The notes beneath the pieces were generated by a model. It was not told the origin of the DNA. It ran no database searches and saw only the letters and a list, made by a program, of their open reading frames with translations. From contig JABDMD010000011.1 of NCBI GenBank assembly GCA_013001685.1, forward strand, positions 1-48,344: 48,344 nt of DNA, written 5' to 3'. Source of the stretch: Gammaproteobacteria bacterium (lineage in GTDB: Bacteria; Pseudomonadota; Gammaproteobacteria; UBA4575). How positions within the stretch are numbered: position 1 is the first letter of the stretch; each line of letters opens with the position of its first letter. Made by a program: the position numbers and the translations under genes. This document shows, in pieces, positions 1 through 48,344 of the stretch.

Positions 1-115
1 GTCCTACGCGATAACTTGGAATCGGTACGTACATGGTGTCTTCCGCTAACACCGAGGTGCTAACTGCAAGCATCGATCCTAATGCTACCATTAACGTTAA
101 TAGTCTTTTCTTCAT
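1..115 (-). CDS. Branched-chain amino acid ABC transporter substrate-binding protein, N-terminal fragment
   Basis: Only the first 38 codons are in the window; the gene continues past position 1. The ATG at 113-115 is preceded on the minus strand by a strong AGGAGGAG Shine-Dalgarno. The peptide starts MKKRLLTLMVALGSML, has a hydrophobic core and an Ala-type cleavage site (SVLAED), so it is a secreted periplasmic protein. The mature start (DTMYVPIPSYRVG) resembles the first beta strand of LivK-type binding proteins, where a YVP..SYR.GP pattern is common. The family call rests on this short stretch only; secretion is well supported, the substrate is inference. Confidence 0.5.
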   Translation of the reverse strand, partial: MKKRLLTLMVALGSMLAVSTSVLAEDTMYVPIPSYRVG

Positions 116-498
116 GTGTACTCCTCCTATCCTTTAAGTACATGAGGCCATATATAAACCACAAGTCTTAAAACATGGGTTGGTTTGATTGGTGAAATAA
201 ATTCACACTTAGTTGTAAAAAGATAACTTTCTTACAGTTATTTTATAGACCACATAGGCTTAAAGAAGTTTATGACCTATATGCCTTATACTCAGTTTAG
301 CTATTGCTAGGTGGAATGCAAGGCATAAGTGAGAGGGTAAGCGAAAAATAAAAAAGTAAATAAGTATATATTAAAATACTAAATAAAAGTTATTACCCAT
401 ATAAAAACATGGTTAGAAAAAGATTTTTTACAAATTACTTTAAGCTAACTGCATATAAGAAGCACATTGATTGTATGCATACGGATTAAATCATGTAT
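116..498. other. AT-rich intergenic region, no gene seen
   Basis: This 383-base stretch lies between the DUF4156 gene, which reads towards it, and the partial binding-protein gene, which reads away from it. It must therefore hold the terminator of the former and the promoter of the latter. It has several T- and A-rich tracts and a short palindrome GTATGCATAC near 473-482. No open frame above about a dozen codons has a ribosome binding site, and I found no convincing hairpin terminator or RNA gene. Confidence 0.6.
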
Positions 499-825
499 TT
501 AGGGAACACATCTATAAACGGCGAAAGTTTGTTCGCCATTATCAATCTTTGAAATTGGGGTTACTGTATCACCACCCATGTTAACTGAGCTATTACGTGC
601 CAAGATCTGAAGTTCTTTAGCAACGACAGTGGGTTGTCGCGGAATTGTCATTAATGTGGGCTTCACACGTACTGTAGTCGCGCCGCGTTTTTGACAATTT
701 GCAACTTCACCTGAACTTAATAAACGTGCTTTTTCACCACCATGCGTTAGTTTCACACTCGCACATGCGCTAAGTGCGAAAATGATTAGGGTGGTAAATG
801 AAAAAAGAAAGTATTTATTAAACAT
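499..825 (-). CDS. DUF4156 domain lipoprotein
   Basis: The 108-residue product has a lipoprotein signal peptide with the lipobox LSAC (lipidated Cys about residue 21). The rest fits the DUF4156 (YjeI-like) pattern: an early V.L..GE motif, a conserved VANCQKRG segment, an ELQILARNSSVNMGGDT core and a C-terminal FAVYRC. The two mature-part Cys residues (VANC and YRC) probably pair in a disulfide. Members are small envelope lipoproteins of unknown function. The start has a modest AGGG seven bases upstream. It is separated from proS by about 70 bases on the same strand. Confidence 0.8.
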   Translation of the reverse strand: MFNKYFLFSFTTLIIFALSACASVKLTHGGEKARLLSSGEVANCQKRGATTVRVKPTLMTIPRQPTVVAKELQILARNSSVNMGGDTVTPISKIDNGEQTFAVYRCVP

Positions 826-893
826 GCTGAGCCCTGATGCTATAAGTTGTTTGAATTATACCTTATGATTCTCAAAATTAATTCCAAAGTTAT

Positions 894-2615
894 TTATTGA
901 ACGAATATTTTATCTTTAAGAAAATTAATAAGGTTGTCGATGGGTACTTGTAGAGAGTCCGCATCTCTGCGGCCTTTATACTCAATATTGCCTTCTTTTA
1001 AACCGCGGTCACCAACGACAATCCGATGCGGAATACCCATGATGTCGTGATCAGCAAACATTAACCCTGCACGCAAATCTCGGTCATCTAAAAGCACTTC
1101 TAGCCCCACATCGTGCATTTCAGAATATAAGCGTTCACAGACGGAATGTACTTGTTCAGATTTTTTCATATTTATCGGAACCAAGGAAAGTTGGAAAGGT
1201 GCAATAGATTGCGGCCAAATAATTCCTTGTTCATCAAAGTTTTGTTCAATGGCTGCGGCGACTACACGAGTAACGCCAATTCCATAGCAACCCATAGTAA
1301 CAACATGGTCCTTACCATCGGCTCCTAATACGCTTGCTTGAAGTGCTTGGCTGTATTTGTCTCCTAACTGAAAAATATGTCCGACTTCGATACCGCGTTT
1401 AATAGAAACCGTGCCTTTGCCATCTGGGCTGGCATCACCTTCAACTATTTTGCGTATATCAACACTGGAAGAGTCATTAAACTGCTTGCAGTCTCTTTGC
1501 CAATCTGCTCCTTGGTAATGAAAACCGTCTTCGTTCGCACCACAGACAAAATTTGCTGCTGCTGCTGCTGCATAGTCAATCAAGATTGGAATGTTCAAAT
1601 CTAGAGGGCCAATTGAACCCGGTTTACAGCCAAGCTTGGCTTGAATGTCTTTCTCATTGGCAAATTCAAATGGCTCTGCAACACCATCTAGTTTTTGAGC
1701 TTTGACGGGGTTGAGTTCATGATCACCACGTAGAGCCAATGCGATTAGTGTGTCATCAATTCCTTTTACCACCAGTGTTTTAACTACTTGTTCAGGCTCG
1801 ACCTTAAGAAATTTACAAACATCTTCTATGCTGTGTTGATTGGGTGTAGCAACTTTTTGTAATTCTACTTGACAGGTTTCAGCAGGTCTTCTTGGTTTAG
1901 AAGTGGGTGCTAGTTCAACGTTGGCTGCATAATCACTTTGATCAGAAAAAGCAATCGCATCCTCACCAGATTCTGCTAAAACATGAAACTCATGCGAAGC
2001 ATTACCGCCAATACTTCCAGTATCCGCTTCTACGGCTCTAAACTCTAAGCCTAGGCGAATAAAAATATTTTGGTATGTATCAAACATAATTTGATAAGTA
2101 CGCTCAAGACATTCCTTGCTAATATGAAAAGAGTAGGCGTCCTTCATGATAAATTCACGTGCCCGCATTACGCCAAAGCGTGGACGAATTTCATCGCGAA
2201 ATTTAGTTTGTATCTGATAGAAATTAACCGGTAGTTGTTTGTAACTACGCACTTCTTTGCGAACAAAATCAGTAATTACTTCTTCATGCGTAGGGCCATA
2301 ACAAAATTCGCGACTATGGCGATCATGTAAGCGTAAAAGTTCCGGTCCATATTGATTCCAGCGCGCGGATTCTTGCCAGAGTTCAGCGGGTTGAATGGAT
2401 GGCATTAACACTTCAATAGCGCCGGATTTATTCATTTCTTCGCGAATAATGTTTTCAACCTTGCGCAAAGTACGCAGGCCTATGGGCATCCAAGTGTATA
2501 GGCCTGCAGCAAGGCGACGGATCATGCCTGCGCGTAACATTAATTGGTGGCTGATGACTTCTGCATCTGCAGGGGATTCTCTAAGAGTAGATAAAAAGAA
2601 CTGACTTACACGCAT
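894..2615 (-). CDS. proS: Proline--tRNA ligase
   Basis: Cytoplasmic class II aminoacyl-tRNA synthetase charging tRNA-Pro. At 573 residues it is the long bacterial type. The N-terminal catalytic part (about 1-200) contains the TGSIGG and GPTHEE segments and motif 2 ([17 protein letters not shown]). Residues about 225-405 are the inserted editing domain that hydrolyses Ala-tRNA-Pro. Motif 3 ([14 protein letters not shown]) follows, then the anticodon-binding domain with [26 protein letters not shown]. The ATG starts the canonical [13 protein letters not shown], so the start is secure. It is a standalone gene here and appears intact. Confidence 0.97.
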
Positions 2616-2682
2616 AGGGATTGCTAAATAGACTATATGGCAATTAACTTAAATGATTAAGTTACATAGTAACAAGAAGTCG

Positions 2683-2700
2683 CCACGATCTATATCGTGG
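2683..2700 (-). terminator. Possible weak terminator hairpin after the DUF4124 gene
   Basis: The sequence CCACGAT-CTAT-ATCGTGG forms a perfect 7-bp stem with a 4-base loop just downstream of the minus-strand DUF4124 stop codon and upstream of proS. In the minus-strand direction it is followed by CGACTTCTTGTT, which is only moderately T-rich, so it is a poor intrinsic terminator and may serve only as a 3' stabilising stem. Confidence 0.3.
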
Positions 2701-2753
2701 GTCACTAAATATATTAATGAATTTAAATTAGGACTAGATTTTGCTTTGCTGAG

Positions 2754-3209
2754 CTAGCTATCGCAGTACTCAGAAACTTGCTCTTGTGTTTCTTGAATCT
2801 TCGCTTGCCGTTCTTCTTCTGACAACTTGCGGTAAATGTCGCCATCTTTAACGGTAACCTGGCCACGACTGGTTAGGGACTGCATGTTTTGAGTGGCAAT
2901 TGCGCAGTTTTCAGCTTTAATCTTATTGCTTTCTTCCTGGACTTGTTTATCGGTCTTCTTTTGCAATCGTTCTTCACGTCGCTTTTCAAAACTGTCGCCA
3001 GAATTAGAAGCTGCACCATCTACTTTAGCTACTGAAGTATTTGCACCTGTCTCATCTTGAAATACAACTTCAAACTCGACCCCCGGTGCTGGAGGTGTTT
3101 GACTATAGATAATTCTGCCCTCATCACTCCACTTATATACCTGACCCGCATAGGCCGCTGTACCTAGAAATAGAGCAAAACTTACTGCAATGAGAATCTT
3201 TGAAATCAT
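2754..3209 (-). CDS. Secreted DUF4124 domain protein
   Basis: The 151-residue product has a signal peptide ending at AAYAGQ. The DUF4124 signature follows immediately: QVYKWSDEGRIIYSQTPPAPG, a short beta-rich domain in small periplasmic or envelope proteins of proteobacteria. The second half (about 70-150) is a charged, probably helical region with many Glu, Lys and Gln and two Cys residues (NCAIATQ and EYCDS) that could form a disulfide. Its function is unknown. It is divergent from the LysR gene at 3494, so the 280-base gap should contain both promoters. Confidence 0.75.
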   Translation of the reverse strand: MISKILIAVSFALFLGTAAYAGQVYKWSDEGRIIYSQTPPAPGVEFEVVFQDETGANTSVAKVDGAASNSGDSFEKRREERLQKKTDKQVQEESNKIKAENCAIATQNMQSLTSRGQVTVKDGDIYRKLSEEERQAKIQETQEQVSEYCDS

Positions 3210-3493
3210 GATGTGTAAAAATCTAATTTTGAGAAATGACAGTCTAGCAAGAATGGCCTTAATTTTGGCGAATACTGTATTTTCAGGAGGTCAGGCGGGG
3301 TCATTCTAACGACGAACTTATTTGCTAAATTGGCTTATACAGCAAGCCGTGAACTGTGTATCTGCTTGTTTTATGCCCTTGGGCATGGTGTCTACTAACG
3401 AATAAAGTATAAATTGCATGAGACTTCATGGGGGTATCTGGTGCTATACTTATTGCCCATAAAAAAAATCAATTAGGCTTCAAAGAGTTCTCC

Positions 3494-4393
3494 ATGGCGG
3501 ATCGACGATTACAGGTATTTTATACAGTTGCAAAACTGCTGAGCTTTACAAAAGCAGCAGAAACTCTGCATATGACCCAGCCCGCAGTCACCTTCCAGGT
3601 GCGTCAATTAGAAGAACACTTTAATACACGTTTATTTGACCGCACGCATAACCGCGTTACTTTAACGGAAGCGGGTCGCAAGTCTTACGAATATGCAGAA
3701 GAGATTTTCGAGCTCTATGCAGAAATGGAAAACTCTATTAAAGAGTTAACTGGTGATGTAAGTGGTGTATTAACCTTAGGTGCAAGTACCACTATAGCTG
3801 AATACATGCTGCCCAGTTTGCTGAGTGGCTTTACTAAAGAATATCCAGATATTCAGTTGCGTCTTAAAGTTTCAAATACTGAAGGCATTGTTTCTATGAT
3901 CGAAAACAGCATGATCGATTTGGGAATTGTCGAAGGACCGGTTACCAATAAGAATTTATTGGTCGAGGAATGTCGTAAAGATTCTTTAGTGGTTATCGTT
4001 CCTAAAGAACATGAACTGGCAAGCAAAACATCTATCACTATGGATGAGTTAATGCATTATCCATTTATATGTCGTGAAGAGGGTTCGGGGACACGCGAAG
4101 TGATCATGGATTATGTGATTAGTCAAGGCTTAGATCGTAATAACCTGAACCTCAGTTTAGAACTAGGAAGTCCTGAATCTGTAAAAGGCGCTGTCGAAGC
4201 AGGTATGGGTGTTTCTATTGTTTCCAATGTCACGATTGAGAAAGAGCTGAAACTGGACAGTCTTTGCAAAGTTGATTTAGCTCCGCCATTAGAAAGACCA
4301 TTTTCGTTTGTTCGTCAAAGACAAAAGTTTCGACTGCATGCAATGGAGCAGTTACTAGAATATGCGCGCGGTTACTGTAGTCCAGCAAAGTAA
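3494..4393 (+). CDS. LysR-family transcriptional regulator
   Basis: DNA-binding regulator of about 299 residues. Residues 1-60 are the winged helix-turn-helix (FTKAAETLHMTQPAVTFQVRQLEE); the remainder is a LysR substrate-binding domain (GVLTLGASTTIAEYMLPSLL through GAVEAGMGVSIVS). I chose the ATG at 3494 because LysR proteins of this type start directly with M.DRRLQVF; the frame stays open upstream to an ATG at 3428, but those 22 extra residues are not typical. The adjacent minus-strand DUF4124 gene and downstream perM give no clear effector. Family is certain, regulon unknown. Confidence 0.9.
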   Translation: MADRRLQVFYTVAKLLSFTKAAETLHMTQPAVTFQVRQLEEHFNTRLFDRTHNRVTLTEAGRKSYEYAEEIFELYAEMENSIKELTGDVSGVLTLGASTTIAEYMLPSLLSGFTKEYPDIQLRLKVSNTEGIVSMIENSMIDLGIVEGPVTNKNLLVEECRKDSLVVIVPKEHELASKTSITMDELMHYPFICREEGSGTREVIMDYVISQGLDRNNLNLSLELGSPESVKGAVEAGMGVSIVSNVTIEKELKLDSLCKVDLAPPLERPFSFVRQRQKFRLHAMEQLLEYARGYCSPAK

Positions 4394-4507
4394 CTATCTT
4401 AGATTTTTCTTTCTTATTTCGTCCGTTCATATTATCCGTATAAGGGCTTGACTATAAAGTTACTATCTTTATCGGTGTAGCTAGAATCTTATTCCAAGTT
4501 TAAAACG

Positions 4508-5620
4508 ATGATTGAATACATAAGAAATTGGTATCAGCTGCACTTTTCTGACCCACAAGTTGTAATTCTTGCTTTATTTATAATAGTTGGATTTGCCATC
4601 GTGTTGCTGGCAGGTGATTTGCTGGCCCCTTTGTTAGCCAGCATCGTGATTGCTTATGTATTAGATGGAGCCGTAGAAGTACTTCGGCGTGGAAAAATCC
4701 CTAGGTTTTTGGCCTTAGGCTTGGTGTTTTTTGCTTTTATTGCATTGTTGCTCATCATAATCTTTGCTTTGTTGCCAAAGCTGTCTCAACAGTTCACACA
4801 GTTCTTTCGAGAATTACCAAATATGATTACACATGGTCAAGGTCTTATAATGCAATTACCAGATCGCTATCCAAGCATTGCGCAAATATTTACTGAAGAA
4901 CAAATCAATGAACTTATTTGGTCAATTCGTTCGCAATTAATTTCTGCAGGGCATAATTTTATCAGTCAGCCACTAGAGTCTGTAGTTGGTTTGATTACCA
5001 TTATGGTCTATCTCATCCTAGTACCTTTGTTAGTTTTCTTCTTTTTGAAAGACAAAGAAAAAATATTAAATTGGTTAGAGGGTTTTCTGCCTGAAAACCG
5101 AGAGCTCACTAATGAGGTTTGGTTTGAAGTTAATCAAAAGATTGCAAGTTACATACGTGGAAAGTTTTTAGAAGTTTTTCTGGTGTGGTCGGTTACGTAT
5201 GTGACGTTTGTATTTTTCGGTCTGCAATATGCAATGTTATTGTCGTTCTTGGTCGGCATTTCGGTGATTATTCCTTATGTGGGAGCTGCGGTAGTAACTA
5301 TACCGATCGCATTTGTAGCCTATTTTCAGTGGGGCATAGGGCCAGATTTTGCTTACGTACTAATTGCCTACGCTGTCATCCAGTTTTTAGATGGAAATAT
5401 TCTCGTGCCACTTTTATTTTCCGAGGTAGTGAATTTACATCCTGCAGCAATTATTGCAGCCGTATTAGTATTTGGTGGAATATGGGGTTTATGGGGAGTG
5501 TTTTTTGCAATTCCTTTAGCTACCTTAGTAAATGCCGTTATCAAAGCTTGGCCCACTAAGAATTCTAAAAACAAACAAGCAGTAAAAAATGAAAATGCAC
5601 ATGAAGCTAAGCCTGCTTAG
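4508..5620 (+). CDS. AI-2E family transporter / PerM-like permease
   Basis: A 370-residue polytopic inner-membrane protein of the AI-2E/PerM family (UPF0118). The N-terminus has two closely spaced hydrophobic segments (about 17-55) and one near 65-90, then a soluble stretch (about 95-145), then further membrane segments between about 150 and 350. Family hallmarks are the LVPLLVFFFLKDKEKI segment and YAVIQFLDGNILVPLLFS. Members export small molecules or ions; no substrate can be read here. It ends seven bases before the convergent bcp remnant. The C-terminal tail is polar and Lys-rich. Confidence 0.9.
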   Translation: MIEYIRNWYQLHFSDPQVVILALFIIVGFAIVLLAGDLLAPLLASIVIAYVLDGAVEVLRRGKIPRFLALGLVFFAFIALLLIIIFALLPKLSQQFTQFFRELPNMITHGQGLIMQLPDRYPSIAQIFTEEQINELIWSIRSQLISAGHNFISQPLESVVGLITIMVYLILVPLLVFFFLKDKEKILNWLEGFLPENRELTNEVWFEVNQKIASYIRGKFLEVFLVWSVTYVTFVFFGLQYAMLLSFLVGISVIIPYVGAAVVTIPIAFVAYFQWGIGPDFAYVLIAYAVIQFLDGNILVPLLFSEVVNLHPAAIIAAVLVFGGIWGLWGVFFAIPLATLVNAVIKAWPTKNSKNKQAVKNENAHEAKPA

Positions 5621-5627
5621 AGTTTTC

Positions 5628-6118
5628 TTAAAGCTGTTTCGCAGCAGCCAATACTTTATCTACGTGTTCTTTAACTCTCACTTTTTGCCATCCTTGTCGT
5701 AACACTCCTTTCTCATCAATCAAAAAAGTGCTGCGTTCCATACCGCACACTTTCTTCCCGTACACGTTCTTCATTTTTATTGCATCAAATAACTTGCAAA
5801 GATCTTCATCCTGATCTGAAATCAATTCAAACTTGAATTTAAATTTTTCCTTGAATTTCAGATGAGAGCTTAATGGATCGCGAGACCCCCAGATAATCAC
5901 TGCGCCCGTACTTAAAATTTAGCATGAGCACTTTGAAAAACCTGTCCTTCGGTCATGCACCCAGGAGTGTTGCCTTTGGGGTAAAAGTAGACTATTAGCG
6001 TTTGACCTTTAAAGTCCGATAGCTTGATAGTTTGGTCTGGAGTGCAAGCAAAGCTAAATGCTGGGGCCTTTTTATTAAGCTCAAGCTTGTTATTTTTTGT
6101 AGTAGGTATATAAATCCT
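5628..6118 (-). pseudogene. bcp: Frameshifted bcp/PrxQ-type thioredoxin-dependent peroxiredoxin
   Basis: Read on the minus strand, 6085-5915 encodes the PrxQ N-terminal half: KKAPAFSLACTPDQ, then YFYPKGNTPGCMTEGQ with the peroxidatic Cys. An in-frame stop at 5912-5914 follows HAKF. One base out of frame, 5911-5628 continues as STGAVII then SRDPLSSHLKFKEKF, through KNVYGKKVCGMERSTFLIDEKG to the normal C-terminus. Restoring one base in the A4 run at 5914-5917 joins the halves. The 5' frame is open back to a stop at 6134-6136 but has no ATG, GTG or TTG. Either the gene is decaying or both defects are sequencing indels. Bcp beside dapA is the usual gammaproteobacterial context. Confidence 0.8.
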
Positions 6119-6217
6119 TGGTTTTAGTGGGTGCTACAGGAGCACTTCCTTGTATTACTATGTTTTCATTTGTAATATCGCTCGCTTCACCGTTCAACCA
6201 TCCATTTGAGGTAGCCT

Positions 6218-7093
6218 GTGTTCAAAGGTAGCATGGTCGCCATAGCGACCCCCATGCATGACGGGGGAGAAGTCGATTACGACTCGCTGGCTAAATATGT
6301 AGAGTTTCACATTGAAAATGATACAGATGCTTTGGTGCCGGCAGGCACTACTGGTGAATCTGCAACCTTAAATCATGCCGAGCATTGTGAGATTATTCGA
6401 TTTGTCGTTGAGCAAGTAAAAGGGCGAATACCGGTAATTGCTGGAACCGGTGCAAATTCAACCCAAGAAGCCATTGACTTAACACAATGCGCCAAAGACG
6501 CAGGTGCTGATGCCTGTTTATTAGTTTCACCTTATTACAATAAGCCTACTCAAGAAGGTTTAATATTGCATCATCAAGCCATTGCTAAAGCGGTTGCGAT
6601 ACCGCAAATTTTATACAATGTTCCAGGCCGTACTGCCGTCGACTTATTGCCAGAGACTGCTATTAAGCTTTCTACGGTTGAAAATATTGTTGGTATTAAA
6701 GAGGCAACAGGTGAAATTGATCGTTGCAAACAAATTTTGGCTGAAAGTCCAGAAGGCTTTATGTTGATCAGCGGTGATGATGATACGGCTATGGAATTTC
6801 TATTAGCGGGTGGCTGTGGTGTAATCACGGTTACTGGTAATGTGGCACCTAAATTATTCCACGATATGTGTATGGCGAGCATCGATGGTGATCGAAACAA
6901 AGCACAGGAAATTAACGCGAAATTGGAAAGATTGAACAAGGACTTGTTTGTTGAGTCTAATCCTATACCGGTTAAATGGTGTTTGACTGAGATGGGGCTC
7001 TTCCCAACTGGAACACGATTGCCAATGACAACGCTCTCAAACATTTATCACGATACATTGCGCCAAGCTTTAAAAGCTGCAGGCTCTATCTAA
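6218..7093 (+). CDS. dapA: 4-hydroxy-tetrahydrodipicolinate synthase
   Basis: Condenses pyruvate with aspartate semialdehyde in the lysine/diaminopimelate pathway, cytoplasmic. The 291-residue TIM barrel aligns closely with E. coli DapA: VPAGTTGESATLNH (pyruvate-binding Thr pair), YNVPGRT with Tyr133, and GIKEATG with the Schiff-base Lys161. The start is GTG at 6218, preceded by GAGGTAG; it gives the canonical FKGSMVAIATPM. Immediately followed by bamC, as in E. coli, so the two are probably co-transcribed. Confidence 0.97.
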   Translation: MFKGSMVAIATPMHDGGEVDYDSLAKYVEFHIENDTDALVPAGTTGESATLNHAEHCEIIRFVVEQVKGRIPVIAGTGANSTQEAIDLTQCAKDAGADACLLVSPYYNKPTQEGLILHHQAIAKAVAIPQILYNVPGRTAVDLLPETAIKLSTVENIVGIKEATGEIDRCKQILAESPEGFMLISGDDDTAMEFLLAGGCGVITVTGNVAPKLFHDMCMASIDGDRNKAQEINAKLERLNKDLFVESNPIPVKWCLTEMGLFPTGTRLPMTTLSNIYHDTLRQALKAAGSI

Positions 7094-7127
7094 CCACAGA
7101 TATACACCTTTTTGGGATAAAACTTTA

Positions 7128-8174
7128 GTGCAAAAAATATTACTTAGTTCTATCTCATTGTCACTACTATTGCTAAGTGGCTGTGGGTTTTTAAAATTCG
7201 GTTCTGATTATGCAGACAGTGGTTCATCTAATCCTCTAGAAGCACCGCCTGATTTGGTTACGCCGCAGTGGGAGGAAAGTTTAGAGATCCCTAAAACTGC
7301 TAATGACCGAGTAAGTGCGTTGGAAACACAAGGTCCCGCTTTAGGTGCAGCTGTACTACCGGAATTTTTAGATGTGCGTGTGCGTCGTGAAGGTCCTACC
7401 ACTTGGTTAGAGGTGGACAGCGACCCTATTACTTTGTGGCCTCTGATGCGTAAGTTTTGGCAGGAGCAAGATTATCCTATAGGTGCAGATGAACCAACAC
7501 TTGGATACATAGAGACAGAATGGAAGCAAAATACTGATCGTTCAGTGAATGCTGAATTAAATCAAGAAAGCTACGATATAACCGGTGAAAAATTTCGCAT
7601 TCGACTCGAACGTCAACCTAATGCGGCGACAAATATATTCCTAACCCAACGCGGCGCTGAAGTTGCAGCGATCAATAAGCAAAATCAAATCTTATGGAAA
7701 CCACAACCACCCAACGGCGAACGTGAAACTGAGATGATGATTAGGTTGATGGAGTTTCTAGGAACGGAACGTCAAGATGCACAACAAAAAATAGCTGGTG
7801 CTGAAGCACAGTTTTTATATCTTGATATTAAGGATATAGGTGGTGTCCCTGTTTTAGTGGTAGGCGATATTTTTTCTCGTGTGTGGCGTCGTACCGGTGT
7901 TGCATTAGATCGTTCGGGCTTAGTGGTTGAAGACCATGATCGTAATAAGGGAGTGTATTTTGTTGCAGCAGACCTCGCACCTGCAGGTGTTCCTGCACAG
8001 GAAGCTAAAGCTCAAAAAGTATATTACGAAATACATTTACTCAGCCAAGGCAAGCAAACGCTTGTGACAGCACACCAGGTAAATAAAGAAGCGGGTGTGA
8101 TTGATTCAAATACTGCAAAGCAGTTGCTAAAAAGAGTGGTTGCGGCTTATCCGGGTAGTTACCCTAACTCATGA
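7128..8174 (+). CDS. bamC: Outer membrane assembly lipoprotein BamC
   Basis: A 348-residue lipoprotein of the BAM complex, which inserts beta-barrel proteins into the outer membrane. The signal peptide ends at the lipobox LLSGC (Cys about 19). A proline-rich unstructured stretch follows (LEAPPDLVTPQ), the segment that in known BamC wraps BamD. Two helix-grip domains come next, around 80-200 and 220-340. Start is GTG at 7128. Length matches E. coli BamC (about 344). Position directly after dapA is diagnostic of bamC (formerly nlpB). Confidence 0.9.
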   Translation: MQKILLSSISLSLLLLSGCGFLKFGSDYADSGSSNPLEAPPDLVTPQWEESLEIPKTANDRVSALETQGPALGAAVLPEFLDVRVRREGPTTWLEVDSDPITLWPLMRKFWQEQDYPIGADEPTLGYIETEWKQNTDRSVNAELNQESYDITGEKFRIRLERQPNAATNIFLTQRGAEVAAINKQNQILWKPQPPNGERETEMMIRLMEFLGTERQDAQQKIAGAEAQFLYLDIKDIGGVPVLVVGDIFSRVWRRTGVALDRSGLVVEDHDRNKGVYFVAADLAPAGVPAQEAKAQKVYYEIHLLSQGKQTLVTAHQVNKEAGVIDSNTAKQLLKRVVAAYPGSYPNS

Positions 8175-8213
8175 ACGCTAAATTAAGGTTTCTTTACTAA
8201 TTTACGAACGTTT

Positions 8214-10088
8214 TTAAGAAAGTGATTTAGATTTTTCTTTTACAAAAGCTAGAATCGATTTGAGAAGTGATTGCGCATCTAATCCTGCTTGTTCCAGAAG
8301 TTCTTCACGTGACGCGTGGTCTAAATAAGTATCTGGTAGTCCAAGATTTTTAACTTTAATGTTTTGGTTTTGGGCTAATACTTCATTCACAGCGCTGCCA
8401 GCACCCCCTAGAATGGAGTTATCTTCAACAGTAATTATATATTCGTGTTGCCGAGCAATTTTTTTGATCAGTGCTGAATCAATTGGTTTAACAAATCGCA
8501 TATTTACTACTGTTGCATCCAGTTCTTCTGCAGCTTGCAATGCGTCATATACTGGGCTGCCAAATGCTAAAATAGCAATACCATTGTTATCGCCTTCTCC
8601 TTCTCGTAAAGTTTTTGCTTTGCCAATTTCAACTGCATTCATGTCTGGATGAACCGGTGCACCTGGTCCAGAGCCACGCGGATAACGTACAGCGGTAGGG
8701 CAATCTTGCAAATATGCAGTATAGAGCATGCGTCTGGTTTCATTTTCGTCAGCAGGTGCCATGACCACCATGTTCGGTATACAACGCAAATAGGATAGAT
8801 CAAAGCTACCTGCATGTGTTTGACCATCAGGACCAACTACGCCAGCACGGTCAATTGCGAATACTACTGGTAAATTTTGCACCGCGACATCATGAATGAG
8901 TTGATCGTAAGCGCGCTGTAAAAAAGTAGAATAAATCGCAACTACTGGTTTTAAGTTTTCACAAGCCATGCCTGCAGCAAGTGTTACTGCATGTTGTTCA
9001 GCAATGGCAACATCGATGTAACGTTCAGGAAACTTTTTTGAAAACTCTACTAGTCCAGATCCTTCGCGCATTGCAGGAGTGATAGCAACAACTCGTTCGT
9101 CTTGTTGAGCGATGTCACAAATCCAATCACTAAATACATTGGTATAGGTAATTTTTGGTTTCTTGTTAGATTTTACAATGCCTACACTTGGGTCAAAGGA
9201 AGGTACAGCATGGTAACCAACAGGATCAGATTCGGCTTTGTCATAACCTTTCCCTTTGCGCGTAACGATATGCAGTAGGCGAGGACCATCTAAGCGTTTT
9301 AAATTTTGTAATGTCTTAACTAATCCTGAAACATCATGACCATCAACTGGACCAAAATAATTTAGCCCCATCTCTTCAAACAATGTCCCTGGCGCAATCA
9401 TACCTTTAACATGTTCTTCAGTTCGCTTTGCGAGTTCACGAATCGTTGGAATCGGTTCTAATAATTTTTTACTGCCTTCGCGCATGCTGGAAAGTACACG
9501 GCTTGATAACATGCGGGTTAAATAATTTGTCATAGCGCCAACATTCGGCGAAATCGACATCTCATTGTCATTAAGGATCACTAATAAATCAGCTTTACAG
9601 TCACCTAAATGATTTAAAGCTTCATATGCCAAACCTGCAGTAAGGCCACCATCACCAATCACGGCAACCACTTTGCGTTTATTTTCGCTGGCAAGAGCCA
9701 TCCCTAAAGCAGCACTAATTGAAGTACTGGAATGACCTACACCAAAATGATCGTATTCACTTTCATCACGTTTAGGAAATGGGGCGAGTCCGTCTTTAGT
9801 GCGAATAGTGGTTATTTGATCTTTACGGCCGGTAAGAATTTTGTGTGGATAACATTGGTGGCCGACGTCCCAAACAATTCGATCGTGTGGAGTGTTAAAT
9901 ACATAATGAAGCGCCGTGGTGATTTCAATCGCACCTAGGCCTGCAGCAAAATGTCCACCGCTAGTTGCTACGGAATCTAACAGATATGCACGTAGCTCAT
10001 GCGCAATCGCTGGCATCTGTTGTTCATCCAACGCTCGTAAGTTAGCTGGGTATTCAATGCCATCAAGTAATGGGTACTTATGATTCAT
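8214..10088 (-). CDS. dxs: 1-deoxy-D-xylulose-5-phosphate synthase
   Basis: First enzyme of the non-mevalonate isoprenoid pathway: thiamine-diphosphate-dependent condensation of pyruvate with glyceraldehyde 3-phosphate. Motifs include [12 protein letters not shown], the TPP-binding [15 protein letters not shown]...LNDN, and the transketolase-like [19 protein letters not shown] place the start at ATG 10086-10088 ([14 protein letters not shown]), giving 624 residues like E. coli Dxs; the frame is open 23 codons further but that would run into ispA. It starts ten bases after the ispA stop, within an xseB-ispA-dxs operon, so it may be translationally coupled, as no strong ribosome binding site is visible. 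Confidence 0.97.
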
Positions 10089-10098
10089 TTTTAAATTT

Positions 10099-11022
10099 TC
10101 AAGAATTCCGTGTAACCATATATTTGCTAATAGCACGAAGGTTCTCTGCGCGATCATCTAAGTGATCGATTTCATTCAATGCTTCTTGCAACAAATTATT
10201 CGCTGTATTTTCAGCATGTTCTACCCCCACAATGCTAGGGTAAGTAGGTTTATTTTGTGCTTCATCTGACCCCTGCGGCTTGCCTAAGGTCACGGTATCC
10301 GCTTGTATATCTAGGATGTCGTCACGAATCTGAAATGCCAGTCCCACTTTTTCTGAAAAATGCCCGAAGTAAGCAAAGGTTTCAGGATTGTTTATATCGC
10401 TGGCGATGACTGCCATGAGTACACTGGCTTGGATCAAAGCTGCAGTCTTGAGTGTATGCATAGTTTTGATTTCTGCTTCGTTAAGTTGTTTATTTACCGA
10501 AGCTAAATCAATGGCTTGTCCACCAGCCATTCCCAAAGAGCCTGAAGACTTTGCTAGTTGTTGAATCATATGCACACGTTGTTCAGGTGAGGCGCCATCA
10601 CTTGCAAGCATGTCAAATGCTTGTGCTTGAATGGCATCACCAGCAAGAATAGCTGTGGCTTCATCAAAAGCTTTATGACAAGTAGGGCGCCCACGTCGTA
10701 AATCATCGTTGTCCATCGCAGGCAGGTCATCATGGATTAGTGAGTAACAATGCATGAGTTCAACTGCACAAGCTGCACAATCTAGAGATTCTAAATTAGT
10801 GCTGAGTGCTTCACCGGTTGCATAAACTAGTGCAGGGCGTATGCGTTTGCCACCACCTAACACAGAATAGCGTATGGCTTTATGCAGTGTTTTTGGAGAA
10901 TCGGCTTCTTGAGGCAGTCTTTCTGTAAGCTGGTAATTTACTCGATCTGCATAGTGATCAAGTAACCTTTCAGCTGTTTCCGCGTTAATCGCAATTCCTT
11001 CAATCGTCTGTGGCTTCATCAT
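10099..11022 (-). CDS. ispA: (2E,6E)-farnesyl diphosphate synthase
   Basis: Prenyl chain elongation of dimethylallyl and geranyl diphosphate with isopentenyl diphosphate. The 307-residue protein carries [16 protein letters not shown], the first aspartate-rich motif [20 protein letters not shown] and the second DDILDIQAD. The residues before the first DD (MHCYSLIH) fit a short-chain C15 synthase, though a geranylgeranyl product cannot be excluded. Two adjacent ATGs begin the gene, and it overlaps the end of xseB by 23 bases. The order xseB-ispA-dxs is standard in gammaproteobacteria. Confidence 0.95.
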
Positions 11023-11254
11023 CTACGAGATCCTTCTCTACCCAAACCTTATCTTCTTTACTCAAAACGGATATTTTTTGTTCTGCAGTTTGTAATGCAT
11101 CTTGGCACTCACGAGTGAGTTTTACCCCTTGCTCGAAATTCATAAGCGAGTCTTCTAGTGAGAGATCACCTTTTTCTAATTTATCGACTAGTGTTTCTAG
11201 TTGTTTCAGAGATTTCTCAAAATCGATTGCTTTTGTAGTTGTTTTACGTGCCAC
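11000..11254 (-). CDS. xseB: Exodeoxyribonuclease VII small subunit
   Basis: An 84-residue protein with the XseB pattern: FEKSLKQLETLVDKLEKGDLSLEDSLMNFEQGVKLTRECQ, two helices that form the regulatory partner of the XseA nuclease. The C-terminal tail is acidic. xseA is not in the window. It is the first gene of the minus-strand operon with ispA and dxs; its upstream region is shared with the divergent rubrerythrin promoter. Confidence 0.95.
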   Translation of the reverse strand: MARKTTTKAIDFEKSLKQLETLVDKLEKGDLSLEDSLMNFEQGVKLTRECQDALQTAEQKISVLSKEDKVWVEKDLVDDEATDD

Positions 11255-11336
11255 AGCAATTTCCTGGTTAGGTTAGTGTTTGTACAGATCAGCAGCTGGT
11301 TTTGATTTAAGCTAGTGTAATCTGAGTTGACATAAT

Positions 11337-11381
11337 TTTAGACCTAGTCTAAAGTTTAAATCAGTTTAGACTAAGTCTAAA
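11337..11381. promoter_or_regulatory. Tandem 17-bp palindromic operators upstream of the rubrerythrin operon
   Basis: Two near-identical inverted repeats occur here: TTTAGACCTAGTCTAAA at 11337-11353 and TTTAGACTAAGTCTAAA at 11365-11381. They match at 15 of 17 positions, differ only at the two positions next to the centre, and are 28 bp apart centre to centre. A -10-like TATACA at 11383-11388 directly follows the second site. This geometry suggests a dimeric repressor or redox sensor blocking the promoter. I cannot assign the regulator family from the motif alone, and no regulator gene is adjacent. Confidence 0.7.
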
Positions 11382-11444
11382 TTATACAAACAGGCAATTT
11401 CTTTATGATTTTGCTAATAAACATCATAGCTGGAGGTAGCGATA

Positions 11445-11861
11445 ATGTCTCTAAAAGGTAGTAAGACAGAAGGTAATTTAAAAGACGCATTTGCGGGGGA
11501 ATCACAAGCTAATCGTAGATATCTATACTTCGCAGCAAAGGCAGACGTAGAAGGATACAACGATGTTTCTGCAGTATTCCGTTCAACAGCGGAAGGTGAA
11601 ACCGGACATGCTCACGGTCATCTTGAGTACTTAGAAGAGTGTGGCGATCCTGCAACTGGTCTTCCAATTGGCTCAACATCTGACAACTTAAAAGCAGCCA
11701 TTGCTGGTGAAACTCATGAGTACACAGATATGTACCCTGGCATGGCCAAAACTGCACGTGACGAAAATTTCGATGAAGTTGCGGATTGGTTCGAAACGCT
11801 TGCTAAAGCAGAGCGTTCGCATGCGAATCGTTTTCAAAAAGCATTAGACACTCTAGACTAG
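11445..11861 (+). CDS. Rubrerythrin-type diiron peroxidase (no rubredoxin domain)
   Basis: A 138-residue four-helix ferritin-like protein. The diiron ligands of rubrerythrin are all visible: Glu19 ([10 protein letters not shown]), Glu52 and His55 ([10 protein letters not shown]), Glu89 and Glu92 ([10 protein letters not shown]), Glu123 and His126 (AERSHANRF). Known rubrerythrins reduce hydrogen peroxide using electrons from rubredoxin or an NADH chain. This one lacks the C-terminal rubredoxin FeS4 domain, so it needs an external electron donor; the downstream Fe-S gene is the obvious candidate. A good ribosome binding site (CTGGAGGTAG) precedes the ATG. Confidence 0.93.
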
Positions 11862-11880
11862 TGTCGAATTAGATTTTGCA

Positions 11881-11914
11881 AATGTACAAATCGTATCGAT
11901 ACGATTTGTACATT
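11881..11914. promoter_or_regulatory. Perfect 34-bp palindrome between rubrerythrin and Fe-S genes
   Basis: Bases 11881-11914 equal their own reverse complement over all 34 positions, with centre GTATCGATAC and ends AATGTACAAA and TTTGTACATT. Flanking TGCA and GCA extend the match with one bulge. In RNA it would form a 15-bp stem with a 4-base loop. No T-run follows, so it is not a classical terminator. It may be a processing or stability hairpin that sets rubrerythrin above the downstream genes, or a protein-binding site. Confidence 0.7.
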
Positions 11915-11942
11915 GCAGAATTTATTACACAGCGGGAATTTT

Positions 11943-13271
11943 ATGAGAGAAGGTAGCCTAGATGCGCCTACGCGGCATCCTATTGACTGGGAAGATCCAA
12001 AATTTTATGACGTAGAAGATCTAAATGTTGAGCTAGAGCGTGTTTTTGATATCTGTCATGGATGCAGACGCTGTGTAAGTCTGTGTAATTCTTTTCCAAC
12101 ACTATTTGACCTGGTGGATGAATCAGAAACCATGGAAGTGGATGGTGTTGCAAAAGATGATTACATTAAAGTCGTTGATCAATGTTATCTCTGCGACTTA
12201 TGTTTCCTTACTAAATGCCCATATGTTCCGCCACATGAATGGAATGTTGATTTCCCGCATCTAATGCTGCGTGCCAAAGCAATTAAATTTAAACAGCAGG
12301 GTGCATCAAAGCGTGACAATATGCTTAGCAACACAGATAAAAATGGAAAATTTTTTGGAATACCTATAGTTGCGCAAGCTGTAAATGCAGTAAATAAAAA
12401 CTCCCTTGCGCGCAAAGGCATGCAAAAAGTTCTAGGAGTAAGTAGCAGTGCTTACTTGCCTGAATACCAAAGCAAGTCAGCAAAAAAACAATTTGCCAAA
12501 CATCAAACATCTGTGAGTACTCCAAAAGCAATTGGCAGCACAACAGGCAAGGTAGCTATTTACGCAACCTGCTATGGAAATCATAATGAACCTGGATTAG
12601 TGGGAGACTTAATAAAGATATTTGAGCACAATAACATCGCAACTAAACTAATTACTCAAGATAAATGTTGCAGCATGCCAAAACTAGAATTGGGTGATCT
12701 TGAATCCGTTGCAGCAAACAAAAATCATAATATTCCCATCATGCAAGAAGCGATTGATGATGATTGGGATATCATCGCTCCAATTCCTTCATGTGTATTA
12801 ATGTTTAAACAAGAACTGCCATTGATGTTTCCAGAAGATGAAGCGTTAAAGAAAGTGCAGCAATCGATTTTTGACCCGTTTGAATACTTAGCGCTACGTC
12901 ATAAAGAAGATTTACTTAATACAGAATTTAAAACTACGCTTGGTAAAGTCTCTTACCATGCACCATGCCATTTGCGTGTACAGAAGATTGGAAATAAAAC
13001 CAGAGATATTTTGAATTTGGTTCCTGACACAGAGATTGAGCTGATTGAGCGTTGTGCAGGGCATGATGGTACTTATGCGGTAAAAGAAGAATTCCATGAA
13101 ATCTCTATGAAAATCGCTAGGCCTGTTGTGAATAAAATCAAAAAGAATGAACCAAACTATTTTTCCAGTGATTGCCCATTAGCTGGGTATCACTTGGCAA
13201 ATGGTGTTGATAATAACAAGTCGTCGCCAACACATCCAATAACTTTATTGAAAACTGCGTACGGTCTTTAA
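11943..13271 (+). CDS. Heterodisulfide reductase/GlpC-like Fe-S oxidoreductase
   Basis: A 442-residue electron-transfer protein. The N-terminal ferredoxin-like part has two [4Fe-4S] motifs: CHGCRRCVSLC (Cys38, 41, 44, 48) and CYLCDLCFLTKCPYVPP. The C-terminal part has two CCG (Cys-rich) domains, seen as ATCYGNH...KCCSMP and HAPCHLRVQ...ERCAGHDG, the type found in HdrB/HdrD, GlpC and LutA. I start it at ATG 11943 because the homologous part begins there; an in-frame TTG at 11913 lies inside the palindrome. It likely passes electrons to rubrerythrin. No membrane segment is seen. Confidence 0.88.
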   Translation: MREGSLDAPTRHPIDWEDPKFYDVEDLNVELERVFDICHGCRRCVSLCNSFPTLFDLVDESETMEVDGVAKDDYIKVVDQCYLCDLCFLTKCPYVPPHEWNVDFPHLMLRAKAIKFKQQGASKRDNMLSNTDKNGKFFGIPIVAQAVNAVNKNSLARKGMQKVLGVSSSAYLPEYQSKSAKKQFAKHQTSVSTPKAIGSTTGKVAIYATCYGNHNEPGLVGDLIKIFEHNNIATKLITQDKCCSMPKLELGDLESVAANKNHNIPIMQEAIDDDWDIIAPIPSCVLMFKQELPLMFPEDEALKKVQQSIFDPFEYLALRHKEDLLNTEFKTTLGKVSYHAPCHLRVQKIGNKTRDILNLVPDTEIELIERCAGHDGTYAVKEEFHEISMKIARPVVNKIKKNEPNYFSSDCPLAGYHLANGVDNNKSSPTHPITLLKTAYGL

Positions 13272-13272
13272 G

Positions 13273-13857
13273 ATGCAAAAACTAACCAGACAAGATTTAC
13301 ATTCGTTAGAAGATTACTCCGCAATGCGCGATGATTTTCGTGCACAAATTATAAAGCATAAAAAGAATCGAGTATTGCAAGTTGGTCCTAATGTCACCAT
13401 GCACTTTGAAGACCGTTTAGTAATGCAATATCAAATTCAAGAAATGCTGCGTGCCGAAAAGATTTTTGAAAGCAATGGCATTCAAGAGGAGCTGGATGCA
13501 TACAATCCAATGATTCCAGATGGAAGTAACTGGAAAGTAACTTTTATGATTGAATTTCCCGATCCTGATGAGCGTGCTGTGCGGTTAAGAGAAATGCTGG
13601 GAATTGAAGATGCGACGTATGTGCAAGTATCTGGTCACGGTAAAGTCCATCCAATCTCTGATGAAGACTTGCCACGAGAAACAGCAGAAAAGACGTCTTC
13701 TGTACACTTTATGCGTTTTGAATTAACACAAGAAATGGTAAATGCATTAAAAGAAGGCGCAGCTTTAAGTGTGGGGATTGATCATCCTGAATATCAGCAT
13801 GCTATTGAAGCATTGTCAGGATCAATGAGAGATTCGTTAGTGGCGGATTTGGATTAA
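13273..13857 (+). CDS. DUF3501 family protein
   Basis: A 194-residue soluble protein fitting DUF3501: LTRQDLHSLEDYSAMRDDFR, then VLQVGPNVTMHFEDRLVMQYQIQEMLRAE, then AYNPMIPDGSNWKVTFMIEFPD. It starts one base after the Fe-S oxidoreductase stop, so the pair is surely co-transcribed and probably coupled. DUF3501 genes recur next to rubrerythrin and CCG Fe-S oxidoreductase genes, which implies a shared pathway, but no biochemical role is known to me. No cofactor-binding Cys cluster is present. Its last four bases overlap the end of the convergent minus-strand gene. Confidence 0.85.
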   Translation: MQKLTRQDLHSLEDYSAMRDDFRAQIIKHKKNRVLQVGPNVTMHFEDRLVMQYQIQEMLRAEKIFESNGIQEELDAYNPMIPDGSNWKVTFMIEFPDPDERAVRLREMLGIEDATYVQVSGHGKVHPISDEDLPRETAEKTSSVHFMRFELTQEMVNALKEGAALSVGIDHPEYQHAIEALSGSMRDSLVADLD

Positions 13858-14219
13858 CTCATTCGATTGTTTTGAATCTCTTCCAGAAATTGCTTGGCTA
13901 ATCCTTGCGCGCTTTTACGGTGAGAGTTCTCTAGATTGCTCCATTCGCGACAATACCAGCAAATACGTTCTGCAATAGAACCTTCTGAAGGGTCACCCAG
14001 TTTGTTTTTGAGTACAAGAATTTGAGCGCCAACATTAATTAATTTCTCCGTAATTTTGTCGGTTTTACTTTCTAGCTCATTAAATGGATTAAATTGTTCT
14101 ACGCAAAACACTAAATCATTGTTGCCATTGGCCGCCGCCTCTAGGTGAGGAATTAAATTTTCATTCAGTTCAGATTCGAGAGCATCTAACTGAGCATATA
14201 GTTTACTGCGCGATACCAT
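13854..14219 (-). CDS. Hypothetical protein, 121 residues
   Basis: I do not recognise this gene. The product is soluble and mostly helical, starting MVSRSKLYAQLDALESELN and ending FLEEIQNNRMS; it contains a ICWYCREWSN segment with two Cys spaced C-x-x-C. The frame is intact and codon use resembles the neighbours, so it is likely real. It converges on the DUF3501 gene with a four-base overlap of stop codons and is separated from the carbonic anhydrase gene on the same strand by about 75 bases. Confidence 0.6.
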   Translation of the reverse strand: MVSRSKLYAQLDALESELNENLIPHLEAAANGNNDLVFCVEQFNPFNELESKTDKITEKLINVGAQILVLKNKLGDPSEGSIAERICWYCREWSNLENSHRKSAQGLAKQFLEEIQNNRMS

Positions 14220-14293
14220 TAATCATTAGATTTAAGAATTACCAATAAATGCCCTTTCGGTAATTTAGTGAACACATGGATGATGCATACAGA

Positions 14294-14920
14294 TCAAATC
14301 CAAGTAAATTTTTCTTTTAGCTCTGCAGTAGAATTAATGCACATATCTAAGTCTTTCAAAATTCCATTTTCTATATTATAGATCCAACCATGAATAGTAA
14401 GGTCTGCACCGTTATCCCATGCGTGTTTTATAATATTCGTGTTGCATACATTAACCACTTGCTCTTGAACATTGAATTCACATAAACGATCGTGTTTATC
14501 GTCAGCGGATAAACCATCTAAATTTTTAGCATTAAATCTTGCTACATCTTTTACATGGCGCAGCCAATTATCCACCAAACCATGTTCGTGATCTTCCATC
14601 GCAGCACGCACACCACTGCAACCATAGTGTCCGCATACAATGATGTGTTTAATTTTTAATACATCCACTGCGAATTGAATTACCGATAGGCAATTTAAGT
14701 CAGTGTGTGTAACAACATTTGCAATGTTGCGATGAACAAATACTTCTCCTGGAGGTAAATCAATTATTTGGTTGGCAGGAACACGGCTGTCGGAGCAGCC
14801 AATCCATAAATACTCGGGAAATTGTTGTTTAGCTAACGAAGAGAAAAACTCAGGGTTGTTCCTCTTCATTTCATTTGCCCAAGCAATATTTTTAACAAAT
14901 AAATGATTCAGTGTTTTCAT
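14294..14920 (-). CDS. can: Beta-class carbonic anhydrase
   Basis: Interconverts CO2 and bicarbonate in the cytoplasm. The 208-residue sequence aligns with E. coli Can: zinc ligands Cys42 and Asp44 in GCSDSRVPANQI, the Asp-Arg dyad Arg46, and His98 and Cys101 in CGHYGCSGV. Later conserved parts are NWLRHVKDVARF and IHGWIYNIENGILKDL. The ATG is preceded by GAAGAGATAACG. No carbon-fixation genes are in the window, so it probably supplies bicarbonate for biosynthesis. Confidence 0.95.
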   Translation of the reverse strand: MKTLNHLFVKNIAWANEMKRNNPEFFSSLAKQQFPEYLWIGCSDSRVPANQIIDLPPGEVFVHRNIANVVTHTDLNCLSVIQFAVDVLKIKHIIVCGHYGCSGVRAAMEDHEHGLVDNWLRHVKDVARFNAKNLDGLSADDKHDRLCEFNVQEQVVNVCNTNIIKHAWDNGADLTIHGWIYNIENGILKDLDMCINSTAELKEKFTWI

Positions 14921-14951
14921 TCGTTATCTCTTCCTTGATTAGATTTTGAGA

Positions 14952-15800
14952 TTATTTTGCAGCAGGTGGTTTTTTTGGTGCTGCATCAAGCTCAATTTGT
15001 TTAGAGCCATTGTATATAAGGAATGCTTTGCCTTTAGCGCGTGCGATCATAACGATTCCTAAGTCACGTGCGAGCTCTAAGCCCATATTGGTAACGCCTG
15101 ATCTTGAAAGTAAAACAGGAATGCCCATATTGGCAGACTTCATTACCATTTCAGACGTTAAGCGGCCTGTGGTATAGAAAATTTTATCGCTACCTTGTTG
15201 GTGTTCTAGCCACATCCAGCCAGAAATGGCATCTGCTGCATTGTGGCGACCTACGTCCTCAACAAACTTTAAAATATTGGTGCCATGACACAGTGCGCAG
15301 CCGTGCACCGCACCGGCTTTTTTATATATATCGTTGTAGGTTGTGATCTCAGCAAGCAGTGAGTAGATTTTAGATTGCTTTAAAGAAACTTTAGGAAGCT
15401 TAGTATCGTAAAGTTTATCTAGCGTGCAACTAAACACTGTCCCTTGGCCGCAACCCGAAGTAACAGTGCGTTTACTGAGTTTTTCTTCCCAGTCGGTAAT
15501 CTCTTTTCCAGCAGTTAATTGAACATCTACTATTTCTTTTTCCCAATTCACGTTAACCGATTCAATGTCGGTGATGTCTTCAAGTAAGCGTTGATTGCGT
15601 AAGTAACCAAGAGCCAGTTCTTCGGGGTGAGTACCTAACGTCATTAATGTAACAATCTCTCGATCATTAACTTTTAAGGTAAGAGGAGATTCACCGGCAA
15701 CATGTACATCTTTCTTTTCACCAAATTGATTAATAGCATCAACAGCATGCGTAGGAGACAAACCCTGTTGCGAAAGTTTTGGTCGGTAAGCTTTATCCAT
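14952..15800 (-). CDS. fdhD: Formate dehydrogenase accessory sulfurtransferase FdhD
   Basis: Transfers sulfur to the molybdenum cofactor needed for formate dehydrogenase activity. The 282-residue product has family hallmarks: the catalytic-loop Cys in TSGCGQGTVFS, HGCALCHGT, and the C-terminal nucleotide-like region DVGRHNAADAISGWM and SEMVMKSANMGIPVLLSRSG. The catalytic loop has a single Cys rather than the CxxC of E. coli, as in many homologues. It ends with a Pro/Lys-rich tail. It starts two bases after radA stops on the same strand. No formate dehydrogenase is in the window. Confidence 0.93.
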   Translation of the reverse strand: MDKAYRPKLSQQGLSPTHAVDAINQFGEKKDVHVAGESPLTLKVNDREIVTLMTLGTHPEELALGYLRNQRLLEDITDIESVNVNWEKEIVDVQLTAGKEITDWEEKLSKRTVTSGCGQGTVFSCTLDKLYDTKLPKVSLKQSKIYSLLAEITTYNDIYKKAGAVHGCALCHGTNILKFVEDVGRHNAADAISGWMWLEHQQGSDKIFYTTGRLTSEMVMKSANMGIPVLLSRSGVTNMGLELARDLGIVMIARAKGKAFLIYNGSKQIELDAAPKKPPAAK

Positions 15801-15802
15801 TG

Positions 15803-17155
15803 TTATAAGGCCTTCTCAATGGCTTCACTTAATTTGTCCACCGCTATGATTTCTAGCCCAGGTATATTTTCCTTTGGTTTGTTCGCATTTGGGATAATGG
15901 CTTTTTTAAATCCATGTTCTTTGGCTTCTTTAAGGCGCGATACGCCGTTGTAGACAGGGCGTATTTCACCTGTAAGCCCGACTTCCCCAAACACAATTAA
16001 ATTTCGATCCAGTGCTTGATCTCTGAAACTAGAATATGCGGCAAGCAACACAGCTAAATCCGCTCCGGTTTCTTTTAAGGAAACACCGCCTACGATATTC
16101 ACAAAAACATCTTTGTCATAAATCGCGATACCACCATGTCGATGCAGAATAGCTAACAACATGGTTAATCTATTTTGTTCAATCCCAACTGTTACACGTC
16201 GTGCATGGCCTGTTGGATTGTCATCCACTAAAGATTGTACTTCTAGTAATAAAGGTCGCGTTGCTTCGCAGGTAACAGTGATAACACTACCAGGCGTGTG
16301 TTCACTGCGTTGTGATAAGAAAATAGCAGAAGGATTCTTGACTCCTTTAAGCCCCGTATCTTGCATGGCAAATACGCCGAGCTCATTTACTGCGCCGAAA
16401 CGATTCTTTACGGCGCGCAAAACTCGATAGCGTCCACCTTCATCGCCTTCAAAGTACAAAACCGTATCGACGACATGTTCGAGCACACGTGGGCCAGCAA
16501 TTGACCCATCTTTGGTTACGTGCCCCACTACAAAAACTGTGGTGTCGGTTTGCTTTGCAAATTGAGTAATTTGATTTGCGCATTCGCGCACTTGCGAAAC
16601 GGAACCAGCAGCAGAAGGGGTTTTTTCGGATGATAAAGTTTGAATTGAATCAATTACCATTATGTTTGGGCGTTCGCGCATCGCGTTAGCGAGAATTTCT
16701 TCAAGATTGTTTGATGCCAGCACTCGTAATTTTGAATCTTTATACCCTAAGCGTTCTGCACGCAGCGCAACTTGTTGCAATGATTCCTCGCCAGTTACAT
16801 ATAAGGCTCTTTCGCGGTCCAGTGAGCTAAGAACTTGTAGTAATAAAGTAGATTTTCCTATGCCGGGATTGCCCCCTACCAAAATGACTGAGCCGGAAAC
16901 TATGCCTCCGCCCAATACACGATCTAATTCAGCGAGTGGAGTTTTGATACGTGTATGAGTCTCAGAGGTAACATCGTTAATGGCCTGGATTTCATTTGCT
17001 GCACCTGTTTGAGCGAACGAGCTGACTTTTTGTTTTTGAAAAACTGCTGCTTGTTTTTCAATCGAGTTCCATGCGCCACACTCAGAACACTGACCCATCC
17101 ATTTCGAGAACAGCCCTGAACATTCGGTGCACACATAGCTGAGTTCTTTTGCCAT
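15803..17155 (-). CDS. radA: DNA repair protein RadA
   Basis: A 450-residue branch-migration ATPase acting with RecA in recombinational repair. Order of parts: a C4 zinc finger (CTECSGLFSKWMGQCSECG), the RecA-like core with Walker A GNPGIGKST, the RadA-specific KNRFG motif (RAVKNRFGAVNE), then the Lon-protease-like C-terminal domain (NIVGGVSLKETGADLAVLLA). Length and motifs are typical. The downstream fdhD begins almost at once, so they form a transcription unit. Confidence 0.97.
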   Translation of the reverse strand: MAKELSYVCTECSGLFSKWMGQCSECGAWNSIEKQAAVFQKQKVSSFAQTGAANEIQAINDVTSETHTRIKTPLAELDRVLGGGIVSGSVILVGGNPGIGKSTLLLQVLSSLDRERALYVTGEESLQQVALRAERLGYKDSKLRVLASNNLEEILANAMRERPNIMVIDSIQTLSSEKTPSAAGSVSQVRECANQITQFAKQTDTTVFVVGHVTKDGSIAGPRVLEHVVDTVLYFEGDEGGRYRVLRAVKNRFGAVNELGVFAMQDTGLKGVKNPSAIFLSQRSEHTPGSVITVTCEATRPLLLEVQSLVDDNPTGHARRVTVGIEQNRLTMLLAILHRHGGIAIYDKDVFVNIVGGVSLKETGADLAVLLAAYSSFRDQALDRNLIVFGEVGLTGEIRPVYNGVSRLKEAKEHGFKKAIIPNANKPKENIPGLEIIAVDKLSEAIEKAL

Positions 17156-17212
17156 GTGAGTATTGTACTAGATCAGCAGATTTTCTTGCGTCGCTCGAAT
17201 GGGGGAGTGAAA

Positions 17213-18490
17213 TTAAGCGACTTGTTCGTGTTGCGCTAAACGTGGGCTTATTCGTACGGTACGTACTGCATTGTTTTGAATTTGTACAACTTCTATAGGG
17301 TAACCATCGATTAGTACACTTGTGCCGGGCTTAGGGATAGATTGCATATGCTCTAAAATTAGACCATTGATGGTTTTAGGGCCATCAGCATGCAGCTGCC
17401 AAGTTAATGCTTTATTGATATCACGTACGTGTGAACTTCCATCGACAAGGAAAGTGCCATCTTTCTGAGGGTGAATTTCTACATCGTAACTGGCTGGATC
17501 ATTTGTGAATTCTCCAACAATCTCTTCTAACAAATCTTCTAGCGTTACCATTCCTTGGATATCGCCAAACTCATCGACCACTAAACTTAAGCGGCGTTTC
17601 TTTTCCTGAAACTCAAATAGTAGTTTTTTTAAGTGCGTTCCTTCTGGAATGAAATAGGGTTCGCGAATAACTTTTTCTAAATCTTCACGCTCTAAATCTT
17701 TATCAAGAATCTTCAAAATAAACTTTCGTAAATGCAAGAATCCAACAACGTTATCTATGCTGTTCCTATAAACTGGTACACGCGTATAGGAAATATTTTT
17801 CAATTGAGTAACAATATCTTCCCATTCTTCTTCTAAATCTATGCCTATGATCTCGTTTTTAGGAATCATAATGTCTTCGGCAGTTATTTTTTCTAGATCT
17901 AGCACACCTAATAACATTTGCTGATGTTCGTTTGAAATAGTAGTACCTTCGTCATTTACTACTGTTCGTAGTTCATCGTGTGTGAGTGATGTAAGTGGAT
18001 TTTCTTTTACATCTACGCCAAACAAATTTAGTAGAGAATTAGCAATTAAATTAACAAACCATACAAACGGAAATGTTATATACATTAAAGGCGTGTAAAT
18101 CATGGCTGCAGGGAATGCAACCTTTTCGGAATGTACGGCAGCTAGTGTTTTGGGCGCAAGTTCTGCGAAAATTAAAATTGCAAAAATTAGTATCAAGGTT
18201 GCAATAAATATTCCAAGTTCGCCGTGCCATCGATAACCAATATAAGCGGCTAGTTGTGCAATTAAAATATTTACAACATTATTGCCCAAAAGAATTAGAC
18301 CTATAAGGCGATCAGGTTTTTCTAAAAGTTTTTGTGCTTGTTTTGCACCACGATGGCCATCGTTAGCTAAGTGACGCAGACGATAACGGTTTAGCGCCAT
18401 TAACGCGGTTTCTGAGCCAGAAAAAAATGCTGAGAGAAAAAATAATATTAGCAACACTATAAATAGTGCGCCTATCGAGTATTCGTCCAA
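17213..18490 (-). CDS. CNNM/CorC-type membrane protein with CBS pair (YfjD-like)
   Basis: A 425-residue inner-membrane protein. Residues about 1-190 are the DUF21/CNNM transmembrane domain with FFSGSETALMALNRYRLRHLA. A CBS pair follows (DIMIPKNEIIGIDLEEEW... and EFGDIQGMVTLEDLLEEIVGEF), then a CorC_HlyC domain (about 345-420). The family is linked to magnesium/cobalt efflux. Position beside ypjD and ffh matches E. coli yfjD. On the minus strand it follows ypjD by about 60 bases. Confidence 0.92.
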   Translation of the reverse strand: MDEYSIGALFIVLLILFFLSAFFSGSETALMALNRYRLRHLANDGHRGAKQAQKLLEKPDRLIGLILLGNNVVNILIAQLAAYIGYRWHGELGIFIATLILIFAILIFAELAPKTLAAVHSEKVAFPAAMIYTPLMYITFPFVWFVNLIANSLLNLFGVDVKENPLTSLTHDELRTVVNDEGTTISNEHQQMLLGVLDLEKITAEDIMIPKNEIIGIDLEEEWEDIVTQLKNISYTRVPVYRNSIDNVVGFLHLRKFILKILDKDLEREDLEKVIREPYFIPEGTHLKKLLFEFQEKKRRLSLVVDEFGDIQGMVTLEDLLEEIVGEFTNDPASYDVEIHPQKDGTFLVDGSSHVRDINKALTWQLHADGPKTINGLILEHMQSIPKPGTSVLIDGYPIEVVQIQNNAVRTVRISPRLAQHEQVA

Positions 18491-18550
18491 GGTCGTACTG
18501 ACCCTCCAGTAATAAAGATAAGACTATTAACCGCCGCAAGCAGTTATTTG

Positions 18551-19378
18551 TCAAGAGAGGGGAATGTCGGTAACCCTATGCAGTACTATTTCTTGGACAA
18601 ACTTACTGCCTAAATAAGCCAAAATTAGAAAGGCAAAGCCACCCAGGGTCCAGCGAACTGCCATTTGCCCACGCCAGCCAAATTTCCAACGGCCCCAGAG
18701 CAGTATCGCAAAAAGCACCCAAGCTAAAATAGATAAGATAGTTTTGTGGGCAATATGTTGTTGAAACATATTTTCTAAAAATATAAAGCCGGTTATCAGT
18801 GCAATGGAAAGTAAAATAAAGCCGATAGTGATGGTTTGAAATAAAAATTTTTCAGAATCATACAGGGGTGGTAGGGCACGAGTCATGTCATCGATTTCAG
18901 CTTTGCGAAGGTGTCGTTCTTGATTAAATAATAAAATCGATTGAATAGCTGAAATGGTGAGCACACTAAAAGAAAATAGTGAGAACACGATATGAAATTG
19001 CAATCCGCGAGCATTGGATGTGGCAACTTGAATTTCAGGTTTAAGTATCGTCAATGCAATTCCAGCAACTACGATGGGTAATAGGAACAAGCCTATAAAT
19101 TCTCTTTTCTTGTTAACGGATAAAACCAACACCAGTGTGGAGATGATAAACAACACCAGGGAAACGGTATTATAAAAAGTGAGATTCAATCCCTGTGAGG
19201 TGAATGTTTGAGGGTAAAGATGTAGTGCATGTAATATGCATGCTGCTGCCCATGTTAGAAGCATCAAACCCCTTTTGTCGGAAATTTGGCTATTTACTGG
19301 ACGGTGAGAACGCCATAACAGTACTACAAATGTAACTGAGTAAAATACTATGGTGCTGTACTTAAGTATGCTTGACAT
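18551..19378 (-). CDS. ypjD: CcsA-like inner membrane protein YpjD
   Basis: A 275-residue polytopic membrane protein with about eight hydrophobic segments. It belongs to the CcsA/ResC cytochrome-c-assembly family, here the YpjD branch by its ffh/yfjD neighbourhood. Conserved features include the His in HALHLYPQTF, the FHIVFSLFSFSVLTISAIQSILLF segment and HKTILSILAWVLFAILLWGRWKFGWRG. A haem-handling role is suggested by the family but is not proven for YpjD. Confidence 0.85.
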   Translation of the reverse strand: MSSILKYSTIVFYSVTFVVLLWRSHRPVNSQISDKRGLMLLTWAAACILHALHLYPQTFTSQGLNLTFYNTVSLVLFIISTLVLVLSVNKKREFIGLFLLPIVVAGIALTILKPEIQVATSNARGLQFHIVFSLFSFSVLTISAIQSILLFNQERHLRKAEIDDMTRALPPLYDSEKFLFQTITIGFILLSIALITGFIFLENMFQQHIAHKTILSILAWVLFAILLWGRWKFGWRGQMAVRWTLGGFAFLILAYLGSKFVQEIVLHRVTDIPLS

Positions 19379-19573
19379 AAACAGACTAAAATTCTGCTCT
19401 AGCTAGTAAGTTAATGAGAACGTTGTCACAAGAAGCTGGGTATGTATGAAATAAATATCTTTCGTATCTAGTCATTATCTCAGACAATTGCATCTAAAGT
19501 GAATTGAGATAGGTTAGACATTTCTGTGCTGCTGGCAATGATAGCATCAATCAGATCTTGATTATTAAATACC

Positions 19574-20341
19574 ATGAATATACGTATCCTTGGCTGCAGC
19601 GGTGGTATTGGCTTAGGCAATAAAACTACCTCGCTATTATTAGACGACTCGGTGCTTATCGACTGTGGCACGGGTTTGGGTGATCTTTCGCTCGATGAAT
19701 TGTCTAAGCTTCAGCATGTCTTCATCACGCATAGCCATTTAGATCACATCGCACTCTTACCGATGTTGCTAGACACCGTATACGATGCTCTAGTGGATCG
19801 TCCTCTTACCTTACACTGTAAGCAAGAAACCTATGATGTATTAGCCAAGAACATTTTCAATTGGGATATATGGCCAAACTTTTTTGAGCTGCCTAGTAAA
19901 GAAACGCCTGTAATTATATATGAGTCGATGCAACCTGGCGACTGCATTGAGTTTGGTGACAAAGTCGTGAAAATGGTTGAGATGAATCATGCTGTTCCTG
20001 CTGCTGCATATATCATCAACAATGGCACTGGTAGTATTGCATTCAGTGGTGATTCGTTTACCAACGATACTTTTTGGCATGCGCTTAACGAAGAGCCGCG
20101 TATGGATTTGGTTATTGTTGAGTGCGGGTTTGCTAACGAGGATGAGGATATTGGTCGAGATTCCAAGCATTATTATCCAAATGCATTAGCAGAAGATTTA
20201 AAAAAATTAAATCATCGACCTGAACTATACATATCTCATTTGCAGCCTGGTAAAGAAGAACAGATCATCAAGCAACTTAATTCCTCTATTTCAGACTTTA
20301 AAATACATCGACTTTCCAGTGGTCAGATAATTTCGTTGTAA
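19574..20341 (+). CDS. Metallo-beta-lactamase-fold hydrolase, cyclic-nucleotide phosphodiesterase class II-like
   Basis: A 255-residue soluble enzyme with the dinuclear-metal motif THSHLDH (His53, His55, Asp57, His58), the later FSGDSF aspartate and the SHLQPG histidine. The start (MNIRILGCSGGIGLGNKTTSLLLDD) and overall size resemble class II 3',5'-cyclic-nucleotide phosphodiesterases (CpdP type) and RNase Z-like enzymes. Substrate is uncertain: cAMP is the best guess. No clear ribosome binding site precedes the ATG. It ends about 55 bases before ffh. Confidence 0.75.
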   Translation: MNIRILGCSGGIGLGNKTTSLLLDDSVLIDCGTGLGDLSLDELSKLQHVFITHSHLDHIALLPMLLDTVYDALVDRPLTLHCKQETYDVLAKNIFNWDIWPNFFELPSKETPVIIYESMQPGDCIEFGDKVVKMVEMNHAVPAAAYIINNGTGSIAFSGDSFTNDTFWHALNEEPRMDLVIVECGFANEDEDIGRDSKHYYPNALAEDLKKLNHRPELYISHLQPGKEEQIIKQLNSSISDFKIHRLSSGQIISL

Positions 20342-20347
20342 TTTCGC

Positions 20348-20353
20348 TATAAT
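20348..20353 (+). promoter_or_regulatory. Probable -10 box of the ffh promoter
   Basis: A perfect TATAAT lies 45 bases before the ffh ATG, just after the stop of the upstream gene. No good TTGACA-like -35 is seen at 16-18 bp spacing, so it may depend on an activator or an A/T-rich upstream element. Confidence 0.45.
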
Positions 20354-20397
20354 CCACTTCCTTTTGTAACTTCGCTCCTCAATGGGAGCACATTTCA

Positions 20398-21756
20398 ATG
20401 TTTGATAGTTTATCGACTCGCCTTACAAGTACTGTTCAGAAACTGCGCGGGCAAGCGCGTTTAAGCGAAGAAAATATTCAGGAAACCTTGCGTGAAGTGC
20501 GTATGGCTTTGCTAGAAGCCGACGTTGCACTGCCGGTGGTTAAAGATTTTATCGCGAGTGTTAAAGAGAAAGCTTTAGGTCAAGAAGTGTTGACCAGCTT
20601 GTCGCCAGGTCAGGCGCTCATCAAGATTGTAAATGACGAGTTAGTGCATCTTATGGGCGATGCTAATGAGTCATTAACACTTGCAGCTCAACCGCCAGTT
20701 GTAATTTTAATTGCGGGCTTACAAGGCGCTGGTAAAACTACTAGTATCGCTAAACTTTCTCGCTTTCTAACTGAGAAACAAAAGAAATCTGTCGCAGTCG
20801 TAAGTTGTGACGTTTATCGTCCGGCTGCAATTAAGCAACTACAAACACTAGCTAATGAAGTGGGTGTTGCATTTATTCCAAGCGATACCAGTCAGGCGCC
20901 AGTAGATATTGCTAATCGTGCGGTAGAACAAGCTAAATCACAATTCAAAGATGTGTTGTTAGTGGATACTGCAGGTCGATTGCATGTTGATGAAAATATG
21001 ATGCAAGAGATCATTCAGTTGTATCAAGCCATACAGCCAACTGAAACTTTATTTGTTGTCGATAGCATGAGTGGGCAAGATGCAGCGAATTCTGCAAAAG
21101 CATTTAACGAAGCGCTGCCATTAACCGGTGTGATACTAACTAAAACAGATGGTGATGCACGTGGTGGTGCAGCATTATCAGTACGGCATATTACGGGTAA
21201 ACCGATTAAGTTTTTAGGTACTGGCGAGAAAACTACTGCACTAGAGCCATTCCATCCTGATCGTATTGCTTCACGCATATTGGGTATGGGAGATGTGGTT
21301 AGTTTAGTCGAAGAAGTAGAGCAAAAAGTTGATCATGAAAAAGCTCAGAAACTTGCCAAGAAAATTAAGAAAGGTAGGAGCTTCAATATGGTTGATTTAA
21401 AAAGTCAGCTAGAGCAAATGATGAGCATGGGTGGCATGGCAGGAATCATGGATAAAATTCCAGGTGCTGCAGGCATGGCTAAAAAAGCGCCGGGCATGGG
21501 GGATGACAAATCCATACACCAAATGATTGCGATCATTAATTCTATGACCCCTCATGAACGTCGCTTTCCTGATGTGATTAAAAATACCCGTAAACGCCGT
21601 ATTGCTGCTGGGTCGGGCACGCAGGTGCAAGATGTGAATCGCTTGCTGAAGCAGCACCTACAAATGAAGAAGATGATGAAGAAGTTCTCCAAGAAAGGCG
21701 GCATGCAGCGCATGATGCAAGGTCTTAAAGGTGGGCTTCCACCTGGTTTAGGTTAA
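20398..21756 (+). CDS. ffh: Signal recognition particle protein Ffh
   Basis: GTPase that, with 4.5S RNA, delivers nascent membrane proteins to FtsY. The 452-residue protein has the N domain (1-85), the G domain with GLQGAGKTT, DTAGRLHVD and TKTDGDARGG, and the Met-rich M domain (FNMVDLKSQLEQMMSMGGM and MTPHERRFPDVI...RKRRIAAGSGT) that binds RNA and signal sequences. The tail ends GGLPPGLG. An echo of this tail follows downstream at 21777-21806. Its 4.5S RNA partner gene was not found in the window. Confidence 0.97.
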   Translation: MFDSLSTRLTSTVQKLRGQARLSEENIQETLREVRMALLEADVALPVVKDFIASVKEKALGQEVLTSLSPGQALIKIVNDELVHLMGDANESLTLAAQPPVVILIAGLQGAGKTTSIAKLSRFLTEKQKKSVAVVSCDVYRPAAIKQLQTLANEVGVAFIPSDTSQAPVDIANRAVEQAKSQFKDVLLVDTAGRLHVDENMMQEIIQLYQAIQPTETLFVVDSMSGQDAANSAKAFNEALPLTGVILTKTDGDARGGAALSVRHITGKPIKFLGTGEKTTALEPFHPDRIASRILGMGDVVSLVEEVEQKVDHEKAQKLAKKIKKGRSFNMVDLKSQLEQMMSMGGMAGIMDKIPGAAGMAKKAPGMGDDKSIHQMIAIINSMTPHERRFPDVIKNTRKRRIAAGSGTQVQDVNRLLKQHLQMKKMMKKFSKKGGMQRMMQGLKGGLPPGLG

Positions 21757-21776
21757 CGCATGACTTAATATATTAC

Positions 21777-21806
21777 CGGGCTGGAATACCGCCTGGATTA
21801 GGGTAA
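21777..21806 (+). repeat. Vestigial copy of the ffh 3' end
   Basis: The last codons of ffh (GLPPGLG-stop, 21733-21756) recur at 21783-21806 as GGA ATA CCG CCT GGA TTA GGG TAA, reading GIPPGLG-stop. Six of eight codons encode the same residue or stop with mostly third-base changes. The copy is out of frame with ffh by two bases. It may be a remnant of a longer repetitive Ffh tail or of a partial duplication. Confidence 0.5.
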
Positions 21807-21860
21807 ATGTAGAGGTCGCCTCATATCCCTTAATCTCAGGGCTGAAGTATCTCAATACAC

Positions 21861-21888
21861 TTTATTTTCGGCCAAATTTGCGTACAAT
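21861..21888 (+). promoter_or_regulatory. Possible promoter of the rpsP operon
   Basis: A -10-like TACAAT at 21883-21888 stands 41 bases before the rpsP ATG, with a weak -35-like TTTATT at 21861-21866 (16-bp spacer). The region just downstream, GCCCGGCTC, is GC-rich as in discriminators of ribosomal-protein promoters. This is inference from position and one good hexamer. Confidence 0.35.
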
Positions 21889-21928
21889 GCCCGGCTCTCA
21901 ATAACGCAAATACTCAAAATAGAAATAT

Positions 21929-22180
21929 ATGGTCACCATTCGATTAGCCAGAGGCGGAGCTAAAAAACGCCCTTTTTACCACATTGTTGTAACTGATTCG
22001 CGCAAGCGCCGAGATAGTAGCTACATTGAGCGTATTGGCTATTACAACCCTACCGCAAGGGGTCAGGAAGTGAAATTGAATATCGAAATGGAGCGTTTTG
22101 AGCTTTGGTGTGGACATGGAGCCCAGCCTTCAGATCGCGTTGCGCATCTAGTGAAGACTCACCTCAAGCAAGCTGCGTAA
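21929..22180 (+). CDS. rpsP: 30S ribosomal protein bS16
   Basis: An 83-residue small-subunit protein, first gene of the conserved rpsP-rimM-trmD-rplS operon. The sequence [21 protein letters not shown] and [12 protein letters not shown] are diagnostic. Length is normal. Its translation start is followed by the rest of the operon with a 57-base gap before rimM. Confidence 0.97.
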
Positions 22181-22217
22181 AAGGCACCTACTTTTTCAAA
22201 TCTTTTTTTTTAGTCTG

Positions 22218-22231
22218 GCCCGTATTCGGGC
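22218..22231 (+). promoter_or_regulatory. Hairpin in the rimM translation start region
   Basis: GCCCG-TATT-CGGGC forms a 5-bp GC stem, extendable by two G-U pairs, ending only six bases before the TTG start of rimM. It covers the place where a Shine-Dalgarno would lie. In E. coli RimM and TrmD are made at much lower levels than the flanking ribosomal proteins through translational control, so this stem could serve the same purpose. Confidence 0.45.
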
Positions 22232-22237
22232 TGCATC

Positions 22238-22756
22238 TTGAGTAAACAAGATACATACATTCAGCTCGGAGCTATCCAAGGTGTATTTGGCATCAAAGGT
22301 TGGCTGAAAATATTTTCTTTTTGTCGTCCTAAAGAACAAATTCTTGATTATTCAAGCTGGGAATTGCGAACGCTCAACAATGCAGATGTGTATGTCTTGC
22401 AAGAAGGTAAATTACACGGCAATGGTATTGTTGCGAAATTACAAAACATTGATGACCGTACACAAGCTAACACTTTGGTTCGCGCTGAGATCTGGGTTGC
22501 CAAGAGCGAGTTACCTGATCTGGCAAAAGATGAATTTTACTGGTTTCAGTTAGAAGGATTGGCCGTTATAAGTGTTGATGGTGAGCAACTTGGCCGAGTA
22601 AAGAGGATGATGGAAACCGGTGCGAATGACGTAATAGTTGTTCAGGATGAAACCGAAAAGCAAGAAATCTTAATACCTTACGTTCGTGGACAGGTGGTTA
22701 AGCGCGTAGACTTAGAGAAGAGGACAATCACTGTTGATTGGCAAAAAGATTATTAG
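22238..22756 (+). CDS. rimM: Ribosome maturation factor RimM
   Basis: A 172-residue factor for 16S rRNA processing and 30S maturation, binding uS19. The N-terminal RimM barrel has IQLGAIQGVFGIKGWLKIFSF; the C-terminal PRC barrel has LPDLAKDEFYWFQLEGLAV...IPYVRGQVVKRVD. The only start that keeps the full N-terminus is TTG at 22238, with no evident ribosome binding site, consistent with low expression inside the operon. It stops five bases before trmD. Confidence 0.95.
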   Translation: MSKQDTYIQLGAIQGVFGIKGWLKIFSFCRPKEQILDYSSWELRTLNNADVYVLQEGKLHGNGIVAKLQNIDDRTQANTLVRAEIWVAKSELPDLAKDEFYWFQLEGLAVISVDGEQLGRVKRMMETGANDVIVVQDETEKQEILIPYVRGQVVKRVDLEKRTITVDWQKDY

Positions 22757-22761
22757 CACTC

Positions 22762-23499
22762 ATGTATTTTAAAGTCATTACTCTGTTTCCAGAAATGGTT
22801 TTGAGCTTGGCAAAGTTCGGTGTAGTGGGCAGAGCCATTGAGAATAATTTAGCAAGCCTTGAAGTTCTAAATCCCAGAGATTTTTCTGACGATCCAAATC
22901 TTCGTGTGGACGATCGTCCCTATGGCGGAGGTCCCGGTATGGTGATGCAATTCGAGCCTTTGCAAAAAGCCATACAAAAAGCCCGGGGCAATGCGGCTAG
23001 AGAGAGGGTGATTTGCCTCTCAGCACAAGGCAAGCCATTTCAAAATGCTGATGTAGAAAGATTAGATACCTACGACAACTTGATCCTGTTGGCAGGCAGG
23101 TATGAGGGTATCGATGAGCGTTTAATTGAAACTGAGGTAGATGAAGAGATCTCTATAGGGGATATCGTTGTCAGTGGTGGGGAGCTACCTGCCATGATGG
23201 TGGTCGATGCGCTGATTCGACATATTCCAGGTGCCCTAGGCCATGATGAATCGGCACAACAGGATTCCTTTGTTGACGGGCTGCTCGATTGCCCGCATTA
23301 TACGCGCCCTGAAAGTATCAATGATCTCAGTGTGCCCAAGGTGTTGCTGAGTGGAGACCATCAAGCCATTCAGAAATGGCGCGAAAAACAGTCATTGGGT
23401 CGTACTTTTCAAAGAAGGCCGGAATTATTTGAAAAATTGGAGCTCAGTGATGAGCAAAAGGTCTTGCTACAGGAATATATACAAGAACAGCAAAACTAA
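22762..23499 (+). CDS. trmD: tRNA (guanine-37-N1) methyltransferase
   Basis: Methylates G37 next to the anticodon with S-adenosylmethionine, preventing frameshifting. The 245-residue knotted SPOUT enzyme has [26 protein letters not shown], the cofactor-binding [11 protein letters not shown] and [14 protein letters not shown], and [11 protein letters not shown]. The start at 22762 gives the canonical N-terminus; the frame is open back into rimM but those codons are not family-like. Confidence 0.97.
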
Positions 23500-23513
23500 A
23501 GTACCTTAAGAAT

Positions 23514-23858
23514 ATGTCGAATATTATCCAAGAAATTGATCAGCAACAGCTTAAGCAAGATATCCCAGATTTCAGTCCTGGTGATACTGTTGTTGTGCAG
23601 GTAAGAGTCAAGGAAGGAGATCGTGAGCGGTTGCAGGCTTTTGAAGGTGTTGTGATTGCCAAGCGTAATCGTGGAATAAATTCCGCATTCACAGTACGGA
23701 AACTTTCTCATGGTGAAGGTGTAGAAAGAGTATTCCAGAGTCACAGTCCATTAATTGAAAGTGTCAAAGTTAAGCGTAAAGGTGATGTGAGACGTGCAAA
23801 GCTTTACTACTTACGTGGACGTACTGGTAAGGCAGCTAGAATAAAAGAAAAGATTTAG
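23514..23858 (+). CDS. rplS: 50S ribosomal protein bL19
   Basis: A 114-residue large-subunit protein located at the 30S-50S interface, last gene of the operon. Diagnostic sequences are [26 protein letters not shown] and the C-terminal [18 protein letters not shown]. It starts 14 bases after trmD and is followed at once by a strong terminator. Confidence 0.97.
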
Positions 23859-23880
23859 TTGTCGATTTAAAATTCTATCT

Positions 23881-23907
23881 AAAACGCCTCGTTTATCGAG
23901 GCGTTTT
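23881..23907 (+). terminator. Intrinsic terminator of the trmD operon
   Basis: AAAACGCCTCG and CGAGGCGTTTT form a perfect 11-bp stem around a TTTAT loop, 22 bases after the rplS stop. The 3' arm ends in TTTT and is followed by AGTTTC. This fits a Rho-independent terminator and could work in both directions. Confidence 0.85.
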
Positions 23908-23967
23908 AGTTTCTGCAATCTCAAAGCCAAAGCGTAAACACAATAGTCAAACAAGGTACAATTCGCT

Positions 23968-24432
23968 ATGGATCAAATCATCGTAAAAACTCCAATCGGC
24001 AAGATAGCAGTGGACTATCAAGATGGCTTTGTAATAGAAGTACATCAAGTAGCTGATCGAGTACGTGCGTCAAGTAAGAAAGATCCCTTTGCCGTAGAAA
24101 TACAAAAACAATTTACGGCTTATTTTTCTGGAGATCTAAAAGAATTTAATTTGCCGTTTTTATTTAAACAAGGTACAGATTATCAGTTAAAAGTGTGGGA
24201 CCAAATTAGAAAAATTTCATTTGGTAATACTAAAACCTATGGAGAGATTGCTAAAAAAATAAAATCAGGTCCGCGTGCAGTAGGCAATGCCTGTCGGCGC
24301 AATCAGCTATTACTACTGGTTCCTTGTCATCGGGTAGTAAGTGTTTCTGGTTTGGGTGGTTTTATGGGTGATGACACGGGTAAGCTAGTGCAACGTAAGC
24401 AGTGGCTACTTGATCACGAACAAATGCAGTAA
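23968..24432 (+). CDS. ogt: Methylated-DNA--protein-cysteine methyltransferase
   Basis: Suicide repair of O6-methylguanine by transferring the methyl group to its own Cys. The 154-residue protein has the C-terminal domain with FGNTKTYGEIAKKI, GPRAVGNACRRNQ and the active site PCHRVV (Cys120), followed by GGFMGD. The N-terminal ribonuclease-like domain is short, as in Ogt. It lacks an Ada-type regulatory domain. Nine bases separate it from the amidotransferase gene. Confidence 0.93.
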   Translation: MDQIIVKTPIGKIAVDYQDGFVIEVHQVADRVRASSKKDPFAVEIQKQFTAYFSGDLKEFNLPFLFKQGTDYQLKVWDQIRKISFGNTKTYGEIAKKIKSGPRAVGNACRRNQLLLLVPCHRVVSVSGLGGFMGDDTGKLVQRKQWLLDHEQMQ

Positions 24433-24441
24433 TAGACCGTA

Positions 24442-25155
24442 ATGCGTATTCATTACCTTAAACATGTTCCCTTTGAGGGTTTGGGTTCAATGGAAAATAT
24501 GTTTGTAGAGCGTGGCTGCAGTTTGTCTCGAACTTGTATGTATGAAGATCAGTCTTTGCCTTCGATTCATGATATTGATGCGCTAGTTGTGATGGGTGGG
24601 CCAATGGGCGTTGGAGATGATGATGAGTATCCATGGCTTACTTTAGAGAAAGAATTTATTGAATCAATGATTAAACGAGAAGTTCCTGTGTTAGGAGTTT
24701 GTTTGGGTGCCCAACTCATCGCAAATGTCTTGGGTGCTGAGGTAAGCAAGAATGTGCATGAAGAGATTGGTTGGTTTCCAGTTAAACGGACTAAAGGACT
24801 CATTGATGAGCGAGTTGAGAACTTACCGATTAGTTTTGATGCACTGCACTGGCATGGCGATACATTTGATATCCCAGAGGGCGGTCACAATTTTATGACC
24901 AGTGAAGCTTGTGCGAATCAGGGCTTTGCCTATGGCGATTCAACTCTTGCTTTGCAATTTCATCTTGAAATGCTTCCCAGCGATGTACAAACGATATACC
25001 AAGAATGCGGTAATCCTGAGAAGAACGGCGCTTATATTCATGGTCTTGCAGATATGTTGGCACCAGCTGATAAATTCCAGCGGGCTGGTAAGATACTTGA
25101 AAAGTTTTTGGAGGCCTTTATTTTTCAAAAATCGACCCAATTATTAGGAGAATGA
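24442..25155 (+). CDS. Class I glutamine amidotransferase (GMP synthase-like)
   Basis: A 237-residue single-domain amidotransferase. The nucleophile elbow GVCLGAQ carries Cys87, the oxyanion motif is VVMGGPMGVGDDDEYPW, and the His-Glu pair is in LQFHLEM. The family resembles the GuaA N-terminal domain but stands alone; substrates of such proteins are mostly unknown, with gamma-glutamyl or peptide hydrolysis suggested for some. The stop overlaps the region just before the small downstream gene. Confidence 0.85.
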   Translation: MRIHYLKHVPFEGLGSMENMFVERGCSLSRTCMYEDQSLPSIHDIDALVVMGGPMGVGDDDEYPWLTLEKEFIESMIKREVPVLGVCLGAQLIANVLGAEVSKNVHEEIGWFPVKRTKGLIDERVENLPISFDALHWHGDTFDIPEGGHNFMTSEACANQGFAYGDSTLALQFHLEMLPSDVQTIYQECGNPEKNGAYIHGLADMLAPADKFQRAGKILEKFLEAFIFQKSTQLLGE

Positions 25156-25157
25156 CT

Positions 25158-25364
25158 ATGGATGACAACAGTAGAAAAGATATTCGAGCTTTGCTCAAAA
25201 CCTTTGGTGTTAAAGCCGATGAGGCTATTGTTGGGCATCTGGCGAAAAACCCTGATGTTAAACAACTTAAGCTAAAGGTCACTTTGGAAGATATGACTGA
25301 CTACGGTGCATCTAAGCCAAGTGAGGATTTATCATTTGTCGTTGATGGCCAAATAAATCGTTAA
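25158..25364 (+). CDS. Small protein, DUF6494-like
   Basis: A 68-residue soluble protein (MDDNSRKDIRALLKTFGVKA and ending FVVDGQINR). The layout, a short helix with R.LLK..GV followed by a beta region ending in VDG.I, resembles DUF6494 small proteins of proteobacteria; this call is from pattern only. I chose the ATG at 25158 because AGGAG lies seven bases upstream; the in-frame ATG at 25152 is too close to it. Translation is probably coupled to the upstream amidotransferase stop. Confidence 0.65.
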   Translation: MDDNSRKDIRALLKTFGVKADEAIVGHLAKNPDVKQLKLKVTLEDMTDYGASKPSEDLSFVVDGQINR

Positions 25365-25389
25365 TTAACTAAATTATTTTTTGAGAACC

Positions 25390-27336
25390 ATGAGTACAGA
25401 AACAAATAAAAAGACCCATAAAAAGAATAAACCAGAGAAAAGTAATCCAATAGAAGGTAAAAGAGAAACTTTGCAGTTTGAAACCGAGGTTTCGCAGCTT
25501 CTGCATTTAATGATTCACTCACTTTATTCTAATAAAGAGATATTTTTACGCGAGATAATCTCTAATGCATCGGATGCCTGTGACAAATTGCGTTTTGAGG
25601 CAATTTCAGATGATTCATTGTTGAGTGATGATGCAGATCTTAAAATTCAAGTCGAATTCGATAAAGATGATCGTACTGTAACCATCCGCGATAACGGCGT
25701 TGGTATGAGCCGTGATGAAGTGGTAAATAATATTGGTACCATCGCAAAGTCAGGTACCAAAGAATTTCTAGATCAGCTAACAGGCGATCAAAGTAAAGAT
25801 TCACACCTTATTGGGCAGTTCGGAGTTGGTTTTTATTCGGCATTTATTGTTGCCGATAAAGTTACCTTAAGAACTAGGCGCGCTGGGTTTGAAAAAGATC
25901 AAGCTGTGCAGTGGGAGTCTGAAGGAACAGGTTCATACACTTTAGAAGAAATTAATAAAGATAATCGCGGAACGGAAGTCATCTTGCATCTAAAAAAAGA
26001 TGAAGATGAATTTTTAAGCGGCTGGCGTTTGCGTTCTATCATTAGTACCTACTCAGATCATGTGCCTTTGCCAATAGAGATGCGCGAAGAGAATGACAAA
26101 GGTGAGGTTACTGCCAAGTGGGAAACGGTAAATAAAGCATCTGCATTATGGGTGCGTCCGAAAAGCGAGATTACTGATGATGATTACAAAGAGTTTTATA
26201 AGCATGTAGGCCATGACTTTGCTGATCCATTATTATGGACACATAACCGTGTAGAAGGGAAAATAGAATATATTTCTTTGTTATATATCCCTTCGCAAGC
26301 TCCGTTTGATTTATTTGATCAAAATCCAAAGCATGGTGTAAAGCTCTACGTGCAACGTGTCTTCATTATGGATGATGCGGAAAAGTTATTACCACGTTAT
26401 TTGCGTTTTGTGCGCGGTGTAATCGATTCCAATGATTTGCCATTGAATATTTCGCGTGAAATTCTACAAAGCAATAAAGTTATTGACAATATACGTTCAG
26501 GATCGGTCAAAAAAATCCTAGGTTTATTGGAAGCTCTAGCTAAAAATGAGTCTGATAAATATCAAGAGTTTTGGAATGTTTTCGGAAAAGTTTTAAAAGA
26601 AGGGCCCGGTGAAGATTTTGGCAATAAAGAAAAGATTGCTAAGTTACTAAGGTTTGCTTCAACTCATCAAGACAGTGACGCGCAAACTGTTTCTTTAGAT
26701 GACTACATTGCCCGTATGAAACCTGAGCAAGAAAAGATCTATTTCATTACGGCGGACAATTATGCTGCTGCTAAAAATAGCCCACACTTAGAAATATTTA
26801 AAGACAAAGGCATCGAAGTGTTGCTGCTTTCTGATCGTGTAGATGAGTGGTTAATGAGTCATCTAAATGAATATGCTGAAAAATCTTTTGCTTCCGTGGC
26901 TAAAGGCGAGCTTGATTTAGATAAGTTAGCCAGTGAAGAAGATAAAAAAGAACGCAAGAAAGCTGAAAAAGAAGCTAAAGAGCTTATTAAGCGCATTAAG
27001 AAAGTCCTAGATGATAAGGTAGAAGATGTTCGTGTTTCTCATCGTTTAACCAGTTCGCCTGCGTGTATTGTGCTAAGTGAGCATGATATGGCTCTGTATA
27101 TGCAGCATCTTATGAAACAAGCCGGACATGACATGCCGCAAACTAAACCTGTGTTAGAAATTAATCCCACGCACGCTTTAGTTCAACGCATGGAAAACGA
27201 GCAAGCGGAAGATCGTTTCGAAGACTGGGCGCGAATTTTATTTGATCAAGCGATTCTTGCCGAGGGAGGACAGCTTGAAGATCCTGCAACTTTCGTTAAT
27301 CGGCTCAACCAGATGATTAACGAAATTGCCAAATAA
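25390..27336 (+). CDS. htpG: Chaperone HtpG (Hsp90)
   Basis: ATP-dependent cytosolic chaperone of 648 residues. N-terminal ATPase motifs: [40 protein letters not shown] and [11 protein letters not shown]. The middle domain has [11 protein letters not shown] and [11 protein letters not shown]; the C-terminal dimer domain follows a charged stretch ([16 protein letters not shown]). Before the Hsp90 core there is an extra Lys-rich leader of about 25 residues. Start ATG is 25390. The end overlaps ycgN by 11 bases. Confidence 0.97.
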
Positions 27337-27775
27337 AAAAAAATCTAAAGAGCCGTTTTGGAAAGCCAAAACCCTTGCAGAGATGTCCCAAAAAGAATGG
27401 GAATCTCTGTGTGATGGTTGCGGGAAGTGCTGTCTAATTAAATTAGAAGATGCAGATACAAAAGAACTGTTTTACACCGATGTAGCGTGCCACTTGCTAG
27501 ATGCTAAAACCTGTCAGTGTAAAGACTATAAAAATCGTAGAAGCTTAGTAGATGATTGCCTACAACTTGAAGTAAATGATGTTGAAGAATTCAAGTGGTT
27601 GCCGAAATCATGCTCGTATCGTTTATTGCACGAGGGTAATGATTTACCTAAGTGGCATCATTTAATTTCAGGCGACCGTAATACGGTTCACAAAAAGAAA
27701 ATGTCAGTGAAAAATCGTGTTATTAGTGAGATGGAAGTAATGGAAGTAGCAGAGCATATTGTGTATTGGGTGTAA
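27326..27775 (+). CDS. ycgN: YcgN family cysteine cluster protein
   Basis: A 149-residue UPF0260 protein with the [11 protein letters not shown] cluster and a second Cys set ([16 protein letters not shown] and [11 protein letters not shown]), typical of the YkgJ/YcgN Fe- or Zn-binding group. The function is not known. Conserved PFW.AKTLAEM before the cluster requires the TTG start at 27326, inside the end of htpG, so translation may depend on the upstream gene. The E. coli homologue has about 150 residues. Confidence 0.88.
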
Positions 27776-27948
27776 TACAAGGATGTATGCATATGAGCCG
27801 CATCGAGGATTTTGCGAAAAAATTAGTTTTTTGATTCTTGTTATTTTGGAAAAGCATATGTACTACATATCTGTAATGTAATGTGCTGATAAGGAATCTT
27901 AAATACTACGCCTGAAGCGTTTATTTCCGTCAGAAGTAAAAATTGAAA

Positions 27949-28605
27949 CTATAAAATATTTGCTAGATATCCATTCTGTCCTTTAATTTTATTCGTATAA
28001 TGTAATTCGAAAAAATCAATAATCGATTTTTGTACTGATTCCAAATCCAGTAAATTTTCTTTCCACTTTTTTAGTTTTGGAAGCTTATTCCAATCTAATA
28101 AATTCAATTTTTCATTCATAATGTCTAAGCGAATGAGGAGTGGTGCATAGGCTGCATCAATTAGAGAGATTTCCTCGCCATTAAAAAATGTAGAATCACT
28201 TAATATATCTTCTACACGTTGTAATCGCTCAACACATTCGGCCATTTGATTATTCATATCATGTTCGTTGTTATGGTTAGCAATCATGTACAAATCAGCT
28301 AAACATGTGCCACCATATTCAATCCAGGCGCGGTTTTTAGCAAGAGTAAGCGGGTCAGACGGCTTTAATGTTCCTGGGGTAATATCGTCTATAAATTCAT
28401 TAATTACAGCTGACTCAAATAACATTTCCTTATCGTCTACTTTTAATACAGGAATTTTTCCTAGTGGAGAAATTTCATGAAACCAATCAAGCGGGTTACT
28501 TAAGCCAATAAAGGTGATGTCATAGTCGCAAATCTTGTGGTTAAGTGTAATCACACTGCGTTGCACAAAAGGACAAACGTTAAAACTGACTAACTCTAAT
28601 TTCAT
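27949..28605 (-). CDS. Glutathione S-transferase family protein
   Basis: A 218-residue two-domain protein. The thioredoxin-like N-terminal part has SFNVCPFVQRSVITL with Cys11 as possible catalytic residue, ISPLGKIPVLKVDDK with the cis-Pro, and ESAVINEFIDD for glutathione contact. The helical C-terminal domain follows. The CPFVQR pattern resembles omega/lambda-like or SspA-like GSTs, which often act as thiol transferases. It is divergent from hslR with a 59-base gap. Confidence 0.85.
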   Translation of the reverse strand: MKLELVSFNVCPFVQRSVITLNHKICDYDITFIGLSNPLDWFHEISPLGKIPVLKVDDKEMLFESAVINEFIDDITPGTLKPSDPLTLAKNRAWIEYGGTCLADLYMIANHNNEHDMNNQMAECVERLQRVEDILSDSTFFNGEEISLIDAAYAPLLIRLDIMNEKLNLLDWNKLPKLKKWKENLLDLESVQKSIIDFFELHYTNKIKGQNGYLANIL

Positions 28606-28664
28606 GGTAAAGATACTACTAATATAAAGTGCTGCATTATATGTTTCGATAGTAGAATTAGTAT

Positions 28665-29072
28665 ATGCAAGAAAAAAATGAGCAAGAAATTCAAAAACTA
28701 CGTGTTGATAAATGGCTTTGGTCAGCGCGATTTTTCAAAACGCGTGCCGCTGCAGCTGTTGCAGTGAATGGAGGGAAGGTGCATGTTAATGGTCAGCGAG
28801 TTAAATCTTCACGGCCTGTCCAGGTGGGTGATCGGTTGAAAATTACTCGTGGTCAAATCCATTCGGTTGTAGATGTAATTGCGCTAGGAGATAAACGCGG
28901 CCCAGCAAAAGTTGCCCAAAATCTCTATGAAGAAACAGCCGAAAGCATTGAGCAGCGAGAACATAAGTCCCAACAGCGGAAGTTACTAAATGCCACTATG
29001 CCAAAATCACAAGGTAAACCAGACAAACACCAGCGACGTGAAATTCGCAAAGTAAGTGGAAAATCATCATAA
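28665..29072 (+). CDS. hslR: Ribosome-associated heat shock protein Hsp15 (S4 domain)
   Basis: A 135-residue RNA-binding protein. The S4 domain (about 11-75) reads LRVDKWLWSARFFKTRAAAAVAVN and VHVNGQRVKSSRPVQVGDRL. The tail is basic (KPDKHQRREIRKVSGK). Known Hsp15 rescues stalled 50S subunits carrying nascent chains. Length and domain match E. coli HslR. It stands alone here. Confidence 0.9.
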   Translation: MQEKNEQEIQKLRVDKWLWSARFFKTRAAAAVAVNGGKVHVNGQRVKSSRPVQVGDRLKITRGQIHSVVDVIALGDKRGPAKVAQNLYEETAESIEQREHKSQQRKLLNATMPKSQGKPDKHQRREIRKVSGKSS

Positions 29073-29229
29073 AAAATTGAATTTACCAACGAGTCGCCTA
29101 CCAACAAGTATCATAAAAAAGTCTGAATTAAAGTATTCTCATTCTGTCACTAAGTTTTAAAGCTAGTGTGAAGGATCGCACTATCTAAAAAGACTTTGCA
29201 GTAGTAAATAAATGAGGCCTGAGTGTGGC

Positions 29230-30066
29230 TTATTGGCTGATCTTGAATTCGATAACAGATTTAGACTTGTCATCGACAGGTTTACCCATACTCATTGAAC
29301 CACTGGAGACAAGTATTTGCTCGTCTTTTGAAACGTGTATTTTTTTGCCATTATTGAAATTGATATAGGTGCCATTGAAGCTGTTGTCTTCGACTAAGAA
29401 TTTGCCATCTTTGAGTATGATTTTTGCATGGGCTCGAGAAACAAATTTGTTTTGGATAACGATATCACAGGTTGGATCGCGTCCAACATGACAGGTGTTT
29501 TTATCTGCCGTTAGAATATGTTTTTTGCCTTTTATAAAAAGCTCAATAGTTACTCCTTTATCTTCGCCATTTGGTTTTCCATTAACTGCAACATCAATTT
29601 CAGGAAGTTCGGCGGGTTTCTCTTTTACTTTGGTTTCTACTTTAGGTTTGGCAGTTTTTTGTTTTGCAGGTTCTTTTTTATCACTTTCTATATCACTAAC
29701 AATTTCAAGTTCATTATTTGAGATTGCTTCTAAATTCGTTGCATCCAGTATCTCGTTTTCTAAATCTTTGATGGAGGCCATAATGCCTGATGTTGGCTTT
29801 TCTTCTTCTTGTAATGCTTCTTCTAACTCCATTACTTTAGATTCGCTGATATCTATAGAAGTATTTTTATTCTCTTGCTTAGATTTAGCAGCAATAGCAG
29901 GTGGTGAAGTATCTTCTTGTGCAACTTCCTCTTCTTCAGGAACATCCTCTCTGCGATCAATTTTTCGGCGACGGTTTTTTGTTACCAGCACTCCTTCACT
30001 ATCAATGAATGGATAGGTGACTTTTCTGCCCCAACGACGGCGTTCTTGTTTTCTGCGTTCTTTCAT
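29230..30066 (-). CDS. FHA domain protein with basic N-terminal motif
   Basis: A 278-residue soluble protein. Residues 1-39 are basic (KERRKQERRRWGRK, then PFIDSEGVLVTKNRRR). Residues about 45-175 are acidic and low-complexity, likely disordered. Residues about 180-278 are a forkhead-associated phosphothreonine-binding domain with HVGRDPTCDIVIQN, SRAHAKI and NGTYIN. The start is ATG 30064-30066; the frame is open ten codons further but that part is not shared with the paralogue. The neighbour at 30288 has the same N-terminal motif and FHA domain, so the two arose by duplication. No kinase is in the window. Confidence 0.85.
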   Translation of the reverse strand: MKERRKQERRRWGRKVTYPFIDSEGVLVTKNRRRKIDRREDVPEEEEVAQEDTSPPAIAAKSKQENKNTSIDISESKVMELEEALQEEEKPTSGIMASIKDLENEILDATNLEAISNNELEIVSDIESDKKEPAKQKTAKPKVETKVKEKPAELPEIDVAVNGKPNGEDKGVTIELFIKGKKHILTADKNTCHVGRDPTCDIVIQNKFVSRAHAKIILKDGKFLVEDNSFNGTYINFNNGKKIHVSKDEQILVSSGSMSMGKPVDDKSKSVIEFKISQ

Positions 30067-30287
30067 GAAATAGGAAGATATATTAATTAACACCAAAGTA
30101 TGCGGAAATAGCTAACACTTTGAATACCTTAAGACTATGCAGCAGCCCGATGGTAGAAATCGACCGATTAATGAGGTGAAAAATAGCTCATTTTTGGCTA
30201 ATTAGCAGTACCTTGAAGCTTACGTGGTGGGGTTATTGAGTAGATGCCTAGTTAGAAGGTTCCTGTGAACCTGATGGTTGAGAAAAG

Positions 30288-30788
30288 CTATGGGCAGAAG
30301 TAGTGGATTACATCTTTTTCTACGTATTCGATCGGGGTGCCTAAACTTACAATTCCGCTGCCGTGTAATTCCATTTTTTCACCCATTAAAAACATTTCTC
30401 CTTCATCATTTTTAATGTACGTGCCATTAGTGCTGTGGTCGGTAATGGTAAAGCCACCTTCCTCAAATGTGAACCTTGCATGTTGGCGCGAGGCGTAACG
30501 ATTTTGAATTATCAAACCACACGTTTGTGCACGACCTACAATAATCTCTTCCTCACTTGGAAACAATTCACTGACTTCTTCTTTATGCCATAGAAATAAT
30601 CTTGTCGTTTCTTTTTCAGATTTATCATTGCTATCAATTTCTATATTATTGATTCTTCTGTCAGGAATTCGTCGTCTATTTTCTCGAACTAGCGTTTGAT
30701 CGCTATCAAAAAACGGGAAAGGTGGAGCATCATCCGATTGTCGACGGTCGTCAAGTGTTCTTCTTTCGTTTATGAATTCAGAGTTCAT
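30288..30788 (-). CDS. FHA domain protein, short paralogue
   Basis: A 166-residue soluble protein. N-terminus: NERRTLDDRR, then PFFDSDQTLVRENRRRIPDRR (residues about 25-45), matching the longer downstream paralogue. The FHA domain (about 70-160) has IVGRAQTCGLIIQN, SRQHARF and NGTYIK, with the Arg, Ser and Asn-Gly residues that bind phosphothreonine peptides. It lacks the long acidic linker of the other copy. Function unknown; signalling by protein phosphorylation or PilZ/secretion systems is possible but nothing nearby shows it. Confidence 0.85.
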   Translation of the reverse strand: MNSEFINERRTLDDRRQSDDAPPFPFFDSDQTLVRENRRRIPDRRINNIEIDSNDKSEKETTRLFLWHKEEVSELFPSEEEIIVGRAQTCGLIIQNRYASRQHARFTFEEGGFTITDHSTNGTYIKNDEGEMFLMGEKMELHGSGIVSLGTPIEYVEKDVIHYFCP

Positions 30789-30877
30789 GATATTTTTTCA
30801 ACAGCAATATAATTTTTCACTTACATAAACAAATCATAATGTAAGTGTAATAGATAACACACGCGAATGTGTTTACG

Positions 30878-31045
30878 TTATGTAGCGATTGTTAATGACT
30901 GGGACAGTAATGGCGCCCATATCTTAAACATCGCATAGCCATAGGTTGCTAGACCTAAAAACAGCCAAGTTGCGAGTAAAATTACTGGGGAAATCCTTTG
31001 TTCGTCAAAACTAGCTAGGCTAGCGTTATCTACAAATTGTGTCAT
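30878..31045 (-). CDS. Small single-pass membrane protein, 55 residues
   Basis: A short open frame starting MTQFVDNASLASFDEQRIS, with one transmembrane helix (VILLATWLFLGLATYGYAMF, about residues 21-40) and ending SQSLTIAT. GAGG stands seven bases before the ATG, which supports real translation. I recognise no family. It lies 89 bases upstream of the short FHA gene on the same strand, so it may be co-transcribed with the FHA pair; it is divergent from pcnB. Confidence 0.6.
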   Translation of the reverse strand: MTQFVDNASLASFDEQRISPVILLATWLFLGLATYGYAMFKIWAPLLSQSLTIAT

Positions 31046-31315
31046 CGACGTACCTCAAAGACTAGATGTTTGAATTCTAGGGTAAAATTTTAACATGATG
31101 AGTGTTAAGTTGGTATGAAGCATAGAGAAATTTATTGTTAATTATTACAAATAAAATAATGGGATTTTTGTATAAATTAAGCCTGTGGAGTGTATGTAAA
31201 ATAGGCAAATTATGAGTAAATCTAGCGGTTTGAATTAGAGGTATTGGTTTTAAATGTTATGATAAGTCAAAGATTTTATTGATGAATTTGAAAGAGCTTA
31301 AGAGGCTCGTAGGAT

Positions 31316-32617
31316 ATGAATGATTTAGATCAAGACCAATATAAAAAATCGAAGGGCAAGCTTACTGAGCATTCAATCGATTATGGATTAATCTGTGAAG
31401 GTGCTTTGGATGTAATTTCTCAGCTGCATGCTACCGGATTTAAGGCCTATATTGTAGGTGGTGGTGTTCGTGACCTACTGCTAGATCTTCACCCTAAAGA
31501 CTTCGATATTGCCACCGATGCTACACCTGAAGATGTGCGTCAGTTGTTTGATAACAGTCGCATCATTGGTCGGCGATTTCGTATTGTGCATGTTTACTTC
31601 GAAGGTGGTTTTACAGAAGTAGCAACTTTTCGAGCCGCCAATACGGCTAGTGTTAATACGCAAGGGCGCATCATTGCAGATAATACTTTTGGCAATATAG
31701 AAGAAGATGCGTTTCGACGTGATTTTACCGTCAATGCATTGTTTTATGATTCTGAAAAAAATCAAATCCTCGATTTAGTCGATGGTCTGCAAGATATCGA
31801 TGCAAAATTATTACGAGTTATCGGTGACCCTGATTTACGTTTTCGTGAAGACCCGGTGCGCATGTTGCGTGCGGTAAGATTGGCTACAAAATTAAACTTT
31901 GAAATTGAAAAGAGTGCAAAGGATGCAATTTTTCGCTTAGGGTGTTTATTATCTGAAGTGCCTTCTGCACGTTTGTTTGATGAAATGATTAAATTATTTC
32001 ATGGCGGCTTTGGGTTAAAAACATATCAGGCATTACGTGAGTTCGATTTATTTCGTCATATGTTCCCATTAACCGAACAGGTATTAGAACAGGAAGCCAA
32101 TACATTTACTAATTTAGTGAAGTTAGCACTCGAAAATACTGATGAACGCATACGTTCAGGAAAATCAGTCACACCAGCGTTTTTATATGCCGTGTTTTTA
32201 TGGGGCCCTATGCGCAAGTTGAGCAAACAGTTAGAACTCGATGGTATTACACCGCAGGTGGCTCATGATGCATCAGTAAAAGACACTATTCTTTCACAGT
32301 TGCCTTTTACCTCGATTCCAAAACGTTTTTCTTATTCAATGCGCGATATCTGGAATCTGCAATATCGTTTTTATCGCCGCCGTGGCAAACGCGCATATCA
32401 ATTATTCGAACATGACCGATTTAGGGCTGCGTATGACTTCTTATGTTTGCGCGCTAGTGCGGGTGAACCGGTTGATGAGCTGTGTGAATGGTGGACTGTG
32501 TTTCAAGATGTTGATGATGCTACGCGTAGAAAAATGACACGTGCACCACAGAATAGATCTAGTAAGCAAGGATCTAGAGCAAATCCTAGGCTTTCAAAAA
32601 AGAAAACTTATCACTAA
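31316..32617 (+). CDS. pcnB: Poly(A) polymerase I
   Basis: Adds 3' poly(A) tails that mark RNA for decay. The 433-residue protein has the class II nucleotidyltransferase motif AYIVGGGVRDLLLDLHPKDFDIATDA, where two Asp bind metal, then RFRIVHVYF and the RRDFTVNALFYD and GDPDLRFREDPVRMLRAVRLATKL motifs that separate PcnB from CCA-adding enzymes by context. The C-terminus is basic (RAPQNRSSKQGSRANPRLSKKK), as in PcnB. Followed by folK, as in E. coli. Confidence 0.93.
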   Translation: MNDLDQDQYKKSKGKLTEHSIDYGLICEGALDVISQLHATGFKAYIVGGGVRDLLLDLHPKDFDIATDATPEDVRQLFDNSRIIGRRFRIVHVYFEGGFTEVATFRAANTASVNTQGRIIADNTFGNIEEDAFRRDFTVNALFYDSEKNQILDLVDGLQDIDAKLLRVIGDPDLRFREDPVRMLRAVRLATKLNFEIEKSAKDAIFRLGCLLSEVPSARLFDEMIKLFHGGFGLKTYQALREFDLFRHMFPLTEQVLEQEANTFTNLVKLALENTDERIRSGKSVTPAFLYAVFLWGPMRKLSKQLELDGITPQVAHDASVKDTILSQLPFTSIPKRFSYSMRDIWNLQYRFYRRRGKRAYQLFEHDRFRAAYDFLCLRASAGEPVDELCEWWTVFQDVDDATRRKMTRAPQNRSSKQGSRANPRLSKKKTYH

Positions 32618-32654
32618 GATTTAACAGCTCAAATTCATAAGAAAAAGTTACGTT

Positions 32655-33155
32655 ATGCATGAGGTAGAAGCCTATATAGGTTTAGGTAGTAACTTGTTGG
32701 ACCCCCAAGCACAAGTCAGCTCTGCGATGCAGGAATTAAATTCGATACCTGAAACAAATGTACTTAAGGTATCAAGTTTGTATATAAGCAAACCAATGGG
32801 CCCATCTGATCAGGCTGATTATGTAAATGCAGTTGCTAAGATTTCTACTAATCTGTCTCCTGAACGTTTATTGGCTGAACTGCAAGGTATAGAGCAATCT
32901 CACCGGCGACAAAGAAATAGCCAACGTTGGGGGCCAAGAACCTTGGATTTAGATATTATTCTATTTGGTGATATTCAAATGGATTCTAAGACATTACAAA
33001 TCCCACATTACGGTGTTACTGAGCGAGAATTTGTACTAATTCCTTTACAAGAGCTGCAAGCGGACCTCATTATTCCAGGTAAGGGAGAGGTTGAGGAACT
33101 GATCGCAGAACTGCCGCCCTATGAGCTTTCAAGAATAGAAAATAATAATGGATAA
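32655..33155 (+). CDS. folK: 2-amino-4-hydroxy-6-hydroxymethyldihydropteridine pyrophosphokinase
   Basis: Transfers pyrophosphate from ATP to the pterin in folate synthesis. The 166-residue sequence has AYIGLGSNLLDP, SSLYISKPMGPSDQADYVNAV, and the substrate/metal motif RWGPRTLDLDIILFGD followed by IPHYGVTEREFVLIPL. The last eight bases overlap the start of the kinase gene, so the two are translationally linked. Confidence 0.95.
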   Translation: MHEVEAYIGLGSNLLDPQAQVSSAMQELNSIPETNVLKVSSLYISKPMGPSDQADYVNAVAKISTNLSPERLLAELQGIEQSHRRQRNSQRWGPRTLDLDIILFGDIQMDSKTLQIPHYGVTEREFVLIPLQELQADLIIPGKGEVEELIAELPPYELSRIENNNG

Positions 33156-33798
33156 GCATAATCTTAAGTACATTGTAGTTGAGGGCCCGATAGGAGTTGG
33201 AAAAACCAGCTTGGCGCAGCGCCTGTCTGATGAGTTTGGATCTACTTTATTGTTGGAAGATGTCGATGATAATCCGTTTTTGGAACGTTTTTATCAGAAC
33301 CCTCGAGAAGCTGCACTTTCCACACAACTATATTTTTTATTGCAACGTACCAAGCAGCTGCAAGAATTTAAGCAGGGTGATATTTTTACACCAGTAAGGG
33401 TTGCAGATTTTCTAATTGAAAAAGATCGTCTTTTTGCTCAGGTAACTTTAAATGCAAGTGAATATGAATTGTATGAACAAATTTATTCACATTTAACTAT
33501 TGATGCACCTAAGCCTGATTTGGTGGTGTACTTGCAAGCTCCAGTTGAGGTTTTGCTGCAGCGTATACGCAAGCGTGGGCGTGGCTATGAACGTTTAGTT
33601 GAAACAGTATATCTTGAGCAGCTGAATGAAGCCTATGCAAAATTCTTTTATGACTATAACGATGCGCCATGTTTAATTGTTAATGCAAGTGATATCGATT
33701 TTATTAACAACGACAAAGACTACGAGCAGTTGTTAGGTGAAATTCTAAATACAGAGGCGGGCAAGCGATACTTTAATCCGTTACCTTTCGTAAGTTAG
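33148..33798 (+). CDS. Deoxynucleoside kinase family protein
   Basis: A 216-residue P-loop kinase (YIVVEGPIGVGKTSLAQRL) of the dGK/dAK type. Further family marks are LLLEDVDDNPFLERFY, the DR-x motif IEKDRLFAQ, PDLVVYLQAPVEVLLQRIRKRGRGYE (lid Arg residues). It phosphorylates deoxynucleosides in family members; substrate is not decided here. It sits between folK and panB, an arrangement common in gammaproteobacteria, although its link to folate or pantothenate synthesis is unclear. Confidence 0.85.
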   Translation: MDKHNLKYIVVEGPIGVGKTSLAQRLSDEFGSTLLLEDVDDNPFLERFYQNPREAALSTQLYFLLQRTKQLQEFKQGDIFTPVRVADFLIEKDRLFAQVTLNASEYELYEQIYSHLTIDAPKPDLVVYLQAPVEVLLQRIRKRGRGYERLVETVYLEQLNEAYAKFFYDYNDAPCLIVNASDIDFINNDKDYEQLLGEILNTEAGKRYFNPLPFVS

Positions 33799-33800
33799 TT

Positions 33801-34598
33801 ATGAGCATACATAAATTACATAAAAACATTACGCTCAATCGCTTACATGCAATGAAGGCGAATAATGAAAAAATTGCCTGTTTAACGGCTTATGATGCAA
33901 GTTTCGCTGCTATTCTTGATCAGGCGGGGATAGATATTATTCTTGTTGGTGATTCACTCGGCATGGTGGTTCAAGGCCACGACAGTACTGTGTCGGTGAC
34001 CATGGAAGACATGATTTATCACAGCCAATGTGTAAGTAGTGTAGCTAAAAATGCTTTCTTAATTGCAGATATGCCTTTTATGTCTTACACCAATGTGGAG
34101 CAAGCCTTAGCAAATGCGACTGATTTAATTCAGTTGGGTGGTGCACAAATGGTGAAGCTTGAGGCATCCAGTCGACAAGTGAGTATTGTGCAAGAACTTT
34201 GCGAATGTGGAATTCCAATTTGTGCGCACTTAGGGTTGCGGCCACAATATATACATAAATTGGGTGGCTATGCTATGCAGGGCAATGATGAAGCCAGTGC
34301 AAAAGAATTGTTTGAAAGCGCGCAGAGTTTACAAGCAGCTGGAGCTGATATTTTGTTATTAGAATGTGTGCCCGATGCTTTAGCACAAAAAATTACCCAA
34401 AATTCTTCCATTCCAGTTATTGGTATTGGTGCTGGCGCGAATTGCGATGGTCAAATTCTTGTATTACATGATGTAATCGGTATTACTCATGGAGTGACGC
34501 CAAAATTTGCTAAAAACTTTCTTGCTGGTGCAATTGATATTCAATCTGCGATTGAGAATTATGTGCAAGACGTGAAGAGTTCAAAATTTCCCACATAA
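33801..34598 (+). CDS. panB: 3-methyl-2-oxobutanoate hydroxymethyltransferase
   Basis: First step of pantothenate synthesis, using 5,10-methylenetetrahydrofolate. The 265-residue barrel has CLTAYDASFAAILDQAGIDIILVGDSLGMV, GHDSTVSVTMEDM and CAHLGLRPQ, IPVIGIGAGANCDGQILVLHD. It starts two bases after the kinase stop and precedes panC, so it is in the same operon. Confidence 0.96.
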   Translation: MSIHKLHKNITLNRLHAMKANNEKIACLTAYDASFAAILDQAGIDIILVGDSLGMVVQGHDSTVSVTMEDMIYHSQCVSSVAKNAFLIADMPFMSYTNVEQALANATDLIQLGGAQMVKLEASSRQVSIVQELCECGIPICAHLGLRPQYIHKLGGYAMQGNDEASAKELFESAQSLQAAGADILLLECVPDALAQKITQNSSIPVIGIGAGANCDGQILVLHDVIGITHGVTPKFAKNFLAGAIDIQSAIENYVQDVKSSKFPT

Positions 34599-34613
34599 GC
34601 TTCTTTTTCTCAT

Positions 34614-35465
34614 ATGCAAGTGGTTAAAACCGTTGCTGATCTACGTCAGCAAATCAATTCATTGAAAAAACAAGGCAATAAAATTGTTTTAGTGCCCACC
34701 ATGGGTAATCTGCATGCAGGGCATTTAGCGTTAATGAAGCATGCACATCGGTGTGGTGACAGAGTTGTATGCAGTATTTTTGTTAATGCACTGCAGTTTG
34801 ATCGCAGTGAAGATTTGCAAGCTTATCCTCGCACGCCTGAGCAAGATCTTGCAGCCCTGGAAGATGAAAATGTAGATCTAGTGTTTATGCCTGCACATGA
34901 AGAAGTGTATGCGGAAGAACACAAACCTAAACAAGATATTCCCAAACATGCGCTTAATGAACAATTATGTGGAAAGTATCGACCTGGTTTTTTTGATGGT
35001 ATTGTTGAAGTTGTTGCTAGGCTTTTTCATATCATTAATCCCGATGTTGCTGTATTTGGAGAAAAAGATTATCAGCAACTGATTATTATAAAGCGCTTAG
35101 TTCAAGATATGGGCTTTCCAATCCTAATTGAATCAGTCGCTACTCAACGTGAAGAAGATGGGCTTGCCTATAGTTCTCGTAATTCATATCTGAGCTTGAA
35201 CGAAAGAGTGCAAGCCAAACAAATTTATGAAACATTGTTAGTAGTAAAAACCCAACTTGAAGCAGGGTCTCAAGATTTTGTTGCAATTGAAAAGCAGGCT
35301 ATGGACCAGCTTGCGAAGGCTGGATTTCGACCAGATTATGTAGCTATACGGAATGCTAAAGGTCTGGAGTCAGCAAGCTATGGTACTGATTTTATTGTAA
35401 TTTTAGTGGCAGCATGGTTAGGTAAAGCACGTTTAATAGACAACCTACTGTTACAAAAGCGCTAA
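34614..35465 (+). CDS. panC: Pantothenate synthetase
   Basis: ATP-dependent condensation of pantoate with beta-alanine. The 283-residue protein has the HIGH-like nucleotide motif VPTMGNLHAGHLALM, FVNALQFDRSEDLQAYPRT, LCGKYRPGFFDGIVEVVARLF, FGEKDYQQL and YSSRNSYLS. No panD is present in the window, so beta-alanine must come from elsewhere. panB-panC end the pcnB-folK-dNK-panB-panC run. Confidence 0.96.
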   Translation: MQVVKTVADLRQQINSLKKQGNKIVLVPTMGNLHAGHLALMKHAHRCGDRVVCSIFVNALQFDRSEDLQAYPRTPEQDLAALEDENVDLVFMPAHEEVYAEEHKPKQDIPKHALNEQLCGKYRPGFFDGIVEVVARLFHIINPDVAVFGEKDYQQLIIIKRLVQDMGFPILIESVATQREEDGLAYSSRNSYLSLNERVQAKQIYETLLVVKTQLEAGSQDFVAIEKQAMDQLAKAGFRPDYVAIRNAKGLESASYGTDFIVILVAAWLGKARLIDNLLLQKR

Positions 35466-35526
35466 ATCAGTATACTTTAGCTAACAATTTTGTACGTTTA
35501 TCATAAGTTTTAATCAGGAGACAATT

Positions 35527-35625
35527 ATGTGGATTATGGTCGTTCTATGCATCGTGTTGACCTTTGTGATTAACATTGCAGCGCAATTGAATTTATTCAG
35601 TCATCTTAAGAATGGTACTTATTAA
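35527..35625 (+). CDS. 32-residue membrane microprotein
   Basis: The frame begins MWIMVVLCIVLTFVINIAAQ, one hydrophobic helix, and ends LFSHLKNGTY. A strong AGGAG stands five bases from the ATG, and a good terminator follows 35 bases after the stop, so this unit is very likely expressed. A -10-like TATACT at 35471-35476 may give it its own promoter. I know no family for it; it lies between panC and pgi. Confidence 0.65.
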   Translation: MWIMVVLCIVLTFVINIAAQLNLFSHLKNGTY

Positions 35626-35660
35626 TAGTTGCTTAAATTTTTAAGAGTATTGAGAATTCT

Positions 35661-35688
35661 AAGGGCGCATTAAGCGCCCTTATTTTTT
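35661..35688 (+). terminator. Intrinsic terminator after the microprotein
   Basis: AAGGGCGC and GCGCCCTT form a perfect 8-bp stem around ATTAA, followed by ATTTTTTT. It ends transcription from the panBC/microprotein unit before pgi. Confidence 0.9.
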
Positions 35689-35721
35689 TGTTATGAATAT
35701 ATCAGAGCTCCTTTGAGAAAA

Positions 35722-37284
35722 ATGAATCATTCATTAACACAATTGCCTTCATACCAAGCGCTCGCTTCACATTTCGAAGAAATAAAATTGCACAGCATGC
35801 GAGAGATGTTTGCGCAAGATGAGAGTCGTTTCTCAAAATTTTCTGTGCAGCTTAATGGCTTGTTGTTTGATTATTCAAAAAATCGAATCAATGTAGCTAC
35901 GATAGATAAGCTTGTTGCATTATTTGATGAATGCGATGTGCCAATATGGCGAGATAAAATGTTTTCTGGAGAAAAAATAAATTCAACAGAAGATCGAGCA
36001 GTGCAACATACCGCACTACGTAACTTGGGAGATAAGAATTCTGCTTTGACTAAAAAGCAACTAGCAGTTTTGTTGCTTATTGAAGCCTTTGTTGAAAAAG
36101 TTGATCGATCAAATATTACAGATGTTGTAAACATCGGGATCGGGGGTTCTCATCTCGGGCCAATGTTGGTTTGTGACGCACTGAGGGAGATATCTAAGCC
36201 TAATTTAAACGTTCATTTTGTAGCGAATGTTGATGCTGAAGAAATTAACCGTGTGTTGAGTAAGATTAATCCGGTGAATACGCTATTTATTGTCACTTCT
36301 AAAAGTTTTACTACGCAAGAAACACTCACTAACGCAAAGACTGCGAGAAATTGGTTATTAAAAAGTGAGAATCTAAAAAGTGAAAATCATTTTGTTGCCG
36401 TAACAGCCGATGTTGAAAAAGCACGAAAGTTTGGAATAGCGGAAGATAATATTTTCCCAATGTGGGATGAGATTGGTGGTAGATATTCGCTGTGGTCGGC
36501 AGTTGGTTTATCAATCGCATTGTCTTTGGGTGTGGATGCATTCAAAAGACTATTAAGTGGCGCACATGCAATGGACGAGCATTTCATTAACGCACCGACA
36601 GATAAAAATATCCCTGTTTTAATGGCACTACTGGATATTTGGAATCAACACTTCCTTGCTGCGGCTACGCATGCAATCTTACCTTATGATGTGAGACTGG
36701 CTTATTTTCCTGCTTATTTACAGCAGCTAGTAATGGAAAGTAATGGAAAGTCAGTAGATCGAGAAGGTAATGCGTTGAATGTTCCAAGTTCACCTGTTGT
36801 GTTTGGAGATGTAGGTACCAATGCGCAGCATAGTTTTTTCCAGTTACTGCATCAGGGGACCCATAATGTGAGTTGTGATTTTATCGGCGTGGCAAAAGCT
36901 GCGCACGATAACCAAGAACAGCACGATATGTTGTTAGCAAATATGATTGGTCAAACTCAAGCGTTAATGAAGGGACAAACTTTACAAGAAGTAGGAGATG
37001 TAGACTATGCAGAGCATAAAGTTTTTTTAGGAAATCGAATTAGCAATACAATATTTTTAAACGAATTAAATCCTTATTCTTTAGGTATGCTGGTTGCAAT
37101 GTATGAGCACAAAACGTTTGTGCAAGGTGTTTTGTTAAACATTAATTCTTTTGATCAAATGGGTGTTGAATTAGGCAAACGTCTTGCAAATGACCTGCTA
37201 GAAAATATTAAAGATCAAAGTCCTGGAGCAGACCTTGATTCATCTACCAATGGGATGATTGATTTTTATAAACAAAATAAATAA
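35722..37284 (+). CDS. pgi: Glucose-6-phosphate isomerase
   Basis: Interconverts glucose 6-phosphate and fructose 6-phosphate. The 520-residue enzyme has NIGIGGSHLGPMLVCDAL, VTSKSFTTQETLTNA, GGRYSLWSAVGLSIAL, YLQQLVMESNGKSVDREG and the catalytic His region GDVGTNAQHSFFQLLHQG. I use the ATG at 35722; three more codons upstream (TTG at 35713) are unlikely. The C-terminus is slightly shorter than the 549-residue E. coli enzyme. It converges on queG with a six-base gap. Confidence 0.96.
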   Translation: MNHSLTQLPSYQALASHFEEIKLHSMREMFAQDESRFSKFSVQLNGLLFDYSKNRINVATIDKLVALFDECDVPIWRDKMFSGEKINSTEDRAVQHTALRNLGDKNSALTKKQLAVLLLIEAFVEKVDRSNITDVVNIGIGGSHLGPMLVCDALREISKPNLNVHFVANVDAEEINRVLSKINPVNTLFIVTSKSFTTQETLTNAKTARNWLLKSENLKSENHFVAVTADVEKARKFGIAEDNIFPMWDEIGGRYSLWSAVGLSIALSLGVDAFKRLLSGAHAMDEHFINAPTDKNIPVLMALLDIWNQHFLAAATHAILPYDVRLAYFPAYLQQLVMESNGKSVDREGNALNVPSSPVVFGDVGTNAQHSFFQLLHQGTHNVSCDFIGVAKAAHDNQEQHDMLLANMIGQTQALMKGQTLQEVGDVDYAEHKVFLGNRISNTIFLNELNPYSLGMLVAMYEHKTFVQGVLLNINSFDQMGVELGKRLANDLLENIKDQSPGADLDSSTNGMIDFYKQNK

Positions 37285-37290
37285 TTAAAT

Positions 37291-38349
37291 TTACTGGTGC
37301 TGTTCAAGTGCCCAGGCTACATGTTCACGCACTAATTCGCTTGAATGATACTGTCTTTTTTGCAAAGCACTAATAACTTTTGAGTTACTAGGCGCATTAC
37401 CTAATGCGACAGCAATATTTCTTAGCCAACATTCATAACCAATACGTCGAATTGCTGAACCTTCGGTATTCATTAAAAATTCTTTTTCGCTCCAGTTAAA
37501 TAAGTTAATAAGTTCTGGTGCATCTAAATTATTTCTCACGGCAAAGTCAGCCAGCTCGCTTTTTTGTTCAAAGCGATTCCAAGGGCAATATAGTTGGCAA
37601 TCATCACAGCCATAAATACGGTTACCCATGGCTTTTCTAAATTCAATTGGTATCGATTCTCTTAATTCAATTGTGTGGTAAGAAATGCAGCGACGTGCAT
37701 CTAGCTTATAAGGAGCAATGATGGCTTGTGTGGGACAAACCTCTATGCATTTACTACAAGTGCCACAATGATTTTCAACTGGTGTGTCTATCGGTAAAGG
37801 GAGGTCGGTATATAATTCGCCTACGAAAAACCATGAGCCACATTCACGGTTAATTAAATTAGTGTGCTTACCAATCCAGCCGAGCCCGGCCTTTTCAGCT
37901 AAAGCTTTTTCCAATACAGGTGCGCTGTCAACAAACGCGCGATAACCAAATGGGCCGACTTCTTTGGCAATTTTATCTGCGAGTTTTTGTAAGCGTTTGC
38001 GGATTACCTTGTGGTAATCACGCCCCAGTGCATATCTAGAAATGTAAGCTTGTTCATTATTGCTAAGTACGTCTTCTTCATTAGCTGCATCGGGTGTTTG
38101 ATAGTTTATGCGCGTAGAGATAATGCGAATCGTTCCTGGGATGAGTGTTTCAGGCCGTGAACGTTTTGTACCATGCTGGTCCATGTAATGCATTTCACCG
38201 TGATAGCCAGCCGCTAACCAATTCATTAAGTGAGTCTCGTGTTCACTTAAATCAGTGTTAGTGATACCAATTTCATCAAAGCCTAATTCTTTGCTCCAGG
38301 CTCTAATATCTTGAGCTAGTTTTGAGAAATCAGTAGTGGAGCTATTCAT
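37291..38349 (-). CDS. queG: Epoxyqueuosine reductase
   Basis: Cobalamin- and Fe-S-dependent last step of queuosine tRNA modification. The 352-residue protein has YALGRDYHKVIRKRL, the two [4Fe-4S] motifs CGTCSKCIEVCPTQA and CDDCQLYCPWNRF, and a C-terminal repeat region ending EHVAWALEQHQ. The start region is divergent from nnr at 38374, exactly the E. coli arrangement. Confidence 0.95.
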   Translation of the reverse strand: MNSSTTDFSKLAQDIRAWSKELGFDEIGITNTDLSEHETHLMNWLAAGYHGEMHYMDQHGTKRSRPETLIPGTIRIISTRINYQTPDAANEEDVLSNNEQAYISRYALGRDYHKVIRKRLQKLADKIAKEVGPFGYRAFVDSAPVLEKALAEKAGLGWIGKHTNLINRECGSWFFVGELYTDLPLPIDTPVENHCGTCSKCIEVCPTQAIIAPYKLDARRCISYHTIELRESIPIEFRKAMGNRIYGCDDCQLYCPWNRFEQKSELADFAVRNNLDAPELINLFNWSEKEFLMNTEGSAIRRIGYECWLRNIAVALGNAPSNSKVISALQKRQYHSSELVREHVAWALEQHQ

Positions 38350-38373
38350 TTTAGGCTTAGATATAATTTAGCT

Positions 38374-39849
38374 ATGAATGATCATGAAAATGAAGTTTAT
38401 CTTACCGACCAAGTGCGTGAGTTAGATCGAACTGCTATCGAAGAATTTAATATATCTAGCTTTACCTTAATGCAGCGGGCCGCTGAAGCTACATTTAGCG
38501 AAATTAAACAAGCATGGCCAAAAGCGAACCATATCATTGTGTTGGCGGGTACAGGTAATAATGGTGGTGATGGCTATGTGATCGCAAGTTTAGCTCTAGC
38601 TGCAAAGTTTAAGGTTGAGGTTATTCAAGTTGGAGATCATGCAAAATTACAAGGTGATGCAAAAAAAGCCCATGATCTATTTGTTGAGAAAAGTGGGCTC
38701 TGTACGGTTTTTGATGAAAAAGAATTCTCAAACTGTGATGTCATTGTCGATGCTTTATTAGGGACAGGGTTAACTCGTGCAGTGAAAGGGGATTATGCAA
38801 CAGCGATAGAGTTAGCAAATCATCATGCTGCTCCAATTTTAAGTGTCGATATTCCATCTGGATTAAACGCAAATAACGGTTGTCCGCTCGGAGTCGTGAT
38901 ACAAGCAGAAACGACGGTTACTTTTGTAGGCATGAAGCTTGGTTTATTAACCGCATCAGGTCGACAGTATTCAGGTAAAATCATTTTTAATAATTTACAA
39001 ATTCCAAAAGAAGTTTATCAATCCATGTCTGCTACTTGCCAGTCTATCCAATTAATTGATCTGCAGTCTAAGCTTGGCAAACGTGATGCTGATGCACATA
39101 AGGGTGACTTTGGTCGTGTGCTAGTTGTTGGCGGCAATGCTGGAATGGCGGGTTCGGTCATGTTAGCAGCAGAAGCTGCGGCACGTTCCGGTAGTGGTTT
39201 AGTTTCTGTAGCAACGCTTCCGCAGCATGCAACAGCTGGGTTGCAGTCTTGTCGAGAAATTATGGTGCATGGGGTCAGTTCAGTGAAAGAATTAAACCCG
39301 CTGTTAAAACAGGCCACTGTTGTTGCTATAGGGCCAGGGTTAGGGCAAGACTCTTGGGCCAAAAAATTATTAGCACGCATAGTCGAGTTTGATATTCCTA
39401 TGGTTGTGGATGCTGACGCACTTAATCTTTTGGCGGCAGAACCCATGCAAAAAAAATCTTGGATACTCACGCCTCATCCTGGCGAAGCCGCACGTTTACT
39501 AAAAAGCTCTACTGATGAAGTTCAAGAAAATCGTTTGCGTTCAGTACAAGATTTGCAAAAAAATTATGGTGGAGTAGCGGTTTTAAAAGGTAGTGGAACT
39601 TTGATTGCTGTAGAGGATGATACTTCAATCTGCATAGCAGGGAATCCTGGGATGGCAACAGGTGGTATGGGAGATGTGTTAACTGGAATCATTGCAGGAT
39701 TGATGGCACAAGGTTTGAGTAACTATGATGCTGCGCGTTTTGGTGTGCAACTGCATGCGCAAAGTGCAGATCTTGTTGCAGAAGAAGGTATGCGTGGAAT
39801 GTTAGCCAGTGATCTATTTGTTCCGCTAAGACGACTAGTTAATTGTTAG
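38374..39849 (+). CDS. nnr: Bifunctional NAD(P)H-hydrate repair enzyme
   Basis: A 491-residue fusion of epimerase and dehydratase that restores damaged NADH and NADPH. N-terminal YjeF_N domain (1-215): LAGTGNNGGDGYVIA and SVDIPSGLNANNG. C-terminal ribokinase-like dehydratase (about 230-490): HKGDFGRVLVVGGNAGMAGS, IGPGLGQD, LTPHPGEAARLL and NPGMATGGMGDVLTGIIAGL. tsaE begins ten bases later, as in E. coli. Confidence 0.95.
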   Translation: MNDHENEVYLTDQVRELDRTAIEEFNISSFTLMQRAAEATFSEIKQAWPKANHIIVLAGTGNNGGDGYVIASLALAAKFKVEVIQVGDHAKLQGDAKKAHDLFVEKSGLCTVFDEKEFSNCDVIVDALLGTGLTRAVKGDYATAIELANHHAAPILSVDIPSGLNANNGCPLGVVIQAETTVTFVGMKLGLLTASGRQYSGKIIFNNLQIPKEVYQSMSATCQSIQLIDLQSKLGKRDADAHKGDFGRVLVVGGNAGMAGSVMLAAEAAARSGSGLVSVATLPQHATAGLQSCREIMVHGVSSVKELNPLLKQATVVAIGPGLGQDSWAKKLLARIVEFDIPMVVDADALNLLAAEPMQKKSWILTPHPGEAARLLKSSTDEVQENRLRSVQDLQKNYGGVAVLKGSGTLIAVEDDTSICIAGNPGMATGGMGDVLTGIIAGLMAQGLSNYDAARFGVQLHAQSADLVAEEGMRGMLASDLFVPLRRLVNC

Positions 39850-39858
39850 TATTTTCTG

Positions 39859-40305
39859 ATGAACAGTCTTGTAGGCGAAGTAGCGACCTTGGAATTTGCC
39901 GCAAAGTTTGCGCAATTATGTCAGCCGCCACTGATCATTTATTTACAAGGTGATCTTGGTAGTGGAAAAACCACGTTTGCTCGTGGTTTCATAAATAAAC
40001 TTGGGTATAGTGGCAAGGTAAAAAGTCCTACCTTCACACTGGTTGAATCCTACGATCTAGAACAAGCTCGACTATACCATTTTGATTTGTATCGATTAAA
40101 AGACCCGCTTGAATTGGAATACATTGGTATCCGTGACCTCACTTGGGAGTCGGATGTAATGTGCTTGATCGAATGGCCAGAAAGAGGTGGCTCCGAGTTG
40201 CCTGAGGCAGATCTTGTGATTAGATTGGAGTATCAGGGAGATTCGCGTGCTGTGGATTACCAGGCAAATTCAACCAAAGGTCAGATGATTATTGACAAAT
40301 TATGA
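39859..40305 (+). CDS. tsaE: tRNA t6A biosynthesis ATPase TsaE
   Basis: A 148-residue P-loop protein required with TsaB and TsaD for N6-threonylcarbamoyladenosine on tRNA. Motifs are YLQGDLGSGKTTFARGF (Walker A), KSPTFTLVESY and the LYHFDLYRL strand, then LIEWPERG. It ends about 120 bases before the amidase gene, so a separate promoter for that gene is possible. Confidence 0.95.
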   Translation: MNSLVGEVATLEFAAKFAQLCQPPLIIYLQGDLGSGKTTFARGFINKLGYSGKVKSPTFTLVESYDLEQARLYHFDLYRLKDPLELEYIGIRDLTWESDVMCLIEWPERGGSELPEADLVIRLEYQGDSRAVDYQANSTKGQMIIDKL

Positions 40306-40423
40306 GACCAGGCTCTAATAAACAAGCATAGGTCGTTAGTTTCATTAGAGTTATTACTTGCATTTTTATCTAGATTTGTCACACTTTCGTTTCGGTTTCT
40401 TGTTGTAAGGACTACTGCCTCTC

Positions 40424-41884
40424 GTGCAACAGTATTCATTATTTACTACTCAATCATTTCAAGGACCTTGCATAGGTCTGAGGCCGTTTAGGCATGCCAG
40501 CTATTTTTCATTAGTCCTTTTATTGCTGTTGAGCACTCCAGTTTTTTCGGCTGGCAACATCGCTCAAATCAGTGATGTACGCATTGCAGATCGGGCAACA
40601 GAAACGCGTGTGGTATTTGATTTAACTTCACCAGTAAAGCACAGTGTGTTTGTACTGAAAAATCCAGATCGTGTCGTGATAGACATTGATCAATGCGATG
40701 CCAATGGCAAGCTCAAAGCAAGTCGTATAGGTGGCACTCTTGTAAAAGAGTTGCGCTATGCACAAAAAACCAGTGAAAAGTTACGTGTGGTACTGGATTT
40801 AAATAAAGCAGTTTCACCAAAAAGTTTCTTACTTCCTCCTCAAAGCGGAAAAGCCTATCGATTGGTTATCGATTTAACGTCTTCGGTGGCTGTAGCATCG
40901 AACACTACAGCTGCAAAAACATCAAGTGAAATGACACAAAAAGTTGTTAAGCCTAAAGTAGAGCCAGTAATTGTCATACAAGATGCACCGGCAAATTTTC
41001 GGGATGTAGTGGTTGCGATTGATGCAGGCCACGGCGGTAAGGACCCAGGTGCTACAGGTCGTGGCGGCACACGTGAAAAAGATATCGTATTATCAATTTC
41101 AAAAAGATTAAAAAAACTCATTGATAGTGAACCAGGTATGCGTGCATTTATGATTCGCAGTGGAGATACGTTTGTACCGCTAAGAGGACGAATTCAAAAA
41201 GCCAGTAAAAATAATGCAGATATCTTTATTTCAATTCATGCGGATGCCGCAGTGAATCGTCGCGCAAAAGGTTCGTCGGTGTATGTGTTGTCTCAAAATG
41301 GTGCTACTAGTGAAGCAGCGCGTATTTTGGCGAAACGAGAGAATGAGTCCGACAAAATTGGTGGTGTTAGTTTAGAAAATAAAGATGACGTGCTGAAATC
41401 AGTGTTGGTAGATTTATCACAAACCGCAACTATCGATGCTAGTATTGATCTAGCTGAGGATATTCTTAAAGAACTCGGTCAAGTGGGAAATATCTTGCGA
41501 GATAAAGTGGAGCAAGCAGGTTTTGCGGTATTGAAATCGCCAGACATTCCTTCTGTATTGGTGGAAACTGCGTTTATATCAAACCCACAAGAAGAAAAGC
41601 GGTTAAAAACTGCCGAGCATCAACAAAAGTTAGCGACTGCAATTCTTAAAGGTCTGCGTCGTTATTCAAAAGATCATGCGCCACCGAATGCAATTTTGGC
41701 AAACGTTCAAAATTCTAGTTCTAAAGCTACGTACACGATCAAGCGTGGCGACACTTTATCAGGCATTGCAATTCGTTACCAAGTGAGTTTGGTAGATTTG
41801 CGTAAAGTAAATAGTTTACGTTCAGATATGTTGCGAGTAGGACAAGTGTTGACGATTCCCGCTACGGTTACGGCTGGGACTTAA
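40424..41884 (+). CDS. N-acetylmuramoyl-L-alanine amidase (AmiB/AmiC type) with LysM
   Basis: A 486-residue periplasmic zinc amidase that splits septal peptidoglycan. Start is GTG 40424. A signal peptide (FSLVLLLLLSTPVFSA, cleavage near residue 43) is followed by an AMIN domain (about 48-150), a linker, and the Amidase_3 domain from residue 196 with zinc/catalytic motifs DAGHGGKDPGATG (His203), ISIHADAA and VETAFISNP. A C-terminal LysM motif (YTIKRGDTLSGIAIRYQVSL) binds glycan. E. coli AmiB also has LysM and the same position before mutL. Confidence 0.93.
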   Translation: MQQYSLFTTQSFQGPCIGLRPFRHASYFSLVLLLLLSTPVFSAGNIAQISDVRIADRATETRVVFDLTSPVKHSVFVLKNPDRVVIDIDQCDANGKLKASRIGGTLVKELRYAQKTSEKLRVVLDLNKAVSPKSFLLPPQSGKAYRLVIDLTSSVAVASNTTAAKTSSEMTQKVVKPKVEPVIVIQDAPANFRDVVVAIDAGHGGKDPGATGRGGTREKDIVLSISKRLKKLIDSEPGMRAFMIRSGDTFVPLRGRIQKASKNNADIFISIHADAAVNRRAKGSSVYVLSQNGATSEAARILAKRENESDKIGGVSLENKDDVLKSVLVDLSQTATIDASIDLAEDILKELGQVGNILRDKVEQAGFAVLKSPDIPSVLVETAFISNPQEEKRLKTAEHQQKLATAILKGLRRYSKDHAPPNAILANVQNSSSKATYTIKRGDTLSGIAIRYQVSLVDLRKVNSLRSDMLRVGQVLTIPATVTAGT

Positions 41885-41900
41885 CTATCCGCTAACGACC

Positions 41901-41991
41901 TTCATGCATGGTGTGAGTGCAGAAATAGCACGACTGCATGGATGTAGGAGGTAGAGCAACGCAGGAGCAGTTGCCGAGGAGCAAATTTCTG
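41901..41991. repeat. Candidate dispersed intergenic repeat after the amidase gene
   Basis: The stretch contains a direct repeat GCATGG, an outer inverted pair CAGAAAT (41920-41926) and ATTTCTG (41985-41991), and a purine-rich middle (GGAGGTAGAGCAACGCAGG). The style resembles short non-coding repeats scattered between genes in gammaproteobacteria. A second stem, GCAACA-TCCT-TGTTGC, lies at 42037-42052. A minus-strand open frame through it looks spurious. Confidence 0.4.
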
Positions 41992-42088
41992 TTGAGCTAA
42001 TGTGGACATTTGAAATTGTAGAACTTTGGATCTGAAGCAACATCCTTGTTGCAACTCTTATTCGTGCATCCCAGTATTCACTCGCCAC

Positions 42089-43114
42089 TTAATTAAATAA
42101 CTTCGAGTCTTGATCTTTTTGCCACCAAGAAAAAAATAACTTATCTACAATCATATTTATTGAAGTCGCGAGTCTTTCACTGATAGTTTTTGGAACGGTA
42201 TAAGATATTTCATAAATATCTGAATCTTTACTGGCATTTAATAGATAGTCATCACTGGTAAGCAATTCATCGACAAGTTTTAACTCGACTCCACGTGTCG
42301 CAAGCCAATGTTCGCCAGTTGCGACTTTATCTATTTCAAGTACAGGTCTGTTTTCTTTTACAAAATCTTTAAATAGATCATGTGTCTCTTCTAGTTGCTC
42401 ATTAAAATGGGCACGGTCTTCATCGGTGTTTTTGCCAAACATGGTTACAGTACGTTTAAGTTCACCCGCTTTCATCAGTTCAAAGTCCACTCCATGTTTA
42501 TCGAGTAGGCGGTTAAAATTAGGTAGTTGTGCAATTACACCAATCGAACCGACAATGGCAAAAGGGGCTGCAATTATTTTATCTGCCACACAAGCCATCA
42601 TGTAGCCGCCACTGGCGGCAACTTTATCTACTGCGATGGTGAGTGGAATACCTTTTTGTTTAATGCGTAAAAGTTGTGAAGATGCAAAGCCGTGTTCATG
42701 CACTAAACCGCCAGCATTTTCCAAACAAACCACAACTTCATCATCGCTGTTGGCAACCGATAAAATGGCTGTGATTTCTTTGCGCAGGTGGCGTACTGCG
42801 GTAGCTTTAATATTGCCAAGAAAGTTAAGTACAAAGATACGTTTTCTGTTGGTATCTGCAGCTTTCTTTTCTTGTTTAAGCTCTTTCTTGTTTTCTTTTT
42901 TAGCTTTTTTTAAATCTTTTTTAGATAATAGAGAAAAACGCAGGCTATCGGCCATATTTTTATATTTTTTATTTAGATTGGTGATTTCAAAATGATCATC
43001 AGCACGTGCTTTTTTCGAAAACGAAAAAATCATTAATATGAGTACAAAAATGAACACAAGAATAGTAATAGCTTTGGCTAAAAATAATCCGTACTCTGCA
43101 AATAACTCAATCAT
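42089..43114 (-). CDS. sohB: Protease SohB
   Basis: A 341-residue inner-membrane serine protease of the S49 family. The N-terminus has one membrane anchor (ITILVFIFVLILMIF), then a charged Lys-rich linker (KKAKKENKKELKQEKK). The core has VCLENAGGLVHEHG, the nucleophile Ser in VAASGGYMMACVADKI and the general-base Lys in AGELKRTVTMFGKNTDEDRA. SohB degrades or processes envelope proteins; natural substrates are unclear. It follows the RibD-C-like gene by nine bases. Confidence 0.92.
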   Translation of the reverse strand: MIELFAEYGLFLAKAITILVFIFVLILMIFSFSKKARADDHFEITNLNKKYKNMADSLRFSLLSKKDLKKAKKENKKELKQEKKAADTNRKRIFVLNFLGNIKATAVRHLRKEITAILSVANSDDEVVVCLENAGGLVHEHGFASSQLLRIKQKGIPLTIAVDKVAASGGYMMACVADKIIAAPFAIVGSIGVIAQLPNFNRLLDKHGVDFELMKAGELKRTVTMFGKNTDEDRAHFNEQLEETHDLFKDFVKENRPVLEIDKVATGEHWLATRGVELKLVDELLTSDDYLLNASKDSDIYEISYTVPKTISERLATSINMIVDKLFFSWWQKDQDSKLFN

Positions 43115-43123
43115 GGGATGTTC

Positions 43124-43963
43124 CTATTTATTGATATTGTAGTTGCATGTGTAACTACTAAAAAATTGTCCGTGCTTATTATCTGAGGCATCATAAAATA
43201 ACGAATTTAGTTCTAACTTGGGAGAGTTTAGAACAGGTCCATCTAGTTTAGTTCTAAAAAACTCACCACCTAGTAGTTGATGAGAGTAACTTAGATAAAG
43301 TTTGTTTAATTGCTGATCATCAATCATGGTATGCAACATTTTTGGTCCAGCAATTAAATAAAAAAGCTTATAGTTTTTTTCTGTGAGTGCATCAATTAAA
43401 GGTTTGCCTTCCACTGCATCTGATTTACCTGTAATCAGTACTTCATAGCCATCGTCCTGCCATTTTTTAATTTTGTCAGCATCAGCTTGTTGACCTGTAG
43501 CGATGTGTACTGGTTGGTCATGTTCTTTTATAGAAGGGTGCATTGGGAAATCCAGACTTGAGCTGGCAATAACTAATGCAGGATGAGGCGAGAGGCCTTG
43601 TAATGCACGCCAGTTATATAGATCTTCACAATCTCTGCTGTTAGGGAGCTGTAATATATTGCCAAGCTTTTGCGTTGCCAGAGAGCGCATATAGCCACCA
43701 TGTGTGATTAAGCAGTCTGCTTGAGCATGCAGTTCGAGAAATAATCGAAAATCTTCCTCACTAGTTAAAGATTTTGGCAATTCGGCACTCGACTGTGCAT
43801 CAGGACTAATTGCAATACGTCCATCGAGACTGCTGAGAAAATTTGCTGCAACAATTGGTTGTTTTGTATTCGCTGAATACCAACCGTGTTTGTACAGATA
43901 TAAATAATTTAACTCTTGTTTATCAGAAGATTGAGGAAAGAGTTGTAATAGTTTTTTAGCCAT
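43124..43963 (-). CDS. RibD C-terminal/dihydrofolate reductase-like protein
   Basis: A 279-residue protein with the RibD_C fold: IVAANFLSSLDGRIAISPD at the start and AGPKMLHTMIDDQQLNKLYLSYSHQLLGGEFF at the end, as in reductase domains of riboflavin synthesis. There is no cytidine-deaminase domain, so it is not full RibD. It likely reduces a ring-opened pyrimidine or related compound with NAD(P)H, but the substrate is unknown. It forms a minus-strand pair with sohB. Confidence 0.75.
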   Translation of the reverse strand: MAKKLLQLFPQSSDKQELNYLYLYKHGWYSANTKQPIVAANFLSSLDGRIAISPDAQSSAELPKSLTSEEDFRLFLELHAQADCLITHGGYMRSLATQKLGNILQLPNSRDCEDLYNWRALQGLSPHPALVIASSSLDFPMHPSIKEHDQPVHIATGQQADADKIKKWQDDGYEVLITGKSDAVEGKPLIDALTEKNYKLFYLIAGPKMLHTMIDDQQLNKLYLSYSHQLLGGEFFRTKLDGPVLNSPKLELNSLFYDASDNKHGQFFSSYTCNYNINK

Positions 43964-44056
43964 GCCAGAAAAGTGCTATTCAAAAGATGCTATAGGATTG
44001 CTTCTATAATTATTGGATAATTTTGCACTATCCTAGCATGACAACCTCCAATATTT

Positions 44057-44428
44057 ATGCAAAAACCAAACATTTCCACTGCAATTCCAAAGCAACGCTA
44101 TAAGTTTGGTGCATATACAATTGTTGTACTTGAAGAAATTGAATCTGAGACTGAAGTTGAATATGTCTATTTGCTAGCAGGCATTAAAGATGGGCACAAT
44201 GAGCCTGAAATTTATATTACATGTGAAAAGGCACCACCAGATTCATCAGAAAATGGCTCACATATTATTAGAGTGTTTGCGAAGCAGATGGACGAGCAAG
44301 AATCTGGAGCGGTGATCGATCAATCCAATTCTTGGCAGGATCGCGAGGCATTTATATCGTATGGACTTTCAGGTTTTAAACAGATGTTGGGTTTAGATGA
44401 TGAAGAACCTTATCTCATTGCCCAGTAA
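44057..44428 (+). CDS. Hypothetical protein, 123 residues
   Basis: I do not recognise this gene. The product (MQKPNISTAIPKQRYKFGAY) is soluble, acidic, mixed alpha/beta, with no Cys cluster except one Cys (YITCEKAP) and no membrane segment. The frame is intact and it ends 21 bases before mutL on the same strand, which suggests co-transcription. Weak resemblance to small orphan proteins in gammaproteobacteria is all I can say. Confidence 0.65.
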   Translation: MQKPNISTAIPKQRYKFGAYTIVVLEEIESETEVEYVYLLAGIKDGHNEPEIYITCEKAPPDSSENGSHIIRVFAKQMDEQESGAVIDQSNSWQDREAFISYGLSGFKQMLGLDDEEPYLIAQ

Positions 44429-44449
44429 ATCATTACCAAGCAAAATACT

Positions 44450-46264
44450 ATGAATTCAATTCAACAACTCCCGCCTCAGCTCGTAAATCAGATTGCGGCT
44501 GGCGAGGTGATTGAGCGCCCAGCGTCAGTCTTAAAAGAGTTATTGGAAAATGCGCTGGATGCAGGTGCAACTAGAATTTTTGTTGAGTTAGAGCAGGGTG
44601 GTATGCAATCTGTTCGTGTGAGTGATAACGGCTTTGGAATTCCTAAAGAAGAGCTGCACTTAGCGGTTCAACGCCATGCGACTAGTAAGATAAAAAGCAT
44701 GGATGATCTTGAGCAAATTGCGACATTAGGTTTTCGTGGTGAAGCTTTGCCTAGTATTGCGTCGGTCTCAAGATTCAGCATGGCTTCAAATAATAGTGAA
44801 GAAGGCAATGCGGGTTGGATTATTAGCACAGATGGTAGAGAGTTTTTAGAAGAGGTGGAGCCGGTACGCCAAACACGTGGCACGACAGTAGAAGTAAAAG
44901 ATTTATTTTTTAATATACCCGCCAGGAAAAAATTCTTACGTACAGAAAAAACCGAATTAAAACATTGTGACAATGTATTGCGAAAGATTGCATTAAGTCG
45001 ATTTGATATAACCTTAATTGCGAAACATAATGATCGTAACTTTTTGGAAGTTAATTCATGTGACTTTTTAAGTGATGGCTCAGATCGTGTGGGGCAAATT
45101 AGTGGTAAACAGTTTGCAGATCAAAGTATTTATTTAGAAAACGCTGCAACAGATATTCAAGTTAAAGGTTGGATTAGTTTGCCAACTTTTTCACGTAGCC
45201 AAGCTGACTTGCAATATTTTTATGTAAATGGACGCGCAATTCGCGACAAAGTCATCGCACATGCTATTAAGCTTGCATACAAAGATGTTCTTTATCATGG
45301 TCGCTTCCCAGCTTTTGTATTGTTTTTAGAAATAGACCCATCTCAAGTAGATGTAAATGCACATCCGACTAAACATGAAGTGCGCTTTCGTCAAAGCCGT
45401 TACGTGCATGACTTCATTCGCCATACGGTAGGTAAGGCGATTGCTGAAACCATGCCAAAACAAGAACAGCAAGGTGCAGAGCAGTATCGTGAAATTGTTG
45501 ATGATTATATTCGTGCTGCTCAGACTAATAGTGCCTTACCAAGTAATTCTTATATGCCAAAGAGTGGTTCTTCACCTTCACATGTTCGTGAAACAGGACA
45601 TGGTTACGGTGCTCAGGTAGTTAATGAATATGACTTATTACTTAAAACTCCTCCAGAAGAGGCTCATACCGCTGAAGAGGCGCCGCCATTGGGCTATGCG
45701 ATTGAACAATTGCACGGCATTTATATTCTTGCGCAAAATGCCAATGGTTTAGTAATTGTCGATATGCATGCCGCGCATGAGCGTATTGTGTATGAGCAAT
45801 TAAAAGCTTCGTATCAACAAGGTGATTTAGCAACTCAGCCTTTATTAGTGCCATTAACTATTAATGTTAGTCCTCAAGATGCGGCGCTTGCAGAACAGTA
45901 TAGTGAAGTATTTTTGAAGTTTGGTTTTCGTGTAGAGCGTTTTGGTGAAGATAGTATCGTAGTGCGTGAAATACCATCATTGTTGCAACAGGCTGATGTT
46001 AATACATTGGTATTGGATGTATTGGCTGATTTAAGTATGTTTGGTACTTCTGAAAAATTAGAGCAAGCGAATAATGAATTATTATCCACCATGGCTTGTT
46101 ATGGTTCAGTGCGTGCGCATCGGAAATTAACGATTGCAGAGATGAATGCGCTGCTACGAGAAATGGAAGCCACAGAAAGAAGCGCACAGTGCAATCATGG
46201 TCGTCCGACTTGGGTACAGCTTAGTATCGATCAGCTAGATAAACTATTCAAACGCGGCCAATAG
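44450..46264 (+). CDS. mutL: DNA mismatch repair protein MutL
   Basis: Couples MutS recognition to strand removal. The 604-residue protein has the GHL ATPase motifs ENALDAGA, DNGFGI and GFRGEAL, and HPTKHEVRF. The C-terminal domain carries an endonuclease-type metal motif D438-M-H-A-A-H-E444-R-I-V-Y-E449, the counterpart of DQHA(x)2E(x)4E, plus CNHGRP at 581-586. This suggests intrinsic nicking, as in organisms without MutH. The N-terminus and length are normal. miaA follows after a repeat-like gap. Confidence 0.96.
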   Translation: MNSIQQLPPQLVNQIAAGEVIERPASVLKELLENALDAGATRIFVELEQGGMQSVRVSDNGFGIPKEELHLAVQRHATSKIKSMDDLEQIATLGFRGEALPSIASVSRFSMASNNSEEGNAGWIISTDGREFLEEVEPVRQTRGTTVEVKDLFFNIPARKKFLRTEKTELKHCDNVLRKIALSRFDITLIAKHNDRNFLEVNSCDFLSDGSDRVGQISGKQFADQSIYLENAATDIQVKGWISLPTFSRSQADLQYFYVNGRAIRDKVIAHAIKLAYKDVLYHGRFPAFVLFLEIDPSQVDVNAHPTKHEVRFRQSRYVHDFIRHTVGKAIAETMPKQEQQGAEQYREIVDDYIRAAQTNSALPSNSYMPKSGSSPSHVRETGHGYGAQVVNEYDLLLKTPPEEAHTAEEAPPLGYAIEQLHGIYILAQNANGLVIVDMHAAHERIVYEQLKASYQQGDLATQPLLVPLTINVSPQDAALAEQYSEVFLKFGFRVERFGEDSIVVREIPSLLQQADVNTLVLDVLADLSMFGTSEKLEQANNELLSTMACYGSVRAHRKLTIAEMNALLREMEATERSAQCNHGRPTWVQLSIDQLDKLFKRGQ

Positions 46265-46284
46265 CACGCCTCTCAAAATGCACA

Positions 46285-46383
46285 TTTTTCGCGATAGCTT
46301 CGTTAGCTCCGTGCTCGAGTCCTCATGTATTACACATACACTCCGGGTCTGCACGCGAAGCTTTCTCACTCTCGCAAAAAAAT
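46285..46383. repeat. Candidate inverted-repeat element between mutL and miaA
   Basis: Outer arms TTTTTCGCGA (46285-46294) and CTCGCAAAAAAA, inner arms AGCTTCG (46296-46302) and CGAAGCT (46356-46362), and a core TGTAT-TACAC-ATACA give a nested palindromic structure of about 100 bases. The GCTCCGTGCTCGAGTCCTCA style is typical of interspersed repeats in gammaproteobacteria. It may also act as a terminator for mutL. Confidence 0.45.
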
Positions 46384-46445
46384 TACTATTTTTAGATGCA
46401 TCCTATATAAAATTTAAATTGTTAACGAAAGTTATATAAAAACTA

Positions 46446-47375
46446 TTGTCTGAATCTCCTGTAATTTTTTTAATGGGTCCTACCGCAAGTGGTAAGACGG
46501 ATCTCGCATTTGCCATTGCGGATGAGTTTCCTTGTGAAATTATTAGTGTTGATTCAGTAATGGTTTATCGTGATTTAAATATAGGCTCTGCTAAGCCGAG
46601 CCAAGAAGTTCTGCAACAACATCCACATCAATTAGTTGATATTTTGGATCCTGAAGAAAGTTATTCGGTAGCAAATTTTTGTAACGATGCTTTGAGTTTA
46701 ATAAAGCATTCACATGAGAATAATAAAATACCATTATTGGTAGGTGGCACGATGCTTTACTTTAGTGCGCTATTGCGTGGTCTTTCTAAAATGCCAAGCG
46801 CTGATCTTGAAGTTAGGAAAAAGATTAGTGATTTGGCGGAAGAGAGAGGTTGGGAGTTTCTGCATGCTCAGTTAACAGATATAGACCCGCTAGCTGCGGA
46901 ACGAATTCATCCAAATGATCCACAACGCATTCAACGCGCAATGGAGGTGTATGAGCTCACAGGAACGCCGATTAGTGACTGGCATGCAGAGTCTGAGCAA
47001 AACGAGCTGCCATTTAAAGCATTAAAACTTGCATTAGTTCCTGATGATCGTGCGCGTTTGCATAAGCTTATTGAGCTACGCTTTGATCAAATGCTGAAGC
47101 AGGGTTTTTTAGAAGAGGCGCAAGAGTTGTATCAACGCGAAACACTGCATGCAAATTTGCCTTCCATGCGTTCGGTGGGATATCGGCAAGCATGGAAGTA
47201 TTTTGAGGGTGAATATAATGCTGCGATGATGCGCGAGAAGGCCATTATCGCTACGCGCCAGCTCGCAAAGCGCCAGCTAACCTGGTTGCGGAGTGAGTCG
47301 TCTTTGTGTGAAATTTCTGCTGAAATACCTGATATTCACGATATACATCAACAAATTCAGTCTTATTTGGCATAG
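46446..47375 (+). CDS. miaA: tRNA dimethylallyltransferase
   Basis: Adds the dimethylallyl group to A37 of tRNAs reading UNN codons. The 309-residue enzyme has IFLMGPTASGKTDLA (P-loop), the substrate motif SVDSVMVYRDLNIGSAKPS, VGGTMLYFSALLRGL, NDPQRIQRAMEVYELTG and SVGYRQAWKYFEG. Start is TTG at 46446; the next ATG (46473) would begin within the P-loop region. No clear Shine-Dalgarno. Confidence 0.95.
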   Translation: MSESPVIFLMGPTASGKTDLAFAIADEFPCEIISVDSVMVYRDLNIGSAKPSQEVLQQHPHQLVDILDPEESYSVANFCNDALSLIKHSHENNKIPLLVGGTMLYFSALLRGLSKMPSADLEVRKKISDLAEERGWEFLHAQLTDIDPLAAERIHPNDPQRIQRAMEVYELTGTPISDWHAESEQNELPFKALKLALVPDDRARLHKLIELRFDQMLKQGFLEEAQELYQRETLHANLPSMRSVGYRQAWKYFEGEYNAAMMREKAIIATRQLAKRQLTWLRSESSLCEISAEIPDIHDIHQQIQSYLA

Positions 47376-47474
47376 CTGAACTAGTTGCTGAACTGGTACA
47401 CTAATAATGTAATGTGAGAGTTAAACAGTATAGTTGAATGCTCATTAGGAAGAATAAGAATAACTAGAGGTGTC

Positions 47475-47717
47475 ATGGCAATGTCAAAAGGTCAAACTTT
47501 ACAAGAACCCTTTCTAAATGCTCTGCGAAAAGAAAAAGTCCCCGTATCAATTTATTTAGTCAATGGAATTAAATTGCAAGGCCAAGTGGATTCATTTGAT
47601 CAGTTCGTAGTGCTGCTCAAAAACAGTGTTAATCAGATGGTATACAAACACGCCATTTCTACCATCGTGCCTTCGCGCATGGTAAAAATGCCGATGGCCG
47701 ATGAGCAGCCTGAGTAA
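47475..47717 (+). CDS. hfq: RNA chaperone Hfq
   Basis: Hexameric Sm-like protein that pairs small RNAs with mRNAs. The 80-residue sequence contains [24 protein letters not shown] (Sm1) and [13 protein letters not shown] (Sm2, with the YKH motif). The tail after the core is short and lacks the long C-terminal extension of E. coli Hfq. Two ATGs, 47475 and 47481, both fit the GAGG upstream. miaA-hfq-hflX order is standard. Confidence 0.97.
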
Positions 47718-47755
47718 TTTGTACTATTACTTAACAAAGCTTTCGGAACCAGTCA

Positions 47756-48344
47756 TTGTTTGAGCGTCCAGACATTGGTCAACGTGCCATTCTCGTGCAT
47801 GTTGAATTTAGTACTGGTTCGGGTAATCAAGACTTAAACGAGTTTAAGGATTTGGTGCGTTCCACTGGGGCAGAGATTGCAAATATAGTAAATGTGCAAC
47901 GTAGCATTCCGGATGCAAAGTTATTGATTGGTAGTGGGAAGGTAAATGAAATCTCTTCTTTGGTGCACTCCTTAGATGCTGACATTGTCATTTTTAATTA
48001 TTCATTGTCTCCAAGCCAGGAGAGAAATTTAGAAAAAAATTGTGAGAAACGTGTACTGGACCGTACTGGTTTGATTCTAGATATTTTTGCACAACGTGCG
48101 CGTTCTTATGAAGGCCAATTGCAAGTTGAACTCGCGCAGTTGAAATACCTCTCTACTCGCTTGGTGCGTGGTTGGAGTCACTTGGAGCGTCAAAAAGGTG
48201 GTATTGGTTTGCGCGGGCCAGGTGAAAAACAACTTGAGTCGGATAGACGCATGTTGAGACTACGTATTAAGCAGCTATCGCGACGCTTAGAGAAACTTCG
48301 CAAGCAACGCAATCAAGGCCGAGCATCACGTAGAAAGGCCACAA
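47756..48344 (+). CDS. hflX: GTPase HflX, N-terminal part (continues past window)
   Basis: Ribosome-associated GTPase that splits stalled ribosomes after heat stress. The 196 codons seen cover the HflX N-terminal domain (FERPDIGQRAILVHVEF, FNYSLSPSQERNLE, DRTGLILDIFAQRARSYEG) and the start of the coiled helix (LERQKGGIGLRGPGEKQLESDRRML); the GTP-binding domain lies beyond the window end. The start is TTG at 47756, since this gives the conserved MFxRxxxG N-terminus; no ATG is available. Confidence 0.93.
   Translation, partial: MFERPDIGQRAILVHVEFSTGSGNQDLNEFKDLVRSTGAEIANIVNVQRSIPDAKLLIGSGKVNEISSLVHSLDADIVIFNYSLSPSQERNLEKNCEKRVLDRTGLILDIFAQRARSYEGQLQVELAQLKYLSTRLVRGWSHLERQKGGIGLRGPGEKQLESDRRMLRLRIKQLSRRLEKLRKQRNQGRASRRKAT

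Follow-up and report, generated by a model that had tools for sequence, protein, structure and literature searches.

A 34-bp perfect palindrome behind a gammaproteobacterial rubrerythrin gene is one species' form of an intercistronic RNA hairpin

A perfect palindrome separates rbr and RFO in a predicted three-gene operon

The window, comprising all 48,344 nucleotides of contig JABDMD010000011.1 of a gammaproteobacterial assembly (GCA_013001685.1), contains on its plus strand the rbr gene encoding an aerobic-type rubrerythrin of 138 aa (11445–11861; PF02915, E = 8.7e-29). This is followed by the RFO gene, encoding a CCG/GlpC-like Fe-S oxidoreductase (11943–13271; PF02754, with the GlpC models scoring below their cut-off, and named according to PMC5114695), and, 1 nt past RFO, by a third gene encoding a DUF3501 protein (13273–13857; PF12007, E = 3e-71). 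The combination RBR-RFO-DUF3501 was published as the 'aerobic-type' rubrerythrin cluster (PMC5114695), and the window has the same three genes, with rbr adjoining the RFO (CCG) and DUF3501 genes in the order rbr-RFO-DUF3501. The best promoter-like site in the region (TTGACA-17-TAAAGT, 11327–11355, plus strand, detected by consensus scan only) precedes rbr, and the same scan showed no promoter-like site in the gap between rbr and RFO. An internal promoter for RFO was thus rejected, and the natural reading is that the three genes form one operon, with co-transcription predicted from the gene order. A literature search for transcript studies of the rbr-RFO-DUF3501 operon returned nothing relevant, and a text search of the main text of PMC5114695 gave no hit for intergenic or regulatory sequences, so that the hairpin described below is seemingly undescribed there.

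The rbr-RFO gap is 81 nt in length (11862–11942), extending from the rbr stop codon, which ends at 11861, to the ATG startcodon of RFO at 11943. The first-pass annotation had claimed a perfect 34-bp palindrome without a loop between the rubrerythrin gene and its partner gene, and both its perfection and its placement were confirmed: positions 11881–11914 consist of two arms of 17 nt each (AATGTACAAATCGTATC, 11881–11897, and GATACGATTTGTACATT, 11898–11914), which are 100% complementary and have a spacer of 0 nt. It is the sole loop-free perfect palindrome of such length in the window, the runner-up having arms of 7 bp, and from the base composition only 5.3e-6 loop-free palindromes with 17-bp arms are expected per window. 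A 301-base probe matched only its own site in a BLAST search of the 2.64-Mb genome, which makes it single copy, and the central 24 bases of the palindrome had neither a second site in the genome at up to 3 mismatches nor an exact match in viral contigs; a repeat or mobile element was rejected on these grounds. An assembly or contig-end artefact was rejected as well, since the hairpin reappears at this position in a complete genome of the same genus (L005).

The palindrome is the core of a longer stem-loop in the sense RNA

When read as RNA of the plus strand, the palindrome (11881–11914) forms 15 pairs and a UCGA loop. The stem is longer than the palindrome, with six extra pairs formed by TTTTGC (11874–11879) and GCAGAA (11915–11920) past a bulged A, and the whole stem-loop of the genus, composed of the UUUUGC(A)/GCAGAA outer stem and the palindrome with its one bulged A, covers 11874–11920 on the plus strand with 21 pairs counted. 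The RNA of the rbr-RFO gap folds at −29.3 kcal/mol, with a z of −6.9 versus dinucleotide shuffles, and thus contains a stable sense-strand stem-loop within the gap of a single predicted operon. Membership of a known RNA family was rejected, as Rfam gave no match above the gathering score and only chance matches to microRNA models far below threshold.

Pairing rather than sequence is conserved within the genus

The same hairpin occupies this position in three further genomes of the genus, but with a loop of 6–8 nt, which reads ATTAAC in G001 and G002 and TAATTACG in G003, at the position where the source genome has ATCGAT (11895–11900, plus strand). In the alignment of four sequences from these four genomes, 95.2% of cells were paired, and 4 of the 21 stem pairs had changed on both sides (A-U/G-C, C-G/U-A, A-U/G-C and U-A/C-G), one of the four being gained when the bulged A was moved one base post hoc, the earlier, further-5′ placement having left one broken pair in G001. 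The covariation score of 0.325 was reached by 2 of 500 shuffles, which treat the sequences without regard to their relatedness, and dropped to ≤0.183 in a sliding control once the partner was shifted. In addition, five changes were one-sided (UG/UA, CG/UG, CG/UG, GC/GU and UA/UG), and all five retained a Watson-Crick or wobble pair on the plus strand, whereas read on the minus strand the wobbles become A.C mismatches. With few sequences (four) and shuffles blind to relatedness, most weight lies on the sliding control and on the wobble direction, the latter telling which strand matters. Conservation of pairing in relatives had been proposed as a check in the first-pass annotation, and the pairing, rather than the sequence, was indeed kept through the four compensatory pairs and the G.U changes, favouring the hairpin among the options that it had listed.

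As the one-sided changes pair only on the rbr-sense strand, they point to a stem in the rbr RNA rather than a DNA operator or cruciform, with selection apparently acting on the RNA of that strand. An operator bound by a dimeric regulator inside the operon would account for a site that is long and perfectly symmetric, in an operon that also has operator-like palindromes upstream, but the centre and the arms vary between sister species in paired fashion, with one-sided changes that fit RNA wobble only, and the sequence is unrelated between genera. In addition, the best promoter-like site is about 500 bp upstream of the palindrome, the gap has no such site of its own, and the palindrome lacks a second genomic copy at ≤3/24 mismatches, where an operator would be expected to recur as a conserved sequence near promoters. 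The wobble direction, the unconserved sequence and the lack of further sites led us to reject an operator at 11881–11914, which we regard as very improbable. A similarly small probability is given to a DNA-level structure (a cruciform, or a replication or recombination site) or what is left of a mobile repeat: extrusion is possible in principle for loop-free palindromes, but the versions in the same genus contain wobble mismatches and a 6–8-nt loop, and the element is present as a single genome copy without a match in the viral contigs. The operator and cruciform options of the first-pass annotation were therefore abandoned, the one-sided changes fitting single-stranded RNA only and no second site having been found.

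The loop-free symmetry is incidental

The loop-free form depends on six central bases which were found in one assembly only, that of the source genome. The ATTAAC loop of G001 and G002 differs from the corresponding ATCGAT by three transitions, and in-silico replacement of ATCGAT by ATTAAC changed the folding energy from −29.3 to −28.4 kcal/mol, so that the loop-free form gains only 0.9 kcal/mol. On account of these few transitions and the small gain, the perfect symmetry is an incidental by-product that is peculiar to the source genome, adds little, and came from few changes within the loop. The view that the loop-free state itself had been retained did not survive the comparison with relatives of the same genus, which carry a loop. 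The accompanying argument, that such palindromes are unstable and that persistence hence suggests function, also fails for a palindrome of 34 bp, which is short, and the real evidence is provided by the compensatory changes. A review puts the number of palindromes shorter than 40 bp in the human genome at about 13 million (PMC7999016), and a study on palindrome hairpins in E. coli worked with a 460-bp palindrome (PMC4245961); persistence of a 34-bp palindrome alone is no proof of function. Chance may well account for the final loss of the 6-nt loop, but a chance palindrome without any role is highly improbable, given the 5e-6 expected in the window, the pairing conserved in the genus and the position-conserved hairpins across the class. 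For the analysis of single genomes, this example indicates that loop-free perfect symmetry can be a by-product of a conserved RNA stem.

Hairpins recur at the same position across the class

A class-wide set of 95 distinct rbr-RFO gaps was drawn from the whole genomes and named genome contigs of relatives, the window included. The z versus dinucleotide shuffles was below −2 in 73 of the 95 gaps (median −2.9), in 81/95 the stem comprised ≥10 pairs, and it started at a median of 20 nt past the rbr stop codon. Outside the genus the hairpin sequences look unrelated, with the position being the same across the class, hence it is the place and the structure that recur and not the letters. The palindrome is thus one species' form of an ordinary RNA hairpin located just past rbr in many related bacteria. 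Some relatives (for example L016, L022 and L024) have no convincing hairpin in the gap, and the hairpin is therefore not indispensable.

Background levels of structure were obtained from 448 kb of the genus, consisting of the window and 400 kb of the complete sister genome G002. Gaps of 60–150 nt between same-strand genes had a median z of −0.42, with 14/54 below −2, and the class-wide excess over these values is indicative only, the background being drawn from one genus. The rbr-RFO gap was the most structured of the 54 same-strand gaps (z of −6.0 in the background scan), and its G002 counterpart had a z of −5.7. Convergent gaps, at gene ends, had a median z of −3.8, and none of the 10 divergent gaps was below −2; strong hairpins thus mark transcript ends in this genus, and the rbr gap resembles such an end although the operon continues.

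Two other hairpins were observed during these comparisons. The rbr-RFO gap of a Lysobacterales MAG (L074, about 3425–3466) has a near-perfect hairpin that is longer still, with 20-bp arms and a 2-nt loop (GGGGTCAGAGTAAAAACTCC), and which resembles a dispersed repeat. A hairpin with 18-bp arms and a 6-nt loop was found at G002:C1 395649–395690 (L131 5649–5690), with no called ORF of ≥90 aa nearby, and is possibly a non-coding RNA or a repeat.

Proposed role of the hairpin at the 3′ end of the rbr mRNA

We consider it likely that the palindrome serves as an intercistronic RNA hairpin which gives the rbr mRNA its own 3′ end, either by protection/processing or by leaky termination, and raises Rbr over RFO and DUF3501. 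The palindrome would be transcribed as a stem on the rbr-RFO-DUF3501 RNA, which may be cut or decay downstream, with exonucleases halting at the stem and the rbr part being protected; alternatively, the polymerase may halt at the hairpin in part of the rounds, as in leaky intrinsic termination. Both routes would leave a stable mRNA of rbr alone and smaller amounts of RFO/DUF3501 mRNA, which would allow one operon to supply more of the peroxidase than of the protein predicted to be its electron-transfer partner. The structure, strand, compensatory conservation and positional recurrence of the hairpin were observed directly in this analysis; from sequence, we infer the 3′ end at the hairpin and the excess of Rbr, the hairpin probably marking or protecting the end of the rbr mRNA and so keeping rubrerythrin above its partner proteins. 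Unequal expression of the three genes is hence predicted for this little-studied operon, and a striking palindrome finds an explanation as a routine mRNA hairpin, ordinary in kind.

Leaky intrinsic termination as the sole route, with the hairpin acting as an attenuator that stops the polymerase in most rounds and lets it pass in the others, is possible but somewhat doubtful. A T-run is located directly past the hairpin in several relatives (L017, L018, L038, L039 and L072), and the tails are partly U-rich in the window (UUUAUUA) and in G001 (UUAUUUC), but the genus as a whole lacks a conserved U-run, the tails being GUUCUAAAAC in G002 and GAAUUCAAAA in G003. None of the four genus members has a U-run directly past the stem, as an intrinsic terminator would, although members of some other genera do; at least 4 T in the 8 nt past the folded stem were present in 21/95 relatives, a count that may be lowered by the fold absorbing part of the T-run. 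The first-pass annotation had considered termination unlikely because no T-run follows the palindrome, and a terminator scan indeed does not call the rbr-RFO gap hairpin. The missing T-run is nevertheless weaker evidence than was stated, since strong hairpins between convergent genes of the genus often lack a clean T-run too and some relatives have one at this very place, which leaves leaky termination with some probability. The arrangement resembles internal (leaky) Rho-independent terminators of operons in having a hairpin past the first gene and a U-run in some relatives, and differs from these in that a U-run is not a conserved feature of this genus. For this genus, the evidence leans slightly towards protection or processing rather than termination, as the stem lacks a conserved U-run behind it and no terminator was found in the scan, and the processing or stability hairpin of the first-pass annotation is, as to structure, the best supported of its options, with pairing kept by compensatory and G.U changes.

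Protection of the upstream message by intercistronic stem-loops has been demonstrated by experiment for the cip-cel operon of Ruminiclostridium cellulolyticum (PMC10311766). Both cases have a strong stem-loop between co-transcribed genes with products that are plausibly needed unequally, and in both the loop and the sequence are free to vary. For cip-cel, which belongs to another phylum with other nucleases, both the cleavage sites and the levels of the transcripts have been measured (PMC10311766), whereas the rbr hairpin is known from sequence alone. A more far-reaching reading, which we regard as unlikely, is that aerobic-type rubrerythrin operons throughout the Gammaproteobacteria share the post-rbr hairpin as a regulatory element of ancient origin and conserved position. 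Such an element would fix the Rbr:RFO:DUF3501 ratio, possibly in response to peroxide or iron with a nuclease or antiterminator as mediator, and would be free to change in sequence.

Operator-like palindromes are located at the rbr promoter

Two conserved operator-like palindromes, TTTAGACCTAGTCTAAA (11337–11353) and TTTAGACTAAGTCTAAA (11365–11381), respectively overlap and follow the promoter-like site of rbr, together covering 11337–11381. Both fit the motif TTTAGAC(C/T)nAGTCTAAA, which is also seen ahead of rbr elsewhere in the genus, in the family and in other families. We take its 7-1-7 layout to be that of the boxes of the Fur superfamily (PerR/Irr-like), making the two palindromes candidate regulator sites, and the genome contains three Fur-family genes. 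A weaker copy of the motif (TCTAGACGCAGTCTAAA, or one base different) is present in three genomes of the genus (G000:C7:22903–22919, in L147; G002:C1:48597; and G001:C118:2500). The copy in G000 lies in the gap just before an ORF which by eye was identified as NUDIX-type hydrolase-like (L147 2466–2969), and which may represent a second target.
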